A stretch of DNA of 64,000 bases from Brevundimonas guildfordensis (lineage in GTDB: Bacteria; Pseudomonadota; Alphaproteobacteria; Caulobacterales; Caulobacteraceae). The position numbers and the translations under genes are program-made. Shown piece by piece: positions 1-64,000 of the stretch. The first letter of the stretch is position 1. Each line of letters starts with the position of its first letter. The notes below the pieces were generated by a model. The model saw only the letters and a program-made list of their open reading frames with translations. It was not told the origin of the DNA and did not search any database. The stretch spans positions 62,001-126,000 of the forward strand of contig NZ_JACSQU010000003.1 of NCBI RefSeq assembly GCF_014836405.1, written 5' to 3'.

Positions 1-223
1 TGATGGCGGGGATCTTGCCGTTGGGATTCAGCGACAGGAACTCCGGCGTCCAGGTCTCGTCCTTGCTGATGTCGACCAGATGAGGCTCATAGGGCAGACC
101 CAGCTCCTGCAGAAGAATCGAGACCTTCACGCCGTTGGGCGTGGGCAGCGAATAGAGCTGCAACCGGTCAGGATGCTGCGGCGGAAACTGACGGGTGACG
201 GGGAAGGCGGACAGGTCGGCCAT
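1..223 (-). CDS. Glutathione S-transferase family protein (3' end cut off by window)
   Basis: The first 74 residues of a glutathione S-transferase are present; the rest lies beyond base 1. The N-terminal thioredoxin-like fold is recognisable: a beta strand LQLYSLPTPNGVKVS, the helix SILLQELGLPYEPHLVD, and the cis-proline region NPNGKIPAI that contacts glutathione. The short N-terminal extension (about 20 residues before the first strand) is typical of the YfcG/YghU (nu-class) type, whose members reduce disulfides or peroxides with glutathione; the exact substrate is unknown. Start chosen at the ATG at 223, the only ATG before the fold. It is transcribed in the same direction as rimM, 68 bp downstream of it, where trmD is commonly found in other genomes. 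Confidence 0.85.
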   Translation of the reverse strand, partial: MADLSAFPVTRQFPPQHPDRLQLYSLPTPNGVKVSILLQELGLPYEPHLVDISKDETWTPEFLSLNPNGKIPAI

Positions 224-291
224 GGAATGCTCCGGCTGGTGTGACCCTGTCCATGTCGGGAGCCGCAGGGCGATCCGCAACCGTGTCGGCG

Positions 292-819
292 TCAGTCTTC
301 GTCGCGGTCGCTGACTTCGGTCGGGCGGACGATGCGCAGCCAGCCCTCTTTGATGTGCAGTTCCGGCGCCGCCTCACGGGTGAAGGGCAGGTACCAGGTC
401 GGACCGTCCTCGGCCGGGGCGATCTCCAGCATGTCGTCGGCCCCGAAGTTCTGGACCGACTTCACCTTGCCCAGCACCACGTCGGCCGGATCGCGCCCTT
501 CCAGGCCGATCAGGTCGGTCAGGTAGAACTCGTCCTCTTCCGGCTGGGGCAAGGCGTCGCGCGTGACGAACAGCTTCTGGCCGCGCCGGGCGTCGGCTTC
601 TTCCTTGGTCGCGATCTCCTTGACCCGCGCCACAACGCCCGCCTTGTCCGGCCGCGCCGAGATAAGGGTCAGCGCCGGTTTTCCGTCGGGGCCCAGCAGC
701 GGCGAATAGCCGACCAGGGCCATGGGCTCGGCGGTATAGGCGCTGATGCGCACCTCGCCCTTCACGCCGAAGGCGCCGCCGATCTGGCCCACCAGGATCA
801 GTCTGTCTTCGCTGCTCAT
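292..819 (-). CDS. rimM: Ribosome maturation factor RimM
   Basis: RimM (175 aa) binds ribosomal protein S19 and helps the head of the 30S subunit mature. The N-terminal beta-barrel begins with LILVGQIGGAFGVKGEVRI, the family signature, and the C-terminal PRC-barrel includes EFYLTDLIGLEG and a late WYLPFTREAAPELH stretch. The start is taken at the ATG at 819 (MSSEDRLILVGQ); the reading frame stays open for 27 more codons, but that part runs through the terminator hairpin upstream and has no family similarity. It follows rpsP, as in many bacteria, but a strong hairpin separates them. The usual partner trmD is not next; a glutathione S-transferase is. Confidence 0.95.
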   Translation of the reverse strand: MSSEDRLILVGQIGGAFGVKGEVRISAYTAEPMALVGYSPLLGPDGKPALTLISARPDKAGVVARVKEIATKEEADARRGQKLFVTRDALPQPEEDEFYLTDLIGLEGRDPADVVLGKVKSVQNFGADDMLEIAPAEDGPTWYLPFTREAAPELHIKEGWLRIVRPTEVSDRDED

Positions 820-861
820 GACCGGGCTCCGTTTGCCGATGCGATGGGTCCAGATAGCAGA

Positions 862-890
862 AAAGCAGCGCCCCGGAAGGACGCTGCTTT
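862..890 (-). terminator. Rho-independent terminator between rpsP and rimM
   Basis: Perfect 9-bp arms AAAGCAGCG (862-870) and CGCTGCTTT (882-890) around an 11-nt loop. On the minus strand the second arm runs into TTTTC, so it works in the direction of rpsP transcription. It sits between the rpsP stop (930) and the rimM start (819) and could reduce read-through into rimM. Confidence 0.75.
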
Positions 891-929
891 CCCGTTTCAA
901 CCGGCCGTGGCCGGATGAAGAGATAAGGC

Positions 930-1430
930 TTAGGCCTGCTCTTCGGTCGCCTCAGCGGCGGCTTCAGCGGCAGGAGCCTCTTCAGCCGGAGCTTCTTCCG
1001 CGGCCGGAGCGGCGGCGGCGGCGGCGGCGGCCTCAGCGGCCTCGGCCTTGGCGGCGGCTTCGGCTTCCAGGCGGTCGGCTTCGCGCTGGGCGCGCTCGGC
1101 GGCGCGTTCCTGGGCCTTCTTGCCCGGCTCGGCCTTCTTCGGGTTGTTGCCCTGGGCCCACTGGACCTTGCCGGCCAGCGCTTCGTCCTGGCTCTGGCTG
1201 ATGAAGCGGGCGACGCGGTCGGTCGGCTGGGCGCCCTTGGCGAGCCACTCGGCGATGCGGTCGGCCTTCAGGACGATGCGCGGGGTGGCGCTGTCCTTGG
1301 GCAGCATCGGGTTGTAGCTGCCGACGCGCTCGATGAACTTGCCGTCGCGCGGGGCGTGCGAGTCGGCGATGACGATGTGGTAGTAGGGGCGCTTCTTGGC
1401 GCCGCCGCGGGACAGACGAATCTTCAGCAT
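930..1430 (-). CDS. rpsP: 30S ribosomal protein S16
   Basis: S16 is a small-subunit protein needed for 30S assembly. The first 80 or so residues are canonical: [20 protein letters not shown] at the start, then [19 protein letters not shown]. The protein is 166 aa, about twice the usual bacterial length, because of a long Ala/Glu-rich tail (from about residue 115) made of simple A, E and P runs; such tails are seen in alphaproteobacterial S16. The underlying DNA is a GCC/GCG-rich low-complexity tract at about 950-1070. It follows ffh by 24 bp, so ffh and rpsP are probably cotranscribed, and it is followed by a terminator. Confidence 0.97.
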
Positions 1431-1454
1431 TTTCAGTCTCTTTCTAGAAAGGCG

Positions 1455-2978
1455 TTAGTTCTTTTTGGGGAAGCCCGGCAGACCCGGAAGGCCCCCCGGA
1501 AGTTGTCCGCCGCCCAGACCCGCCAAGCGGTCCTGAATGGCTTTCATTTCATCGGCCGAGGGTTCCGGCATCTTGCCGCCGCCCAGAGCCTTCAGACGGT
1601 TCATGTCCGGACCGCCGCCGCCCATGCCCGGCAGGCCGCCCATCATGGAGGCCATCTTCTGCAGGTTCTTGCCGCCGCCCTTGGACAGCGACTTGACCAT
1701 GTCGGCCATCTGGCGGTGCTGTTTCAGCAGGCGGTTGATGTCCTGGACCTCTACGCCGGCGCCCTTGGCCACGCGCTTCTTGCGGCTGGCGTTCAGCAGG
1801 TCCGGCTTCTTGCGCTCGGCCATGGTCATGGAGTTGATGACGGCCAGCTGGCGGTCGATCATCTTGTCCGAGACGTTGTTCTCGGCCATCTGGTTCTTCA
1901 GCTTGGCCACGCCGGGCAGCAGGCCCATGATGCCCTGAAGACCGCCCATCTTCTTCATCTGGTTCAGTTGACCCGCCAGATCGTCCAGATCGAACTGGCC
2001 CTTGGCCAGCTTGCGGGCCATCTTCTCGGCCTTGGCCTGGTCCAGCTCGCCCGCGGCCTTCTCGACCAGGGCGACGATGTCCCCCTGACCCAGGATGCGG
2101 CCAGCGACGCGGCGGGCGTCGAAGACGTCCAGCGCATCGACCTTTTCGCCCGCGCCCAGATATTTGATCGGCAGGCCGGTGACGGCGCGCATCGACAGCA
2201 TGGCGCCGCCGCGCCCGTCGCCGTCGGCGCGGGTCAGCACCAGACCCGTCAGGGGCAGACGCTCGTGGAAGGCGGCGGCGGTGCGCACCGCGTCCTGACC
2301 GGTCAGGCTGTCGGCGACCAGCAGGGTCTCGACCGGCTTGGCGATCTCGGCGACCTCGGCCACCTCGTTCATCAGCCCTTCGTCCAGGGTGATGCGGCCG
2401 GCGGTGTCGAGGATCAGGACGTCGAAGCCCTGCAGCTTGGCCGACTGAAGCGCACGGCGGGTGATCTGGACCGCGCTCTCGCCCGCCACGATGGGCAGGG
2501 TCGCGACCTCGATCTGCTGGCCGAGCGTGGCCAGCTGCTCCATGGCCGCCGGACGACGCGTGTCCAGCGAGGCCATCATGACCTTCTTCTTGTCGAACTT
2601 CGACAGGCGCAGGGCCAGCTTGGCCGAGGTCGTCGTCTTGCCCGAGCCCTGCAGACCGGCCATCAGCACGACGGCGGGCGGGGTCGCATTGGTGTTCAGC
2701 GGAACCGGCTCTTCGCCGCCCAGCATGTCGACCAGGCCGTCATAGACGATCTTGATGACCTGATCGGCGGGCTTGACCGCGCGGATGACGTCTTCGCCGG
2801 TCGCGGCCGTCTTGGCGCGGGCGATGAAGTCCTTGACCACCGGCAGGGCGACGTCGGCCTCGAGCAGGGCGACGCGGACCTCGCGCAGGGCCTCCTCGAC
2901 ATCCTTTTCGGACAGGGCGCCGCGGCCGGTGATCCGGTCGAAGACGCCTGTCAGCCGCTCGTTCAGAGCCTCGAACAT
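1455..2978 (-). CDS. ffh: Signal recognition particle protein Ffh (SRP54)
   Basis: GTPase subunit of the signal recognition particle; with 4.5S RNA it takes ribosomes making membrane proteins to FtsY. The 507 residues show the N domain (about 1-90), the G domain with P-loop GLQGSGKTTTSAK near residue 107, DTRRPAAMEQL, the DTAGR box and the TRADGDGRGGA box, and then the methionine-rich M domain (about 300-460; MKKMGGLQGIMGLLPG). The tail is Gly/Pro/Met rich. Its receptor gene, ftsY, is in the same window at 53.1 kb, but no SRP RNA gene was seen. First gene of the ffh-rpsP-(rimM) run, reading away from ppc. Confidence 0.98.
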   Translation of the reverse strand: MFEALNERLTGVFDRITGRGALSEKDVEEALREVRVALLEADVALPVVKDFIARAKTAATGEDVIRAVKPADQVIKIVYDGLVDMLGGEEPVPLNTNATPPAVVLMAGLQGSGKTTTSAKLALRLSKFDKKKVMMASLDTRRPAAMEQLATLGQQIEVATLPIVAGESAVQITRRALQSAKLQGFDVLILDTAGRITLDEGLMNEVAEVAEIAKPVETLLVADSLTGQDAVRTAAAFHERLPLTGLVLTRADGDGRGGAMLSMRAVTGLPIKYLGAGEKVDALDVFDARRVAGRILGQGDIVALVEKAAGELDQAKAEKMARKLAKGQFDLDDLAGQLNQMKKMGGLQGIMGLLPGVAKLKNQMAENNVSDKMIDRQLAVINSMTMAERKKPDLLNASRKKRVAKGAGVEVQDINRLLKQHRQMADMVKSLSKGGGKNLQKMASMMGGLPGMGGGGPDMNRLKALGGGKMPEPSADEMKAIQDRLAGLGGGQLPGGLPGLPGFPKKN

Positions 2979-3289
2979 TCAAACCCTTTCATGCGCCTGG
3001 GCCTTGGCCTCCGTGAGCAGCGCCCATGGGCGGGCGACCTCTGCGAACGATCACGTCGACAGAGGCCCTCTCCCGCCTCGTCCTGAAGAAGATCAGGGGT
3101 CGTGCGGGTGGAGGCGCAGGTTCAATTGCGCCGGAAGTCGCGGCTTATGGCGGAAAAGCAAGGCGATGTCGACTCCGTTCTCATGACGAAAGGCGACTCC
3201 TCAAGGGTTTGCGCGTTGCCTCATGGACTAGCGCGCCGGGATCACCCTGATACGGTTTGGCTTCCGGCCTCGCCCTTGAGAGACAATCC
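2979..3289. other. 311-bp divergent intergenic region between ffh and ppc
   Basis: The only gene-free stretch above 300 bp. It must hold the promoters for ffh (left) and ppc (right), but no confident -35/-10 pair could be assigned. Visible structure: an inverted repeat CCTCTG/CAGAGG at 3038-3065 and a GCCCATGGGC palindrome at 3022-3031. A 63-codon open frame at 3102-3293 runs into ppc, has no ribosome site or recognisable content, and is not called. No tRNA or known RNA fold was seen. Confidence 0.6.
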
Positions 3290-5995
3290 ATGAGCCAGAC
3301 TACGGAACTTCCCCATGATCGTCTCCGCGCGGAGGTCCGGCTTCTGGGCGCCCTTCTGGGGGAGGTGATCCGGGACGAGGGGGGACAGGCGCTCTACGAC
3401 CGCATCGAGGCCGTGCGCCAGGCCTCGGTCGCCTATCACCGGGACCCGGCCTCGGACGGCGCTTCGAAACTGGAGCGGCTCTTGGGCGAGCTGTCGCTGG
3501 ATCAGGCTATCGGCCTGACGCACGGATTCGCCGCCTTTTCGCTGCTGGCCAATGTCGCCGAGGACCGGGCGGGCAAGCGCCGCGCCCAGGCTCAGGCCGA
3601 GGCGGGCGAACGGGCCGACACCCCCGAGGGCGTGCTCAAGCGTCTGGCCGAGGCAGGCGTCGACAAGGGCGCCGTGCGCGACCTCCTGGCCCAGGCGTTG
3701 ATCTCGCCGGTGCTGACCGCTCACCCGTCCGAGGTGCGACGGAAGAGCGTGTTGGACCGCACCGCGGCGGTCGGCGAACTGCTGGATGGCTGCGACCGCG
3801 ACGGCGTCGCCTGCGACGCCATAACCCTGAAGGACGCGCTTCGCCGCCAGATCGTCATCCTGTGGACCACGCGGCTGACCCGCGCCTCGGCCCTGGTGGT
3901 GCAGGACGAAATCGACACCGTGGTCGACTGGCTGCGGCGCATCTTCCTGCATGTCGCCCCGGCCCAGCTGGCCGAGTGGCGCAAGCTGCTGGACGCGCCG
4001 GACCTGACGCCCTTCGTGCGCATCGGCTCCTGGGTCGGCGGCGACCGCGACGGCAACCCGAACGTCGACGCCGACACCCTGCGCGCCGCCTTCCGCAGTC
4101 AGGCCCGCGCCGCGCTTGGCTTCTATCTGGACGAGGTGCACGCCCTGGGCGCCGAGCTCAGCCTGTCCATCGACCTGACCCGCGTCACCCCGGAACTGGC
4201 CGCATTGGCGCAAGGGTCGGGCGACGCCTCCATCCAGCGCGCGGACGAGCCCTATCGCCGAGCCCTCAGCCAGATCTACGCCCGCCTGTCCGCCGCCTAT
4301 CCGAATCTGACCGGAGAGCCGACGCCGCGCCCTGCCCGCTTCGAAGCCCCGCCCTACGACGGACCCGACGCCTTCCGCGCCGATTTGAACACCCTGCACG
4401 ACAGCCTGGTGCGGACCCACGGCGCCGTCTTCGCCGATGATCGGCTGGCGCGGCTGATCACGGCGGCGGACGTGTTCGGCTTCCACATGGCGACGCTGGA
4501 CCTGCGTCAGAACGCCGACGTGCATGAGCGCGTGGTCGCCGACCTGCTCAAAGTGGCGGGTGTCTGCCCCGACTACGCCGCCCTGGACGAGGCCGATCGG
4601 CTGGCCGTGCTGGCGCGCGAACTGGCCGGCCCCCGCCCCCTCTTCTCGCCCTATGCCGACTATGCGACCGAGACGCTGAAGGAGCGCGCCATCCTTCAGG
4701 CCGCCGCCGAGGCTCTTTCGACGTTCGGCCCGCAGGCGATCCGCACCCACATCGTGTCCAAGACCGACGCCGCCTCGGACATGCTGGAGGTCTATCTGCT
4801 GCTGAAAGAGGTCGGCCTTTACGACCCGGCCGACGCGTCCGCCTGCCCCATCCAGGCCGCCCCCCTGTTCGAGACCATCGACGACCTGCGCGCCGCCCGC
4901 GCCACGCTGGAGCGCGTCCTGGCCGAGCCGTCCGCCCGCGCCGTGGCCGAGGCGCGCGGCGTGCAGGAGGTGATGATCGGCTATTCCGACAGCAACAAGG
5001 ACGGCTCCTACCTGACCTCGGGCTGGGAATTGCACGAGGCCTCGCGCGGCCTGCTGGACGTCGCCCACGCCGCCGGCGTGCGGCTGCAGCTGTTCCACGG
5101 CCGGGGCGGCGCTGTGGGGCGCGGTGGCGGTTCCGCCTTCTCCGCCGTGCTGGGCCAGCCCGCCGGCACGGTGGCGGGCCGCATCCGCGTCACCGAACAG
5201 GGCGAGGTCATCGCCAACAAATACGGCGAGCCGGAGGTGGCCCAACGCAACCTCGACGCCCTGACCTGCGGAACCCTGCTGGCCTCGCTGGGGCCGCAAT
5301 CGGACGCGGACTACAGCGCCCGCTACGGCGCGACGGCGGCGCGTCTGTCGGCCGCCTCGATGAAGGCCTATCGCGCGCTCGTTTATGAGACGCCCGGCTT
5401 CGTCGACTATTTCCGCGCCGCCACCCCCATCGCCGAGATCGCCGACCTGAAGATCGGCTCGCGCCCGGCCAGCCGCACCGCCTCGCCCGCCATCGAGGAC
5501 CTGCGCGCCATTCCCTGGGTGTTCAGCTGGTCGCTATCGCGGGTCATGCTGCCCGGCTGGTTCGGCTTCGGCTCGGCGGTGCAGGGCGAGGACCCCGCCG
5601 AGCTGCGCGCCATGGCCGAGACCTGGCCCTTCTTCCGCACCGTGGTCCAGAACATGGAGATGGTGATGGCCAAGGCCGACATGGCCATCGCCCGCCGCTA
5701 CGCCGGGCTGGTCCCCGACGCGGCGCTGGCCGAGCGGATCTACGCTTCCATCCGCGCCGAATGGGACCGCACCGTCACGGCCGTGCTGTCGATTACCGGA
5801 CAGCAGACCCTGCTGGGCGGCCAGCCCGAGCTGGATCGGCTGATCCGTCAGCGAATGCCTTACGTCGAGCCGCTGAACCATGTGCAGATCGAACTGATCC
5901 GCCGCCGCCGGGCGGGCGACGACGACCCGCGCGTTCGCAACGGCATCCTTCTGGCCATCAACGGCGTGGCGGCGGGTCTCAGGAACAGCGGCTGA
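3290..5995 (+). CDS. ppc: Phosphoenolpyruvate carboxylase
   Basis: Cytosolic enzyme that adds bicarbonate to phosphoenolpyruvate to give oxaloacetate, refilling the TCA cycle. The 901-aa product has the catalytic TAHPSEVRRKS region (about residue 143-153), the glycine-rich FHGRGGAVGRGGG loop, the GYSDSNKDG signature and the QNMEMVMAKADM helix. The C-terminus reads RNSG, where most family members end QNTG; the essential final glycine is kept. Start: ATG at 3290 (MSQTTELPHD); the frame is open 11 codons upstream, but those residues look non-coding. It ends directly against corA on the other strand: the two stop codons occupy 5993-5995 and 5996-5998. Confidence 0.98.
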   Translation: MSQTTELPHDRLRAEVRLLGALLGEVIRDEGGQALYDRIEAVRQASVAYHRDPASDGASKLERLLGELSLDQAIGLTHGFAAFSLLANVAEDRAGKRRAQAQAEAGERADTPEGVLKRLAEAGVDKGAVRDLLAQALISPVLTAHPSEVRRKSVLDRTAAVGELLDGCDRDGVACDAITLKDALRRQIVILWTTRLTRASALVVQDEIDTVVDWLRRIFLHVAPAQLAEWRKLLDAPDLTPFVRIGSWVGGDRDGNPNVDADTLRAAFRSQARAALGFYLDEVHALGAELSLSIDLTRVTPELAALAQGSGDASIQRADEPYRRALSQIYARLSAAYPNLTGEPTPRPARFEAPPYDGPDAFRADLNTLHDSLVRTHGAVFADDRLARLITAADVFGFHMATLDLRQNADVHERVVADLLKVAGVCPDYAALDEADRLAVLARELAGPRPLFSPYADYATETLKERAILQAAAEALSTFGPQAIRTHIVSKTDAASDMLEVYLLLKEVGLYDPADASACPIQAAPLFETIDDLRAARATLERVLAEPSARAVAEARGVQEVMIGYSDSNKDGSYLTSGWELHEASRGLLDVAHAAGVRLQLFHGRGGAVGRGGGSAFSAVLGQPAGTVAGRIRVTEQGEVIANKYGEPEVAQRNLDALTCGTLLASLGPQSDADYSARYGATAARLSAASMKAYRALVYETPGFVDYFRAATPIAEIADLKIGSRPASRTASPAIEDLRAIPWVFSWSLSRVMLPGWFGFGSAVQGEDPAELRAMAETWPFFRTVVQNMEMVMAKADMAIARRYAGLVPDAALAERIYASIRAEWDRTVTAVLSITGQQTLLGGQPELDRLIRQRMPYVEPLNHVQIELIRRRRAGDDDPRVRNGILLAINGVAAGLRNSG

Positions 5996-6961
5996 TCACA
6001 GCCACCGCGTCCGCTTGAAGGTCACGTACAGGCCGATGCAGATCACCACGATCAAGCCTAGGACCGCCGGATAGCCATAGGTCCAGCGCAGCTCGGGCAT
6101 GTGCTCGAAATTCATGCCGTAGATGCCCGCCACCGCCGTCGGTGTGGCCAGGATAGCGGCCCAGGCGGCCAGCTTGCGGGTGATGACGCCCTGACGCTGC
6201 TGCTCCAGCAGGTTGGACACCTCGAACACCGAGGCCAGGATGTCGCGCAGGCCCGCCGCCCGGCTGGACACCCGCCGCACATGGTCGGCCACGTCGCGGA
6301 AATAGGGCCGCACCTCGCGGTCGATGCAGGGCAGATCCAGCGACTGCAGCTTGACGCTGACTTCCTCCATCGGCCCCAGCACCCGACTGAACTTCACCAG
6401 TTCGCGGCGCAGCTGGAACAGACGGGTGATGTCGGCGCGCGACAGAAAGCTGTCCAGCGCGACCTGCTCCATCTCGAGCACCTTGTCCTCGATGGCGTCG
6501 ATGATGGGGATGTAGCCGTCGACGATGAAGTCCAGCACCCCATGCAGGATGAAGTCCGGCCCGTGTTTCAGCTGTTGCGGCGAAGCCTCCAGCTGGGCGC
6601 GCAACTGGGTGTGGGCGCGGGCCGAGCCGTGGCGGATGGTGATGACGTAGTTGGGTCCGACGAAGACGTGCGTCTCGCCGTACAGGATGCGGTCGCCCTT
6701 GGCCTGGGCCGTGCGGGCGACGATGAACAGCTCGGAGCCATAGACTTCCAGCTTCGGGATCTGGTGCGCCGTCAGGGCGTCCTCGACCGCCAGGGGGTGC
6801 AGGTGAAAGCGCCGCACCAGAACGTCGAACTCCTCGTCCGTGGGCTCATGCAGGCCGATCCAGAGATACTCGCCCGCCGCCAGGGTCAGGCCCTGATCCG
6901 TCAGCGGCGCCGCGCGCACCCGTTTGCCGTCCTTGTAGACGTAGGAGGCGACGACGCTCAT
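5996..6961 (-). CDS. corA: CorA-type magnesium/cobalt transport protein
   Basis: Inner-membrane divalent cation channel of the CorA family, 321 aa. A large cytoplasmic N-terminal domain (LWIGLHEPTDEEFDVL, then a long helix-rich region) is followed by two C-terminal membrane helices. The first helix ends with the selectivity motif YGMNF, and the second reads VLGLIVVICIGLYVTF with a basic end KRTRWL. The start ATG at 6961 has a good ribosome site (AGGAGA). A perfect 7-bp hairpin, AGAAGGC/GCCTTCT at 6991-7008, and a tandem duplication of CCCGTGACGCGA at 7022-7045 lie just upstream. No Mg-box riboswitch was recognised. Confidence 0.95.
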   Translation of the reverse strand: MSVVASYVYKDGKRVRAAPLTDQGLTLAAGEYLWIGLHEPTDEEFDVLVRRFHLHPLAVEDALTAHQIPKLEVYGSELFIVARTAQAKGDRILYGETHVFVGPNYVITIRHGSARAHTQLRAQLEASPQQLKHGPDFILHGVLDFIVDGYIPIIDAIEDKVLEMEQVALDSFLSRADITRLFQLRRELVKFSRVLGPMEEVSVKLQSLDLPCIDREVRPYFRDVADHVRRVSSRAAGLRDILASVFEVSNLLEQQRQGVITRKLAAWAAILATPTAVAGIYGMNFEHMPELRWTYGYPAVLGLIVVICIGLYVTFKRTRWL

Positions 6962-7089
6962 GGGCTCTCCTTCCTAGTGGGGCCGCGATCAGAAGGCTTG
7001 CGCCTTCTCGACCCGACGCGGCCCGTGACGCGACCCGTGACGCGACCAAGGCTTAGCATGGACGCAGGCCCCGTCGAGGCCTCCATCTT

Positions 7090-7122
7090 CCGTCATGCTC
7101 GGGGCAAGTCCGAGGATGACGG
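7090..7122. repeat. Palindromic intergenic repeat (CCGTCAT...ATGACGG type)
   Basis: 33-bp inverted repeat with 13-nt arms that differ at one base (CCGTCATGCTCGG versus CCGAGGATGACGG). A shorter copy with the same CCGTCATCC/GGATGACGG core is at 54731-54750. Both copies lie in the same intergenic regions as copies of the 30-bp GGCCTC hairpin family. Confidence 0.7.
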
Positions 7123-7138
7123 AGCATAACTGGCAACG

Positions 7139-7171
7139 AAAAGGCCCGGCGGATTTCTCCTCCGAGCCTTT
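7139..7171 (-). terminator. Terminator downstream of the M3 peptidase gene
   Basis: Outer arms AAAGGC (7140-7145) and GCCTTT (7166-7171) with an inner CGG/CCG stem. On the minus strand the hairpin ends in GCCTTTTC. It is 50 bp beyond the stop of the minus-strand peptidase gene. Confidence 0.6.
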
Positions 7172-7190
7172 CCATGTTCAGCGTCTAACG

Positions 7191-7220
7191 GGCCTCAAGT
7201 AGGCCGAAGGCCGATAGGCC
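7191..7220. repeat. 30-bp GGCCTC hairpin repeat, copy 1
   Basis: Outer stem GGCCT/AGGCC and inner stem GGCC-GAA-GGCC. It lies 3 bp from the stop codon of the M3 peptidase gene. Other copies: 49803-49832, 54782-54811 and 54822-54851. Confidence 0.75.
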
Positions 7221-7222
7221 CC

Positions 7223-9394
7223 TTAAGAGGTGGGGAACCCGCGCACCTTCAGAAGGGCCGTCACGTCGGGATTGCGGCCGCGGAAGCGGCGATAGGCCTC
7301 GGCGCGGTCCGTGGTGTTGCCCTCGGCCAGGATGATGGCCTTGTAGCGGGCGCCGATGTCCGGGTTGAAGACGTCGCCGGACTCTTCGAAATAGGCCCAG
7401 GTGTCGGCGTCCATCACTTCCGACCACAGGTAGGAGTAGTAGCCGGCCGAATAGGCGTCCGAGGTGAACAGGTGATTGAACTGCGGCAGGCGGTGCCGCA
7501 TCACGATCTCCTTGGGCATGCCCAGACGGTTCAGGCTGTCGCGCTCGAAGGCGTCGATGTCGGTCGGCGGCGTCGCCTGGGTGTGCAGGTCCATGTCCAC
7601 CAGGGCCGACGACAGGTAGGACACCGTCGTATAGCCCTGGTTGAAGGTGGCGGCGGCCTCGATCTTCTCGACCAGGGCCTGGGGCATCGGCTGGCCGGTT
7701 TCGACGTGCTTCAGGAAGCCGTCGATGATCGGACGCGACAGCACCCAGTGCTCGTGCACCTGCGACGGATATTCGACATAGTCGCGCGGCGTGCCGGCCA
7801 GAGCCGGGTAGCGCACTTGCGACGACAGCGAGTGCAGGGCGTGGCCGAACTCGTGGAACAGGGTCTCGGCGTCGTCCAGCGAGATCAACAGCGGGCCGCT
7901 GGCGGCCTTGATGAAGTTGTTGTTGTTCGAAGCCAGGACGTTCTTCACGCCGTCATAGGTCGAGTACGACCGGTAGGTCGTGGCCCAGGCGCCCGACCGC
8001 TTGCCCGAGCGGGCGAAGTCGTCGGAGTAGAACAGGCCGACGTGCGAGCCGTCCGCCTTGTTGCGGACCTCGAACACCTCGACGTCCGGATGGAAGACCG
8101 GCACCGAGCCGTCGGTGATCTTGTGGAAGGTGAAGCCGTACAGGCGCTCGGCCATGTAGAAGGCGCCGCGCTTGACGTTGTTCAGCTCGAGGTAGGGCTT
8201 CATCTCGTTCTGATCGAGGTCGTACTTCGCCTTACGCACCTTCTCTGCGTAGTAGAGGTAGTCCCACGGCTCGATGTCGTGACCGGCGATCGCCTTCATG
8301 TCGGCGACCTCCTCGGCGACGCGGGCCTTGGCCGGCGCCCAGACGCGCTCCATCAGCTCCATGGCCGCCGCAGGCGTCTTGGCCATGGTGTCCTGCATGC
8401 GCCACTCGGCATGGTTGGTGAAGCCCAGCAGCTTGGCGCGCTGCTGACGCAGGTCGACGATCTGGGCGATCGTCGCATTGGTGTCGTTGGCGTCGCCGTT
8501 GTCGCCGCGGTTGACGAACTTCTTCCAGACCTGCTCGCGCAGGGCGCGGTCATCGGCGAACGACAGGAAGGGGTCGACGCTGGAGCGGGTGTTGTTGATG
8601 GCCCAGCCGCTGAGGCCGTGGGCCTGTGCGGCGGCCGCTGCGGCGGCCTTGTTGGAGGCCGGCAGGCCGGCGACGCCGGCTTCGTTCGGGATGTGGGTCC
8701 AGGTCTTCTCGTCCTCGACCACCTTCTGGCCGAAGCTGGTGAAGGCGTTCGACAGGGCGGTGTTGATGCGGCCCAGCTCGGCCTTGCCGGCGGCGTCCAG
8801 GGCGGCGCCGTTGCGGATGAAGCTGTCGCGGCTGCGCTCGGCCAGACGGGTCTGCTCAGCCGTCAGCCCCATGGCGGCGGCGTTGTCGGCCACCGACTTG
8901 ATGCGGGCGAACAGGCGCTCGTTGAAGGTCGTCTCGTCGCTAGCGGCCGACAGGAGCGGCGACACTTCGCGGGCCAGGTCCTGATACTCGGCGGAGCCGA
9001 TGTTGGAGGTCATGACGCCGAAGACGGCCATGGCGCGGCCTTGCGGCTCGCCGGCCATCTGCATGGCGACCAGGGTGTTGGCGAAGGAGGCCGGCTCGGG
9101 ATTGTCGGCGATGGCGTTGATCTCGGCGCGGCGCAGCTCAATGCCTTCGAGGATGGCTTCGCGCAGCTTCGGCGCCGTCACCTTGTCCCACGGCGGCACG
9201 CCTTCATAGGGGCCGGTCCACACCTGAAGCAGCTCGGCGCGCGGCGCGGTCGTCGGCAGGACGGCGCGGGCGATGCGGGCCTCATCGGCGGTCGGGGCGA
9301 CGCCTGTCATTGCGGTCTCCATGGCGCCGGCCGAAGCGCAGCCCGCGAGGGCGAAGAGGCTCGCGCCCCCGATGAGAAGGTGGCGTCTGTGCAT
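7223..9394 (-). CDS. dcp: M3 family metallopeptidase, lipoprotein (peptidyl-dipeptidase Dcp-like)
   Basis: Zinc peptidase of family M3, predicted to cleave dipeptides or oligopeptides outside the inner membrane. The 723-aa product begins with a lipoprotein signal, MHRRHLLIGGASLFALAGC, whose Cys would be lipidated. The mature start (WTGPYEGVPPWDKV) is typical of Dcp-like proteins, and the zinc site ETLFHEFGHALH is at about residue 510. The start ATG at 9394 follows GGGAGA; 76 upstream in-frame codons were left out because they precede the signal peptide. E. coli Dcp is largely cytoplasmic, so the lipobox marks the envelope-attached subtype common in Caulobacterales and Xanthomonads. Divergent from murI (121 bp). 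Confidence 0.93.
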   Translation of the reverse strand: MHRRHLLIGGASLFALAGCASAGAMETAMTGVAPTADEARIARAVLPTTAPRAELLQVWTGPYEGVPPWDKVTAPKLREAILEGIELRRAEINAIADNPEPASFANTLVAMQMAGEPQGRAMAVFGVMTSNIGSAEYQDLAREVSPLLSAASDETTFNERLFARIKSVADNAAAMGLTAEQTRLAERSRDSFIRNGAALDAAGKAELGRINTALSNAFTSFGQKVVEDEKTWTHIPNEAGVAGLPASNKAAAAAAAQAHGLSGWAINNTRSSVDPFLSFADDRALREQVWKKFVNRGDNGDANDTNATIAQIVDLRQQRAKLLGFTNHAEWRMQDTMAKTPAAAMELMERVWAPAKARVAEEVADMKAIAGHDIEPWDYLYYAEKVRKAKYDLDQNEMKPYLELNNVKRGAFYMAERLYGFTFHKITDGSVPVFHPDVEVFEVRNKADGSHVGLFYSDDFARSGKRSGAWATTYRSYSTYDGVKNVLASNNNNFIKAASGPLLISLDDAETLFHEFGHALHSLSSQVRYPALAGTPRDYVEYPSQVHEHWVLSRPIIDGFLKHVETGQPMPQALVEKIEAAATFNQGYTTVSYLSSALVDMDLHTQATPPTDIDAFERDSLNRLGMPKEIVMRHRLPQFNHLFTSDAYSAGYYSYLWSEVMDADTWAYFEESGDVFNPDIGARYKAIILAEGNTTDRAEAYRRFRGRNPDVTALLKVRGFPTS

Positions 9395-9514
9395 GCGGTT
9401 CTCCCAACCTTTGACGTCGTGGCGCGCCCGCGACCAGACGATCTGGGCGACGCATCGGCCTGATGTAATGGTATCCATTGGACGGCGAAACCCCGCGAGG
9501 CTAAAGGCCGCTGC

Positions 9515-10378
9515 ATGGCGATAGGCGTTTTCGACTCCGGCGTGGGGGGCCTGACGGTCCACCGCGAACTCACGACCCGCTTTCCGACGCGGGATTTCAT
9601 CTATCTGGGCGACCAGGCCCACGCCCCCTATGGCGGGCGAAACGGCGAAGACATCGTCGAGCTGACCCGCGCCGGCTGCGAGCGCCTGTTCGAGGCGGGC
9701 GCCTCCATCGTCGTGCTGGCCTGCAACACGGCCTCGGCGATTGCGCTGCGCCGGCTGCAGCAGACCTGGATTCCGGGAATGCGCGAAAAGCTGGGCCGGC
9801 CGGTCAATGTGCTGGGCATCATCGTCCCGACCATCGAGGCGGCCACCGGCCTGCCCTGGTCCTACGAAGCCGAGCGCAACGGGCGTATGGAAGGCGAGAA
9901 GAAGCAGGCGATCGACATCACCGGCGTCTTCTGCACCGCCGCCACGGCGATGAGCCGCGTCTACGAGATCGAGATCGACAAACGCCGCGACGACCTGGCC
10001 GTCTTTACCGAGGCCTGCCCCGGCCTGGCCGGTCTGATCGAACTGGGCGCGCCGTCAGAGGAGTTGAAGGTGGTGATCGACGACCACGTCGACGCCCTGC
10101 GTCGCCGCATCGGCCGTCACCCGGACAAGGCGGTCCTGGGCTGCACCCACTATGAGATCGTCGCCGACCTGTTCGCCCAGGCCCTGCCCGCCGGCGTCCA
10201 GATCATCAGCCAGCCGGCCGCCGTCGCCGACTCGCTGGAGCGCTACTTTGAGCGCCACCCGGAATACGAGCTGGGTTCCTCGGCCCGGCGCGACTTCCTG
10301 ACCACAGGAACGCCCGGCCCGCAGTCGGACCTGGTCGCCCAGTTCTGGGGCGCGCCCCTGACGTTTGATCAGGCCTGA
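9515..10378 (+). CDS. murI: Glutamate racemase
   Basis: Makes D-glutamate from L-glutamate for peptidoglycan. The 287-aa product has the N-terminal GVFDSGVGGLTV loop, the first catalytic cysteine in VLACNTASA (about residue 70) and the second in VLGCTHYE (about residue 209). Compared with short Gram-positive forms it has a longer middle segment (around residues 125-150). The start ATG at 9515 puts the GVFDSG strand at residue 4, as usual. Single gene, divergent from the M3 peptidase. Confidence 0.96.
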   Translation: MAIGVFDSGVGGLTVHRELTTRFPTRDFIYLGDQAHAPYGGRNGEDIVELTRAGCERLFEAGASIVVLACNTASAIALRRLQQTWIPGMREKLGRPVNVLGIIVPTIEAATGLPWSYEAERNGRMEGEKKQAIDITGVFCTAATAMSRVYEIEIDKRRDDLAVFTEACPGLAGLIELGAPSEELKVVIDDHVDALRRRIGRHPDKAVLGCTHYEIVADLFAQALPAGVQIISQPAAVADSLERYFERHPEYELGSSARRDFLTTGTPGPQSDLVAQFWGAPLTFDQA

Positions 10379-10404
10379 CGTCAACGCGCAGCGCTGGCGC
10401 GAGG

Positions 10405-10905
10405 CTATTCCTCCGCAGTCCTGCGCTGGCCGAAGGTCGGCGCCCGCTCTTTTTGCTGCGCCCAATAGGCCGGGCCGTCGTCCGGCTTGAACATGGTGCG
10501 CGGCACGCCGTTGCGGTCCACCACGGCGAAGGTGTTCGTCGCGGCCTGATAGAAGAGGGTGTCGCCGTTGGCGCGCTTCACCGTCTCGGTTCCCTTCGGC
10601 GTCGCTTCGGTGAAGGTCCGCACCTTCTGCAGATAGTCGTCCGCCGAGCTGGCCCCGAAGGCGGCGCCATTGCGCTCATACAGCCGCTGCACCTTGGCGT
10701 CGGCGGTCTCGCGTCGGTTGGCGGTGACGGTGGGCTTGGCCGCCTCGGCCGCACCTGCCCCATCCGCAGCCTCGGGCGCGGTCGTCGAGATCAGGCCGGC
10801 CGGTTCGGCCGCATTGCGATCCCGCGTCTCTACCGCCGAACCGCCGTTGTCGCATCCGGCCACAACCAACACCGCAGCCAGCGCCGCGAACCTCCGTACC
10901 ACCAT
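10405..10905 (-). CDS. Lipoprotein with toxin-tail-like C-terminal domain, function unknown
   Basis: A 166-aa predicted lipoprotein: signal MVVRRFAALAAVLVVAGC followed by a low-complexity linker rich in Ala, Glu and Thr (about 20-70). The C-terminal 95 residues form a compact module with YERNGAAFGASSADDYLQ, NGDTLFYQAATNTFAVV and PRTMFKPDDGPAYW. From memory, this FG-x-S...Y...NGD...Y...TNTF...RT-FKP pattern resembles small modules at the ends of polymorphic toxins and some phage proteins; that relation is an inference. The start ATG at 10905 has the ribosome site GGGAGGGG, which excludes 67 in-frame upstream codons. It is convergent with murI and divergent from coaBC. No immunity partner is adjacent. 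Confidence 0.75.
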   Translation of the reverse strand: MVVRRFAALAAVLVVAGCDNGGSAVETRDRNAAEPAGLISTTAPEAADGAGAAEAAKPTVTANRRETADAKVQRLYERNGAAFGASSADDYLQKVRTFTEATPKGTETVKRANGDTLFYQAATNTFAVVDRNGVPRTMFKPDDGPAYWAQQKERAPTFGQRRTAEE

Positions 10906-11038
10906 GGCGTCCCCTCCCAGAATTTCACCGAACACAGATAGCCATAGAATTTCCCGTCCGGCAAAGTTCCCTTTCAAGGAGCACTGACCCCGCCGCTTTG
11001 TCTCGACGCCGTCACCCAGCGCCGCTAGACCTTGGCTC

Positions 11039-12274
11039 ATGACCTCACCCTCGCTTTCCAGCGCCCTGGCCGGCCGCAAGGTCCTGTTGATCATCGGCGG
11101 CGGCATCGCCGCCTATAAGGCGCTGGAGCTGATCCGCCTGCTCAGCAAGGCGGGGGCCGAGACCATGACCGTGCTGACCAAGGCCGGGGCCGAGTTCGTC
11201 ACCCCCATGTCGCTGGCCGCCCTGAGCGGCCATCCGGTGCGGCAGGAACTGTTCATGCCGGAAGACGAAACCGCCATGGGCCATATCGAACTGTCGCGCT
11301 GGGCCGATCTGGTAGTGGTGGCGCCCGCCACGGCCGGGCTGATCGCCAAGGCCGCCAACGGCATGGCCGACGACCTGGCCTCGACCACGCTTCTGGCCAC
11401 CGACAAGAAGGTGCTGCTGGCCCCGGCGATGAATGTGCGCATGTGGCTGCACCCCGCAGTTCAGGCCAATGTCGAGCGGCTGAAGGGCTTCGACGGCTAT
11501 CACGGCATGGCCGTGGTCGGGCCGGACGACGGCATAATGGCCTGCGGCGAGTTCGGGCCGGGCCGCATGGCCGAGCCTCCGGTGATCTTCGATGCGATCG
11601 CCCGCCTGTTGGCCGGGCCGGACGGACGTCCGCTCACGGGCCGGACCGCCGTCGTGACGGCCGGGCCGACGTTCGAGCCGATCGACCCGGTTCGCGGCCT
11701 CACCAACCGCTCCAGCGGCAAGCAGGGCTACGCCGTCGCCGCCGCCCTGGCCGACCTCGGGGCGCAGGTGACGCTGATCTCCGGCCCGGTGGCGCTGGAC
11801 GCCCCTGTCGGCGTGACCCGCGTCTGGGTCGAGGCCGCGACCGAAATGAAGGCCGCCGTCGAAGCCGCGCTTCCTGCCGACATCGCCGTGATGAGCGCCG
11901 CCGTCGCCGACTGGCGCGTGGACGGGGTGGCTTCCGGCAAGATCAAGAAGGCGCCCGGCGGCCCGCCCTCGCTGGCCCTCATCGAAAACCCCGACATCCT
12001 GGCGGGTGTCTCCGCGCCCGGCCCGCGTCGCCCGAAGCTGGTGGTGGGTTTCGCCGCCGAGACCAACGACCTGGAGGCCAACGCCCGCGCCAAGCTGTCG
12101 CGCAAGGGGTGCGACTGGATCGTCGGCAACGACGTCTCTGACGAGGTGTTCGGCTCGGACGGCAACGCCGTGACCCTGTTCACCCGCGACGGCGAGGAGC
12201 CCTGGCCCCGCCAGTCCAAGACCGAAGTCGCCAGGAAGCTGGCCCAGCGCATCGCCGATCACTTCAAGGCCTGA
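11039..12274 (+). CDS. coaBC: Bifunctional phosphopantothenoylcysteine decarboxylase / phosphopantothenate-cysteine ligase
   Basis: Two consecutive steps of coenzyme A synthesis in one 411-aa protein. The N-terminal flavin-dependent decarboxylase (CoaC, about 1-190) has [16 protein letters not shown], the APAMNVRMW motif and the substrate-recognition loop with its Cys ([13 protein letters not shown]). The C-terminal ligase (CoaB, about 195-411) has [16 protein letters not shown], the NRSSGKQG loop and the AAVADW strand. It is followed after 4 bp by dut, a pairing common in alphaproteobacteria. Confidence 0.97.
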
Positions 12275-12278
12275 GACC

Positions 12279-12728
12279 ATGACCGCCCTTCGCATCGAAC
12301 GTCTGCCCCACGCCGAAGGCCTGGCGCTGCCCGCCTACGAGACCGCCGGCTCGGCCGGCATGGACCTTCGCGCCGCCCTCGCCGAGGGCGAGACCCTGGT
12401 GCTGGAGCCGGGTCAGCGTAAACTCGTCCCCACCGGGCTGAAGATCGCCCTGGAGCCCGGCTATGAGGCCCAGATCCGTCCGCGCTCGGGCCTGGCGCTG
12501 AAGCACGGCGTCTCGGCGCCTAATTCGCCAGGCACCATCGACAGCGACTATCGCGGCGAGGTCGGCGTCATCCTGATCAATCACGGCGAGCTGCCGTTCG
12601 AGATCAAACGCGGCGATCGCATCGCCCAGATGGTCATCGCCCGCTATGAACAAGCGCAGATCGTCGAGGTCGCAGCCCTGGACGAGACGGAGCGGGGCGC
12701 GGGCGGCTTCGGCTCAACCGGGCGTTGA
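12279..12728 (+). CDS. dut: Deoxyuridine 5'-triphosphate nucleotidohydrolase (dUTPase)
   Basis: Hydrolyses dUTP to dUMP and pyrophosphate, keeping uracil out of DNA and feeding dTMP synthesis. The 149-aa trimeric-type enzyme has all five motifs: AGMDLRA (1), [11 protein letters not shown] (2), [11 protein letters not shown] (3), GDRIAQMVI (4) and the C-terminal [11 protein letters not shown] arm (5) that closes over the nucleotide. Start ATG at 12279, 4 bp after the coaBC stop, so the two are probably translated from one message. Confidence 0.97.
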
Positions 12729-12776
12729 TCAAGTCTCTGCTTTCACATCCGTAGATACTCGTTTAGCGTGGCTGTC

Positions 12777-13178
12777 ATGAACACGCTGGAACAGCTCGTC
12801 TACTGCAGCCGATCACGGCTCGCTCGGGAAGATGAGGCGGCGGCGATGGCCGACATTGTCCATGTCGCGGCCTATTTGAACGCCCGAAACGGCATCAGCG
12901 GGGCCCTGACCCTGCAAGACGGAATGTTCGTTCAGGTCCTCGAAGGCTCGCCCAGCGCGCTGGATATCCTCATGCTGCATCTGCATTTCGACGAGCGGCA
13001 TGAAGACATCGAAGTGTTGTGCCGGGACACCATCGAGCGCCGCGACTTTCCGGCCTGGGGCATGGCGGCGCCGTCCCGCCTTCAATCAGAGGCGCTAGGA
13101 CGACTGATCGCAGCCCGCTCGCCCGATCTGTGCGCCTGGCGGGCCGCCATGACCGAACTGCTGGTCGAGGCGGCCTGA
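12777..13178 (+). CDS. Stand-alone BLUF-domain blue-light photoreceptor
   Basis: A 133-aa protein that is almost entirely one BLUF domain, which binds FAD and senses blue light through a Tyr-Gln hydrogen-bond switch. The conserved Tyr is in QLVYCSRS, the Asn in NARNGISGALTL, the Gln in MFVQVLEG, and a Trp in RRDFPAWGMA. A short helical C-terminus (about 100-133) has no output domain, so it probably signals by protein contact. The start is ambiguous: GTG at 12768 or ATG at 12777, neither with a clear ribosome site; the ATG is used. It follows dut by 48 bp on the same strand and converges with dapB. A hairpin (CGCCGCGC/GCGCGGCG, 13212-13238) lies between them. Confidence 0.92.
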   Translation: MNTLEQLVYCSRSRLAREDEAAAMADIVHVAAYLNARNGISGALTLQDGMFVQVLEGSPSALDILMLHLHFDERHEDIEVLCRDTIERRDFPAWGMAAPSRLQSEALGRLIAARSPDLCAWRAAMTELLVEAA

Positions 13179-13238
13179 CGCCAAGAGGGCGATTGCGCTG
13201 AAGCCAAGCACCGCCGCGCGGAGAGCGCCAGCGCGGCG

Positions 13239-13988
13239 TTACGCCTGACGGAAGCCCAAGACGTCCTGCATGTCGTAAAGGCCGGGGCGACGATTGCGCA
13301 CCCAGGCGGCGGCGGCCACCGCGCCCTTGGCGAACAGGCTGCGGTCGATCGCCGAATGCGACAGGGTCAGCATCTCGTCTTCTGAGGCAAACATGACGGT
13401 GTGCTCGCCGATCACACCGCCGGCGCGCAGGGAGGCGAAGCCGATCTTGCCCGGTTCGCGCGGACCGGTGATGCCGTCGTAAGGGGCGCTTTGCAGCTCG
13501 GCCAGATCGCGGCCCCGACCGTTGGCGGCCGCCTCGCCCAGCATCAGGGCCGTGCCCGAAGGGGCGTCGACCTTGCGCCGGTGATGGGTCTCCAGCACCT
13601 CGATGTCCCAGTCGCGCGCGTCCAGCCGCAGGGCGGCGTGTTCGACCAGACCGATCAGGATGTTCACGCCCAGGGAGAAGTTGCCGCTCATGACGATGGC
13701 GATCTTCTCGGCGGCGGCCTCGATCTCGGCCTCCTGCCCCGGCGTCAGGCCGGTGGAGCCGATGACCAGGGCCGGGCCGCCCGCCTCGGCGCACGCCTTG
13801 GCCAGAGCCACCGAGGCCTCGGGCGTCGAGAAGTCGATGATGACGTCGCACAGCTTCAGGTCGACGGTCTCGCCGCGATCGAAGCGGGCGGCGACCACCA
13901 CGTCGTCGCGGGCGTCCAGAACCTGAGACACGGCGCGGCCCATGCGGCCCCGGGCGCCGGAGATGCCGGCGTGGAAGATGTCGCTCAC
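13239..13988 (-). CDS. dapB: 4-hydroxy-tetrahydrodipicolinate reductase
   Basis: NAD(P)H-dependent step of the diaminopimelate/lysine pathway, supplying peptidoglycan and protein synthesis. The 249-aa protein has the nucleotide loop GISGARGRMGRAVS, the DFSTPEAS strand, IGSTGLTPGQE, and the catalytic ETHHRRKVDAPSGTAL segment with His and Lys. Its ATG overlaps the dnaJ stop by 4 nt (13985-13988), so translation is probably coupled to dnaJ. This links lysine synthesis to a heat-inducible transcript. Confidence 0.97.
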   Translation of the reverse strand: MSDIFHAGISGARGRMGRAVSQVLDARDDVVVAARFDRGETVDLKLCDVIIDFSTPEASVALAKACAEAGGPALVIGSTGLTPGQEAEIEAAAEKIAIVMSGNFSLGVNILIGLVEHAALRLDARDWDIEVLETHHRRKVDAPSGTALMLGEAAANGRGRDLAELQSAPYDGITGPREPGKIGFASLRAGGVIGEHTVMFASEDEMLTLSHSAIDRSLFAKGAVAAAAWVRNRRPGLYDMQDVLGFRQA

Positions 13989-15190
13989 GCGGTCTCTTTC
14001 GGATTGTCGGCGTCGCCGCCCAGGATATCGGCCCAGAAACGCTTGGCCTTGCCGGCGAAGCTGGTGTTGCGCGGGGTCTGGCTCTCGCCGAGCGACGCGG
14101 CCAGTTCAGCCAGCAGCTCCTTCTGGCGGGCATTCAGGTCCGTCGGCGTCTCGACGAACAGTTCGACCACCAGATCGCCGCGGCCGCGCCCGTTCAGGTG
14201 CGGCATGCCCTTGCCCTTGATGCGGACGGTCTTGCCGGTCTGGGCGCCCGCGGGCACCTCGACCGGGGCCTTGCACTTGCCGTCGCAGGCGTCCGAGATC
14301 AGGCAGGGCGCGTCGACGGCGCCGCCCAGGGCCGCCACCGTCATCGGCACCGGCACCGTGACCAGCAGGTCGAGGTTGTCGCGCTCGAACAGTTCGTGCG
14401 GCGTGACCGACAGGAAGACGTAGAGGTCGCCGCGCGGGCCGCCGCGCTGGCCCGCCTCGCCCTCGCCCGACAGGCGGATGCGCGAACCGTCGTCGACGCC
14501 CGCCGGAACCTTGAGGCTGAGCTTGCGGGTCTTGCGGACCTGGCCGTGGCCCCGGCAGGTGGTGCAGGGGTCGGCGATCATCTCGCCCGAACCGCCGCAG
14601 CGGGGGCAGGTGCGCTCGACCTGGAAGAAGCCATTGGCCTGGCGCACGCGCCCGGCGCCGCCGCAGGTGTTGCAGATGGTCGGCTGAGTGCCCGCCTTGG
14701 CGCCCGAGCCGTCGCAGACCTCGCAACTCATCAGGGTCGGGATGGCGATCTCGACCTCGGCGCCCTGATAGGCCTGCTCCAGGGTGATCTCGAGGTCGTA
14801 GCGCAGGTCCGAGCCCCGGCGCGGGCCGTGGCTCTGCCGCCCGCCGCCGCCCCGGCCGCCGAAGGCGTCTCCGAAGGCGTCGCCGAAGACCTGGGAGAAG
14901 ATGTCGTTGATGTCGTGGAAGCCCTGGCCGCCGCCCTGGCCGAAGGGATTGCCGCCCCCGCCGCCGTTGACCCCGGCGTGGCCGAAGCGGTCGTAGGCCG
15001 CGCGCTTCTGCTCGTCCGACAGGACCGTGTAGGCCTCGGAGATTTCCTTGAACTTGGCGAGAGAATCTTCCGACCCGCCATTGCGGTCGGGGTGGTGCTC
15101 CATCGCCAGCTTGCGATAGGCGCTCTTCAGCGCTGCCGCATCGACCGTGCGCTCGACCCCCAGAATCTCGTAATAGTCACGTTGCGCCAT
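13985..15190 (-). CDS. dnaJ: Chaperone protein DnaJ
   Basis: Hsp40 co-chaperone that hands unfolded protein to DnaK and stimulates its ATPase. The 401 residues carry the full class I layout: J domain with HPD in MEHHPDRNG (about residue 32-36), a Gly/Phe linker (about 75-120), four zinc motifs (CEVCDGSG, CNTCGGAG, CPRCGGSG, CTTCRGHG) and the C-terminal substrate-binding half. It lies downstream of dnaK, but a terminator (15318-15349) and a sigma-32-like promoter (15277-15307) in the 179-bp gap suggest a message of its own, shared with dapB. Confidence 0.98.
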   Translation of the reverse strand: MAQRDYYEILGVERTVDAAALKSAYRKLAMEHHPDRNGGSEDSLAKFKEISEAYTVLSDEQKRAAYDRFGHAGVNGGGGGNPFGQGGGQGFHDINDIFSQVFGDAFGDAFGGRGGGGRQSHGPRRGSDLRYDLEITLEQAYQGAEVEIAIPTLMSCEVCDGSGAKAGTQPTICNTCGGAGRVRQANGFFQVERTCPRCGGSGEMIADPCTTCRGHGQVRKTRKLSLKVPAGVDDGSRIRLSGEGEAGQRGGPRGDLYVFLSVTPHELFERDNLDLLVTVPVPMTVAALGGAVDAPCLISDACDGKCKAPVEVPAGAQTGKTVRIKGKGMPHLNGRGRGDLVVELFVETPTDLNARQKELLAELAASLGESQTPRNTSFAGKAKRFWADILGGDADNPKETA

Positions 15191-15276
15191 CAGGCGTTCG
15201 TCCTCTTACTTTCCCGCCGCTTCAGGCCTCTCTTGATCGGAGGCGTTCCGTTCGCGGATGACCGACAGCCTGCCTG

Positions 15277-15307
15277 ATGACATGGGCGCCCGGTCGAATG
15301 ATGCAAG
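15277..15307 (-). promoter_or_regulatory. Sigma-32-like heat-shock promoter for dnaJ-dapB
   Basis: Minus strand: CTTG (15307-15304), 17-nt spacer, then CCCATGTCAT (15286-15277), close to the alphaproteobacterial RpoH pattern CTTG-N17/18-CYTATNT. It is about 87 bp upstream of the dnaJ start. Two more such elements precede dnaK and hrcA. Confidence 0.6.
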
Positions 15308-15317
15308 TTCTATGAAA

Positions 15318-15349
15318 CGGCCCCGCCTGCCGTCTGACAAGCGGGGCCG
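15318..15349 (-). terminator. Terminator after dnaK
   Basis: Perfect 9-bp arms CGGCCCCGC (15318-15326) and GCGGGGCCG (15341-15349), 14-nt loop. On the minus strand the stem is followed by TTTC, a short T run. It lies 21 bp after the dnaK stop and just before the dnaJ promoter. Confidence 0.7.
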
Positions 15350-15369
15350 AACATCATGCAGGCGCCGTT

Positions 15370-17277
<1,908 letters not shown>

Positions 17278-17460
17278 GGGCTTGTCTTTTTCACTCCTTG
17301 CGGCGGGCGATGCGGCGGCCTCGCAAAATCAAGCGCCGCGCGTGACCGCCCCCTGATGGGCTTCTGAAATCATGCCGCGCCGGACACTAGGCCCGGTTCG
17401 GCGGTGGATGGGGTCGGCGGACAAGCCCCTAACGAAAAGGGGGTTATCGCCGGATTGGCT

Positions 17461-17491
17461 CGGATATGGGAAAGACCGCAGGGGCTGCAAG
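17461..17491 (-). promoter_or_regulatory. Sigma-32-like heat-shock promoter for dnaK
   Basis: Minus strand: CTTG (17491-17488), 17-nt spacer, CCCATATCCG (17470-17461). It matches CTTG-N17-CYTATNTNNG except C for T at the third -10 base. The region is shared with the divergent alkB-like gene starting at 17566. Confidence 0.65.
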
Positions 17492-17565
17492 GCCTTCCGC
17501 CCGGTTCGGACCAGATTCCGCGCCTTATGGCGGACAAGGACGCATCGCGCCGCTAAATTCGGCCG

Positions 17566-18216
17566 ATGACCTCGCAAATCCCACCGCTAGCGCCTCCGGA
17601 GACCCCGACCGCCCTGCCTGGATTTCGGTTGTGGCCGGGCCTGCTGGATGCAACCGAGCAAGCGGACCTGCTGGCCGAGGTGCGGGCAGGGTTGGAGGCG
17701 GCGCCCCTGTACCGGCCGACAACGCCGGGGGGGCGGCCCTTTTCGGTGCGTATGAGCAACTTCGGCGCCCTGGGCTGGGTGTCGGACCGTCAGGGCTATC
17801 GCTATCAGCCGACCCACCCGGTGACCGGCGCGCCCTGGCCTGCCATTCCGGCCCGCTTGTTGAGTCTGTGGGACGCCCTGACCGGCTGGCCGACCCCGCC
17901 CGACGCCTGCCTGATCAACCTCTATCAGAGCGAAGCGAAGATGGGTCTGCATCAGGACAAGGACGAACGCGACCTGACGGCGCCGGTGCTGTCGGTGTCG
18001 CTGGGCGATACGGCGGTGTTCCGCATCGGCCCGGCCCCCGACGAAACCGGAAAGGGCGGCGCCACCCGCACGGTGCGCCTGGCCTCCGGCGACGTCTGCG
18101 CCCTGACCGGGCCTGCAAGGCTGGCGCGGCACGGGATCGACCGGCTGCTGGCCGGTTCGTCGCGACTGCTGCCCGGCGGCGGGCGGGTGAACCTGACGCT
18201 GCGGGTCGCCAGATAA
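17566..18216 (+). CDS. alkB: AlkB-like alpha-ketoglutarate-dependent dioxygenase
   Basis: Fe(II)/2-oxoglutarate dioxygenase that removes methyl damage from DNA or RNA bases by oxidation. The 216-aa protein has the metal-binding His and Asp in MGLHQDKDERD (about residue 129), the second His in RLARHGIDR, and the 2-oxoglutarate-binding end GGGRVNLTLRVAR (the R-x-N-x-T-x-R signature). NLYQSEAKMGLHQD matches the NxY strand of true AlkB. The start ATG at 17566 is in the region divergent from dnaK. The same frame as the downstream hydrolase is open across this gene but is a shadow there. Confidence 0.93.
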   Translation: MTSQIPPLAPPETPTALPGFRLWPGLLDATEQADLLAEVRAGLEAAPLYRPTTPGGRPFSVRMSNFGALGWVSDRQGYRYQPTHPVTGAPWPAIPARLLSLWDALTGWPTPPDACLINLYQSEAKMGLHQDKDERDLTAPVLSVSLGDTAVFRIGPAPDETGKGGATRTVRLASGDVCALTGPARLARHGIDRLLAGSSRLLPGGGRVNLTLRVAR

Positions 18217-18290
18217 GCCGGAAAGACTCGACGGCGGAGGGAAAGCCGAGGCACTGTCGCCGCTTCCACAGCGCCGACCGGAGACCCGAG

Positions 18291-19196
18291 ATGACCCTGA
18301 TCACCCGGCCCGAGGGCCTGAGCCCCGACCAGATCGCCCCCAGCCGCCGCAGCCTGGGCGTGGCGACAGCCGGCGGGCTGTTCTTCGCCGCCTACGCCCC
18401 CGCCGCCCTCAGCCAGTCGGCCCAGCCGATCGCCACCGACGCGGCGGGGCTGGTCATGCAGGACGCAGCCTATCCGGCGCCCGACGGCTTTGCCCTGCCC
18501 GCCTATGTCGCCCGGCCCGAAGGCGACGGCCCCTTCCCGGTCGTCATCGTCGTGTCCGAGATTTTCGGCGTGCACGAATACATTCGCGACGTCTGCCGCC
18601 GGCTGGCCAAGGCGGGCTACGCCGCCGTGGCGCCCGCCTTCTTCGTGCGCGTCCAGGACCCCGCCCCGCTCAGCGACATGCAAGAGATCCAGCGCATCGT
18701 CGCCGCCGCCGGCTACGGTCAGGTGATGGGCGACATCTCCGCTACCCTGGACTGGATCGGCGCCCAGTCCTGGGCCAAGGCGGACAAGGTCGGGATCACC
18801 GGCTTCTGCTGGGGCGGCAAGGTGGTGTGGCAGGCGATGGCCCGCTTCCCGACACTGGACGCCGGGGTCGCCTGGTACGGCCGTCTGGCCCCTGCGGCGA
18901 ACGCCACCGATGAACAGAAGGCGGCGGGTCGCCCCTGGCCCATCGACCTGGCGGGCGAACTGAAGGCGCCGGTGCTGGGTCTTTACGGCGGCCAGGACAG
19001 CGGCATTCCCAACGACACGGTCAAGGCGATGAACGAGGCTCTTAGTGCGGCCGGCCGAGCCGACAGCCAGATCACCCTCTATGACGACGCCCCGCACGGC
19101 TTCCACGCCGACTACCGCGCCTCCTACCGAGAGGCGGACGCGAAGGACGGCTGGCGCCGGTTGCTGGAACTGTTCGAGCAGAAGTTGAAGCGCTGA
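18291..19196 (+). CDS. Dienelactone hydrolase family protein, exported
   Basis: Alpha/beta hydrolase of the dienelactone hydrolase type (301 aa), acting on an unidentified lactone or ester. The nucleophile is the Cys in GFCWGGKV, with Asp in YGGQDSGIP and His in DDAPHGFHADYR completing the triad. The N-terminus has a twin-arginine-like signal (SRRSLGVATAGGLFFAAY...ALSQS), so it may be exported folded by Tat. The start ATG at 18291 with GGAG upstream is preferred over the much longer open frame that begins inside alkB. It lies 74 bp after alkB on the same strand and converges with grpE. Confidence 0.9.
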   Translation: MTLITRPEGLSPDQIAPSRRSLGVATAGGLFFAAYAPAALSQSAQPIATDAAGLVMQDAAYPAPDGFALPAYVARPEGDGPFPVVIVVSEIFGVHEYIRDVCRRLAKAGYAAVAPAFFVRVQDPAPLSDMQEIQRIVAAAGYGQVMGDISATLDWIGAQSWAKADKVGITGFCWGGKVVWQAMARFPTLDAGVAWYGRLAPAANATDEQKAAGRPWPIDLAGELKAPVLGLYGGQDSGIPNDTVKAMNEALSAAGRADSQITLYDDAPHGFHADYRASYREADAKDGWRRLLELFEQKLKR

Positions 19197-19245
19197 CCTC
19201 TCCACCCGCTCACCCCAGCGGATACACAGGGGTGGCAAATAGAAA

Positions 19246-19273
19246 ACGGCCCGACGCGTCTGCGCCGGGCCGT
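19246..19273 (-). terminator. Terminator after grpE (possibly bidirectional)
   Basis: Arms ACGGCCCG (19246-19253) and CGGGCCGT (19266-19273). On the minus strand the stem runs into TTTTC, so it ends the hrcA-grpE message; on the plus strand it follows the hydrolase gene and leads to CATCGTTTC. Confidence 0.7.
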
Positions 19274-19296
19274 CATCGTTTCAGCGCGCGAAAGCC

Positions 19297-19911
19297 TCAG
19301 GCCTTGGCGTCGAAATTCCCACCGGTCGTGTTCGGATCGGCATAGGCGCCGCCCGTCGCCGGGCCGGAGCCCTTGGCCGCGACCACCACCATGGCGGCGC
19401 GCACGGTGCGGCCGAACAGGGCGTAGCCCGGCTGCAGCGTCTGGATGACGGCGCCGCCCGGCACGGTGTCCGAGGGCTGCTCCATCATCGCCTGATGCAG
19501 GTGCGGGTCGAAAGCGTCGCCCGGCGCCGGATCGACGCGGGTCAGGCCGTTGGCCTCAAAGGCCGACAGCAGGGACTTCTGCGTCAGCTCCAGGCCCGTG
19601 ACCATGGCCGCCGTCGGGCCGTCCGCGTCCTTGGGCGCCGTCGCCAGACCGCGCTCCAGCGTATCGGCCACGCCCAGCAGATCCTTGGCGAAGCGCTGGA
19701 TGGCGTAGGCGCGCGCGTCGTTCTGCTGCGTCTCGGCGCGGCGCTTGGTGTTCTCGGCGTCGGCCACGGCGCGCAGGGCGCGGTCCTTCCACTGGTCGCG
19801 CTCGGCGATCAGGGCGTCGACCACGGCGTTGTCATCGCCTTCAGGCGCAGCTTCGCCCTCGTGGATGTCCTGCTCGAGTTGGTCCCGGGTCTCGTCGTTG
19901 ATGTCGTTCAC
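19297..19911 (-). CDS. grpE: Nucleotide exchange factor GrpE
   Basis: Releases ADP from DnaK. The 204-aa protein has an acidic N-terminus, the long dimer helix ([20 protein letters not shown]) and the C-terminal beta domain with [13 protein letters not shown] and [17 protein letters not shown], the family signature. The start is a GTG at 19911 whose bases overlap the hrcA stop by 4 nt, so translation is coupled. The frame is open 128 codons further up but that part is hrcA in another frame. Confidence 0.97.
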
Positions 19912-21002
19912 GTCTCTTGTCCGTCCAGAATCCGGCCCAGCACCCGGGCGGTATAGTCCACCAACGGTATGACACGGGCGTAGTTCAACCGCGCGGGCCC
20001 GATAACGCCGATGGCGCCCAGCACCCGCTGCCGGCCCGACATATAGGGCGCCGCGATCACGGCGGAACCCGAAAGCGAAAAGAGTCGCGTTTCGGCGCCG
20101 ATATAGATGCGCACGCCCTGGGCCGCGCCGACGTCGTCCAGCAGGCCGATCAACTGTTCCTTCTGCTCCAGATCGTCGAACAGAACGCGCACCCGCTCCA
20201 GATCCTCGGCCGCGCGGGCGTCCTGCAGCAGATTGCCGCGCCCGCGCACGATCAGGTTGCGGTCGTGGCCCCCGCCGCCTGCGCCGCCGGTCCATGCGGC
20301 CAGCCCGTCTTCGACCAGACGGGCGGCGGCGGCGTCCAGATCGCGCCGGGCGGCCTCCATCTCGGCCTTCATCTCGTGCCGGGCCTCGGCCAGCGGGCGC
20401 CCCTTCAGCCGCGCGCTGAGAAAGTTCGACGCCTCCTGCAGGGTCGAGGGCGTCACGCCGGGCGCCAGATTCATCAGCCGGTTCTCGACCACCCCGTCGT
20501 CGGCGACCAGCACCGCCAGCGCCTGTCCGCCGCCCAAAGCCACGAACTCGACATGGCGCACCCCCGCCTCGCGCACCGGGCTGGCGACGATGCCCGCCCC
20601 GCCCGCCAGACCCGACAGCAGGGAGGAGGCCGCATCCAGCGCCTCCTCGACGTTGCGGCCGCCGCCCTTGGCGCCCAGCACCGCCAGACGGGCGTCGATC
20701 TCGCGCCGCTCCTCCTGACCGATGTCGCCGACCTCCAGCAGGCCGTCCACGAACAGCCGCAGCCCCGCATGGGTCGGCGCCCGCCCGGCTGACGCATGCG
20801 GCGAGGCCAGCAGCCCGGCCTGCGTCAGCGCCTGCATGGTGTTGCGGATCGAGGCGGGCGACAGGTCCAGCCCGGCGCGCGAGAGGGTGTGCGACCCCAC
20901 CGGCTCGCCCGTCTCCAGATAGGTCTCGACCACCCGCCGGAAGATGTCGCGCGCCCGCGCATCCAGCGTCGCCAGGCCCGGCGAGGGGTAAAGCAGGCTC
21001 AT
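19908..21002 (-). CDS. hrcA: Heat-inducible transcription repressor HrcA
   Basis: Repressor that binds the CIRCE operator and controls chaperone genes, typically groESL. The 364-aa product shows the N-terminal winged helix ([39 protein letters not shown]) and the central and dimer domains typical of HrcA. The start ATG at 21002 (MSLLYPSPG) fits the family; 13 upstream in-frame codons were left out. No CIRCE element (TTAGCACTC-N9-GAGTGCTAA) was seen in this window, so the targets, probably groESL, lie elsewhere. Operon with grpE; divergent from rph. Confidence 0.96.
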
Positions 21003-21077
21003 GGCGCCGCCCTCCGCCCCGTCAAAACGGAACGGAGACACACCGCAAACGGGTCAGGGCGGGACAGGCTCATGGTT

Positions 21078-21109
21078 TCAGGATAAGCACGCGCCATCCC
21101 GCTTCCAAG
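21078..21109 (-). promoter_or_regulatory. Sigma-32-like heat-shock promoter for hrcA-grpE
   Basis: Minus strand: CTTG (21109-21106), 18-nt spacer, CTTATCCTGA (21087-21078). It fits CTTG-N17/18-CYTATNT with one -10 mismatch (C for the last T). It overlaps the ribosome site of the divergent rph gene. Confidence 0.5.
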
Positions 21110-21117
21110 GAATTCCC

Positions 21118-21843
21118 ATGCGCCCGTCCGAACGCACCCCTGAACAACTCCGCACCGTCACGCTGGAGACCGGCGTCAACCGCTACGCCGAAGGCTCCTG
21201 CCTGGTCTCCTTCGGCCACACCAAGGTGCTGGTCACAGCCTCGATCGAGGAGAAGGTGCCGGGCTGGATGCGCAACACCGGCCAGGGCTGGGTCACCGCC
21301 GAATACGGCATGCTGCCGCGCGCCACCCACACGCGCGGCCGCCGCGAAGCCGCCGCCGGCAAGCAGTCGGGCCGCACCCAGGAGATTCAGCGCCTGATCG
21401 GCCGCAGCTTGCGCGCCGTGGTCGACCTCAAGGCGCTGGGCGAGCGTCAGGTGCTGATCGACTGCGACGTGATCCAGGCCGACGGCGGCACCCGCACCGC
21501 CTCCATCACCGGCGCCTGGGTGGCGATGGCCTCGGCGCTCAACTACCTCAAGGACGAGGGCGTGCTGACGACCGACCCCATTCTGGATCAGGTGGCGGCC
21601 GTGTCATGCGGCGTGTTCAAGGATCTGCCGGTGCTGGACCTCGACTATGAGGAAGACTCCACTGCCGAGGCCGACAGCAACTTCGTCCTGACCGGCGCGG
21701 GCCAGATCGTCGAGATCCAGGCCACCGGCGAGAAGCGCGGCTTCAGCCGGGCCGAGTTCGACCGCCTGTTCGAACTGGCCGAGATCGGCTGCGCCGAACT
21801 GTTCGCCCTGCAGCGCGCCGCCGTCGAGGCCGCCCGCCGATAA
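21118..21843 (+). CDS. rph: Ribonuclease PH
   Basis: Phosphate-dependent 3' exonuclease that trims tRNA precursors; 241 aa. It begins [19 protein letters not shown] and carries [14 protein letters not shown], the phosphate-binding [16 protein letters not shown] region, the catalytic core [19 protein letters not shown] and [16 protein letters not shown]. The start ATG at 21118 has AAGGAA upstream; the longer open frame runs through the hrcA promoter. The rph/hrcA divergent pair is common in alphaproteobacteria. Confidence 0.97.
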
Positions 21844-21909
21844 GGCTTTTCGCGGAGCCGGATCGGGGCCATCGTCGTTGCATAGGCGAACCCCGATCCG
21901 GAGCCCCGC

Positions 21910-22284
21910 ATGACCCGACCGCCCCTTCTGGCCTGCCTGATCCTCGGCGGCCTGCTCGCCGCCTGCCAGCCGCGTCCCGAGCCAGCGGCCCCCGCGCCGG
22001 TCCCGACACCAGCGCCCGCCTCGGCCCCCGAGCCCGAAGCCCGCCTGCCCGAAGGCCCGGACATGGCGCCCCAGCCGGTTCCGCTCGACGACCGCCCCTG
22101 CCTTGAGACCCTGGGCGAAGCCGCCTCTGCCCGCCTGGTCCAGCGCTGCATCGCCGTCAGCCCGGCCACGCGCCCGCCCTGCAACGCCGCCAATCCCTGC
22201 GACCTGATCCAGGGCGAGATCGACCGCTCCTGCGCCCTATGGACCCGCGACGGCGAAACCCCGCCGAAAGAGTGCAAGGGCTGA
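21910..22284 (+). CDS. Small proline-rich lipoprotein, function unknown
   Basis: A 124-aa predicted lipoprotein. The signal peptide MTRPPLLACLILGGLLAAC ends in a clear lipobox Cys. Residues about 20-60 are almost entirely Pro, Ala and Glu, suggesting an extended linker through the periplasm. The last 60 residues contain six cysteines (CLETLG, RCIAV, PPCNAANPCD, SCALW, KECKG), likely forming disulfides. It is not recognised as a known family. It is 66 bp after rph and converges with pnp. Confidence 0.75.
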   Translation: MTRPPLLACLILGGLLAACQPRPEPAAPAPVPTPAPASAPEPEARLPEGPDMAPQPVPLDDRPCLETLGEAASARLVQRCIAVSPATRPPCNAANPCDLIQGEIDRSCALWTRDGETPPKECKG

Positions 22285-22341
22285 TCTTCTCTCTCCCCGC
22301 TCAAACAGCGAGCCGCCGCGCGGCACGCGACAGCGCCCAAG

Positions 22342-22371
22342 AAAAAACCCCGGCGGATCGCTCCGCCGGGG
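22342..22371 (-). terminator. Strong terminator after pnp
   Basis: Perfect 10-bp arms CCCCGGCGGA (22348-22357) and TCCGCCGGGG (22362-22371) with a 4-nt loop; on the minus strand it is followed by TTTTTT (bases 22342-22347). One of the clearest terminators in the window. It may also stop plus-strand reads from the lipoprotein gene. Confidence 0.85.
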
Positions 22372-22401
22372 TCTTCTTCAGTTCAGCGATGACGCCGAGG
22401 C

Positions 22402-24630
22402 TTAGTCGCGACGGCGACGGCCGCGGTCGCCGCCGTTGCGGTCGCCCTTGGGACGGCCGCCGGTGTCTTCCGACAGCGGGGCTTCACCGCGTTCAGCGCG
22501 CTCGGCGTTGATCTTGTCGGTGATGTCCTCGCCGGTTTCCTGGTCGACGACCTTCATCGACAGCTTGGTCTTGCCGCGATCGTCGAAGCCCAGGAACTTG
22601 ACCTTGACCTCCTGGCCTTCCGACAGGACGTCGGCCGGGTTGGCGACGCGCTCCAGAGCGATCTGGGACACGTGGACCAGACCGTCCTTGGCGCCGAAGA
22701 AGTTCACGAAGGCGCCGAAGTCGACGACCTTCACGACCTTGCCCGAGTAGATCGTGCCGACTTCCGGCTCCGAGGCGATGGACTGGATCCAGGCCTTGGC
22801 GGCTTCGATCTTTTCCTGCTCGTTGGCGGCGATCTTGATGGTGCCGTCGTCGCCGATGTCGACCTTGGCGCCGGTCTTCTCGACGATTTCGCGGATGACC
22901 TTGCCGCCCGAACCGATCACTTCACGGATCTTGTCGACCGCGATCTTGATGGATTCGATCTTGGGCGCGAACTCGCCCAGTTCGGCGCGCGGAGCTTCCA
23001 TCGCCTTCGACATTTCGTCGAGGATGTGCAGACGGCCGGCCGAAGCCTGCGTCAGGGCCTGCTGCATGATCTCCTTGGTGATGCCGGCGACCTTGATGTC
23101 CATCTGAAGGCTGGTGATGCCTTCCGAGGTGCCCGCGACCTTGAAGTCCATGTCGCCCAGGTGGTCTTCGTCGCCCAGGATGTCCGACAGGATGGCGAAC
23201 TCGCCCGACGGCTCCAGGATCAGACCCATGGCGATGCCCGAGACCGGACGGGCCAGCGGCACGCCGGCGTCCATCAGGGCCAGCGACGAACCGCAGACCG
23301 TGGCCATCGAGGACGAGCCGTTCGACTCGGTGATCTCCGACACCAGACGGATGGTGTAGGGGAAGTCCTCGCGCGACGGCAGCATCGGGCGGATGGCGCG
23401 CCAGGCCAGCTTGCCGTGACCGATTTCGCGACGGCCCGGCGAGCCCATGCGGCCCGCTTCACCGACCGAATAGGGCGGGAAGTTGTAGTGCAGCAGGAAG
23501 GACTCTTTGTACGTGCCCGTCAGGCTGTCGATGTACTGCTCGTCCTCGCCGGTGCCGAGCGTGGCGACGACCAGGGCTTGCGTTTCACCGCGCGTGAACA
23601 GCGACGAACCGTGGGTGCGCGGCAGGACGCCGACTTCCGAGACGATGGCGCGGACCTTGTCCAGGGCGCGGCCGTCGACGCGGTGGCTGTTCTCGATGAT
23701 GTCGCGACGCAGGACGTCGGCTTCGCATTCCTTGAACGCAGCCGAGAACTTCGACGAGTCGACGCCTTCCGGCTTGTCGTCGGTCTTCACCAGGGCCTCG
23801 GCGGCCTTCTTCTTGGCGGCGTCCACGCCCGAGCGGCGCTCATACTTGCCCGGGTGGGCGTAGGCGGCCTTGATCTCTTCGCCGACCAGCGACTTGATCG
23901 AGGCGACCACGTCCGAGTGGTCCTCAGCCTGGAAGTCTAACGGCTCCTTGGCGGCGTGCTCGGCCAGGTCGATGATAGCATCGATCACCGGCTGCATGCC
24001 CGCGTGCGCGAACATCAGGGCCTCGAGCATCTTCTCTTCCGACAGCTCCTTGGCTTCGGATTCAACCATCATCAGGGCGTCTTGCGTACCCGCGACGACC
24101 AGGTCCAGGGCGCTTTCGCCCATCTGGTCGATGGCCGGGTTCAGCACCAGCTCGCCGTCGATCATGCCGACGCGCGCGGCGCCGATCGGGCCCATGAAGG
24201 GCACGCCCGAGATGGTCAGGGCGGCCGAGGCGGCGACCATGCCCAGGATGTCCGGGTCGTTCTCCAGGTCGTGCTGCAGCACAGTGATGATGACCTGGGT
24301 CTCGTTCTTGAAGCCCTTGACGAACAGGGGGCGGATCGGGCGGTCGATCAGGCGGGAGACCAGGGTCTCCTTCTCGGTCGGACGGCCTTCACGCTTGAAG
24401 TAGCCGCCCGGGATCTTGCCGGCGGCGAACGTCTTCTCTTGATAGTTGACGGTCAGCGGGAAGAAATCCAGGCCCGGCTTGGGCTGACGGCCGTAGACGA
24501 CGGTGGCCAGGACCACGGTCTCGCCGTAGGTCGCCAGCACGGCGCCGTCGGCCTGACGGGCGATGCGGCCCGTCTCGAGGGTCAGCGGGCGGCCGGCCCA
24601 CTCGATCGTCTTGCGTTTGATATCGAACAT
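22402..24630 (-). CDS. pnp: Polyribonucleotide nucleotidyltransferase (PNPase)
   Basis: Degradosome 3'-5' exoribonuclease using phosphate; 742 aa. Two RNase PH cores are visible, separated by an all-helical domain; the second holds the [17 protein letters not shown] and [14 protein letters not shown] motifs. A KH domain ([18 protein letters not shown]) and an S1 domain ([18 protein letters not shown]) follow. The end is an Arg/Gly-rich tail (GDRGRRRRD), which may contact RNA or RNase E. It is last in the rbfA-truB-rpsO-pnp run. Confidence 0.98.
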
Positions 24631-24887
24631 TATGCTTCTTTCGTCTCCCGCGGGCGTATTCCCGTCGGGGGTGTGCGGAGCGGCAGGCCGTTCAGTCCTG
24701 CGGTCCCCATGAGCCAGGCCGCGTCATCGCGGCCGGACGGGTGATTGAGGACCGGATTCCAGGCCCTCGCGTCGGTTGCGCCGTCAAGACCCGCGGCGCG
24801 CGGGAAGCTTGCTACTAATAGCGGAACGAGGCGCGGACGTGTCCGCCCGCGCCTCGTGGAGATTATCCGATCCGCAACCGGGGCGCC
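24631..24887. other. rpsO-pnp intergenic leader with hairpins
   Basis: 257 bp between rpsO and pnp. Three stems are visible: CGAGGCGCGG/CCGCGCCTCG at 24827-24856 (possible rpsO terminator, weak T run on the minus strand), CCCGCG/CGCGGG at 24790-24804, and GGCCGCG/CGCGGCC at 24717-24734. In other bacteria the pnp leader is cut by RNase III and PNPase controls itself there; the same is possible here but is an inference. Confidence 0.5.
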
Positions 24888-25157
24888 TTAGCGACGCAGG
24901 CCCAGCTTGGCGATCAGCGCCTGGTAGCGGGCGCTGTCGGTCTTGTTCAGGTGGTCCAGAAGGCGACGACGCTGCGAAACCTGCTTCAGCAGGCCACGAC
25001 GCGAGTGGTTGTCCTTCTTGTGGGTCTTGAAGTGCTCGGTCAGGTTGGCGATGCGTTCCGTCAGGATCGCGACCTGCACTTCGGCCGAACCGGTGTCGCC
25101 CGTCGAGCGAGCGTTGTCGGCGATGACTTCAGCTTTACGTTGAGCCGTAATCGACAT
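24888..25157 (-). CDS. rpsO: 30S ribosomal protein S15
   Basis: Primary 16S rRNA-binding protein of the small subunit, 89 aa, standard length. The sequence is typical throughout: [35 protein letters not shown], the rRNA contact region [19 protein letters not shown] and the end LIAKLGLRR. It lies 12 bp after truB, in the conserved rbfA-truB-rpsO-pnp order. Confidence 0.99.
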
Positions 25158-25169
25158 CAGAGTTCTCCG

Positions 25170-26102
25170 TTATGGGAGGTTGAAAACACGATCGGGTTCA
25201 AGCCGACCGGCCCTGAGATTGCCGAGCGCGACCAGGGTTCCGCCCTCGAAGACCGAAACCAGCCGCGAACCGGCGGTGAGCCGGGCCTTGAGCGTTTCAA
25301 TCTGTCGGGGGAGCAGAACGATCGGCCGTCCCTGCCTCAGAGAGAGGGCGTCCTGATCCGTCACGGCCAACTCCGGGATGTCGTCCAGAGCGGTCGAAAC
25401 GGGCAGCAAGCCCTCAAAGGCGGCGCCCTTATGCGCCAACTCTTCCAGAAAATCCAGAGTGACGGCGTTCTCGGTCGAGAACGGCCCCACCCGCTCGCGC
25501 CGGAGGTCCGAGACATGGCCCTCGGCGCCCAGCAGGATCGCCAGGTCGCGCGCCAGCGAGCGGACATAGACGCCCTTGCCCGTCCGCATCGTGATCTCGA
25601 CGTGATCGGCGTCGGGCGCGGCCGTCACCGCCGCCTCATGAATGATCACCCGGCGCGACTGCAGCTCGACCTCGACCCCCGCCCGCGCCAGATCATAGGC
25701 GCGCTCGCCATTGACCCGCACAGCCGAAAAGGCGGGCGGCGTCTGGTCGATCTCGCCGACGAAGGACGGCAGGGCCGCCGTCACCGCCTCGACCGAAGGG
25801 CGCACGTCCGAGCGGGCGATGATCTCGCCCTCGCGGTCGATACTGTCGGTGGAGATGCCCCAGTGGATGGTGAAGCGATAGACCTTCTGCGCCTCCATCA
25901 TGAAGGGCACGGTCTTGGTCGCCTCGCCGAGCGCGATGGGCAGAATGCCCGAGGCCAGTGGGTCCAGCGTCCCGGCATGGCCCGCCTTCTGGGCGTTGAA
26001 CAGGCGACGGACCTTCGTCACCGCCTCGGTCGAGCCCATCTCATAGGGCTTGTCCAGACACACCCAGCCGTTGACGATGTCGCCCTTCTTGCGTCGCGCC
26101 AT
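25170..26102 (-). CDS. truB: tRNA pseudouridine(55) synthase TruB
   Basis: Makes pseudouridine at U55 of tRNA. The 310-aa protein has the [11 protein letters not shown] motif, the catalytic aspartate in [17 protein letters not shown] (about residue 44), and [14 protein letters not shown]. The C-terminal PUA-like region ends with a short hydrophobic strand. It starts 3 bp after the rbfA stop and is followed by rpsO. Confidence 0.97.
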
Positions 26103-26105
26103 CGC

Positions 26106-26597
26106 TTATTCTTCCTCTGGGCCTGCCGCGCCTGGCGCTGCTTGAGGCCCGTCATCCTCATCGTCTGCCTGTTCGATATCGGCGCGCACGCGCGGATCAT
26201 TGAACAGACGGTCCATGTGGCTGGCCGCGTCGAAGCTCTCGTCGTGGCGGAATTTCAGGTCCGGCGTGAACTTCATGTCGATGCGACGGCCCAGCTGGCC
26301 GCGCAGGAATTTGGCGTGTTCGTTCAGCGCCTTGATGATGGCGCTCTCCTGCCCCGCCGTCTCGGCCGCCTCGACGCCGGCGCCCAGCGGCTCGACGAAA
26401 CAGGTGGCGTGGCGCAGGTCCGGGCTCATCCGCACCTCGGTCACGGTAACGGAGACGCCCAGCAAGGCCTCGTCGTGGATCTCATGCTCGCGCATGACGT
26501 CGACCAGGGCGTGGCGGATCAGCTCGCCGGCGCGCAGCTGGCGCTGCGACGGGCCCAGCGGGCCGCTGGCGTTGCGGGTGTGTTGCTTGCGGGCCAT
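26106..26597 (-). CDS. rbfA: Ribosome-binding factor A
   Basis: Helps process the 5' end of 16S rRNA and mature 30S subunits in the cold. The 163-aa product has the KH-like fold with RQLRAGELIRHALVDV and LRGQLGRRIDMKFTPDLKF near residue 120, followed by an acidic tail (DDEDDG...PEEE). The start ATG at 26597 has a full ribosome site (AGGAGGAG); the 71 in-frame codons upstream were left out. Normally it follows infB directly; here a 2.3-kb segment with three other genes intervenes. Confidence 0.96.
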   Translation of the reverse strand: MARKQHTRNASGPLGPSQRQLRAGELIRHALVDVMREHEIHDEALLGVSVTVTEVRMSPDLRHATCFVEPLGAGVEAAETAGQESAIIKALNEHAKFLRGQLGRRIDMKFTPDLKFRHDESFDAASHMDRLFNDPRVRADIEQADDEDDGPQAAPGAAGPEEE

Positions 26598-26662
26598 GAC
26601 GGCTCCTCCTGCTCGCGCCGCCGGGGATCGGACGCCGGCTCTGAAACGCGAAGGGGCGGGGT

Positions 26663-27367
26663 CTAGTCGCCTGCGCCGCGCAAGTCCAGTTCCGCCGCGC
26701 GCTGTTCGGCGGTTCGCGCCGCCCGCATCACCGCGCTCGACCTCAGACTGCGGACCATGGGCATGGGCAGGCCGCCCGCGTTCAGCACCTCGGCCGTCCA
26801 ATGGTTGCACAGATGCCCGACCCAGAAGGTTTCATGGCTGGCGTAGAAGACGGCGTCGTCGCCCGGCCTGCTGGCCACGACGACCGCCCGCCCCTCTGCA
26901 TCCAGCCGCAGCGAGGACGCCACGCGCGCGCGCAAGGCCGCAAAGCCGGCGGGCGACAGACGCACCGTGGCCCGTGTCGCCTCAGACAACCGCGCCGGGT
27001 CGACCGGATCCGGGTCCAGCATGACCACGGAGGGATTGCCGCCCGGCCTGAAGAAGGCCCGCGCGCCGTCCTGCAGCCGACTGCTGATCGGCCCCTGTTC
27101 GACATAGAAGACGGCGTCGCCCCAGCCGATCCGCACCCAGTCGCCTGGCGGCAGGGCCCGTACCGCCCACGCCAGGGGGTCGTCTCCGCCCGCCAGCGCC
27201 GCGCGCGGCGCGGCCAGATCAGTGTGAAACCCGTTATCGAGCAGATGGACGACAATCGCCGCCTGCCCTCCGTGCGGCGGAAACAGCGCCGGATGGTCCG
27301 GCCGCTGCGCCGTCCACAGACCCGCCAGCAGACCTACGAGAACGGCGCAGCTCCAGCGGATCAGCAC
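26663..27367 (-). CDS. DUF2459 domain-containing protein
   Basis: A 234-aa protein with a signal peptide or anchor at the start (MLIRWSCAVLVGLLAGLW). It carries motifs remembered for the DUF2459 (TIGR02117) family: VVHLLDNGFHTDL near residue 40, RIGWGDAVFYVEQG near 80, and HLCNHWTAEVLNAGGLP near 190, with conserved His and Cys that could form an active site. The biochemical role of this family is unknown. It lies between the secreted protein gene (12-bp gap) and rbfA (65-bp gap) on the same strand, so read-through into rbfA is possible. Confidence 0.75.
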   Translation of the reverse strand: MLIRWSCAVLVGLLAGLWTAQRPDHPALFPPHGGQAAIVVHLLDNGFHTDLAAPRAALAGGDDPLAWAVRALPPGDWVRIGWGDAVFYVEQGPISSRLQDGARAFFRPGGNPSVVMLDPDPVDPARLSEATRATVRLSPAGFAALRARVASSLRLDAEGRAVVVASRPGDDAVFYASHETFWVGHLCNHWTAEVLNAGGLPMPMVRSLRSSAVMRAARTAEQRAAELDLRGAGD

Positions 27368-27379
27368 GTCCGCCTCGCC

Positions 27380-27910
27380 TTAGTTGTTGCCGAAGGCCGC
27401 CGGGACGTCGCGGGCGGGCGAAGAACCCTGCATCGTCGCCCACTCGCCGCGATAGCTGTAGTTCAGGCTGACGCAGTGGCGGAACTGGCCGTCAGCCCAG
27501 CGGCCGACCGTCTCGATCGTCAGCGGATGGCCGGCGCGCACCCTGCCCACGACGATGAAGGCCTCGTCGGCCCCCGGACACAGGGCGCGCGACAGGGCGC
27601 GGCCGTCGCCGTCGGCCAGGATGCTGTAGACGCCGCCGTCCGCAGCGCCCTGGGGCAGGACGCGCCGGACCTGGTCCGGCCCGCCGCGCTCGAACCGGGC
27701 CGACCCGCGCGAGGTCGAGGAGAACAGGTTCTTCACCGATGTAGCCCCGAACCAGCCGCGCTCCACTTCCAGCGTCACCCCGCGCGTCAGAGCCTGGGTC
27801 GTGCGGTCGCTGGCGTCGAACGACAGGAACCGCGTGTCGGCCATGGCCGGGGAAGCGGCCGCGCTAGCCAGCGCGGCGATCAGCAGAAGAGACGGTCCAG
27901 GACGTGACAT
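27380..27910 (-). CDS. Secreted protein of unknown function
   Basis: A 176-aa protein with a clear Sec signal, MSRPGPSLLLIAALASA with a likely cut after SPAMA. The mature part is about 150 residues, with two cysteines (RALCPGAD and FRHCVSLNYSY) that could pair. It is predicted beta-rich; no domain was recognised. The start ATG at 27910 gives the signal peptide; 38 in-frame codons upstream were left out. It is 12 bp before the DUF2459 gene, so the two are probably cotranscribed. Confidence 0.75.
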   Translation of the reverse strand: MSRPGPSLLLIAALASAAASPAMADTRFLSFDASDRTTQALTRGVTLEVERGWFGATSVKNLFSSTSRGSARFERGGPDQVRRVLPQGAADGGVYSILADGDGRALSRALCPGADEAFIVVGRVRAGHPLTIETVGRWADGQFRHCVSLNYSYRGEWATMQGSSPARDVPAAFGNN

Positions 27911-28098
27911 TGGCGGTCCATTGTTCGGCGCCCCCCGACGCGATGGCCGAACCCTAAGGCCAACGGAAGGCCAGATGAAGCCTACAATGCGCAGCCGCTG
28001 GCGAGGCGGGCGTCGGTCCGGCATGATGGGCGCGCGAGCTTACGGATCCCTGCCGAGGCATCCTTTCGCCCGTTCCTCCTCTTCATGATCCGAGCGCC

Positions 28099-28842
28099 GT
28101 GTTCAAAGACCCCTTCGACATCGACAACTACGCCCAAGACCCGGACCATTATCTGGCCGTGCCCTTCGTTCCGACGGAGGAAGACACCGTCGCCGCCATG
28201 CTGGCCCTGGCGGGCGTAGGGCCGAAGGATCGCCTCTATGACCTCGGCTGCGGCGACGGCCGGATCGTGATCGCCGCCGCCCGCGACCGCGACGCCCACG
28301 GCATCGGCTTCGACATCGACCCCATGCGCATCGCCGACGCCATGGAGTACGCCGGCTGGGCCGGGGTCGAGCATATGGTCGACTTCGTCGAGGAAGACCT
28401 GTTCAGCGTTGATGTCCGCGAGGCCACCGTCGTCAGCCTCTATCTGCTGCAGTCGATCAATGTGGAGCTGCGCCCCCGCCTGCTCAGCCAGCTGAAGCCC
28501 GGCGCCCGGATCGTCTCTCACGCCTTCGACATGGGCGACTGGCCAGCGGATGAGCGGATCAAGGTCGCCGACGGCTACATCTACAAATGGACCGTTCCGG
28601 CCCCGGTCGCCGGGCGATGGGACTGGACGCGCGAGGACGGGACGGCCTGCCGACTGGAGCTGGAGCAGACCTATCAACAGGTCACGGGCCGCGCCTGGCT
28701 GGACGAGACCGAGGTCGCCATGGTCGCCGAACTGGCGGGCGAACGGCTGGAGATCGAACTGCAGGCCGACGACGCGGCGCCGGTCCAGCGCTTTATCCTG
28801 ACCTTTTCGAACGGCGCCTTGCAGTCCGCCGTCGCAATCTGA
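28099..28842 (+). CDS. SAM-dependent methyltransferase (class I)
   Basis: A 247-aa methyltransferase. The SAM-binding glycine loop is RLYDLGCGDGRIVIAAA (about residue 46-62), motif II is HGIGFDIDPMRI, and the acidic DFVEEDLFSVDV and VVSLYLLQSINVELR follow. The C-terminal half (about 140-247) is a beta-rich region that may bind the substrate. The DLGCGDGR type occurs in small proteins that modify lysines or ribosomal proteins, but the target is not evident. Start GTG at 28099; the ATG at 28085 is out of frame. It is the only plus-strand gene inside the nusA/rbfA block. Confidence 0.85.
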   Translation: MFKDPFDIDNYAQDPDHYLAVPFVPTEEDTVAAMLALAGVGPKDRLYDLGCGDGRIVIAAARDRDAHGIGFDIDPMRIADAMEYAGWAGVEHMVDFVEEDLFSVDVREATVVSLYLLQSINVELRPRLLSQLKPGARIVSHAFDMGDWPADERIKVADGYIYKWTVPAPVAGRWDWTREDGTACRLELEQTYQQVTGRAWLDETEVAMVAELAGERLEIELQADDAAPVQRFILTFSNGALQSAVAI

Positions 28843-28866
28843 CTCGCCCAAACAGCTGAAAAGACG

Positions 28867-28900
28867 AAGGGCGCGGCTTCTTTCGAAACCGCGCCCTTCA
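28867..28900. terminator. Bidirectional terminator between the methyltransferase gene and infB
   Basis: Perfect 11-bp arms GAAGGGCGCGG (28867-28877) and CCGCGCCCTTC (28890-28900). T-rich tails are present both ways (ATGTTTC on plus, GTCTTTTC on minus). It closes the rimP-nusA-ylxR-infB message and the convergent methyltransferase gene. Confidence 0.75.
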
Positions 28901-28941
28901 TGTTTCAGGCCGTGAGCCTCAAACGTCCAGATCTAGGCGTC

Positions 28942-31923
28942 CTAGTCCAGGGTGCGCTTGATCTCTTCGACGGTGAAGCACTCGATGTAGTCGCCTTCCT
29001 TGATGTCCTGGAAGCCCTGGAACTGCATGCCGCACTCCTGGCCCGAAGGCACCTCGTTGACCTCGTCCTTGAAGCGTTTGAGCGTGTTGAGCACGCCCAG
29101 CTCCAGAACCACCACGTCGTCGCGGACGATGCGGACGCGCGCGCCCTTGCGGACCACGCCCTCGGTGACGCGGCAGCCCGCGACCCGGCCGACCTTCGTG
29201 ATGTCGAAGGTCTGCAGCACCTTGGCGTTGCCCAGGAAGGTTTCGCGCTGGAGCGGCGCCAGCATGCCCGAGAGCACGCCCTTAATGTCGTCCAGCAGGT
29301 CGTAGATGATCGAGTAGTAGCGGATCTCGACGCCTTCGCGTTCGGCCAGATCGCGCGCCTGCTTCGAGGCCCGGACGTTGAAGCCCAGGATCGGAGCCCC
29401 GGCCGACTTGGCCAGGTTGACGTCGCTCTCGGTGATGCCGCCGGCGCCCGAATAGACGGTGCGGGCGCGGACCTCGTCGTTGCCCATCTTGTCCAGCGAG
29501 CCGACGATGGCTTCGGCCGTACCCTGAACGTCGGCCTTGATGAGGACCGGCAGCTCCGAGACCTTCTTGGACTGGAGTTTGGACATCATGTCGACCAGCG
29601 ACAGCGAACCGCCCGAGACCTGGGTCTTCTCGCGCTTCACGCGCTGACGGTATTCGGTCAGTTCGCGGGCGCGCGCCTCGGATTCCACCACGGCGAAGAC
29701 GTCGCCCGGCGACGGGGCCTCGTCCAGGCCGAGGATCTCGACCGGCACCGAAGGACCGGCTTCCGGCAGTTGCTCGTTGCGCTCGTTCAGCAGCGCGCGC
29801 GCCTTGCCCCAGGCCGAACCGGCCACGACGATGTCGCCGCGACGCAGGGTGCCCCGCTTGACCAGGACGGTCGCGACCGGGCCGCGGCCCTTGTCCAGCT
29901 TGGCCTCGATGACCACGCCTTCGGCCGAACGATCGGCGTTGGCGCGCAGGTCCATGACCTCGGCCTGCAACAGGATGGCGTCGGTCAGGCCGTTGAGATT
30001 GAGCTTCTCCTTGGCCGACAGCTCGATGATCTGGGTGTCGCCGCCCAGGCTCTCCGAGATGACTTCATACTGCAGCAGTTCGTTGACGACCTTCTGCGGA
30101 TTGGCGTCCGGTTTGTCGATCTTGTTGACGGCCACGATGATCGGGGCCCCGGCCGCCTTGGCGTGCTGGATGGCCTCGACCGTCTGCGGCATGACGCCGT
30201 CGTCGGCCGCGACGACCAGGACGACGATGTCGGTGACGTTGGCGCCGCGCGCCCGCATCGCCGAGAAGGCCGCGTGGCCTGGCGTGTCCAGGAAGGTGAT
30301 GCGCTGACCGTCGCCCAGCCGCACCTGATAGGCGCCGATGTGCTGAGTGATGCCGCCGGCTTCGCCCGCCGCCACGTCGGTGGTGCGCAGGGCGTCCAGC
30401 AGGCTGGTCTTGCCGTGGTCGACGTGGCCCATGATGGCCACGACCGGAGCGCGCTCGTCGCCGGTGTCGGCGTCGTCGGCTTCGGCGATGAAGCCTTCTT
30501 CGATGTCGGATTCCGACACGCGCTTGACGGCCATGCCGTATTCTTCGGCCACCAGTTCGGCGGTGTCGGAATCGATCACGTCGTTGATCTTCATCATCAG
30601 GCCCTGACGCATCAGGAATTTGATGATGTCGACGCCGCGCACGGCCATCCGGTTAGCCAGTTCGCCAACGGTGATGGTGTCGGGAATGACCACTTCACGC
30701 GGACGGTTGGGCGTTTCGGTCGAACCGCCGCGACGCTTTTCCTTCTCGCGTTCGCGAGCACGACGCACCGAAGCCAGCGAGCGCATCCGCTCGACGGCGT
30801 CCTCGTCGCCTCCCGCCACCGAGTGGATGGTCAGGCGGCCTTCGCGGCGCTTGGGCTCGCCACGCGTGCGGCTGACAGCCTTGCCCGGCGCATTGTCGCC
30901 GAAACGCTTCTCGCGGTCGTCTTCACGTCCGGCCGGGCGGGCGAAGCCGCCGCCGGCTCGGCTGGGACGAGCCACCTCGGGCTGGGCCGGGGGCTGGTTC
31001 GGGGCCGGACGACCGCCAGGACGCGCCGCGCCGGCGGCGCCGGTGCGGGCACCGGGCGCCGGGCGCGGATTCAGGGCCGAATAGCGGACCGTCTGGGCCG
31101 GACGCGCGGGCCGCTCGCCGCCTTCACGGCCGCCTTCACGCGGCGCCGGTTCGCTAGCCTGCGGACGCTCGCCGCCCATCGCCTGTTCGCGAGCCGAGCG
31201 GCCCCCGAAGGCGGGACGTTCCAGCGGCGCGCGGCCTTGTGGAATCTTGGGCGCGCGCTGGCCGAAGTTGACGGCCGGGCGCTTGGGAGCGGCCGGCTTG
31301 ACCGGCTCCGGCTTGACCGGCTCCGGCTTCGCCTCAACCTTGGGCGCTTCAACCTTAGGGGCCTCGACCTTCGGCGCGGCCGGCTTGGCCGGTGCCGGGG
31401 CGGCGGCGCCCAGCTTGGCGGCCTCGACCCGCGCCGCTTCAGCGGCGGCCTTGGCGGCGGCGGCTTCGGCGACGGCCTTGGCGGCGGCGGCTTCAGCGGC
31501 GGCGGCCTGCTGACGCTCGGCGGCCTCAGCGGCGGCCTTGGCGGCTACGGCCTGGCGTTCCTTCTCGGCGGCCTGCTGGGTCGCCAGAGCGATGGCGCGA
31601 CGACGCGCTTCCTGCTCCTCGGCCGACAGGCCTCCGCCCATCGGTTGACGCGGCGCAGCAGAACGCGGCGCGCCGCCTTCGGAACGCGGACGCGCGACCT
31701 CGAAGCCCTGCGGACGCTGATGCCCGCCCTGGGCGCCAGCCCGGCGCTTGGTCTCGACGACGACGGTCTTGGAACGGCCGTGGCTGAAGCTCTGCTTCAC
31801 CGTGCCGGTCGAGACCGAACCCGTCGCGCGCGGCTTCAGGCTCAGCGGAGCGCGCGGCCCCGTCTGCGAAGGCGCGTTGGCAGGAGTCTTGCCGTCGTTG
31901 GAATTGTTGTTTTCGTCGCTCAT
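28942..31923 (-). CDS. infB: Translation initiation factor IF-2
   Basis: GTPase that brings fMet-tRNA to the 30S subunit. At 993 aa it is long because of a low-complexity N-terminal half: Ala/Glu/Lys-rich helices (about 110-210), repeats of KVEAP and PVKPE, and Arg/Gly/Pro tracts to about residue 330. The conserved part has IF2-N ([17 protein letters not shown]), the G domain with [14 protein letters not shown] (about residue 498), DTPGHAAF and NKIDK, then domains II-IV ending EEIKRTLD. Downstream of ylxR, before a strong terminator. Confidence 0.98.
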
Positions 31924-32035
31924 CCGGTCGCTTTACTCAGGGCGGAGAATTCCGCCTTCGCCTGTCTCAATCACCCATAGCAGAATGCGGCCCCGCCTCC
32001 GTTGTTTCGGAAACAGGCCCGCAACCGCTCAAACC

Positions 32036-32710
32036 CTAAGGCTCTCCATCCGGGGCGCCGCCCCGGTCGTCCTCTGCGCCGTGTTCGGGTCCCGCCCGGT
32101 TCCAGCTCTGGGGACAGAGAGGTCGAAATCCCGCCAGCCGCTGAACCTCCAGGGTCCAACGATCAGCCCGCCCGCCTTGCAGCAGGACGGCGTGTATCGC
32201 ATTTTCCAGCCCAAGGGCCAAACTCAAATCGTCCGCGCTGAAAGCCCCGCAGATTTCGGGGGCGGGCGAGGCGTGTCTGGAGAGGGCCAGAAGCTTGCCG
32301 CGCCCGTCGGCCGAGCCGTCGTCGGCTTCGATCAGCCATGCGGCGCGGCCGCTGCGGATCGCCGCAGCGCATTTTTCGAAGCCAGAGATAAGCACGCCTT
32401 CGCGCCGGGCAAGACCCAGCTGGTCCAGACAGCGCCGAACCAGCAGCTTTTCAACCAGCTCCGGCAGGTCGGCGGCGGGCTTAAGCGGCGCCTTGGCGGC
32501 GCGCGCGAACAGGTTCTTCTTGATCGCCGCCTCCAGCGAGGCGCGGTCGGCGGCGACCCACAGGCCCCGGCCCGGCAGCTTGCGCGCCAGATCGGGGACG
32601 ACCGCGCCGTCCGGGCCGGCCACGAAACGGATCAGGCGAGATTCATCGAGGGCCTGGCGCGACGCCAGGTCCTGACGATCCCTATCGATCAACGTCTCGG
32701 ACGACCTCAT
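32036..32710 (-). CDS. ylxR: YlxR-family RNA-binding protein (DUF448) with L7Ae-like C-terminal domain
   Basis: A 224-aa protein between nusA and infB. The N-terminal YlxR (DUF448) domain contains [18 protein letters not shown] and KLPGRGLWVAADRASLE. The second domain (about 100-190; LDQLGLARREGVLISGFEK, GRAAWLIEADDGSADGR) resembles the L7Ae/L30e RNA-binding fold, a fusion typical of alphaproteobacteria. The product probably binds RNA and may affect transcription or ribosome work. The N-terminal Cys seen in many YlxR proteins is absent (RQDLASRQAL). The tail after residue 195 is poorly conserved. Confidence 0.9.
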   Translation of the reverse strand: MRSSETLIDRDRQDLASRQALDESRLIRFVAGPDGAVVPDLARKLPGRGLWVAADRASLEAAIKKNLFARAAKAPLKPAADLPELVEKLLVRRCLDQLGLARREGVLISGFEKCAAAIRSGRAAWLIEADDGSADGRGKLLALSRHASPAPEICGAFSADDLSLALGLENAIHAVLLQGGRADRWTLEVQRLAGFRPLCPQSWNRAGPEHGAEDDRGGAPDGEP

Positions 32711-32728
32711 GGACGGCTGCGGCTCCCA

Positions 32729-34474
32729 TCACATGTCGCGGGACTGGTCGTCGAGGTCGTCGGCGGCGGCCTGGGCCTCGCCGTCGTCGCTCGCATCGGC
32801 GGCCGGGGCGCCTTCGCCCTCGCCGTCGAAGTCACCGTCAAACTCGCCTTCGAACGTCTCTTCTTCGACGTACTCAGGCTGGGGCAGTTCCGAAGCGTCG
32901 ATCCAGCCGGCGGCCACGCGCGCCTGCAGGATGAGCATTTCGGCGTCTTCCTGGCTCAGATTGAAGCTTTCCAGCACGCCGGCGACCTTGACCCGCTCGC
33001 CGCCGCGCACTTCGTAGCCGCCGCGGATTTCGTCGGTGGCCAGGTCGGCCAGATCCTCGACCGTCTTCACCCCGCCTTCGCCCAGGGCGACGGCGATAGC
33101 GGCGGTCACGCCGGGAACCTCAAGCACGCCGTCTTCGACGCCCAGGGCCACGCGCTTGGCGTCCAGCTCGGCCGCCAGGCGATCGAGGTGCTCACGGGCG
33201 CGGGTCTGCAGCTCTTCGGCGGTGTCCTCGTCGAAGCCTTCGATCTCCGATATTTCATAGGGCTCGACGAAGGCCAGATCCTCGACCGTGGCGAAGCCTT
33301 CGGTGACCAACAGCTGGGCGATCGTCTCGTCCACGTCCAGGGCTTCCTGGAACAGGGTGGTCCGCTCGGCGAACTCGCGCTGGCGACGCTCGCTGTCCTG
33401 GCTCTCGGTGATGATGTCGATCTGCCAGCCGGTCAGTTGCGAGGCCAGGCGGACGTTCTGGCCGCGACGGCCGATGGCCAGCGACAGCTGCTCGTCCGGC
33501 ACCACGACTTCCACGCGGTCGGCTTCTTCGTCCAGCACCACCTTGGCCACTTCGGCCGGGGCCAGGGCGTTGACGATGAAGGTCGGCTCGTCGTCGACCC
33601 ACGGGATGATGTCGATCTTCTCGCCCTGCAGTTCGGCCACGACCGCCTGCACGCGCGAGCCGCGCATGCCGACGCAGGCGCCGACCGGATCGATCGAGCT
33701 GTCGTTCGACAGCACGGCCATCTTGGCGCGCGAACCGGCGTCGCGGGCGGCGGCGCGGATTTCGATCACGCCGTCATAGACTTCCGGAACTTCCTGAGCG
33801 AACAGCTTGGCCATGAAGCCCGGATGGGCGCGCGACAGCATGACCTGAGGGCCCTTGGCCTCCGGGCGCACGTCGTAGATGTAGGTGCGGACGCGGTCGC
33901 CGATGTTGAACACTTCGCGCGGGATCGACTGGTCGCGGCGCATGATGCCTTCGCCACGGCCCAGGTCGACGATGGTGTTGCCGTATTCGACGCGCTTGAC
34001 CGTGCCGTTGACGATCTCGCCGACGCGATCCTTGAACTCTTCGTACTGGTTGGCGCGCTCGGCCTCGCGGACCTTTCCGGTCACGACCTGGCGGGCCATC
34101 TGCGTCTGGACGCGGCCGAACTCGAACGGCGGCAGAACCTCGACGTATTCCTTGCCGACCTCGGCTTCCGGATCGCGCTTCAGGGCGTCGCGCAGACGCA
34201 CCATGGCGCTGTCGTTGAACTCTTCCAGCTCGTCTTCGGGCTGCCAGTCGTCGCCGACGATGGTGACGTGGCGCGTCAGGCTCAGCTCGCCAGTCTTGTG
34301 GTCGATCTTGGCGCGGATGTCATGATGCGCGCCGTAGCGCGACTTGGCGCCCTTCTGGATCGCTTCCTCGATCGCCTCGATGACGATCTCCCGGTCGATG
34401 CTCTTCTCGCGCGCGACGGCGTCGGCGATGGAGAGCAGTTCCAGGCGGTTGGCGGAGATTCCGGTCACGGCCAT
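32729..34474 (-). CDS. nusA: Transcription termination/antitermination factor NusA
   Basis: RNA polymerase-binding factor (581 aa). The NTD begins [19 protein letters not shown]; the S1 domain holds [23 protein letters not shown]1 and KH2 follow ([17 protein letters not shown] and [20 protein letters not shown]). The C-terminus carries two helical acidic repeats ([15 protein letters not shown] and [16 protein letters not shown]) and a long Glu/Asp-rich tail. The ATG overlaps the rimP stop by 1 nt (TGATG). NusA controls its own operon in E. coli; a terminator-like hairpin in the rimP leader could be a target. Confidence 0.98.
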
Positions 34475-35088
34475 CAGGCGTCGTCCTTGGTGGAGTCTTG
34501 GGTGGAGTCGGAGTTGTCAGCGTCGAGCGCGCCCCCAGACGTATCTTGGGGCAGGCCGTCGTCTTCGGGTTCGCCGCGCGCCGCGCGCAGGGCCGCGCCG
34601 CGTTTCAGCAGTTCGTCGGTCAGCACCAGCTTGGCGTCGGCCAGCCAGGCGAAGGGGATCAGGGCGGTTTCGTCCTCGCCGTCCAGGTCGATGGCGACGT
34701 TCTCGCCTTCGGTCCCGGCCAGGACGCCCTTGAAGCGCTTGCGGCCCTCGACCATGCGGTCGGTTTCGAGGCGGGCCTCATAGCCCTCGAACAGGCTGAA
34801 ATCGATCAGGCGGGTCAGCGGCCGGTCGATGCCGGGCGACGAGACTTCCAGAAGGTATTCGCCCGCGATCGGGTCGGCGGCGTCCAGCACTTCCGACACG
34901 GCGCGCGACAGGCGGGCGCATTCCTCGACCGAAATGTCGTGGTCGGCCTGGCGCTCGGCCATGACCTGCAGGCGACGACGCAGCGTCCCGCCCATCAGGC
35001 GCACGCGCACGACCGCCAGCCCGAGGCTCTCGGCCACGGGGTCGATCAGCTCCAGCAGAGCCCGGTCTTCGGCGGTCTTGGCCCGCAA
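34474..35088 (-). CDS. rimP: Ribosome maturation factor RimP
   Basis: Needed for 30S maturation; 204 aa. The N-terminal domain has [19 protein letters not shown] and the [15 protein letters not shown] motif, followed by an SH3-like C-terminal domain (about 95-165). The tail is acidic (GEPEDDG...DNSDSTQD), longer than usual. It starts at a TTG at 35088 behind GGAG. It heads the rimP-nusA-ylxR-infB operon and is divergent from bioY. Confidence 0.96.
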
Positions 35089-35100
35089 ACGGCTACTCCA

Positions 35101-35136
35101 GAAAACAAAAGCGACGGTCCATCCGGGCCGCCGCTT
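35101..35136 (-). terminator. Terminator-like hairpin in the rimP leader (candidate attenuator)
   Basis: Minus strand: arms AAGCGGCGG and CCGTCGCTT (one G-U pair) around a 10-nt loop, followed by TTGTTTTC. It ends 12 bp before the TTG start of rimP and just before its GGAG, so it is inside the leader, not after a gene. Confidence 0.6.
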
Positions 35137-35176
35137 GAAACGACGCCGTTGGACGTCGGTCTAACGATGTAGGGTC

Positions 35177-35205
35177 CCTATAGGCGAAAGCGTAAGCCGT
35201 GTCAG
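35177..35205 (-). promoter_or_regulatory. Candidate promoter of the rimP-nusA-infB operon
   Basis: Minus strand: -35 CTGACA (35205-35200), 17-nt spacer, -10 TATAGG (35182-35177). Predicted start near 35170, giving a leader of about 80 nt that contains the hairpin at 35109-35136. Confidence 0.45.
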
Positions 35206-35253
35206 CCCCAAAGACCGCTTGCGCCGAATCCGGCCTTGGGTTCTGTCCGCATC

Positions 35254-35793
35254 ATGTCCCGCACCACGCCTCTTCGCCCGATGTTCCAACGCCTGATCGG
35301 GTTCACCGCACTGGTGGCTCTGATGGCTGTCGGCGCCCAGGCCGATGTGCCGATGCAGCCCGTGCCGATGACGCTGCAAAGTCTCGCCATCGTGCTGGCG
35401 GGCCTGTGCCTGGGGCCGGTCGGCGGCGTGCTGGCGGTCCTGACCTACCTGCTGCTGGCCCTGATCGGCCTGCCGGTCCTATCGGACGGCGCTTCCGGCC
35501 TGGCGCCGTTTTCAGGGGCGACGGCGGGCTATATCTACGCCTTCCCGGTCGTGGCCGGGCTGGCAGGCCTGGCGGGCCGGGCAAGATGGGCGGAGCGGCC
35601 GGTGACCGGCGTGGCGGCCCTGTTCGGCCTGCATCTGCTGCTGTTGGCGGCCGGAACGGCCTGGCTGGCCCTTTATCTGCCGGCGCCCCAGGCCCTGGCC
35701 GTCGGCTTTACGCCCTTTCTGCCGGGCGCAGCGGTCAAATCCGTCGCAGCCTGGTTGATCTGGAAAGGGATCAGACGCGTCGGAACTCGATGA
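35254..35793 (+). CDS. bioY: Biotin transporter BioY
   Basis: Membrane S-component for biotin uptake; 179 aa. Six hydrophobic segments are visible, with VPMTLQSLAIVLAGLCLGPVGG (the PVPITLQ-type loop of the family) after the first helix, then APFSGATAGYIYAFPV and the end LPGAAVKSVAAWLIWKGI. The start is uncertain: ATG at 35254 is used; a TTG at 35236 and an ATG at 35281 are alternatives. No BioMN energising genes are nearby, and solitary BioY can work alone. It overlaps the 3' end of trmB on the other strand by 23 nt. Confidence 0.93.
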   Translation: MSRTTPLRPMFQRLIGFTALVALMAVGAQADVPMQPVPMTLQSLAIVLAGLCLGPVGGVLAVLTYLLLALIGLPVLSDGASGLAPFSGATAGYIYAFPVVAGLAGLAGRARWAERPVTGVAALFGLHLLLLAAGTAWLALYLPAPQALAVGFTPFLPGAAVKSVAAWLIWKGIRRVGTR

Positions 35794-36502
35794 AGATGGG
35801 GTCGGTGTCGCCGAGCTTCTTCTCTTCGTAACGGGTGACGACGTGATCAGTCGGGGCGACGAACCAGTCCTCGCCCTCGGTCTGGATCCGCGCAAGCCCG
35901 GGGGTCCGCAGCAGGCGCTCCAGCGCCCAGTCGGCGTAGTCCAGCCAGTCGGTGACGAACCGCACAGCGCCGCCCGGCTTCAGCAGGCGGGCGATCTCTG
36001 CCGCCGTCTCGTCCTGCAGAAAGCGGCGCTTGTTGTGGCGCGCCTTGTGCCAAGGGTCGGGGAACAGGATCATCACCCGGTCCAGCGAGGCGTCCGGCAG
36101 GGCCGCCATCACCGCGCGCGCGTCGTCGGCGTGCAGGCGCACGTTCTCTAGCCCGCCCTCCTCGACGTGGCGCAGGGCCGAGGCCACGCCGTTCAGGAAG
36201 GGCTCGCAGCCGATCATCACCGCCTCGGGATGACGGGCCGCCTGGGCCGCCAGATGCTCGCCGCCGCCGAAGCCGATCTCCAGCCAGGCGGCCTTTGCGG
36301 CCGGCATTAGGGCCAGGGGGTCGATCGGCCCCTTGGCCGGGTCCGGCACGGCGATACGCGGCATCAGGGTGTCGAACAGGGCCGCCTGCTTCGCCTTGAT
36401 CGGCCGCGACTTGATGCGCCCGAAGGAGCGCAGCGGGCCATGCGCCTTGGCCCACTCAGGGCGGTTGGCGTCGGACGGCTTGGGATCGGTCTCGTCGGTC
36501 AT
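35771..36502 (-). CDS. trmB: tRNA (guanine-N(7)-)-methyltransferase
   Basis: Methylates G46 in the variable loop of tRNA. The 243-aa protein has the SAM loop WLEIGFGGGEHLAAQA (about residue 70), VMIGCEPFLNG, the acidic strand and the family-defining ILFPDPWHKARHNKRRF motif (about 145-160), with FVTDWLDYADW and PTDHVVTRYEEK at the end. The start ATG at 36502 (MTDETDPKP) is preferred; the 40 codons above it lack similarity. It lies downstream of htpX on the same strand. Confidence 0.96.
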   Translation of the reverse strand: MTDETDPKPSDANRPEWAKAHGPLRSFGRIKSRPIKAKQAALFDTLMPRIAVPDPAKGPIDPLALMPAAKAAWLEIGFGGGEHLAAQAARHPEAVMIGCEPFLNGVASALRHVEEGGLENVRLHADDARAVMAALPDASLDRVMILFPDPWHKARHNKRRFLQDETAAEIARLLKPGGAVRFVTDWLDYADWALERLLRTPGLARIQTEGEDWFVAPTDHVVTRYEEKKLGDTDPIFIEFRRV

Positions 36503-36557
36503 GGCGCGCGCTCTAGCGGCTAATGCCCGCGCACGCAAAGCCCCATCCTGCGGGCGA

Positions 36558-37544
36558 TCAGCCCCACGGGCCGCGTTGCGGCGATGCAGGACCGTCATCG
36601 GTCGTGGGCACGCTGGTCCCACGGATCGGCGCGGCGGAAGGCGCAGGCGCGACGAAGGCCGCCGCCGGCCGCACCCGCCCGCCCATGCCCATCTTCGCGC
36701 CCAACTCCATCAGGGCGCGCACGCGGTTGCCCGTGGCCGGGTGGGTCGAGAACAGGCTGTCCGCCCCCTTGCCGTTCAGCGGATTGATGATGAACATATG
36801 GGCCGTGGCCGGATTGCGCTCGGCCGGGGCGTTGACCGCCCCGCGCGCATAGGCCTCGATCTTCTGCAGGGCCGAGGCCAGGGCCTGGGGGTCGTTGGCG
36901 ATTTCGGCGCCGACGCGGTCGGCCTCGTATTCGCGGGCGCGGCTGATGGCCATCTGCACCAGACCCGCCGCCATCGGCGCCAGCAGCATCAGGGCGATGG
37001 TCCCGATCATGCCGCCCGGCCGTTCGCGATCGTCGCCGCCGCCGAAGAACAGGGCGAAGTTGGCCAGCATGGCGATGGCGCCCGCCACCGTCGCCGTGAC
37101 CGTCATGGTCAGGGTGTCGCGGTTCTTCACATGAGCCAGTTCGTGCGCCATCACGCCGCGGATCTCCTCGCGCGTCAGCATGTCCAGCAGGCCCGTCGTC
37201 GCCGCCACCGCCGCGTTCTGAGGGTTGCGCCCCGTGGCGAAGGCGTTGGGCTGGTCGTTCGGAATGATCGTGATGTTCGGCAGGGGCAGACCGGCGTCAT
37301 TCGCCATCTGCTTCACATCGGCGACATAGGCGCGCACCACGGCGTTGGGATGCGTCTCGTCCACCGGCTGGGCGCGGTACATCTTCAGAACGATCTTGTC
37401 GGCGTTCCAGTAGCTGAACAGGTTCATCCCGGCCGCCACGGCCAGGGCGATCGCCATGCCCGTGGCGCCGCCGATCAGATAGCCGATCCCCATGAACAGG
37501 GCGGTCATCACGGCCAGCAGGGCGAATGTCTTCAGGTGGTTCAT
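36558..37544 (-). CDS. htpX: Protease HtpX (M48 family)
   Basis: Inner-membrane zinc protease for quality control of membrane proteins, 328 aa. Two N-terminal hydrophobic segments ([34 protein letters not shown]), the HELAH zinc motif at about residue 134 ([13 protein letters not shown]), further membrane segments, and the third zinc ligand in [12 protein letters not shown]. The C-terminal 40 residues are Ala/Pro-rich. HtpX is often heat-induced, but no convincing sigma-32 promoter was found upstream. It is divergent from the SdhAF4-like gene. Confidence 0.95.
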
Positions 37545-37641
37545 GCGAGCGTTCGAGCGAGCTAACGGGCTTCAGGGGTGGCGTGTTCGGCCGGAACGTC
37601 TATTTGAGCCCCAGTATCCCCGCTCTCAAGGCAGGCGACCT

Positions 37642-37884
37642 GTGACCGAACAGCCCACCCCCCCGACCGAATCCTCCGCCGAGGAAGCCTTCAACGCCGA
37701 CGTGCCTCACGCCACGCCGGAACGCCCCTTAACCGACGCCGCCCGCCGCGCCTTGCTGGAAGCGGCCGAACGCCGCGCGACCGAAGAGGCCGCAGCCCTG
37801 CCCAACGAAGTCGGCGGCCGCAAAGGGCCCGAACCGACCCGTTTCGGCGACTGGGAGAAAAAGGGCCTGGCGGTGGACTTCTAA
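37642..37884 (+). CDS. DUF1674 / SdhAF4-like succinate dehydrogenase assembly factor
   Basis: An 80-aa protein with an acidic, disordered start and the diagnostic C-terminus NEVGGRKGPEPTRFGDWEK followed by KGLAVDF. Proteins with this ending (DUF1674, SDHAF4 in mitochondria) help flavinylated SdhA join the complex. The start is GTG at 37642; the open frame extends 50 codons upstream without similarity. It is divergent from htpX (97 bp). Confidence 0.85.
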   Translation: MTEQPTPPTESSAEEAFNADVPHATPERPLTDAARRALLEAAERRATEEAAALPNEVGGRKGPEPTRFGDWEKKGLAVDF

Positions 37885-38028
37885 GTCGCGCCACGGCGCT
37901 GCGGGCGCTGACAGCAGAGCCCTGCTCCGGGGTCATCGCTCGCCACGGCCCGTTCCCTTGACGGGAGAATAATGAACGCTGCGCCGAGATCCGCATTAAC
38001 CTTTGCGGCCGAAACAAGGAGCGCAGCC

Positions 38029-38859
38029 ATGAAGGCTCTATTCTACGCCGCCGCCGGCGCGGCGGTGCTGATCGCCGGCGCCGCCGAGGCCCATCAGGCC
38101 GGCGCCCGATACAACGCCGCCGCCGGCTACGCGCGGGGCCCCGTGGTCCAGAGCCGCGCGCAGACCTGGTACAGCGACACCGGCTGGCAAGGCGGCTACG
38201 GCCCAATCGAGAGCTACGGCTATGGTTATGGCTACGGCGGGGCCGGGGTTCGTGCGCCCGTCGTGATCGCCCCATCGCATCCGCCCATCCAGCAGGGGAG
38301 CTATGGTGACGCCGGCGTCACCCGCTCCATGCCCTACGGCTATCCGGTCGACGGCTACGGCCGCTATCCGTGGGCGCGCTACGGCTATGGCGGCTACGGC
38401 GGCGAGTACAGCGGCAGCCAATATAGCGGCAGTCAGTACGGCGGCGGTTACCAGCAGCAGGGGCACTACCAGCACGGGCATTATCAGGGCGCGTACGCCG
38501 CTCCGCAGCAATATCGCGGCGAGCCGATCTACGTCAGCCAGCCTCCGATCTATGTCTCGCAGCCGCCCGTCTATGTGGAGACGCCGCCGATCTATGTGCA
38601 GCCGGCGCCAGTCTACGTCGAACCGGCCCGCGTCCATGTCGCCCCGCCGCCGGTGCATGTGGCGGCCGCCGACGTGCGCGTCGCCCCGGCTCAGGTCGAA
38701 GTGGCCCGTCCCGACATCTATGTCGAGCCGCCGCGCGTCGAAGCGGCCCCGCCGGTCGTGAACTTCGATCAGGGCTACTACGCCGTGCCGCCGCCCCCGC
38801 CGCCTCCGCCCTCGCCTACCGAGCGGCCCTACCGCCAGGAACGCGGCGAGCGCGGTTGA
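38029..38859 (+). CDS. Secreted Gly/Tyr-rich protein with (I/V)YV-x-PP repeats, function unknown
   Basis: A 276-aa protein with the signal peptide MKALFYAAAGAAVLIAGAAEA. Residues about 20-130 are Gly/Tyr/Ser-rich (YGYGYGYGG, GSQYSGSQYGGG) and His/Gln-rich. Residues about 165-250 contain at least nine degenerate 7-10-residue units of the type PIYVSQP, PVYVETP, PIYVQPA, PVYVEPA, PVHVAAA, DIYVEPP. It ends with a polyproline run and basic RQERGERG. An extended surface or envelope protein is likely, but this is inferred from composition alone. The start ATG at 38029 has AAGGAG; the frame is open 19 codons earlier. A TTAACC sequence lies 28 bp upstream. Confidence 0.85.
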   Translation: MKALFYAAAGAAVLIAGAAEAHQAGARYNAAAGYARGPVVQSRAQTWYSDTGWQGGYGPIESYGYGYGYGGAGVRAPVVIAPSHPPIQQGSYGDAGVTRSMPYGYPVDGYGRYPWARYGYGGYGGEYSGSQYSGSQYGGGYQQQGHYQHGHYQGAYAAPQQYRGEPIYVSQPPIYVSQPPVYVETPPIYVQPAPVYVEPARVHVAPPPVHVAAADVRVAPAQVEVARPDIYVEPPRVEAAPPVVNFDQGYYAVPPPPPPPPSPTERPYRQERGERG

Positions 38860-38867
38860 TACGAAAA

Positions 38868-38891
38868 GGGCGGCGTCTGCAGACGCCGCCC
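38868..38891. terminator. Bidirectional terminator between the Gly/Tyr-rich gene and pyrF
   Basis: A perfect 24-bp palindrome with arms GGGCGGCGTCTG/CAGACGCCGCCC. Plus-strand tail CCTTCTGTTT; minus-strand tail TTTTCGT. Both flanking genes end here. Confidence 0.8.
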
Positions 38892-38895
38892 CTTC

Positions 38896-38911
38896 TGTTT
38901 CACGTGAAGCA
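38896..38911. promoter_or_regulatory. parS site (ParB-binding centromere), 15/16 match
   Basis: TGTTTCACGTGAAGCA matches the parS consensus TGTTTCACGTGAAACA at 15 of 16 bases (G for A at position 14). It lies in the 82-bp space between two convergent genes, 4 bp after the terminator palindrome. parS sites cluster near the replication origin and seed ParB spreading. Confidence 0.85.
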
Positions 38912-38941
38912 CGATCTTCTTCAGGATCAGGCCCCTAGCGG

Positions 38942-39664
38942 TCAAACGCGTGCAATCTCTTGCGTGATCGCCTGCGCCGCTGCGCGCGGGTCTGGCGCCG
39001 CCGTGATCGGGCGGCCGATGACCAGATGGGTGGCGCCAGCCTCCAGAGCGCTGGCCGGGCTCGCGGCGCGCGCCTGATCATCCATCGCCGCCCCGGCAGG
39101 CCGCACGCCCGGCGTAACGATCAGGAAATCCTCGCAGCCTGCTTCAGCCGCGATCTGCCGCGCCCGACCCGCCTCGTGCGGGCTGGAGACGACGCCGTGG
39201 ACGCCCGCCTCCAGCGCCTGACGCACCCGCAGCTCCACCAGTTCGGCGGCCGACAGACTGTGAGCATCCGCCCTCAGATCATCGTCGGTCAGGCTGGTCA
39301 GGACGGTGACGCCCAAGATCTTCAGGCTTGAGCCCGCCGCGCCCCGCGCCGCCGCCGCCATCACCTGCGGCCGGGCGTGAACCGTCAGCAGGTCGCAACC
39401 CGCGTTCGCCAGCACCGCCGTCGCCTTCTCCACCGTCGCGCCGATGTCGTGCAGCTTCCAGTCCAGAAACACCTGGGCGCCGGACGCTTTCAGCTCCCGC
39501 GCCAGCGCCATGCCGTCCGAGGCGAACAGCTGCAGACCCACCTTGTAGAACCCGACCGCATCGCCGATCCGCTCGACCAGAGCCCGCGCCTCATCGGTCG
39601 TCGGCACGTCCAGAGCGCAGATGACGCGCGGGTCAAAGGGACGATTGGCATGAGGTTCTGACAT
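38942..39664 (-). CDS. pyrF: Orotidine 5'-phosphate decarboxylase
   Basis: Last step of UMP synthesis; 240 aa. The catalytic Asp-Lys-x-x-Asp array is in VFLDWKLHDIGATVEKA (about residue 66-72). The start strand RVICALDVPTTDEARALVE and phosphate-binding TPGVRP and GATHLVIGRPIT complete the family pattern. The start is the ATG at 39664 (MSEPHANRPFD); 18 in-frame codons upstream were left out. It converges with the Gly/Tyr-rich gene and is divergent from marC. Confidence 0.97.
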   Translation of the reverse strand: MSEPHANRPFDPRVICALDVPTTDEARALVERIGDAVGFYKVGLQLFASDGMALARELKASGAQVFLDWKLHDIGATVEKATAVLANAGCDLLTVHARPQVMAAAARGAAGSSLKILGVTVLTSLTDDDLRADAHSLSAAELVELRVRQALEAGVHGVVSSPHEAGRARQIAAEAGCEDFLIVTPGVRPAGAAMDDQARAASPASALEAGATHLVIGRPITAAPDPRAAAQAITQEIARV

Positions 39665-39761
39665 TTCCAGCTCTCGGCGGCTTGCAGGCGCGCGCGGATG
39701 CCCCGATAGGTGGGGCAAGGAGTCGCGGTCGCGCGGCGGGTTTTAAGGGCGGGATGGAGCA

Positions 39762-40460
39762 ATGAACGCGGTCGATCTGGGGGTCAACCTGTTCGTGGCG
39801 CTGTTCGCCTTGCTGGACCCCATCGGCAATGTGCCGATCTTCGCCGCGGCCACGGCGGGCGCCTCCCTGCGTCAGCGGATCAGCGTTTCGGCCATGATCT
39901 GCCTGTTCGCCGTCGTCTTCCTCGGCTTCTTCTTCTTCACCGGCCTGGGCCTGCTGCAGTTCTTCGGCATTTCGCTGGCCGCCTTCCGCATCGCAGGCGG
40001 CATCCTGCTGCTGTTGCTCGGGCTGGACATGGCGCGCGAGGACTTCCTCGCCATCTTCGCCGACGCCGACGCCGCGACCGACGCCAAGGACGTGCGCGGC
40101 TACGCCAAGCGCCGGTTCAAGCGGCTGATCGTGCCCTTCGCCATTCCCCTGATGATCGGCCCCGGCGCCATCTCGGCCGTCATCATCAACGCCGGCGAGG
40201 CGGCCAAGCTGGGCCTGGTCGGCACCGTCTCCTCCCTGGTCGCCATGGTCGCCGCCTGCGTGGTCACCTTCCTGTGCTTTTCCGCCACCGGTCCGATCAG
40301 CCGCCTGCTGGGCGACGTGGGCATGGCCATCGTCGTGCGGGTGCTGGGCCTGATCCTGTGCGCCCTGGCGATCCAGTTCATCCTGATGGGTCTGGGCGAG
40401 GCCCTGCCGGGCATGTTCAGCGCCGGCGTCACCGCCCCCTACCCGGCCGGCGGCGAATAG
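39762..40460 (+). CDS. MarC family (UPF0056) membrane protein
   Basis: A 232-aa protein with about six membrane segments. The family signature is near the start (FVALFALLDPIGNVPIFAA), followed by GLGLLQFFGISLAAFRIAGG and LLLLGLDMA, and in the second half IPLMIGPGAISAVI. MarC proteins were once linked to multiple drug resistance, but no transport substrate is established. There is a longer cytoplasmic loop with Asp/Ala (about residue 100-115). Convergent with the SDR gene (3-bp gap). Confidence 0.9.
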   Translation: MNAVDLGVNLFVALFALLDPIGNVPIFAAATAGASLRQRISVSAMICLFAVVFLGFFFFTGLGLLQFFGISLAAFRIAGGILLLLLGLDMAREDFLAIFADADAATDAKDVRGYAKRRFKRLIVPFAIPLMIGPGAISAVIINAGEAAKLGLVGTVSSLVAMVAACVVTFLCFSATGPISRLLGDVGMAIVVRVLGLILCALAIQFILMGLGEALPGMFSAGVTAPYPAGGE

Positions 40461-40463
40461 GCG

Positions 40464-41270
40464 CTAGAGGCGGTCCAGCCGCTTGGCGTGGCCGCCGACC
40501 ATCTTCAGCGCCATCGCATCGGGCAGCATTCCGCCCAGAGCCGCCAGCACATTGTTCATGACGCCCGGCGTCACGCGCGGCCGGTTCGCCTCCACCGCGT
40601 TCCAGCCGATGCGCGCGACGCGGTCGGCGTCCATCCACATCCATCGGGGATAGGCGGCCGAGACCTGGTCCCGCGAACCATTGACGTCGTGGAACTCGGT
40701 GTAGGTATAGCCGGGGCACAGGGCGGTGACGTGCACGCCGGTCCCCTGCATCTCCAACCACAGCCCTTGTGACGCCTTGATCAGGAAGCTCTTGATCGGA
40801 CCGTACAGGGTGTCGCCGCCGGTCGCGGGCATCTGTCCGGCCAGGGAAGCCACGTTCAGCACCCGGCCCCAGCCGCGCGCGGCCATGCCCGGCAGCAGCA
40901 GACGCGACAGCTCGACCGGCGCGCTCAGCATGACGCGGATCATGGCGGCGTGGTCGGCCGGGTCGGTGCTCAGAAAGCCCGTGGTGCGGCTGAAGCCCGC
41001 ATTGTTGATGAGGCCGTCGATGGTCAGGCCCCGCGTCGCGACCGTCTCGACCAGACGCGCTGGCGCATCAGGGTCAGCCAGATCAGCAGGAATGACAGTG
41101 ATCGCGACGCCGTACGCGGCGCTCAGTTCCTCGGCCAGGGCCTGCAGCGGCCCTTCACGACGGGCGGTCAGGATCAGGTCGTATCCGCGCGCGGCGCAGA
41201 CCCGAGCCAGCGCCGCGCCGATGCCCGCCGAAGCGCCGGTGATCAGAATGGTGCGGCGCCCCTCCCCCAC
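40464..41270 (-). CDS. Short-chain dehydrogenase/reductase
   Basis: NAD(P)-dependent oxidoreductase of the classical SDR fold, 268 aa. Cofactor loop TILITGASAGIGAALA, the NNAG motif (GLINNAGFSRT), catalytic Ser in NVASLAG and the Tyr-x-x-x-Lys pair in LYGPIKSF. The arginine after the first strand (LTARREG) suggests NADP preference. The substrate is unknown. The start is uncertain: GTG at 41270 (just after the rrf2 stop) is used; a TTG at 41321 would overlap rrf2 by 41 nt. It is probably cotranscribed with the Rrf2 regulator and may be its target. Confidence 0.88.
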   Translation of the reverse strand: MGEGRRTILITGASAGIGAALARVCAARGYDLILTARREGPLQALAEELSAAYGVAITVIPADLADPDAPARLVETVATRGLTIDGLINNAGFSRTTGFLSTDPADHAAMIRVMLSAPVELSRLLLPGMAARGWGRVLNVASLAGQMPATGGDTLYGPIKSFLIKASQGLWLEMQGTGVHVTALCPGYTYTEFHDVNGSRDQVSAAYPRWMWMDADRVARIGWNAVEANRPRVTPGVMNNVLAALGGMLPDAMALKMVGGHAKRLDRL

Positions 41271-41280
41271 GGACGGCGCG

Positions 41281-41757
41281 TCAGGCCGCGTCGACGTCAG
41301 GGCAGGCCGGGTGCGGCGCAAAGGCGCGCAGGACCTCAGGGTCTTCTTCCAGCAGGTCGGCGATGGTGATCTTCGACAGGGCCGCGCCCGCCGCCTGGTC
41401 CGCCGCCGTCAGGGCCTTGGCGACCTGACGCGGTATATGTTCGCCGATCGGGCAGCCCTTGGCCCCCGCAGGCGGCGAGCCCAGATGCGCGCAGCCGTTC
41501 ACCGCCCGCAACACCTCGTCCAGGCAGATGGTCTCGGGCCGCCGCAGCAGCCACGATCCGCCCGAGGCGCCCGGACGCGTCGCGATCAGACCCGCCTTGG
41601 CCAGCAAAGCGGTCACGCGGCGGATCACCACCGGATTGGTCGGCACCGAAGCGGCCAGAACGGCGCTCGGCTCGGCCTCGGTCGCCGCATAGGCTCCCTT
41701 GTGGGCCAGATAGGCCAGGGCGTGGGCGGCGACGGGAAAACGTTGGCTGTCAGACAT
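41281..41757 (-). CDS. Rrf2 family transcriptional regulator
   Basis: A 158-aa DNA-binding protein. The winged helix spans about residues 1-85 (RFPVAAHALAYLAHKG, NPVVIRRVTALLAKAGL, GASGGSWLLRRP). Cysteines in VNGCAHLG and AKGCPIGEH fall where NsrR/IscR-type proteins bind an iron-sulfur cluster, but only two are close together there, so thiol sensing of the YwnA kind is also possible. An unusually AT-rich stretch (about 41800-41845) directly upstream may be its own operator. It is followed by an SDR gene. Confidence 0.9.
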   Translation of the reverse strand: MSDSQRFPVAAHALAYLAHKGAYAATEAEPSAVLAASVPTNPVVIRRVTALLAKAGLIATRPGASGGSWLLRRPETICLDEVLRAVNGCAHLGSPPAGAKGCPIGEHIPRQVAKALTAADQAAGAALSKITIADLLEEDPEVLRAFAPHPACPDVDAA

Positions 41758-41854
41758 CAGTGTTCATGCTCCAGACCGATAGGTAGGCCTTCCGCACCCG
41801 TTTCACAAATCAATCTGCAATAATAACTGTTCTAGATAGCGGTCGGGAGCCCGC

Positions 41855-43357
<1,503 letters not shown>

Positions 43358-43402
43358 TCTCGCAGTTATGCAGAGGCTGCGTCTCTCCGTAAAAGGAAAT
43401 CC

Positions 43403-44377
43403 ATGCATACGCCCAGCTTCCAAGGCGTCGTCGACGCCGCCCGCCAGATCGCCCCCGCCGCCGTCCGCACGCCGCTGATCGAGCATCCGGCCCTGAACGA
43501 GGCCGTTGGCGGTCGTGTCCTGATGAAGGCCGAGACGTTTCAGGTCGCGGGCGCCTTCAAGTTCCGCGGCGCCTATAACCGCATCAGCCGCCTGACGGAC
43601 GAAGAGAAGGCGCGCGGCGTCGTGGCCTATTCATCCGGCAACCACGCGCAGGGGGTGGCGGCCTCCGCCAAGGCTGTCAGCACGCCCGCCCTGATCGTCA
43701 TGCCGTCCGACAGCCCGGCGGTGAAGGTCGAGGGCGTGCGCGCCTTCGGCGGCGAGGTGCGCTTCTACGACCGCTGGACCGAGAGCCGCGAGGCCATCGG
43801 CGCCGAGATCGCGACCGAGCGGGGCTCCGTGCTGGTCCCGCCGTTCGACGATCCCTTCATCATCGAGGGGCAGGGCACGGTCGGGCTGGAGATGCTGGAG
43901 CAGGCGGGCGTGCCAATGGATCAGATTCTGTGCGGCGCCTCGGGCGGCGGGCTGATCGCCGGGATCAATCTGGTCATGGCCGAACAGAGCCCCGACACCC
44001 GCGTCATCGTGGTCGAGCCCGACGCTTTCGACGACACCCGCCGCTCGCTGGACGCGGGCCAGCGCACGCCCCATCCGCAAGGAACGCCGTCCATCTGCGA
44101 CGCCCTGATGGCGCCCATGCCGGGCGAGCTGACCTGGCCGATCAACCGGCGTCTGGCGGGCGCGACGACGGTCACCGACGCCGAGGTGGCCGAGGCCATG
44201 CGCTTCGCCTTCCGCTGGCTGAAGCTGGTCATCGAGCCGGGCGGCGCTGTGTCTCTTGCGGCGCTTCTGGCGGGCAAGGTCGAGGCGGAGGGCCTGACCA
44301 CGGGCCTCGTCCTGTCCGGCGGCAATGTCGACCCCGGCCTGTTCAGCGAAATCATCGAGGGGCGGTTCGCAGGCTAA
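43403..44377 (+). CDS. PLP-dependent threonine/serine dehydratase family enzyme
   Basis: Fold-type II pyridoxal phosphate enzyme, 324 aa, without the regulatory ACT domain, so of the catabolic or serine-racemase-like kind. The PLP lysine is in VAGAFKFRGAYNR (about residue 50), SSGNHAQGVA binds the cofactor ring, CGASGGGLIAG the phosphate, and LVLSGGNVDPG is near the end. The likely reaction is deamination of threonine or serine, or a related hydroxy amino acid such as hydroxyaspartate. The start ATG at 43403 has AAGGA; a very long open frame upstream is a shadow of glpK. Confidence 0.92.
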   Translation: MHTPSFQGVVDAARQIAPAAVRTPLIEHPALNEAVGGRVLMKAETFQVAGAFKFRGAYNRISRLTDEEKARGVVAYSSGNHAQGVAASAKAVSTPALIVMPSDSPAVKVEGVRAFGGEVRFYDRWTESREAIGAEIATERGSVLVPPFDDPFIIEGQGTVGLEMLEQAGVPMDQILCGASGGGLIAGINLVMAEQSPDTRVIVVEPDAFDDTRRSLDAGQRTPHPQGTPSICDALMAPMPGELTWPINRRLAGATTVTDAEVAEAMRFAFRWLKLVIEPGGAVSLAALLAGKVEAEGLTTGLVLSGGNVDPGLFSEIIEGRFAG

Positions 44378-44442
44378 ACCTCGCTGGCGCGGCCGAGGCG
44401 ATAGCGGCTAAGCTGACGCCCGTCTGTAAGGGGAGCGTCATC

Positions 44443-44910
44443 ATGACCAAGGCCAGCGAACTTCAATCTCTGATCGATCAGGAAGTCGGCGTCAGCCGCT
44501 GGTTCGACCTGGATCAGGCGCGCATCGACGCCTTCGCCAGCCTGACCGAGGACGAGCAGTTCATCCACGTCGATCCTGAACGCGCCAAGGCGACCCCCTT
44601 TGGCGGGACCATCGCGCATGGCTTTTTGACCCTCAGCCTCGCCTCGGCGATGAGCATGGAGGCCGTCGCCCCGCTGGATGATCTGGTCATGTCGGTCAAT
44701 TACGGCTTCGACCGCCTGCGCTTCCTCGCCCCGGCGCCGTCGGGATCGCGCGTGCGCGGCCGCTTCAAACTGCTGTCAGCTGAAGACAAAGACGCCCAAG
44801 GCGGCACGACGCGTTGGCTGCTGAAGCACGAACTGACCATCGAGATCGAAGGGGGCGACAAGCCCGCCCTGATCGCCGAATGGCTGACCATGCATGTGGT
44901 GAAGGTCTAG
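44443..44910 (+). CDS. MaoC family dehydratase
   Basis: A hot-dog-fold (R)-specific enoyl-CoA hydratase-like protein of 155 aa. The catalytic region is QFIHVDPERAKATPFGG and TIAHGFLTLSLASAM (about 40-72), with the Asp/His pair of the family. The substrate could be an enoyl-CoA; the context gives no clue. The start ATG at 44443 has GGGGAG. Its stop shares the palindrome CTAG (44907-44910) with the stop of the facing oxidoreductase gene. Confidence 0.92.
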   Translation: MTKASELQSLIDQEVGVSRWFDLDQARIDAFASLTEDEQFIHVDPERAKATPFGGTIAHGFLTLSLASAMSMEAVAPLDDLVMSVNYGFDRLRFLAPAPSGSRVRGRFKLLSAEDKDAQGGTTRWLLKHELTIEIEGGDKPALIAEWLTMHVVKV

Positions 44911-45845
44911 GCCTTTTCCCCCAGACACCTCAGCGCCACTTCCAGGTTGCGCAGGCCGTCCTCGCCGCTGACGGCCGCCGTCTCGCCGGTGCGGATGGCG
45001 TCGATGAAGGCCTCGTGCTCCTTCTTGAGCGGTTCGGCGGGCCAGGCGTTCAGCATCCGCGTCGAGTAGGAGCCGTCCGGCTGCTGGCCGAAATACTCGG
45101 TCACCTGGCGGGTGATCAGGTCGGCGACGATGAAACGGCTCTTGGTCGCGACCTGCAGCACGCGGGTCTTGTAGGGCGTGACCCAGTTGGTGGTGATGTG
45201 GGCGATCACCCCGTTTTCCATGCGGAACTGCAACAGAGCCGAATCCTCGCGCGAGGCGTGGGTATGGCCCAGCAGGGACTGGACCTCGGTCATCTCCGAG
45301 CCCGTCAGGTGGCGGATGATGTCGATGTCGTGCACCGCCAGATCGATGACCACCCCGACCTCGCCCATGCGCGGCGGGAAGGGGCCGACCCGGGTGATCT
45401 GGATGGAGATGATCTCGTCGCCGTCGATGGCGCGTTTGACCGTCTCGACCGCCGGGTTGAAGCGCTCAACGTGGCCGACCATCAGCACGCGGTTGTTCTC
45501 CTTGGCCGCGTCGATCATGGCCTGGGCGTCGGCGACCGTGGCCGCGATGGGCTTTTCGACCAGGACGTGCACGCCTGCGTTCAGCAGGGCCACGCCCAGC
45601 TCGGCGTGATAGCGGTTCGGCGTGGCGATGACGGCGGCGTCCAGACCGGCGGCGACGAAGGCCTCGGCAGTCGTCACGGCGGTCGCGCCATAGGCGGCGG
45701 CCACGCCTTCGGCCGTCACGGCGTCGGGGTCGAACACGGTCGTCAGTTCGACATCGCGCAGCTCGGCCAGAACGCGGGCATGGTTGCGCCCCATGACGCC
45801 GGCGCCGGCGACACCGATCTTGAGAGGGGTCTGGTGGATGGTCAT
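44907..45845 (-). CDS. Gfo/Idh/MocA family sugar-nucleotide oxidoreductase (WbpB/WlbA-like)
   Basis: A 312-aa NAD(P)-dependent oxidoreductase. Rossmann motif KIGVAGAGVMGRNHARVL, the EKPIA catalytic lysine loop (about residue 100), and DLAVHDIDIIRHL with the acid-base His. It is 5 bp downstream of a DegT-type aminotransferase, and together they match the 3-oxidation and 3-amination pair that makes UDP-2,3-diacetamido sugars for O-antigen (WbpB/WbpE or WlbA/WlbC). The pathway assignment is inferred from the pairing. Confidence 0.88.
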   Translation of the reverse strand: MTIHQTPLKIGVAGAGVMGRNHARVLAELRDVELTTVFDPDAVTAEGVAAAYGATAVTTAEAFVAAGLDAAVIATPNRYHAELGVALLNAGVHVLVEKPIAATVADAQAMIDAAKENNRVLMVGHVERFNPAVETVKRAIDGDEIISIQITRVGPFPPRMGEVGVVIDLAVHDIDIIRHLTGSEMTEVQSLLGHTHASREDSALLQFRMENGVIAHITTNWVTPYKTRVLQVATKSRFIVADLITRQVTEYFGQQPDGSYSTRMLNAWPAEPLKKEHEAFIDAIRTGETAAVSGEDGLRNLEVALRCLGEKA

Positions 45846-45850
45846 GCGGA

Positions 45851-47011
45851 TCAGGCCTTGAAGCTGGCGACGGCGGCGATGATGCGGTCTTGGGTGGCCG
45901 CGTCCAGATCAGAGTGCATCGGCAGGCTGATCACCACGTCTTTCAGCCGCTCGGTGACGGGCAGGCCGCCCGCGCCGCGCGGATAGTGCTCATAGGCGGG
46001 CTGGAGGTGCAGCGGGATCGGATAATAGACCGCCGTCGGCACGCCCTCAGCCTTCAGATGCGCGGCCAGGGCGTCGCGATCGGGATGTTCGACCGTGTAC
46101 TGCGCCCAGTTGGAGACGTTGCCCGCCGGGACGTCCGGAACCTTGGCGACGTGGGGGCGCAGGCCCTCGTTGTAGCGGGCGGCGGCGGCGTTGCGCCATT
46201 CGATCTCCTGAGCGAAGACCTTCAGCTTCTCGATCAGGACGGCGGCCTGGATGGTGTCCAGCCGGCTGTTCAGGCCGATGCGCATGTTCAGATATTTGGG
46301 GTCGTGGTCGAAAGTCCGGTCCTTCAGATCCACCGCGACCGCCTTGCCGTGGACGCGGATGGAATCCATCAGCTGGGCCAGCTCGTCGTCGTTGGTCAGC
46401 ACCGCCCCGCCGTCGCCGTAGCAGCCCAGCGGCTTGGCCGGGAAGAAGCTGGTGGTGGTCACGTCAGCCCATTTCAGCGGGTGGTCGCCGTCGATGGTGC
46501 AGCCGAACCCCTGAGCCGAATCCGAGATCAGCTTCAGATCGTATTTATCGCAGATCGCCTTGATGGCCGGATAGTCGGCGGGCTGGCCGAACAGGTCGAC
46601 GGCGATGACCACGCGCGGGGTCAGGCGGCCCTCGGCCTTGATGCCCTCGATGGCGCGCTCCAGGGCGGCCGGGTCCATGTTGTAGGTGTTTTCATCCACG
46701 TCGACGAAGACCGGCTCGGCGTCGAACCAGGGCACGACCTCGGCCGTGGCGGCGAAGGTGAAGCTGGGCACGAAGACGGCGTCGCCGCGCCCGATCCCCC
46801 AGGCCATCAGCGGCAGGGCCAGGGCGTCGGTGCCGTTGGCGCAGCCCAGGGCGTGTTTGGCCTTGCCGAAGGCGGCCAGATCCCCCTCGAACTGGCGCAC
46901 CTGCGGGCCCATGACCCAGGCGCCGCCGACGACGGCCTCCTGGACGGCGGCCTCGATCTTGCCGCCGAGGCGAAGGCGCTGGGCCTGAAGGTCGATGAAG
47001 GGAATGGTCAT
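45851..47011 (-). CDS. DegT/DnrJ/EryC1/StrS family sugar aminotransferase (WbpE-like)
   Basis: A 386-aa PLP aminotransferase acting on a keto-sugar nucleotide. It begins MTIPFIDLQAQRLRLG, has CANGTDALALPLMAWGIG, DSAQGFG for the cofactor ring, the PLP lysine in TSFFPAKPLGCYGDGGA (about residue 190), LNSRLDTIQAAVL, and ends PAYEHYPRGAGGLPVTERL. Similarity is strongest to WbpE/WlbC, which form UDP-GlcNAc3NA. It is first in the two-gene operon with the oxidoreductase. The remaining steps (acetyltransferase, epimerase, transferase) are not in the window. Confidence 0.92.
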   Translation of the reverse strand: MTIPFIDLQAQRLRLGGKIEAAVQEAVVGGAWVMGPQVRQFEGDLAAFGKAKHALGCANGTDALALPLMAWGIGRGDAVFVPSFTFAATAEVVPWFDAEPVFVDVDENTYNMDPAALERAIEGIKAEGRLTPRVVIAVDLFGQPADYPAIKAICDKYDLKLISDSAQGFGCTIDGDHPLKWADVTTTSFFPAKPLGCYGDGGAVLTNDDELAQLMDSIRVHGKAVAVDLKDRTFDHDPKYLNMRIGLNSRLDTIQAAVLIEKLKVFAQEIEWRNAAAARYNEGLRPHVAKVPDVPAGNVSNWAQYTVEHPDRDALAAHLKAEGVPTAVYYPIPLHLQPAYEHYPRGAGGLPVTERLKDVVISLPMHSDLDAATQDRIIAAVASFKA

Positions 47012-47209
47012 TGCGATGTCGCTCTCTCGATAGGGCCGGCGCGGCGGGGGTCGTCTTCCGGGGCGCGGACGCGAAGGCGGGTCGTCGGTGTTGTGGGCGT
47101 CCTACCAAAGCGGCGGGGTGCAGAACAAACCCCCCGGGGTCACATCGCGTTGCGCGATGCAACGAAGGGGCCGCTTGGCAAAGGCCTGGGCCCCGCCTAA
47201 TCCGAGGGC

Positions 47210-48319
47210 ATGACTTTTGACGGCGCCGCCAATAACCGGGTTCGCGACTGGCTGTTCGGCCAGGCCCTGCCGCTGTGGGCGAAGGCCGGCGTCGGCGACG
47301 ACGGGCGCTTCTACGAGAAGCTTGATTTCGACGGGCGGGCCATCACCGGCGTGCCGCGCCGCACCCGGGTGCAGGCGCGCCAGATCCATGTCTTCACCGA
47401 GGCTGCGGCCTTGGGCTGGGCCGAAGGCGAGACGATCGGCCGCGCCGGGCTTGACGCCTTGATCGCCACCGCCCGACGGGACGACGGCCTGTGGGTGCGC
47501 GCCACGGACGACGCGGGCGCCGTCCTCGACGCCGCGCCGGATCTGTACGATCTGGCCTTCCTGCTGTTCGCCCTGGCAGGCGCGCATCGGGTGCTGAAGG
47601 ACGAACGAGCGCGGCCGCTGGCGCTCGAGACCCTGGCCGCCATCGAAGCGCAGATGGCCGACCCGGAACACGGCGGCTGGCAGGAGGCGCTGCCGCCCGT
47701 TCTGCCGCGCCGCCAGAACCCGCACATGCATATGCTGGAGGCCCTGCTGGCCTGGCAGGCGACAGCGCCTGATCCCGCGTTCGGCACGGCCGCCCGGTCT
47801 GTGCTGGACCTGTTCAACCGACGCTTTTTCGACCGCGAACACCTGATGCTGGGGGAGTTCTACGAGCGCGACTGGAGCGTGCGTCCGGGGTCCGAAGGCC
47901 AGTGCATCGAACCCGGCCACCACATGGAATGGGTCTGGCTGTTGAGCGAGGCGGCGCGCCTGGGCCTGCCGGATCACGGCTCGGCGGCGCGCGCGCTTTA
48001 CACCAGCGCCCTGACCTGCGGGGTTCGCGCCGATGGTCTGGCCGTGCGCGAGATCAGCCGGATCGGCCAGGTCCGCGACGGCGGCGTGCGCCTGTGGGCC
48101 CAGACGGAGCTGCTGCGCGCCCTGCATCTGCGCGGCGATCACGACCGAGCGGCCCGCCTGGTCGAGCGCCTGTTCGATACGCACCTGGCGACGCCGGTTC
48201 CAGGCCTGTGGTTCGACGCCTTCGACGCCGACGGCCGCTCGCACGACGCGTCTGTGCCCGCCTCGACCTTCTACCATCTGATGACGGCCTTTTCGGCCCT
48301 GCTGACGGAGCCTTCATGA
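47210..48319 (+). CDS. AGE family sugar epimerase/isomerase
   Basis: A 369-aa (alpha/alpha)6-barrel protein of the N-acylglucosamine 2-epimerase family. Typical features: VQARQIHVFTEAAALGW, AAPDLYDLAFLLFAL, NPHMHMLEALLAW and EPGHHMEWVWLL with the catalytic His residues (about residue 175 and 240). The family includes N-acylglucosamine 2-epimerases, mannose isomerases and cellobiose epimerases; which applies is not clear. The stop overlaps the ATG of the HAD phosphatase by 4 nt (ATGA), so the two are coupled. A small hairpin CATCGCG/CGCGATG lies 50 bp upstream. Confidence 0.9.
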   Translation: MTFDGAANNRVRDWLFGQALPLWAKAGVGDDGRFYEKLDFDGRAITGVPRRTRVQARQIHVFTEAAALGWAEGETIGRAGLDALIATARRDDGLWVRATDDAGAVLDAAPDLYDLAFLLFALAGAHRVLKDERARPLALETLAAIEAQMADPEHGGWQEALPPVLPRRQNPHMHMLEALLAWQATAPDPAFGTAARSVLDLFNRRFFDREHLMLGEFYERDWSVRPGSEGQCIEPGHHMEWVWLLSEAARLGLPDHGSAARALYTSALTCGVRADGLAVREISRIGQVRDGGVRLWAQTELLRALHLRGDHDRAARLVERLFDTHLATPVPGLWFDAFDADGRSHDASVPASTFYHLMTAFSALLTEPS

Positions 48320-48834
48320 GCCGACCCATGAAACGTCCAGGGGCCTTTCTGGATCGCGACGGCGTGCTGATCGTCGACAGCGGCTATCCGCATCGGCCTG
48401 ACCAGTTGGTGCTGATCCCTGGCGCCGCTGAAGCGGTGAAGCGGCTGAACGACGCGGGCTATGTCACCGTCATCGTCACCAACCAGTCAGGGGTAGCGCG
48501 CGGCATGTTCAGCGAAGAGGTGATGCACGACTTCAACCGTCAGCTGGTCCAGCGGCTGGCCGAGGGCGGCGGGCGCATCGACGCCGTCTACGCCTGCCCC
48601 TTCCATTCTGAGGCGGCGGACGAACGTTATCGTCACCCCGACCATCCCGACCGCAAGCCCAATCCGGGCATGTTGCTGAAAGCCGCCGCCGAGCATGATC
48701 TGGATCTTTCGCGCTCGCTGATGATCGGCGACCAGCCCTCGGACATGGAGGCGGCGCGGCGTGCGGGCGTGGCGGGCCATCGCTTCACCGACGGCGATCT
48801 GGATCAATTCGTGCGCGATCTTCTGGCCGCCTGA
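48316..48834 (+). CDS. HAD-IIIA family sugar phosphatase (GmhB/HisB-N-like)
   Basis: A 172-aa HAD phosphatase. Motif I FLDRDGVLIVDSGYP, motif II TNQSGVARGMFSEE, motif III lysine in RKPNPGMLLKA, motif IV MIGDQPSDMEAARRAG. GmhB proteins that remove the 7-phosphate of manno-heptose bisphosphate hold a zinc with a Cys-x-Cys loop; here the loop is CPFHSEA...YRHPDHPDRKP, with one Cys and several His, so the zinc site differs. Paired with an AGE epimerase, its substrate may be a mannose or heptose phosphate. Start ATG at 48316. Confidence 0.88.
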   Translation: MSRPMKRPGAFLDRDGVLIVDSGYPHRPDQLVLIPGAAEAVKRLNDAGYVTVIVTNQSGVARGMFSEEVMHDFNRQLVQRLAEGGGRIDAVYACPFHSEAADERYRHPDHPDRKPNPGMLLKAAAEHDLDLSRSLMIGDQPSDMEAARRAGVAGHRFTDGDLDQFVRDLLAA

Positions 48835-48896
48835 TCGCTATTCCGCATCTGATGAATTAACGTCATCCGCACAAGCAGATTGTACCGGAGACTTTC

Positions 48897-49790
48897 ATGC
48901 CGATGACGACCCCGTTGGCCGACCGTTTCGTCGAGCGGCGCTGGACCTCGCCGGACGGATTGAGCCTCTACGCTCGCGACTACGCCCCCGCAGAGGGTCC
49001 GGCGCGTCTGCCGGTGATCGCCATCCACGGCCTGACGCGCAACAGCGCCGATTTCGGCGTCATCGCCGGACTGATCGCCCACAGCGGCCGCCGTGTGCTG
49101 GCGCTCGACGTACGAGGCCGCGGCCGGTCCGACCGCGCGCCCGACCCGATGACCTACACGCCGGACGTCTACGCCAAGGACGTCGTCGCCCTGATGGAGC
49201 AGACAGGGATTGAAAAGGCGGTGTTTCTCGGCACCTCCATGGGCGGGCTTATCACCATGGCGCTGACGGCGCTGAAGCCCAAAGCCATCGGCGCCGCCAT
49301 CCTGAACGACGTCGGCCCCGAAGTCGCCGCCGAGGGCCTGGCCCGCATCGCCGCCTATACCGGCCAGCCGGTCGTGATCGACAGCTGGGACGACGCTGCG
49401 GCCTACGCCCGGCGCATCAATGAGGCCGTCTTCCCCGATTATACGGACGCGGATTGGGCGGTCTTCTCGCGCCGGATTTTCCGCGAAGGGACCGAAGGGG
49501 CGCCGGTGCTGGACTACGATCCCGACATCGCAGCGCCGTTCAAGGCGGCCGGCTCCAAGGCCCTGGTCCCAAATCTGTGGCCCTCGTTCCGGGCCCTGGC
49601 GCGCAAGAAGCCGACCCTGCTGGTGCGCGGCGGGACTTCCGACCTGCTCAGCCCCGCCATCGTCGACAAGATGAAGAAGGCCGCGCCCAGCCTCGCCTAC
49701 GCCGAAATCCCCGGCGTAGGCCACGCGCCCATGCTGGACGAACCCGAGGCGCGAGCGGCCATTTTTGAGTTCCTGGCCGGCTTGCCCTGA
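48897..49790 (+). CDS. Alpha/beta hydrolase
   Basis: A 297-aa alpha/beta hydrolase. Oxyanion loop AIHGLTRNSADF, catalytic Ser in FLGTSMGGLITM (about residue 115), Asp in GTSDLLSP (about 240), His in PGVGHAPMLDEP (about 275). It lacks a signal peptide, so it is cytoplasmic. The reaction is unknown (esterase, lactonase or C-C hydrolase are possible). The start ATG at 48897 could also be at 48903 (MTTPLADRF). It converges with the PhnA-like gene across a hairpin repeat. Confidence 0.92.
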   Translation: MPMTTPLADRFVERRWTSPDGLSLYARDYAPAEGPARLPVIAIHGLTRNSADFGVIAGLIAHSGRRVLALDVRGRGRSDRAPDPMTYTPDVYAKDVVALMEQTGIEKAVFLGTSMGGLITMALTALKPKAIGAAILNDVGPEVAAEGLARIAAYTGQPVVIDSWDDAAAYARRINEAVFPDYTDADWAVFSRRIFREGTEGAPVLDYDPDIAAPFKAAGSKALVPNLWPSFRALARKKPTLLVRGGTSDLLSPAIVDKMKKAAPSLAYAEIPGVGHAPMLDEPEARAAIFEFLAGLP

Positions 49791-49802
49791 GAGCAGCCTG
49801 CC

Positions 49803-49832
49803 GGCCTCGCGCAGCGCGAAGCGCGGCAGGCT
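49803..49832. repeat. 30-bp GGCCTC hairpin repeat, copy 4
   Basis: Outer stem GGCCT/AGGCT, inner stem GCGC-GAA-GCGC. It occupies most of the 48-bp space between the convergent hydrolase and PhnA-like genes. Confidence 0.7.
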
Positions 49833-49838
49833 CCTAAA

Positions 49839-50063
49839 CTAGGCCTTCTTGACGAACTCCGTGCGCAGGACCAGGCCGCGCACCTTTTCGACGTTGGCTT
49901 CGATTTCATCGGGATCGCCGGTCAGACGGATGTTCTTGACCATGGTGCCGCGCTTCAGCGTCACCCCGCCCGAGCCCTTGACCTTCAGGTCCTTGATCAG
50001 GGTCACGCTGTCGCCGTCCGACAGGATGTTGCCGTTGGAGTCCTTGGTGACGTCGTCGCTCAT
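49839..50063 (-). CDS. PhnA/YjdM-type zinc-less domain protein
   Basis: A 74-aa protein made of the C-terminal PhnA (YjdM) domain: KDSNGNILSDGDSVTLIKDL, VKGSGGVTLKRGTMVKNIRL, EIEANVEKVRGLVLRTEFV. The N-terminal zinc ribbon of full-length PhnA is missing, as in many alphaproteobacteria. Despite the name, a role in phosphonate use is not established. Start ATG at 50063. Confidence 0.92.
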   Translation of the reverse strand: MSDDVTKDSNGNILSDGDSVTLIKDLKVKGSGGVTLKRGTMVKNIRLTGDPDEIEANVEKVRGLVLRTEFVKKA

Positions 50064-50088
50064 GATCAGTCCTGCCTGAATGGAAACA

Positions 50089-50112
50089 GGGCCGCCGCAT
50101 CTGCGACGGCCC
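50089..50112 (-). terminator. Terminator after the DUF4168 gene
   Basis: Arms GGGCCG (50089-50094) and CGGCCC (50107-50112) with further CGCA/TGCG pairing inside; minus-strand tail TGTTTCC. It lies 16 bp after the DUF4168 stop and 26 bp before the PhnA-like start. Confidence 0.5.
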
Positions 50113-50127
50113 CCGGTTCCTCAAGGC

Positions 50128-50733
50128 CTATTCGCCCTGCCGCGCCTGGGCAAGGGCGATGCGCGCCTGAAGGTGCTCGTCCTGGGCCGTGGCGGCGGAA
50201 ATGGCGTTGAAACGCTCGATATCGAGGCCCGAATTCTGGATGGCCGCGGCCATCTGCGCCTGCTGCTCCTCATTGGGCTGAGCGCCGTTCAAGGCGCGGG
50301 CGATGCCCGAGATTTCAGCCATGGCGGCGGCGAACTGGCCGGTTTCGGCGTCGGTCACGCCAGCGCCGACCGAGCCTGGCGCGGACGGAGCGGCCCCGGC
50401 CACGGCGGCGCGCGCCTGCAGCACCGGATCGGCCGAGACGGCGGCCGAAATCCCGTTGAAGCGCTCGACGGCCAGGCCCGAGTTCTGCACGGCGGCGGCC
50501 ATCTGGGCCTGCTGTTCCTCGGTCGGCGTTCCGTTCTGGACGGAGGCGGCTACGCTCGAGACCGTCTTCATGGCGGCGGCGAACTGAGCCAGTTCGGCGT
50601 CGGTGGGTTCGCCGGTCGAGGCGGGCGCGGCGGCGGGCGCCGGTTCAGCGGCGTCCTGCGCCAGAGCAGGCGCGGCGGTCAGAAACAGGGCGGCCAGAAT
50701 GGCGGTCGGGGCGGCGGCCGTTGCAAAACGCAT
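50128..50733 (-). CDS. Secreted protein with two tandem DUF4168 domains
   Basis: A 201-aa exported protein: signal peptide ending ...AALFLTAAPALA, a Pro/Ala linker, then two copies of the DUF4168 unit at about 40-110 and 125-195. Both units share QFAAAM...EEQQAQMAAA(V/I)QNSGL...ERFN(G/A)ISAA...LQAR, so an internal duplication is clear. Role unknown; single-unit members are common in cyanobacteria and alphaproteobacteria. The 5' leader has a perfect hairpin CCCGGAC/GTCCGGG (50776-50791). Confidence 0.9.
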   Translation of the reverse strand: MRFATAAAPTAILAALFLTAAPALAQDAAEPAPAAAPASTGEPTDAELAQFAAAMKTVSSVAASVQNGTPTEEQQAQMAAAVQNSGLAVERFNGISAAVSADPVLQARAAVAGAAPSAPGSVGAGVTDAETGQFAAAMAEISGIARALNGAQPNEEQQAQMAAAIQNSGLDIERFNAISAATAQDEHLQARIALAQARQGE

Positions 50734-50889
50734 GGCGTATCCTTCTTCAGTCCCGAACGCTCAGCCCAAGGCTGACCCGGACAGGTCCGGGCTCTCCCGC
50801 ACGACCGGGATGTGTCAGGCTCACAGAGGGCGGGGAGGTCGAAACGCTAACCCGCGTCCTGCGGGCGGGTAAACCCCGCAGCGGTCGTT

Positions 50890-52947
50890 TCAACCTTCGG
50901 GGGTATTGGCGGCCAATTCATCCAGCCACGCCCGCGCTGAGGAATCCGACGGCGCGCGCCAGTCCCCGCGCGGCGACAGCGACCCGCCCGTGACCACCTT
51001 GGGCCCGTTCGGCACGGCCGAGCGCTTGAACTGGCTGGTCTGGAAGAAGCGGATCAGGAACTTGCGCAACCAGCCCTTGATGGTCGGCAGGTCATAGGCG
51101 ACCCGCTCACCCTCCGGCAGACCGACCGGCCAGCTTCCCGCCGCCGCGTCGCCCCAGGCCTGATGCGCCAGATAGGCCACCTTGGACGGTTTCAGACCGA
51201 AGCGACTGATGTAGAACAGGAAGAAGTCGTTCAGCGCATAGGGGCCGACGATGCTCTGCGTCGACTGAATCGCCCCGTCGGCGCCCGCCGGCACCAGCTC
51301 GGGCGAAATCTCCGTGGCCAGAATGGCGTGAAGCGTCGGAACGGCCGCCTCGCCCACCAGACCGCGCTCGGCCACCCAGCGGATCAGGTGCTGGATCAGG
51401 GTCTTCGCCACCCCGCCGTTGACGTTGTAGTGGCTCATGTGGTCGCCGACGCCATAGGTGCACCAGCCCAGCGCCAGCTCCGACAGGTCGCCGGTGCCCA
51501 GCACGAAGCCGTGGTTCTGATTGGCCAGCCGGAACAGATAGTCGGTGCGCAGGCCCGCCTGCACGTTCTCGAAGGTGACGTCGTGCACCGGCTCGCCGTT
51601 CGCGAACGGGTGGCCGATGTCGCGCAGCATCTGTTCAGCGGCGGGGCGGATGTCGATCTCGGCGCCGGTGACGCCCAGCGCCGTCATCAGCGCCCAGGCG
51701 TTCGACTTTGTCCCTTCGGAGGTGGCGAACCCCGGCATGGTAAAGCCGAGAATGCTGGTGCGCGGCAGCTCCAACCGGTCGAAGGCGCGGCACGCGACCA
51801 GCAGGGCCTGCGTCGAATCCAGCCCGCCCGAGACGCCGATCACCAGCGTCTTCGACCCCGTCGCCGTCATCCGCCGCATCAAGCCCTGGACCTGAATGTT
51901 GAAGGCCTCGAAGCAGTCCTGATCCAGACGCGCCGCATCGTCCGGCACGAAGGGGAAGCGATCCAGCGGACGGATCAGGGCGTCGGGTGTCGCTACGCTT
52001 CGTGTCTTGAAATTGATCGGAGTCGGACGCTCCACCGCCTCGCGACGGGCGCAGTCGGCGAAGGTGCCGTTGCGCAGGCGATCCAGACCGATACGGTCCA
52101 CGTCCACGTCAGCGATCGTCAGATGGCTGTGCAGTGCGAAACGCTCGCCCTCGGCCAGTTTCGCGCCCAACTCGTGGATCGTCGCCTGACCGTCCCACGC
52201 CAGGTCGGTCGTGCTCTCGCCCCAGCCCGAGGCGGCGAAGACATAGGCCGACAGGGTGCGTGCCGACTGGCTGGCGCACAGCAGGGCGCGCTCCTCCGCC
52301 TTGCCGATGACGATGTTGGAGGCCGACAGGTTGCACAGGATGCGGGCACCTGACAGGGCCAGCCGCGTCGAAGGCGGCAGCGGCGCCCAGAAGTCCTCGC
52401 AAATTTCAACGCCGAAGACGAAACCAGAAAGGTCTTCAGCTCCGAACAGCAGGTCCGGAGCCATGGGAACCCACTGCCCCGCCAGCGGAACGTAGGTTGG
52501 GCCCGCGCCGATGTCCTGGGCCGAGGCGAACCAGCGTTTCTCATAATATTCGCGGTAGTTCGGAAGATAGGTTTTCGGCACAACCCCAATAACCTTGGCG
52601 TTCGCTACGACTACGGCGCAGTTATAGAGACTGTCGCCGCTACGGATCGGGGCGCCGATAACAGCCGCGACGCCAGCCTCTCCCGCAGCCAAGGCTAGGC
52701 GACGAATATGCGCCTCCACTTCGTCCAGCAGGGCCGCCTGCAGGTGCAAGTCGTCGATGGCGTAGGCGCTCAACGACAGTTCGGGGAAGACCAGCAGGTC
52801 CACGCCCTGCTCCCCCGCCTGACGGATCAGCCGTTCATGCTCCACGGCGTTGGCGGCCGGGTCGGCGATATGAACCACCGGCGTGGCGGCGGCGACGCGC
52901 ACGAAGCCGTGGCTGCGCGGGGCATGGAAAGGGTGCGTCTTCGCCAT
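50890..52947 (-). CDS. nadE: Glutamine-dependent NAD(+) synthetase
   Basis: Final step of NAD synthesis. The 685-aa protein fuses a nitrilase-type glutaminase (about 1-310: [17 protein letters not shown] with Glu, [17 protein letters not shown] with Lys, [14 protein letters not shown] with Cys) to the synthetase domain (about 330-685: [18 protein letters not shown]-loop, [16 protein letters not shown]). The start is the ATG at 52947; a TTG immediately before it is in frame. The C-terminus is [14 protein letters not shown]. It stands alone, divergent from ftsY with a repeat element between them. Confidence 0.97.
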
Positions 52948-52955
52948 CAATTTTT

Positions 52956-53079
52956 CCGCTCATCCCGGCGGACGCCGGGACCCAGTGAGAGCCACAGGCA
53001 GACCTTGCAGCCTTCCTGATCAATATAGGGTTGCGCCGTGAAGCCAAAGGCTGGATCCCCTCATCCGCCGGATGAGCGG
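52956..53079. repeat. Inverted repeat element between nadE and ftsY (REPIN/MITE-like)
   Basis: Left arm at 52956-52985 (CCGCTCATCCCGGCGGA... ending CCCAG) and right arm at 53051-53079 (CTGGATCCCC... ending GGATGAGCGG) are about 80% identical in opposite orientation, 65 bp apart. Each arm folds on itself (CCCGGCG/CGCCGGG; CTCATCCG/CGGATGAG). The upstream open frame of ftsY begins inside it, which supports the later ftsY start. Confidence 0.65.
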
Positions 53080-53121
53080 TTTGTAGTGACCTGCGAACCG
53101 CCGTCGGCTAAGGCTCACCTC

Positions 53122-54057
53122 ATGAGCGATACGCCCAAAAAAGGCTGGTTTCAGCGGCTGAGCGCGGGTCTGTCCCGATCCTCCAAGCAGATGACCGATC
53201 AGGTCGTCTCATCCTTCGTCAAGGAGCCCCTGTCGGAGGAGGCGCTGGAGCGGCTGGAGGAGCATCTGATCGAGAGCGATCTCGGCCCCGCCGCCTCGGC
53301 CCGCATCGTCGAGCGCTTCCGCGCCTTGCGCTTCGGCAAGAGCTCGGACGAGCGCGAGGTCAAGGAGGCCCTGGCCGAGGCCGTGGCCGCCGAACTGACC
53401 CCGCGCCAGGCGACGTTCGATCCTCTCAGCGGGCCCAAGCCCTATGTGGTCCTGTTTGTCGGCGTCAACGGCTCGGGCAAAACCACGACGCTGGGCAAGA
53501 TCGCCTCGGACCTGACCGCCAAGGGCGCCAAGGTGATGATCGTCGCCGGCGACACCTTCCGCGCCGCCGCCCGTGAGCAACTCAAGGTCTGGGCCGACCG
53601 CGCCGGCGCTCATTTCGAAAGCCGCCGCGACGGCGCCGACGCCGCCGGGCTGGCGTTCGACGCCTTCACCAAGGCCAAGGAAGAAGGCTTCGATGTCGTT
53701 CTGATCGACACCGCCGGGCGGCTGCAGAACAAGTCCACCCTGATGGACGAACTGCTGAAGATCGTGCGCGTGCTGAAAAAGGTCGACCCCGACGCCCCGC
53801 ACGAGACCCTGCTGGTGCTGGACGCCACCGTCGGCCGCAATGCGCTGGAGCAGGAAAAGATTTTCGGCCGCACCGCCTATGTCTCCGGCGTGGTGATGAC
53901 CAAGCTGGACGGCACGGCGCGCGGCGGCGTCCTGGTGCCGGTGGCCCAGGCGTCGGACGCCCCGATCAAGCTGATCGGCGTCGGCGAAGGGGTCGAGGAT
54001 CTGCAACCTTTCGACGCCCGCGCGTTTTCCCGATCGCTGGTCGGGCTTGAGGATTGA
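53122..54057 (+). CDS. ftsY: Signal recognition particle receptor FtsY
   Basis: Membrane-associated GTPase receptor for Ffh. The 311-aa protein lacks the long acidic A domain of E. coli FtsY, as is usual in alphaproteobacteria, and starts with an amphipathic helix (WFQRLSAGLSRSSKQM). N domain (about 10-95), then G domain with GVNGSGKTTTLGKIA, DTFRAAAREQLKVW, LIDTAGRLQNK, TKLDGTARGGV. Start: ATG at 53122 (MSDTPKKGW); 28 in-frame codons upstream lie in the repeat element. Followed after 6 bp by yciB. Confidence 0.97.
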   Translation: MSDTPKKGWFQRLSAGLSRSSKQMTDQVVSSFVKEPLSEEALERLEEHLIESDLGPAASARIVERFRALRFGKSSDEREVKEALAEAVAAELTPRQATFDPLSGPKPYVVLFVGVNGSGKTTTLGKIASDLTAKGAKVMIVAGDTFRAAAREQLKVWADRAGAHFESRRDGADAAGLAFDAFTKAKEEGFDVVLIDTAGRLQNKSTLMDELLKIVRVLKKVDPDAPHETLLVLDATVGRNALEQEKIFGRTAYVSGVVMTKLDGTARGGVLVPVAQASDAPIKLIGVGEGVEDLQPFDARAFSRSLVGLED

Positions 54058-54063
54058 TTGCCT

Positions 54064-54708
54064 ATGAGTGAAGCGACCGAAACCAAGCGCCCGCAGTGGA
54101 TCCGTCAGGCCGTCGACTTCGGCGCCCTGATCGCCTTCATGGCCGCCTATTTCATCACCCGCGACATGATCAAGGCGACGTGGGTGCTGGTCATCGCCTC
54201 GATGATCGCCCTGGCGGTGGGCTTCATCCTGGAGCGCCGCCTGGCGCCCATGCCCCTGATCACCGGCGGCTTCGCCCTGGTGTTCGGCATCCTGACCATC
54301 GTCACCGACGACGACCTGTTCGTGAAGCTGAAGCTGACGGTGCAGAACGGCCTGCTCGCCGCCGTCCTGCTCGGCTCGCTGCCGTTGAAGAAATATCCGT
54401 TCAAGGCCCTGCTGGGTTCGGCCATCAAGGTGACCGACGAGGCGTGGCGCAAGCTGACCTTCCGCTACGGCCTCTACTTCCTGGCCGTCGCCATCGCCAA
54501 TGAGGTGTTCCGCAGCCCGACCGCCGTCACCGCCATCTGGTCGACGCTGAACCTGGGGACGCCCGACCCCAACGGCGTCTGGACCGCCTTCCGCGGCGTG
54601 CTGTGGATCGCGGCCTCGATCTTCGGCCTGTCGCAGGTGCCGCTGATCCTGAAAAACATGACCAAGGACGAGGAACCGGGCCCTATCTCGCCCGATACTG
54701 GCCTCTAG
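54064..54708 (+). CDS. yciB: Inner membrane-spanning protein YciB (septation protein A family)
   Basis: A 214-aa protein with five to six membrane helices. It is of the IspA/YciB type: QAVDFGALIAFMAAYFITRD, TWVLVIASMIALAVGF, LVFGILTIVTDDDLFVKLK (the FVKxKPT-like loop) and FRYGLYFLAVAIANEV. It is linked to septum formation or envelope stability. Start ATG at 54064, 6 bp after the ftsY stop; they share a transcript. Confidence 0.94.
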   Translation: MSEATETKRPQWIRQAVDFGALIAFMAAYFITRDMIKATWVLVIASMIALAVGFILERRLAPMPLITGGFALVFGILTIVTDDDLFVKLKLTVQNGLLAAVLLGSLPLKKYPFKALLGSAIKVTDEAWRKLTFRYGLYFLAVAIANEVFRSPTAVTAIWSTLNLGTPDPNGVWTAFRGVLWIAASIFGLSQVPLILKNMTKDEEPGPISPDTGL

Positions 54709-54730
54709 GTTCAGAGCGTCCCGCTTGTCG

Positions 54731-54750
54731 CCGTCATCCTCGGATGACGG
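54731..54750. repeat. Palindromic intergenic repeat (CCGTCATCC/GGATGACGG)
   Basis: Perfect 9-bp arms with a 2-nt loop. Same core as the longer copy at 7090-7122. It stands 22 bp after the yciB stop and 31 bp before the first of two GGCCTC hairpin repeats. Confidence 0.65.
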
Positions 54751-54781
54751 AGTGAGTGGCCGGTTCACGCCCCCTTTTCCG

Positions 54782-54811
54782 GGCCTCAGGCAGGGCGAAG
54801 CCCGATAGGCC
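54782..54811. repeat. 30-bp GGCCTC hairpin repeat, copy 2
   Basis: Outer stem GGCCT/AGGCC and inner stem GGGC-GAA-GCCC. It is followed 10 bp later by copy 3. With the palindrome at 54731 it fills the 261-bp gap between yciB and the MarR gene; no gene was seen there. Confidence 0.75.
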
Positions 54812-54821
54812 TGCCGACAAC

Positions 54822-54851
54822 GGCCTCAAGCAGCGCGAAGCGCGGTAGGCC
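54822..54851. repeat. 30-bp GGCCTC hairpin repeat, copy 3
   Basis: Outer stem GGCCT/AGGCC and inner stem GCGC-GAA-GCGC. It is tandem with copy 2 in the same orientation. About 118 bp of unassigned sequence, with AT-rich TTAAGCC...TTAGCTG, follows before the MarR gene and probably holds its promoter. Confidence 0.75.
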
Positions 54852-54969
54852 CCAGAATAAATGTCTTCAAACCGTCAGCGTTTGCGTCGTCAAAGCGTTA
54901 AGCCAGACTGTTAGCTGTCGCAGCATCATCCGGCCACGGCCGGTATCGGGCTGTTCGGGAACGAAGACG

Positions 54970-55638
54970 ATGATCAAGTCGGGCAAGCAGGCGAAGATCA
55001 AGGGCGGGCTGGCGGAATCGCCCAGCCACCTGATGCACCGGGCGCTGCAGCTGGCGCTGGACATCTACGCCGAGGAAGCCGGGCCGGACGGGTTGACCCA
55101 GCGCCAGTTCGCCGTGCTGGAGGCCGTGGCCGCCCGCTCGGGCCTGACGCAGACCGACCTGGTGAAGGCCACCGGCATCGACCGCTCGACCCTGGCGGAT
55201 CTGGTAGCGCGCATGACGACCAAGGGGCTGCTGGAGCGCGAACGCTCGACGCTGGACGCCCGCGCCAAAGCGGTGCGCCTGTCGCCCGAGGGCGAGGCCG
55301 CCCTGCTGGCCGCGCGCCCGCGCGTCGAGGCCGCCGACAAGCGGATCATGGGCCTGCTGCCTAAATCCAAGCGCGACAGTTTCCTAGACTTGCTTTGCAG
55401 CCTGTCCGACGCCGCCGACGCCGCCCCCGAGCAGGCCCGCGCCGAGGTCAAGGCGGCGAAGAGAGCCGCCAAGGAAGCCAAGAAGGCGGAGAAGGCCGCG
55501 CGCAAAGTCGACGGCAAGGCCGACGGACGCGGCAAGAAGAAGAAAAAGGGCGCGACTGATACCGTTTCGAATCTACCGCAGACCGATGATGCAACCGACG
55601 CCGTCGTGATCCCGCTCAAGGGCGCCGCTGAAGGCTGA
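54970..55638 (+). CDS. MarR family transcriptional regulator with lysine-rich C-terminal tail
   Basis: A 222-aa protein. Residues about 15-145 form a MarR winged-helix domain (LTQRQFAVLEAVAAR, LTQTDLVKATGIDRSTLADLVARM, LLERERSTLDARAKAVRLS). Residues about 155-195 are almost all Ala, Lys and Arg (KAAKRAAKEAKKAEKAARK and RGKKKKKG), like histone H1-type tails, followed by a short acidic/hydrophobic end. The tail may bind DNA non-specifically. The ligand and targets are unknown. Start ATG at 54970. Confidence 0.9.
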   Translation: MIKSGKQAKIKGGLAESPSHLMHRALQLALDIYAEEAGPDGLTQRQFAVLEAVAARSGLTQTDLVKATGIDRSTLADLVARMTTKGLLERERSTLDARAKAVRLSPEGEAALLAARPRVEAADKRIMGLLPKSKRDSFLDLLCSLSDAADAAPEQARAEVKAAKRAAKEAKKAEKAARKVDGKADGRGKKKKKGATDTVSNLPQTDDATDAVVIPLKGAAEG

Positions 55639-55649
55639 GGCGCGCTTGC

Positions 55650-55880
55650 TTAAACGCGAATGTCGAGCAGGGAGCCCGGGCGCTGCAAGCGCGAGGGCGG
55701 CGCCGCCTGTTCGACCGGGGCCGTGGCCGTAACGGCCGCCCGCGACGTCTCCTCAGCCGCAATGGGCGCCGCCAGCCCCATGGCCTGACGGAAGAAGGCC
55801 GACTGGGCCGTTCTCAGGGCGTGGGCCGCGCCGCCCGCCTGGGGCGGAAAGGCCGGCCGCTCGGACGAAATGGCGGACAT
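55650..55880 (-). CDS. Small protein ending RPGSLLDIRV, function unknown
   Basis: A 76-aa protein, Ala/Pro-rich in the middle, with a helical stretch HALRTAQSAFFRQAMGL and a C-terminal motif QRPGSLLDIRV that resembles endings of small conserved Caulobacterales proteins. It is not assigned to a family. A TTAACCAT sequence, like the CtrA half-site, is 31 bp upstream of the ATG. It converges with the MarR gene (11-bp gap). Confidence 0.6.
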   Translation of the reverse strand: MSAISSERPAFPPQAGGAAHALRTAQSAFFRQAMGLAAPIAAEETSRAAVTATAPVEQAAPPSRLQRPGSLLDIRV

Positions 55881-55910
55881 GGGCTGAGGATGCCCGCCCT
55901 TCGTCTAGAT

Positions 55911-55918
55911 ATGGTTAA
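55911..55918 (-). promoter_or_regulatory. Possible CtrA half-site
   Basis: TTAACCAT on the minus strand matches the half-site often bound by the cell-cycle regulator CtrA, 31 bp before the start at 55880. No second TTAA at the usual 7-nt spacing was seen, so the call is tentative. Confidence 0.3.
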
Positions 55919-55949
55919 CGTCCGATTCACCCTGTTTCGGGCGAGCTGC

Positions 55950-56513
55950 TCAGCGCGCGGGCGCGGCCAGGGCGTCGGTCAGCTTCTTCAGGTCCTGATC
56001 CGTCAACACCGGTCCCGAGGACTTGGCGACGATGGTTCCGAAGGCGTCGACGGCGAAGCTCTCAGGCACGCCCGACACGCCCAGATCCAGCCCGGCCCGG
56101 CCCTCGCGGTCGACCAGCACCAGCCGGTAGGGGTCGCCCAGCTCCTGCAGGAAGGCGTCGGTGGCGACGGGGTCGTCCTTATAGGCCACGCCGACCACGG
56201 CGATGCCCTGTTCCTTTAGCTTCATCAGCTGCGGATGCTCCAGGCGGCACGGCGCGCACCAGCTGGCGAAGACGTTGACGATCATCGGCTTGCCCACGCC
56301 CGCCGTCTTCAGGTCCAGCAGGTCGTCGCTGGCCTTGCCGCCCGACAGGATCGGCAGGACCGTCGTCTCGGGGATCGGCTGACCGACCAGCGCATCGGGA
56401 CGATAGGTCGGCCCGGCGGCGGGGTCGCCCGCCATCCGGTCCATCTGCGTCATCAGGAAGACGCCCAGCGCCGCGAGGACCACGATGGGAGCAAGAGCCA
56501 GCCAGCGCTTCAT
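55950..56513 (-). CDS. ccmG: Thiol:disulfide interchange protein CcmG/DsbE
   Basis: Periplasmic thioredoxin that keeps apocytochrome c cysteines reduced for haem attachment. The 187-aa protein has an N-terminal anchor (LALAPIVVLAALGVFLM), the loop PMIVNVFASWCAPCRLEHP with the CxxC pair (about residue 85-88), and GVSGVPESFAVD with the cis-proline. Its ATG overlaps the ccmD stop by 4 nt (56510-56513). It is last in the ccmC-ccmD-ccmG run; ccmA, ccmB and ccmE/F are not in the window. Confidence 0.95.
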   Translation of the reverse strand: MKRWLALAPIVVLAALGVFLMTQMDRMAGDPAAGPTYRPDALVGQPIPETTVLPILSGGKASDDLLDLKTAGVGKPMIVNVFASWCAPCRLEHPQLMKLKEQGIAVVGVAYKDDPVATDAFLQELGDPYRLVLVDREGRAGLDLGVSGVPESFAVDAFGTIVAKSSGPVLTDQDLKKLTDALAAPAR

Positions 56514-56662
56514 TTGCGCGCCGCCTCCAGCCGGGCCAGCTCGCGCTTCCAGCGGCGCGCCGCGATCAGGGCGCGGGCCGACAGGGCGGCCAGAACCACG
56601 GCGCTGACGCCCCAGGCGGGCCAGACGAAGGCGCCGTAGGGGCTCATGTCCAGATCAAGCAC
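56510..56662 (-). CDS. ccmD: Haem exporter protein CcmD
   Basis: A 50-aa single-span protein of the CcmABCD haem-handling complex. Read directly from the sequence: VLDLDMSPYGAFVWPAWGV, a hydrophobic helix (VVLAALSARALIAA), then a basic end RRWKRELARLEAARK, the CcmD pattern. The start is GTG at 56662, with a perfect GGAGG 6 nt upstream; an ATG at 56647 is the alternative. It sits 12 bp after ccmC and overlaps ccmG. Confidence 0.85.
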   Translation of the reverse strand: MLDLDMSPYGAFVWPAWGVSAVVLAALSARALIAARRWKRELARLEAARK

Positions 56663-56674
56663 GCAGAGCCTCCA

Positions 56675-57394
56675 TCAAGCTTCCAGCGCCGCTCGGGCGC
56701 GAAGAGTCAGAACACGACGGCGCCGGACCTCGGTGCGGATCGACGTCAGCCAGATCGCCGCGAACAGCACGGCGTAGGCGGCCATCATGGTCAGAAGAGC
56801 GGGCAAGAAGGCCGGGTCCACGCTGGTCCCGCCGGACCGCAGCAGCGACGCCGGCTGGTGCAGGGTGTTCCACCAGTCGACCGAGAACTTCACGATCGGC
56901 AGGTTGATCAGGCCAACCAGGCCCAGCACGGCCGCGGCGCGCGCCGCCTTGGCCTCATCGTCGATCGAGCCGCGCAGGGCCATGTAGCCGAGGTAGAAGA
57001 GGAACAGCACCAGCACGCTGGTCAGGCGCGCGTCCCACACCCACCACGTCCCCCACATCGGTTGGCCCCACAAGGAGCCGGTGATCAGGGCTAGGGCCGT
57101 AAAGGCCGCGCCCGGCACGGCCGCGGCCCGCGCCGCCGCATCGGCCAGCGGATGGCGAAACACCAGGGCGAAGAAGCTGGAGACGCCCAACGCGCCATAG
57201 GCCATCAGGCCCAGGCTGGCGGCCGGCACGTGGATGAACATGATGCGGACGGTGTCGCCCTGCTGATAATCGGCGGGCGCGGTGAAGCTGAACCAGGTCC
57301 CCGCCAGCAGCAGGCCGAGCGCACAGACCCACAGCACCGGGACCAGGGGGCCGGTGAAGCGCATGAAGCGGTCGGGATTGGCGAGGCCGAACAT
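56675..57394 (-). CDS. ccmC: Haem exporter/lyase protein CcmC
   Basis: Inner-membrane protein that loads haem onto CcmE for cytochrome c maturation. The 239-aa protein has six membrane helices, the Trp-rich periplasmic motif MWGTWWVWDARLTS (about residue 113-126) and flanking conserved His in FIHVPAA and WNTLHQPAS. Start ATG at 57394, beginning MFGLANPDRFMRF. First of the ccmC-ccmD-ccmG operon; the genes upstream are unrelated. Confidence 0.97.
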   Translation of the reverse strand: MFGLANPDRFMRFTGPLVPVLWVCALGLLLAGTWFSFTAPADYQQGDTVRIMFIHVPAASLGLMAYGALGVSSFFALVFRHPLADAAARAAAVPGAAFTALALITGSLWGQPMWGTWWVWDARLTSVLVLFLFYLGYMALRGSIDDEAKAARAAAVLGLVGLINLPIVKFSVDWWNTLHQPASLLRSGGTSVDPAFLPALLTMMAAYAVLFAAIWLTSIRTEVRRRRVLTLRARAALEA

Positions 57395-57460
57395 GGCCGC
57401 CGATTACGCGGCCCAGCGCTCCACGGCAAGCGGGCGCAGCGTCCGACCCTTTGTCGCGGC

Positions 57461-58495
57461 CTAGAGGCTGAGGCCGTGCTGGGCCGCCAGATCCTTCAGG
57501 CCGACCATCGGGCGCGGACCCCAGTGGCCGATGACCTCGGACGCGGCCAGCGACCCCAGCGCCCCGGCCTCGGCCAGGCTGAGGCCGCGCGACAGGCCCA
57601 GCAGCACGCCGGCTGCGTATTGATCGCCGGCGCCGGTGGTGTCGACCACCTTCTCGACCGGATAGGCCTCGACCTCGACCCGCTCGGCGCCGCGGAACAG
57701 AACCGAACCGGCGGCGCCGCGCGTCACGGCCGCCACATCGACGATGCGGCCCAGGTGGGCGGCGCCGTAGTCGAAGCTCTCGGTCTCGAACAGGGCGTGC
57801 AGCTCGGCCTCATTGGCCAGGACGATGTCGGCCGAGGTCTCGATGAACTCCAGCAGTTCGGGGCGCCAGCGGTGCACCACGAAGCTGTCCGACAGAGTGA
57901 TGGCGACCTTGCGGCCGGCAGCATGGGCGGCGGCGGCGGCGGCCTCGAAGGCGGCGCGGGCCGGGGCCGGGTCGAACAGATAGCCTTCCAGATAGACGAT
58001 GGCGCTGTCGCCGATGACGGCGGCGTCGACGTCCGCCGTAGTCAGCTGATTGGCGGCGCCCAGGAAGGTGCACATGGTGCGCTGGCCGTCCGGCGTGACG
58101 TTGATCAGGCAGCGGCCGGTGCCGAAGCCCTGGCCCGCGCCGTCTTCCAGCACAGGCGTGTCGAAGTGGACGCCGACGGCGCGGATGTCGTGGCTGAAGA
58201 CCTCGCCGAGGGTGTCTTTGGCGACCTTGCCGATATAGGCGGCGCGTCCGCCGAACGAGCCGACGCCCGCCACGGTGTTCCCGGCCGAACCGCCCGAAGC
58301 CTCGACCCCGGCCGCCATGGCGTCATACAGGGCAGCGCTCTGTTCCTCGTCGACCAGTTGCATCGAGCCGGGGGCCAGACCCTTGGCCTCCAAGAAAGCC
58401 GGTTCGCACGGGGCCAGGACATCAACGATGGCGTTGCCGAGGGCGCAGACGTCGAAACGGGCGTTTTGGGCGAAGGCGGGAAGGGCTTGGGTCAT
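57461..58495 (-). CDS. PfkB family kinase, adenosine kinase-like
   Basis: A 344-aa ribokinase-fold kinase. The signature near the end is DTTGAGDQYAAGVLLG (catalytic Asp), and the GGSAGNTVAGVGSFGG loop (about 68-84) binds the sugar hydroxyls. The overall pattern, including LGNAIVDVLAPCEPAFLEA at the start, matches bacterial adenosine kinases, which form AMP from adenosine and salvage purines. Other PfkB sugars cannot be excluded. Start ATG at 58495. Confidence 0.9.
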   Translation of the reverse strand: MTQALPAFAQNARFDVCALGNAIVDVLAPCEPAFLEAKGLAPGSMQLVDEEQSAALYDAMAAGVEASGGSAGNTVAGVGSFGGRAAYIGKVAKDTLGEVFSHDIRAVGVHFDTPVLEDGAGQGFGTGRCLINVTPDGQRTMCTFLGAANQLTTADVDAAVIGDSAIVYLEGYLFDPAPARAAFEAAAAAAHAAGRKVAITLSDSFVVHRWRPELLEFIETSADIVLANEAELHALFETESFDYGAAHLGRIVDVAAVTRGAAGSVLFRGAERVEVEAYPVEKVVDTTGAGDQYAAGVLLGLSRGLSLAEAGALGSLAASEVIGHWGPRPMVGLKDLAAQHGLSL

Positions 58496-58616
58496 CTCCG
58501 CCCCATAGCGGGCGAGCCGGCCGCGCGCCAGACTTCAGACCTTCGCCGCAAGCGAAAACCGGCCTAAAGCCGTCGGACCTTTAGTCAGCCCTCGCCGGGC
58601 CTTGCGGAGCCGCGCC

Positions 58617-59507
58617 ATGACCGACGTCGCCGTCCTGACCCCTGATCCGGCCGATCCGACCTATTCGACGCTGTGGCCCGGCGTGCTGGACCGGCTGGGC
58701 GAGGCGCTGGCGACGGCAGGGATCACGGCGCGGCCGACGCCGTGGACCGACCATGTCGAGAACGCTCGCGCCCTGATGGACTTTCCGCTGGTCCTGCCGC
58801 TGCTGGTCTGGGGCTATCATCAGGACCACGACCGCTGGCTGCAGGCCTGCGCCACCTGGACCGAAGCGGGCGCGCCGCTGGCCAATCCGGCGCAGACGCT
58901 GCGCTGGAACGCCGACAAGCGCTATCTGGCCCGCCTGGCGGAAAGGGGCGTCGCCGTCCCTCAGACCATTTTCGCCGACCACGTCGACGCCACAGTAGTC
59001 GAGGCCGCCTTCGCCGCCACCGGCGCTCAGACGCTGATCGTCAAGCCGACCGTCTCGGGCGGCGCCTGGCGCACCCTGCGCGTGACCGCGGGCGACATGC
59101 TCGACACGGCCCTGATCAACGCCCCCGTCGGCGGCACGATGATCCAGCCCTACCTCAAGGCCATCGAGACCGAAGGCGAAACCTCCCTGCTCTATTTCGG
59201 CGGCGAACTGAGCCACGTGGTCAACAAGCGCCCCGGCGCGGCGGGAGAGTTCCGCATCCAGACCCAGTACGGCGGCCGCTATCAGGCGCTGGACGCGGCG
59301 CCTCAGGGCGCGCTGGACCTGGCCGAGCGCACCCTGGCCGCCATCGACGAGGATCTGCTTTACGCCCGCATCGACATGACCCTGAACGACGACGGCGACT
59401 GGGTGCTGATGGAGGCGGAGCTGATCGAGCCCGACTTCTACCTGGCGGCCGCGCCTGAGGCCGGCGCCCGCTTCGGCCGGGCGGTGCGGGCGCGGCTGGA
59501 GCGCTGA
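58617..59507 (+). CDS. ATP-grasp domain protein (glutathione synthetase/DcsG-like)
   Basis: A 296-aa ATP-grasp enzyme, which forms amide bonds through acyl phosphates. The ATP-binding lysine is in LIVKPTVSGGAWRTLRV (about residue 142), the P-loop-like MIQPYLKAIETEGETSL follows, and the metal-binding acids are in YARIDM and VLMEAELIEPDFYL (about 275). It resembles proteins related to DcsG of cycloserine synthesis and glutathione synthetase, but no biosynthetic neighbours are present. Start ATG at 58617 with GGAG. It ends 4 bp from nth. Confidence 0.87.
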   Translation: MTDVAVLTPDPADPTYSTLWPGVLDRLGEALATAGITARPTPWTDHVENARALMDFPLVLPLLVWGYHQDHDRWLQACATWTEAGAPLANPAQTLRWNADKRYLARLAERGVAVPQTIFADHVDATVVEAAFAATGAQTLIVKPTVSGGAWRTLRVTAGDMLDTALINAPVGGTMIQPYLKAIETEGETSLLYFGGELSHVVNKRPGAAGEFRIQTQYGGRYQALDAAPQGALDLAERTLAAIDEDLLYARIDMTLNDDGDWVLMEAELIEPDFYLAAAPEAGARFGRAVRARLER

Positions 59508-59511
59508 AACC

Positions 59512-60276
59512 CTAAACGCCCATGAAGCTGGCGCGCGAGGGGCACAGGTCGGAGATCACGCAGCCCGCGCACTTCGGCCGCTGCGCCAGGCAGGTGTAGC
59601 GGCCGTGCAGGATCAGCCAGTGGTGCGCCTTGGGCAGCCAGGCCTCGGGCACCACCTGGTGTAGTTGCTGCTCCACCTTGTCCGGCGTCGCGGCGTTGGC
59701 CAGACCGAGCCGGTGCGAGACGCGGAAGACGTGGGTGTCCACGGCGATGGCCGGCTCGATCCCCAGTTCGTTCAGCACCACGCTGGCGGTCTTGCGTCCG
59801 ACGCCGGGCAGAGCCTGCAGGTCGGCGCGGTTCAGCGGCACCTCGCCGCCGTGCTGCTCGACCAGCATCCGCGCGGCGGCGATAACGTTCTTCGCCTTGG
59901 TCCGGTAAAGGCCGATCGAGGCGATCAGGGGGATCAACCCATCCTCGCCCAGAGCCAGCATCTTCTGCGGCGTGTCGGCCACGGCGAACAGGGCCTTGGT
60001 CGCCTTGTTGACCCCCACGTCCGTCGCCTGGGCCGACAGGGCGACCGCCACCACCAGGGTGTAGGGATTGACGAAATCCAGCTCTGTCTTCGGGTCCGGC
60101 ATGACGCCTGACAGGCGGACGAAGATCTCCTCCACCCGGTCCTCGTCCGGCGGCCAGCTGATGATCGCGCCGACCGGCGCCTTCTTCGGCTGACGCGAGC
60201 GCTTGCCCGGCGGCGGGGTCAGGCCGGCGTTTTGAACGGCCTTCTTTTGGCGAGACGCGGATTTCAACGGAGCCAT
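59512..60276 (-). CDS. nth: Endonuclease III
   Basis: DNA glycosylase/AP lyase that removes oxidised pyrimidines. The 254-aa protein has an extra basic N-terminus of about 40 residues, then LSAQATDVGVNKATKAL, the helix-hairpin-helix LPGVGRKTASVVLNELG with the catalytic Lys, DTHVFRVSHRLGL with the catalytic Asp, and the iron-sulfur loop C-x6-C-x2-C-x5-C (CLAQRPKCAGCVISDLC) near the end. Start ATG at 60276. It is divergent from the creatininase-family gene. Confidence 0.97.
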   Translation of the reverse strand: MAPLKSASRQKKAVQNAGLTPPPGKRSRQPKKAPVGAIISWPPDEDRVEEIFVRLSGVMPDPKTELDFVNPYTLVVAVALSAQATDVGVNKATKALFAVADTPQKMLALGEDGLIPLIASIGLYRTKAKNVIAAARMLVEQHGGEVPLNRADLQALPGVGRKTASVVLNELGIEPAIAVDTHVFRVSHRLGLANAATPDKVEQQLHQVVPEAWLPKAHHWLILHGRYTCLAQRPKCAGCVISDLCPSRASFMGV

Positions 60277-60428
60277 GCCCCCGCTTCGCCTTCCCCGCGC
60301 CCGACGTCAATGTCGCGCCGTCTCAGGACCGGCGCGTCCACGCCGGGACGACCCGCATTGGCCCTGACGGCGGATCAGCGTAAAGCCGCCCTCAATCCCG
60401 TTCATTCCGCCTGCCGGAGCCGTTTCCC

Positions 60429-61208
60429 ATGCTGATTCACCTGTCGTCCTGGCCCGAGATCGACGAACGCCTGAAGTCGGGCGCCCTGCTGTCCAAGACC
60501 GTCATCGTGCCGATCGGCTCGAACGAGCAGCATGGGCCGACGGGCCTGCTGGGCACCGACTGGCTGTGCCCCGAGATCATCGCCCATGCGGCGGAGAAGG
60601 GCGACGACAGCCTGGTGATCACGCCGACCTTCAACATCGGCATGGCCCAGCACCACCTGGCCTTCCCGGGCACCATCACCCTGCGGCCGTCGACCTTCAT
60701 GGCAGCGATCGCCGACTGGGTGTCGTCGCTGACGCGCCACGGCTTCGAGCGCATCTATTTCCTCAACGGCCACGGCGGCAACGTCGCCACCATCGAGGCC
60801 GCCTTCGCCGAGATCTACGCCGACTGGTCCTTCACGCCCGAGCCCTGGGCCGAGCGCCCGCCCTTCGTGCTGAAGCTGCGCAACTGGTGGGATCTGCCCG
60901 GCGTGCAGAAGCTGTGCGAGGACATCTTCCCGACCGGCCACGGCAGTCACGCCACCCCCTCCGAGATCGCCGTGACCCAGGCCGGTTATCCCGACCGGAT
61001 CAAGACCGCCGCCTATGAGCCGAAGATCGCCCCCTTCGGCCCCATCCGCGACGCCAACGATTATCGCGCCCGCTTCCCCGACGGCCGCATCGGCTCGGAC
61101 CCGGCCCAGGCCACCCCGGAGAAGGGCCAGCGCATCATCGACGCCGCCGTCCCCGCCCTGATCAAGGACCTGACCGAGTTCGCGCAGGAAGTCTTGCCGG
61201 TCGCCTGA
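60429..61208 (+). CDS. Creatininase family amidohydrolase
   Basis: A 259-aa metal-dependent amidohydrolase of the creatininase family. The metal ligands are seen in VIVPIGSNEQHGPTGLLGTD, MAQHHLAFPGTITL and YFLNGHGGNVATIEAAF, and TGHGSHATPSEIAVT supplies the Glu. Relatives hydrolyse creatinine, formamides in riboflavin and F420 pathways, or mycofactocin peptides; the substrate here is unknown. Start ATG at 60429 behind GGAG. It is 20 bp upstream of the phasin gene, so they may be one operon. Confidence 0.92.
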   Translation: MLIHLSSWPEIDERLKSGALLSKTVIVPIGSNEQHGPTGLLGTDWLCPEIIAHAAEKGDDSLVITPTFNIGMAQHHLAFPGTITLRPSTFMAAIADWVSSLTRHGFERIYFLNGHGGNVATIEAAFAEIYADWSFTPEPWAERPPFVLKLRNWWDLPGVQKLCEDIFPTGHGSHATPSEIAVTQAGYPDRIKTAAYEPKIAPFGPIRDANDYRARFPDGRIGSDPAQATPEKGQRIIDAAVPALIKDLTEFAQEVLPVA

Positions 61209-61228
61209 AACCAGCCCAGGGTCGGCGC

Positions 61229-61702
61229 ATGAGCCCCATGCAGAAGACGGCCCGCAACGCCCTGCGAAACGCCCAGGCCGGTCAGGAACTGGCCGAGGCC
61301 TCGGCCGCCGTCATCACGCGGCGGTTCGAGATCATGGGCGAGGCCCTGGCCGACCCCTTGCGCGCCGACCACGCCGAGCTGAGCCGCATGGGAACCGAGA
61401 AGGTCGAGGCCATGGCGGCCTCGGCCGGGGCCGCCTACGCCGGGGCGATGGACCTGGCCGAGCGGGCCGGCCGACTGGCCGCGCGCGAGGGGGCCGAGGC
61501 CGCCGACTGCCTGGCCAAACTGGCCTGCGCCGACACCCCCTTCGCTTTCGCCGCCGCCCAGACCGACTGGGCGATGGGCGCCTGGAGCCGGGCGATGCAC
61601 GACGGCTGGTCCTTCTACGGCGCAGCCCTGAAGGCGCAGGGACGAGCGATGGAGCCGGTCCACGCCAAGGCGACAGCCAACGCACGGCGTCTGAAGCGCT
61701 AA
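61229..61702 (+). CDS. Phasin family protein
   Basis: A 157-aa, mostly helical, Ala-rich protein of the phasin (PHA granule coat) type. It has long amphipathic helices (ELAEASAAVITRRFEIMG, AELSRMGTEKVEAMAAS, AAYAGAMDLAERAGRLAAR) and an end rich in Lys/Arg (KATANARRLKR). PHA synthesis genes are not in the window. Many phasin-like proteins have other roles, so granule binding is inferred. Start ATG at 61229; MQKTARNAL (61238) is an alternative. Confidence 0.82.
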   Translation: MSPMQKTARNALRNAQAGQELAEASAAVITRRFEIMGEALADPLRADHAELSRMGTEKVEAMAASAGAAYAGAMDLAERAGRLAAREGAEAADCLAKLACADTPFAFAAAQTDWAMGAWSRAMHDGWSFYGAALKAQGRAMEPVHAKATANARRLKR

Positions 61703-61784
61703 GTCGGTTCTCGGCTCGCGCGGGCGTGATGGAACGCCCTGCCCCATCGCCGGATTGCCTTTGCATCCGGCAAAGGAGATCGTG

Positions 61785-61943
61785 ATGGCCGAGAAAGATC
61801 CGAAAGACCCCCACCCCGGCATGATGGGCGACGGCACCGAGGAGCAGAACCTCAACCAGCCCGGCGACCCCTCCAAGCGGATCACCGAGGAAGAGGTCGA
61901 CGACGCCTTCACCAAGGACCCCAAACTGGTCCCGAAGAAATAG
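61785..61943 (+). CDS. Small acidic protein of unknown function
   Basis: A 52-aa hydrophilic protein, MAEKDPKDPHPGMMGDG..., with EEQNLNQPGDPSKRITEEEV and a basic end KDPKLVPKK. It has no hydrophobic segment or recognised domain. The start ATG at 61785 has AAAGGAG, which supports real translation; 10 upstream in-frame codons were left out. It is 82 bp after the phasin gene and converges with the Rieske gene. Confidence 0.7.
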   Translation: MAEKDPKDPHPGMMGDGTEEQNLNQPGDPSKRITEEEVDDAFTKDPKLVPKK

Positions 61944-61954
61944 CGCCGAGGACC

Positions 61955-62338
61955 CTACGCGGTGCGGATGACCCCATCCCTGGCCTCGACAGGCCAAGGC
62001 GTCAGCTTGCCGCCGGCGCAAGGGCCCGCCACGCAGGCGCCCGACAGGGGTTCAAACGCCGCGCCGTGCCACCCGCACAGGATCAGCGAGCCGTCCGGCG
62101 TCAGGTAGCGGTCCAGTTCGACCGCGATGGGAAAGCCGGCATGCGGGCAGCGATCCACCCAGCCGGCGACCCGGCCGTCCTTCCTGACCACGAAGCCGTG
62201 GAAGAAGGCCTCGCCGATCTGCAGCACAAAGCCGCGCGATCCGGGATCGGCGATGTCGCTCTCTAGGCATAGCCGCACGTTCGGCGGCGTCTTCCAGACC
62301 CGCGGGCGCTCCGCAGGCGCCGGAGGCTCCTCGGCCAC
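61955..62338 (-). CDS. Rieske [2Fe-2S] domain protein
   Basis: A 127-aa protein consisting of one Rieske domain. Cluster ligands are Cys-x-His in VDRCPHAGFPIA and Cys-x2-His in LILCGWHGAAFEP, 20 residues apart. It has no membrane segment or catalytic partner domain, so it may be a ferredoxin component for an oxygenase elsewhere. The start is GTG at 62338, overlapping the gpsA stop by one base (TAGTG). Confidence 0.93.
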   Translation of the reverse strand: MAEEPPAPAERPRVWKTPPNVRLCLESDIADPGSRGFVLQIGEAFFHGFVVRKDGRVAGWVDRCPHAGFPIAVELDRYLTPDGSLILCGWHGAAFEPLSGACVAGPCAGGKLTPWPVEARDGVIRTA

Positions 62339-63336
62339 TATTCGCGCTCGGGCTTCAACGGGCGGCTCATCAGGCTCTCAATGGCCTGATCGACGGTCAG
62401 CTCGCCGGCCAGCACCGCCGCCGTCGCCTCGCAGATCGGCGTGTCGACGCCCAGCTTGCGCGTCAGCTCGCGCACGGCCGGCGCGCTCTCGTAGCCCTCG
62501 GCCACCGAGCGCTTGCCCGCCAGAGCCTGCTCGACGCTCAAACCCTGCCCCAGCGCCAGGCCCAGGCTCATATTGCGCGACTGCGGGCTGGAGCAGGTCA
62601 ATACCAGATCGCCCAGGCCGCACAGGCCCGCCACGGTCTCGGCCTTCCCGCCTAGCGCCGTAGCCACGCGGACGATCTCGGCGAAGCCGCGGGTGATGAC
62701 GGCCGCGTGGGCGCTGCGGCCCAGTTCTCGGCCCTCGACGATGCCGCAGGCGATGGCCAGGACGTTCTTCAGCGCTCCGCCCGTCTCGGCCCCGATCAGG
62801 TCGTCGGCGTAGTAAGGTCGGAAGACCGGCCCCGACAGGGCGCCCGCCAGGGCCTCGGCCATGGCCGCATCGGCGCAGGCCAGGGTCACGGCGCTGGGCA
62901 GGCCGCGCGCCACTTCGGCGGCGAAGCTCGGCCCCGACAGCACGGCGGCGGTGGCCGAGGGAATCGTCTCGGCCAGGACGTCGGTCATCAGCTTCAGCGA
63001 GCCGCGCTCGATGCCCTTGGAGCACAGGATGATCGGCAGGCCCGGTCGGGCGTAGGGGGCGAACGCCGTCAGCGTCGCCCGCATATGCTGCGCGGGCGGC
63101 ACCGCCAGAATCAGATCGCAGTCGGCCAGATCCGCCAGATCGGAGGTGACGTTGATGGCCGAATCCAGCTCGACACCCGGCAGGAAGGCCTCGTTGACCC
63201 GGCGCGTGCGGACGCTCTCGACCACCTCGGCCTCACGCGCCTGCAGCACCACCGCAAGTCCCGCCGCCGCTGCGCTTTGCGCCAAGGCCGTGCCCCAGGC
63301 GCCGCCGCCGATTACGCCTGCCGTATGAACTTCCAT
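62338..63336 (-). CDS. gpsA: Glycerol-3-phosphate dehydrogenase [NAD(P)+]
   Basis: Makes sn-glycerol 3-phosphate from dihydroxyacetone phosphate for phospholipids. The 332-aa protein has the dinucleotide loop [47 protein letters not shown], the catalytic lysine in [14 protein letters not shown] and GLGDLVLTC. Start: ATG at 63336 ([12 protein letters not shown]); the frame stays open 45 codons upstream. It follows tsaD (40-bp gap), a common alphaproteobacterial pairing, and is coupled to the Rieske gene. Confidence 0.97.
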
Positions 63337-63376
63337 GTCTTCTCCGGTCCCCGACCCCGCCGAGGGCCAAGCCGTT

Positions 63377-64000
63377 TCAAGCCTTGGCGCCCTTGCGGCC
63401 CGTTTTCTTGTGCACAGGATCGACGCTCGCGCGCGTCTCGTCCAGAGGCCATCGCGGCCTGGCGGCGACATCGATGTCGGACGTCAGCCCTTTCTCCAGC
63501 CGCTCGGCCCCCGCCAGGGCGATCATCGCCGCATTATCGGTGCAATAGGCCATCGGCGGCGCCAGGAAGGCGAAGCCGTGCTTCGTCGCCAGATCCTCCA
63601 ACGTCCGCCGGATCGTCTTGTTGGCCGCCACCCCTCCCGCCACGACAAACAAACGGTGTTCATGCGCCTCGGCGTAATCCTTCATCGCCCGTTCAGAGCG
63701 TTCGGCCAGCTGGCGCGCGATCGCCTTCTGCACCGCATCAGCCAGATCGGCCTTGTCCTGCTCGCTCTCGCAGGTCTGGGCCAGACGAGAGGCGGCCGTC
63801 TTCAGCCCCGAGAAGGAGAAGTCGCAGTCCTTGCGTCCCAGGAGGGCGCGGGGCAGGTCGAAACGCGAGCCGTCGCCGCTGGCGGCCAGCTTCTCCAGCG
63901 CCGGTCCCCCCGGATAGCCCATCCCCAGAGCCTTGGCGATCTTGTCGAATGCCTCGCCGGCCGCGTCGTCGATCGTGGTGCCCAGCCGGCTCATGTCGCC
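63377..64000 (-). CDS. tsaD: tRNA N6-adenosine threonylcarbamoyltransferase TsaD (5' end outside window)
   Basis: C-terminal 207 residues of TsaD, which with TsaB/E adds threonylcarbamoyl to A37 of ANN-reading tRNAs. Visible: [54 protein letters not shown] and [11 protein letters not shown], the ASKHA-fold core. An ATG at 63994 is internal, not the start; the gene continues to the right. It is followed by gpsA on the same strand. Confidence 0.96.

Follow-up and report, generated by a model that had tools for sequence, protein, structure and literature searches.

A putative satellite parS site beside pyrF in one clade of Brevundimonas

Organization of the pyrF-side gap

The window analysed here is a continuous stretch of 64,000 nucleotides from Brevundimonas guildfordensis, equivalent to bases 62001-126000 of contig C4 (480,245 bases) in a genome of 10 contigs. 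Near its position 38.9 kb, two genes converge on a short gap, with a Gly/Tyr-rich open reading frame (ORF) ending at 38859 on the + strand and pyrF ending at 38942 on the - strand. The gap and its flanks hold the following features, in window coordinates.

37972..38859, + strand: Gly/Tyr/Pro-rich ORF without a Pfam match, its start resembling a signal peptide by eye
38868..38891, no strand assigned: perfect 24-base hairpin, ending 4 bases before the parS-like site
38896..38911, no strand assigned: parS-like site (putative satellite), 16-mer TGTTTCACGTGAAGCA, read on the pyrF strand as TGCTTCACGTGAAACA
38942..39661, - strand: pyrF, orotidine 5'-phosphate decarboxylase (PF00215)
39762..40460, + strand: marC-family membrane protein (PF01914), a flank of the site only

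The pyrF ORF opens at 39718, and the ATG at 39661 is its likely start. On the pyrF strand, the word at 38896-38911 agrees with the parS consensus TGTTTCACGTGAAACA in 15 of 16 positions. Its single mismatch falls at the third base of the first half, and the second half-site, GTGAAACA, is perfect. No other word in the window lies within three mismatches of parS (one found, against a shuffle mean of 0.03).

The hairpin is probably a bidirectional terminator serving the two convergent genes. The first-pass annotation of this DNA had placed a near-consensus parS word in a convergent-gene gap, directly behind such a terminator. The converging ends of the Gly/Tyr-rich ORF and pyrF, together with the 24-base hairpin, bear out this arrangement. 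The terminator itself is recovered by scan on the + strand only (one found versus 0.3 expected from shuffles), and the T-rich tail on the - strand, TTTTCGTATC, is read by eye only. The hairpin's T-rich tail on the + strand includes the TGTTTC half of the parS-like site.

On the pyrF side of the site, window positions 38913-38928 carry two GATC words about 8 bases apart, which form a short inverted repeat. Paired GATC words accompany the pyrF site in six of the eight genomes whose word has the left half TGCTTC.

Chance expectation and the ten-base core

Expected counts were obtained from an order-2 Markov model trained on 248 kb of contig C4. Under this model, the expectation for parS words with up to one mismatch is 0.00007 per 64 kb and 0.003 per genome, and for words with up to two mismatches 0.09 per genome. 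The genome contains five and eight such sites, respectively. All five of the former fall inside 72 kb, and all eight of the latter lie on contig C4. The 15/16 match at 38896-38911 is thus beyond chance, as the first-pass annotation had proposed. Its estimate of roughly one window in a thousand is correct under even base composition (49 x 64,000 / 4^16) and too generous at 68.5% G+C. A coincidental match would fit a site that is single in the window and one base away from consensus. Given the expected frequency per window and the retention of the word at one orthologous place, this explanation has a practically negligible probability.

The ten-base core TTCACGTGAA occurs four times in 2,875,662 bases, namely at the pyrF-side site and at three of the four cluster parS sites described below. 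This distribution argues against a general regulator. An operator for another regulator recognizing a CACGTG core would suit the palindromic and intergenic character of the word. Besides the distribution of the core, the location between two 3' ends speaks against such an operator, as does the result of a sigma-70-type consensus scan, limited to that promoter type, which found no promoter at 38400-39400. We regard it as very unlikely.

Genome position and the parS cluster

The remaining sites with at most one mismatch form a compact group on the same contig.

C4:167816, 169548, 171051 and 172305: cluster parS sites, at most one mismatch, spanning 4,505 bases (C4:167816-172320)

These sites lie in or beside rho, mnmE, mnmG, rsmG and parA, with parB next to them (mnmG named by eye). 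The first is located in or just before a 113-codon ORF, and the last two are inside mnmG and parA. Genes around all four sites share one direction. The earlier assumption that a convergent gap is the usual place of parS therefore fails in B. guildfordensis, where the cluster genes are co-directional and two of the four sites are within genes.

Cumulative GC skew reaches its turning point, a minimum, at C4:162-172 kb (248 kb examined). The predicted origin, C4:162897-163344, is bounded by hemE (PF01208) on one side and a Kinase-PPPase gene (PF03618), of a family formerly called DUF299, on the other. The Caulobacter origin is described as flanked by hemE and the DUF299 gene COG1806 (PMC1914354). 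The interval C4:162891-163360 has 36.6% A+T. Only 0.4% of stretches in the 248 kb have a lower G+C than the most A+T-rich 300 bases in this interval or up to 100 bases from it.

The predicted origin is about 62 kb away from the pyrF-side site and the nearest cluster site 66.9 kb away. Seen from the cluster, the pyrF-side site lies in the direction of the origin and beyond it. Both GC skew and the hemE/COG1806 landmark thus agree with the view that the window is origin-proximal. The genome-wide parS scan that had been proposed for comparison with GC skew was carried out and yields a canonical four-site cluster near the skew minimum. A terminus location with no other parS site nearby had been named as grounds for rejecting the site; the cluster is found 67 kb away. 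With this distance from the parA-parB cluster and about 62 kb to the origin, the word reads as an outlying satellite parS and not as the main centromere. Of the original label, parS centromere site, the parS-like part is retained.

The gene dnaA is found at G000:C4:371127-371609 (G000 being the window's genome), about 208 kb from the predicted origin. It is hence a poor origin marker in B. guildfordensis, and the comparison with dnaA, also suggested beforehand, led to this landmark being dropped. For comparison with the gyrB hot spot of Caulobacter (PMC5815017), C4:22001-270000 was scanned with short motifs for gyrB, recF and smc. None of these was detected and only dnaK was, in a scan that can miss genes.

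Two additional words, at C4:158557 in secB (PF02556) and at C4:226765 in an ORF named ComM-like by eye, were considered as parS. They are not counted because both lie in coding sequence and have two mismatches each.

The ParB protein

A single ParB_N-domain protein was found in the genome, adjoining parA, and it aligns with Caulobacter ParB (6t1f) at E 5e-82. Along this alignment, its specificity residues are R173, T179, Q184 and G201, in the numbering of PMC7383237, which is 10 higher than that of chain 6t1f. Of these, R173, T179 and G201 are conserved with respect to Caulobacter ParB. Residues 173, 179, 184 and 201 set specificity for parS versus the Noc-binding site (NBS), with R173 and G201 as the parS-type pair (PMC7383237). 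The genome thus encodes ParA and a ParB with parS-type specificity residues. An NBS identity for the word was rejected, since it calls for a cognate protein with Q173 and R201, and R and G stand at these positions in the one ParB_N protein detected.

Conservation of the site across the genus

Conservation was approached through pyrF and, separately, through the word itself. For the former, 80 of 212 pyrF loci, from named records with up to 8.7 kb of DNA each, were searched with at most three mismatches. Eleven of the 80 carry a word, in every case starting 12-52 bases after the matched pyrF end, and 69 have no word at this threshold. Six of the eleven words are TGCTTCACGTGAAACA, four are TGATCCACGTGAAACA and one is TGTTCCATGTGAAACA.

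A tree of pyrF DNA was built from 38 of the 80 loci plus the window, with carriers defined as lying within two mismatches of parS. Carriers belong to one clade with support 98/98, comprising 12 of 15 rows inside versus none of 24 outside. The row nearest to the window is Brevundimonas naejangsanensis DSM 23858 (92% of bases). Non-carriers within the clade are L016, L017 and L021, the last two forming a sister pair, and L016 retains what looks by eye like a shortened and decayed remnant of the word. The site is accordingly dispensable in these three. By eye on the pyrF tree, one gain and two losses explain the spread of the pyrF-side site. Among laboratory strains, B. diminuta ATCC 11568 carries it and B. 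vesicularis NBRC 12165 lacks it.

The half-site GTGAAACA is identical in all 12 carriers, with variation in the spacer and the terminator. Subclades have different left halves (TGCTTC, TGATCC or TGTTCC) and GAAACA stays unchanged. Fourfold-degenerate pyrF sites served as the reference: in the seven TGCTTC-type rows 73 of 133 columns are invariant, giving a chance of 7e-5 for 16 invariant bases, and in the 12 carriers 29 of 116 are, giving 1.5e-5 for the eight unchanging bases of GTGAAACA, both values being on the favourable side because sites are treated as independent, L016 is left out and carriers were chosen by their nearness to parS.

In a search through the word, TGCTTCACGTGAAACA occurs in 10 of 131 genus genomes, eight times at the pyrF end and twice elsewhere (G094 and G128). 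In these two genomes it lies 1.6 kb from another parS word, among cluster sites. TGATCCACGTGAAACA is present in seven of the 131 genomes at eight places, seven of them at pyrF. When the eight TGCTTC genomes are aligned, the word stands out as exactly 16 invariant columns with variable columns on both sides, in an alignment whose rows were chosen by the exact word and which therefore leans towards the conservation claim. Five other invariant runs in it, of 14-25 columns, are all coding sequence. By eye, the terminator is gone or replaced in L020 (found via pyrF) and in L111 and L113 (found via the word), and the word stays in all three.

These patterns bear on two alternatives. An RNA element, either another hairpin or a continuation of the terminator, is suggested by a word that abuts the terminator and supplies part of its + strand T-rich tail. 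Nevertheless, shuffled sequences fold as well as the word itself (z 0.22), its left half varies among subclades with no compensating change in the constant right half, and some carriers lack the terminator (by eye). The probability of an RNA element is accordingly minimal.

The second alternative, which overlaps with the satellite-parS reading, is a former or weak parS that arose by chance near the cluster and is drifting, touched by ParB without consequence. Caulobacter tolerates a second parS cluster over about 500 kb around the native one (PMC5815017), which fits this idea. So do the three clade rows without the site, the apparent remnant in L016 and the variation of the left half. The constancy of GTGAAACA in 12 carriers weighs against drift, with the caveat that its chance value is too favourable and carriers were defined by parS nearness, as does the persistence of the word in L020, L111 and L113. 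A weak or former parS is a serious possibility, if not the one we would expect.

Control genomes and other family members

Six carrier-free genus genomes were picked and searched at two mismatches. In five, all sites fall within about 5 kb, and the sixth, G062, carries an additional two-mismatch word on a separate contig (C47). Among 20 other genomes of the family, 15 have one tight cluster or a single site. G155 has its two parS sites on two contigs, and single two-mismatch words occur elsewhere in G004 (C22), G146 (C1:1073128) and G141 (C7). Words distant from clusters also include TGTTTCAGCTGAAACA, with two mismatches, in G131 and G133, two-mismatch words at G128:C1:940742 and G123:C1:3200420, and a one-mismatch word at G088:C1:3181518. 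Words of this kind, some of which must be due to chance, count against the satellite reading, as do the 69 pyrF loci with no word and the three clade rows without the site.

G143, from another genus of the same family (L146-L154), departs conspicuously from this pattern and contains 11 parS words, eight of them perfect, on nine contigs of 15-306 kb. Directly after each word, in an orientation chosen in its favour, stands a companion, YGACCGNNNNNGTCG, exact in seven of 11 cases and with one or two changes in the other four, so that parS is adjoined by an inverted repeat. The arrangement has the appearance of a composite parS scattered through much of a 2.9-Mb genome, and a second DNA-binding protein may read the companion. 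At the six listed parS-like sites of the window's genome, YGACCGNNNNNGTCG was not found. In G150, seven perfect parS words lie within 3.4 kb (C6:176311-179703).

A second candidate satellite and the layout around the cluster

A second candidate satellite, GTTTCACATGAAAC, is located at C4:200818, between a NifU-like gene and the next gene. It is present in 21 of 131 genus genomes, including all 15 that have the two pyrF-site words. In G096, GTTTCACATGAAAC lies 1.6 kb from a cluster site, that is, within the cluster; hence this CATG variant too seems usable. The occurrence of both TGCTTCACGTGAAACA and the CATG-variant satellite word beside cluster sites in other species suggests that ParB probably accepts the two.

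Geometry was taken from nine carrier genomes in which cluster, pyrF site and second satellite share one contig, with cluster orientation read from the parA word. The pyrF site is 62.2-70.7 kb from the nearest cluster site, GTTTCACATGAAAC is 20.9-28.9 kb from it, and the two occupy opposite sides of the cluster in all nine. The pyrF site is on the parA side in six genomes (G131, G134, G132, G086, G088 and G123) and on the side of rho in the other three (G000, G137 and G068). An inversion of the origin core would explain these two sides. The distance kept on either side, together with gain in one clade, suggests that nearness to the cluster outweighs side. A more speculative and doubtful extension is that one Brevundimonas clade grew its centromere outward stepwise, with selection holding the satellites opposite each other through the inversion, as separate islands for loading ParB (and SMC) to either side of the origin.

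Other extra words were recorded in the genus. B. terrae carries words at distances of 52 and 64 kb from the cluster. The 64-kb word, TGTTCCACGTGAAACC (L142 10059), sits between convergent genes, about 7 kb away from pyrF, and B. pishanensis, which is without the pyrF site, has a like-placed counterpart (L144 12398). In three TGATCC-type genomes, a one- or two-mismatch word lies 80-92 kb beyond the pyrF site (G001:C1:887607, G088:C1:3181518 and G123:C1:3200420). The G001 word is within an ORF and may be chance or coding.

Proposed function of the pyrF-side site

By all sequence criteria run, the word at 38896-38911 appears to be of parS type, outlying and clade-specific, in a layout unusual for the family. 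We consider it very probable that it is a genuine clade-specific satellite parS, serving as an extra loading site for the chromosomal ParB. Its cellular importance is less sure than ParB loading.

In the proposed mechanism, ParB dimers would recognize the satellite palindrome, close as CTP clamps and slide over a kilobase or two of flanking DNA. Clamp closing and sliding are established for Caulobacter ParB. By analogy, pyrF and its neighbour would come under a small ParB island at a distance of about 67 kb from the cluster of four sites. Such an island could widen the origin-proximal region that is pulled by ParA and engaged early after replication by MipZ/PopZ and SMC.

ParB cover may include pyrF and the Gly/Tyr-rich ORF. 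Cover of marC is doubtful, because ParB spreading from a lone Caulobacter parS in E. coli reaches at most about 2 kb (PMC5815017). Caulobacter ParB binds parS at nanomolar strength. For two of seven putative Caulobacter sites binding is weak, and a significant role in vivo was considered unlikely (PMC5815017). The single mismatch of the pyrF-side word could likewise weaken ParB binding.

Comparison with known systems

A literature search on Brevundimonas parS returned no paper on that subject, judged by titles and abstract openings, and one on outlying parS sites and ParB in alphaproteobacteria found nothing. The closest described system is that of Caulobacter crescentus, with the same 16-bp palindrome, a ParB of the same family and a near-origin cluster (PMC5815017). 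One half-site (GTGAAA) is conserved among the Caulobacter sites (PMC5815017), as one is in Brevundimonas. In Caulobacter the five strong sites are confined to 5 kb (PMC5815017), whereas in Brevundimonas further conserved words resembling parS are found about 28 and about 67 kb off, on opposite sides of the cluster.

Widely spaced parS sites are reported from more distant bacteria. In Bacillus subtilis and Corynebacterium glutamicum, origin-proximal parS sites are many kb apart; the ten of C. glutamicum occupy 35 kb at a distance of 73 kb from oriC (PMC5815017, PMC7083940). Pseudomonas aeruginosa is likewise reported to have further origin-proximal parS sites many kb apart (PMC4368675). These three species belong to other phyla or classes and differ in ParB spreading range. 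The outlying Brevundimonas site, in turn, is a one-clade gain in a family where 15 of the 20 other genomes sampled show a single tight cluster or site.

Tran and colleagues raised the question of how a bacterial centromere region expands and mapped tolerance of extra parS by transposon insertion (PMC5815017). Zones permissive or competent for parS extend over about 500 kb in Caulobacter (PMC5815017) and about 650 kb in P. aeruginosa (PMC5098823), and the satellite lies inside a zone of such size. Insertion or relocation of parS revealed those zones, whereas the Brevundimonas satellite occurs naturally and can be mapped onto a tree. The genus offers a natural series within the same family as Caulobacter, in which the satellite was probably gained once, mostly kept and lost in some. 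Depending on the genome, it is found to one side of the cluster or the other, a pattern that inversion of the origin core would produce, and its distance has hardly changed. The coexistence of carriers and non-carriers in one genus allows a direct test of the role of an outlying parS.
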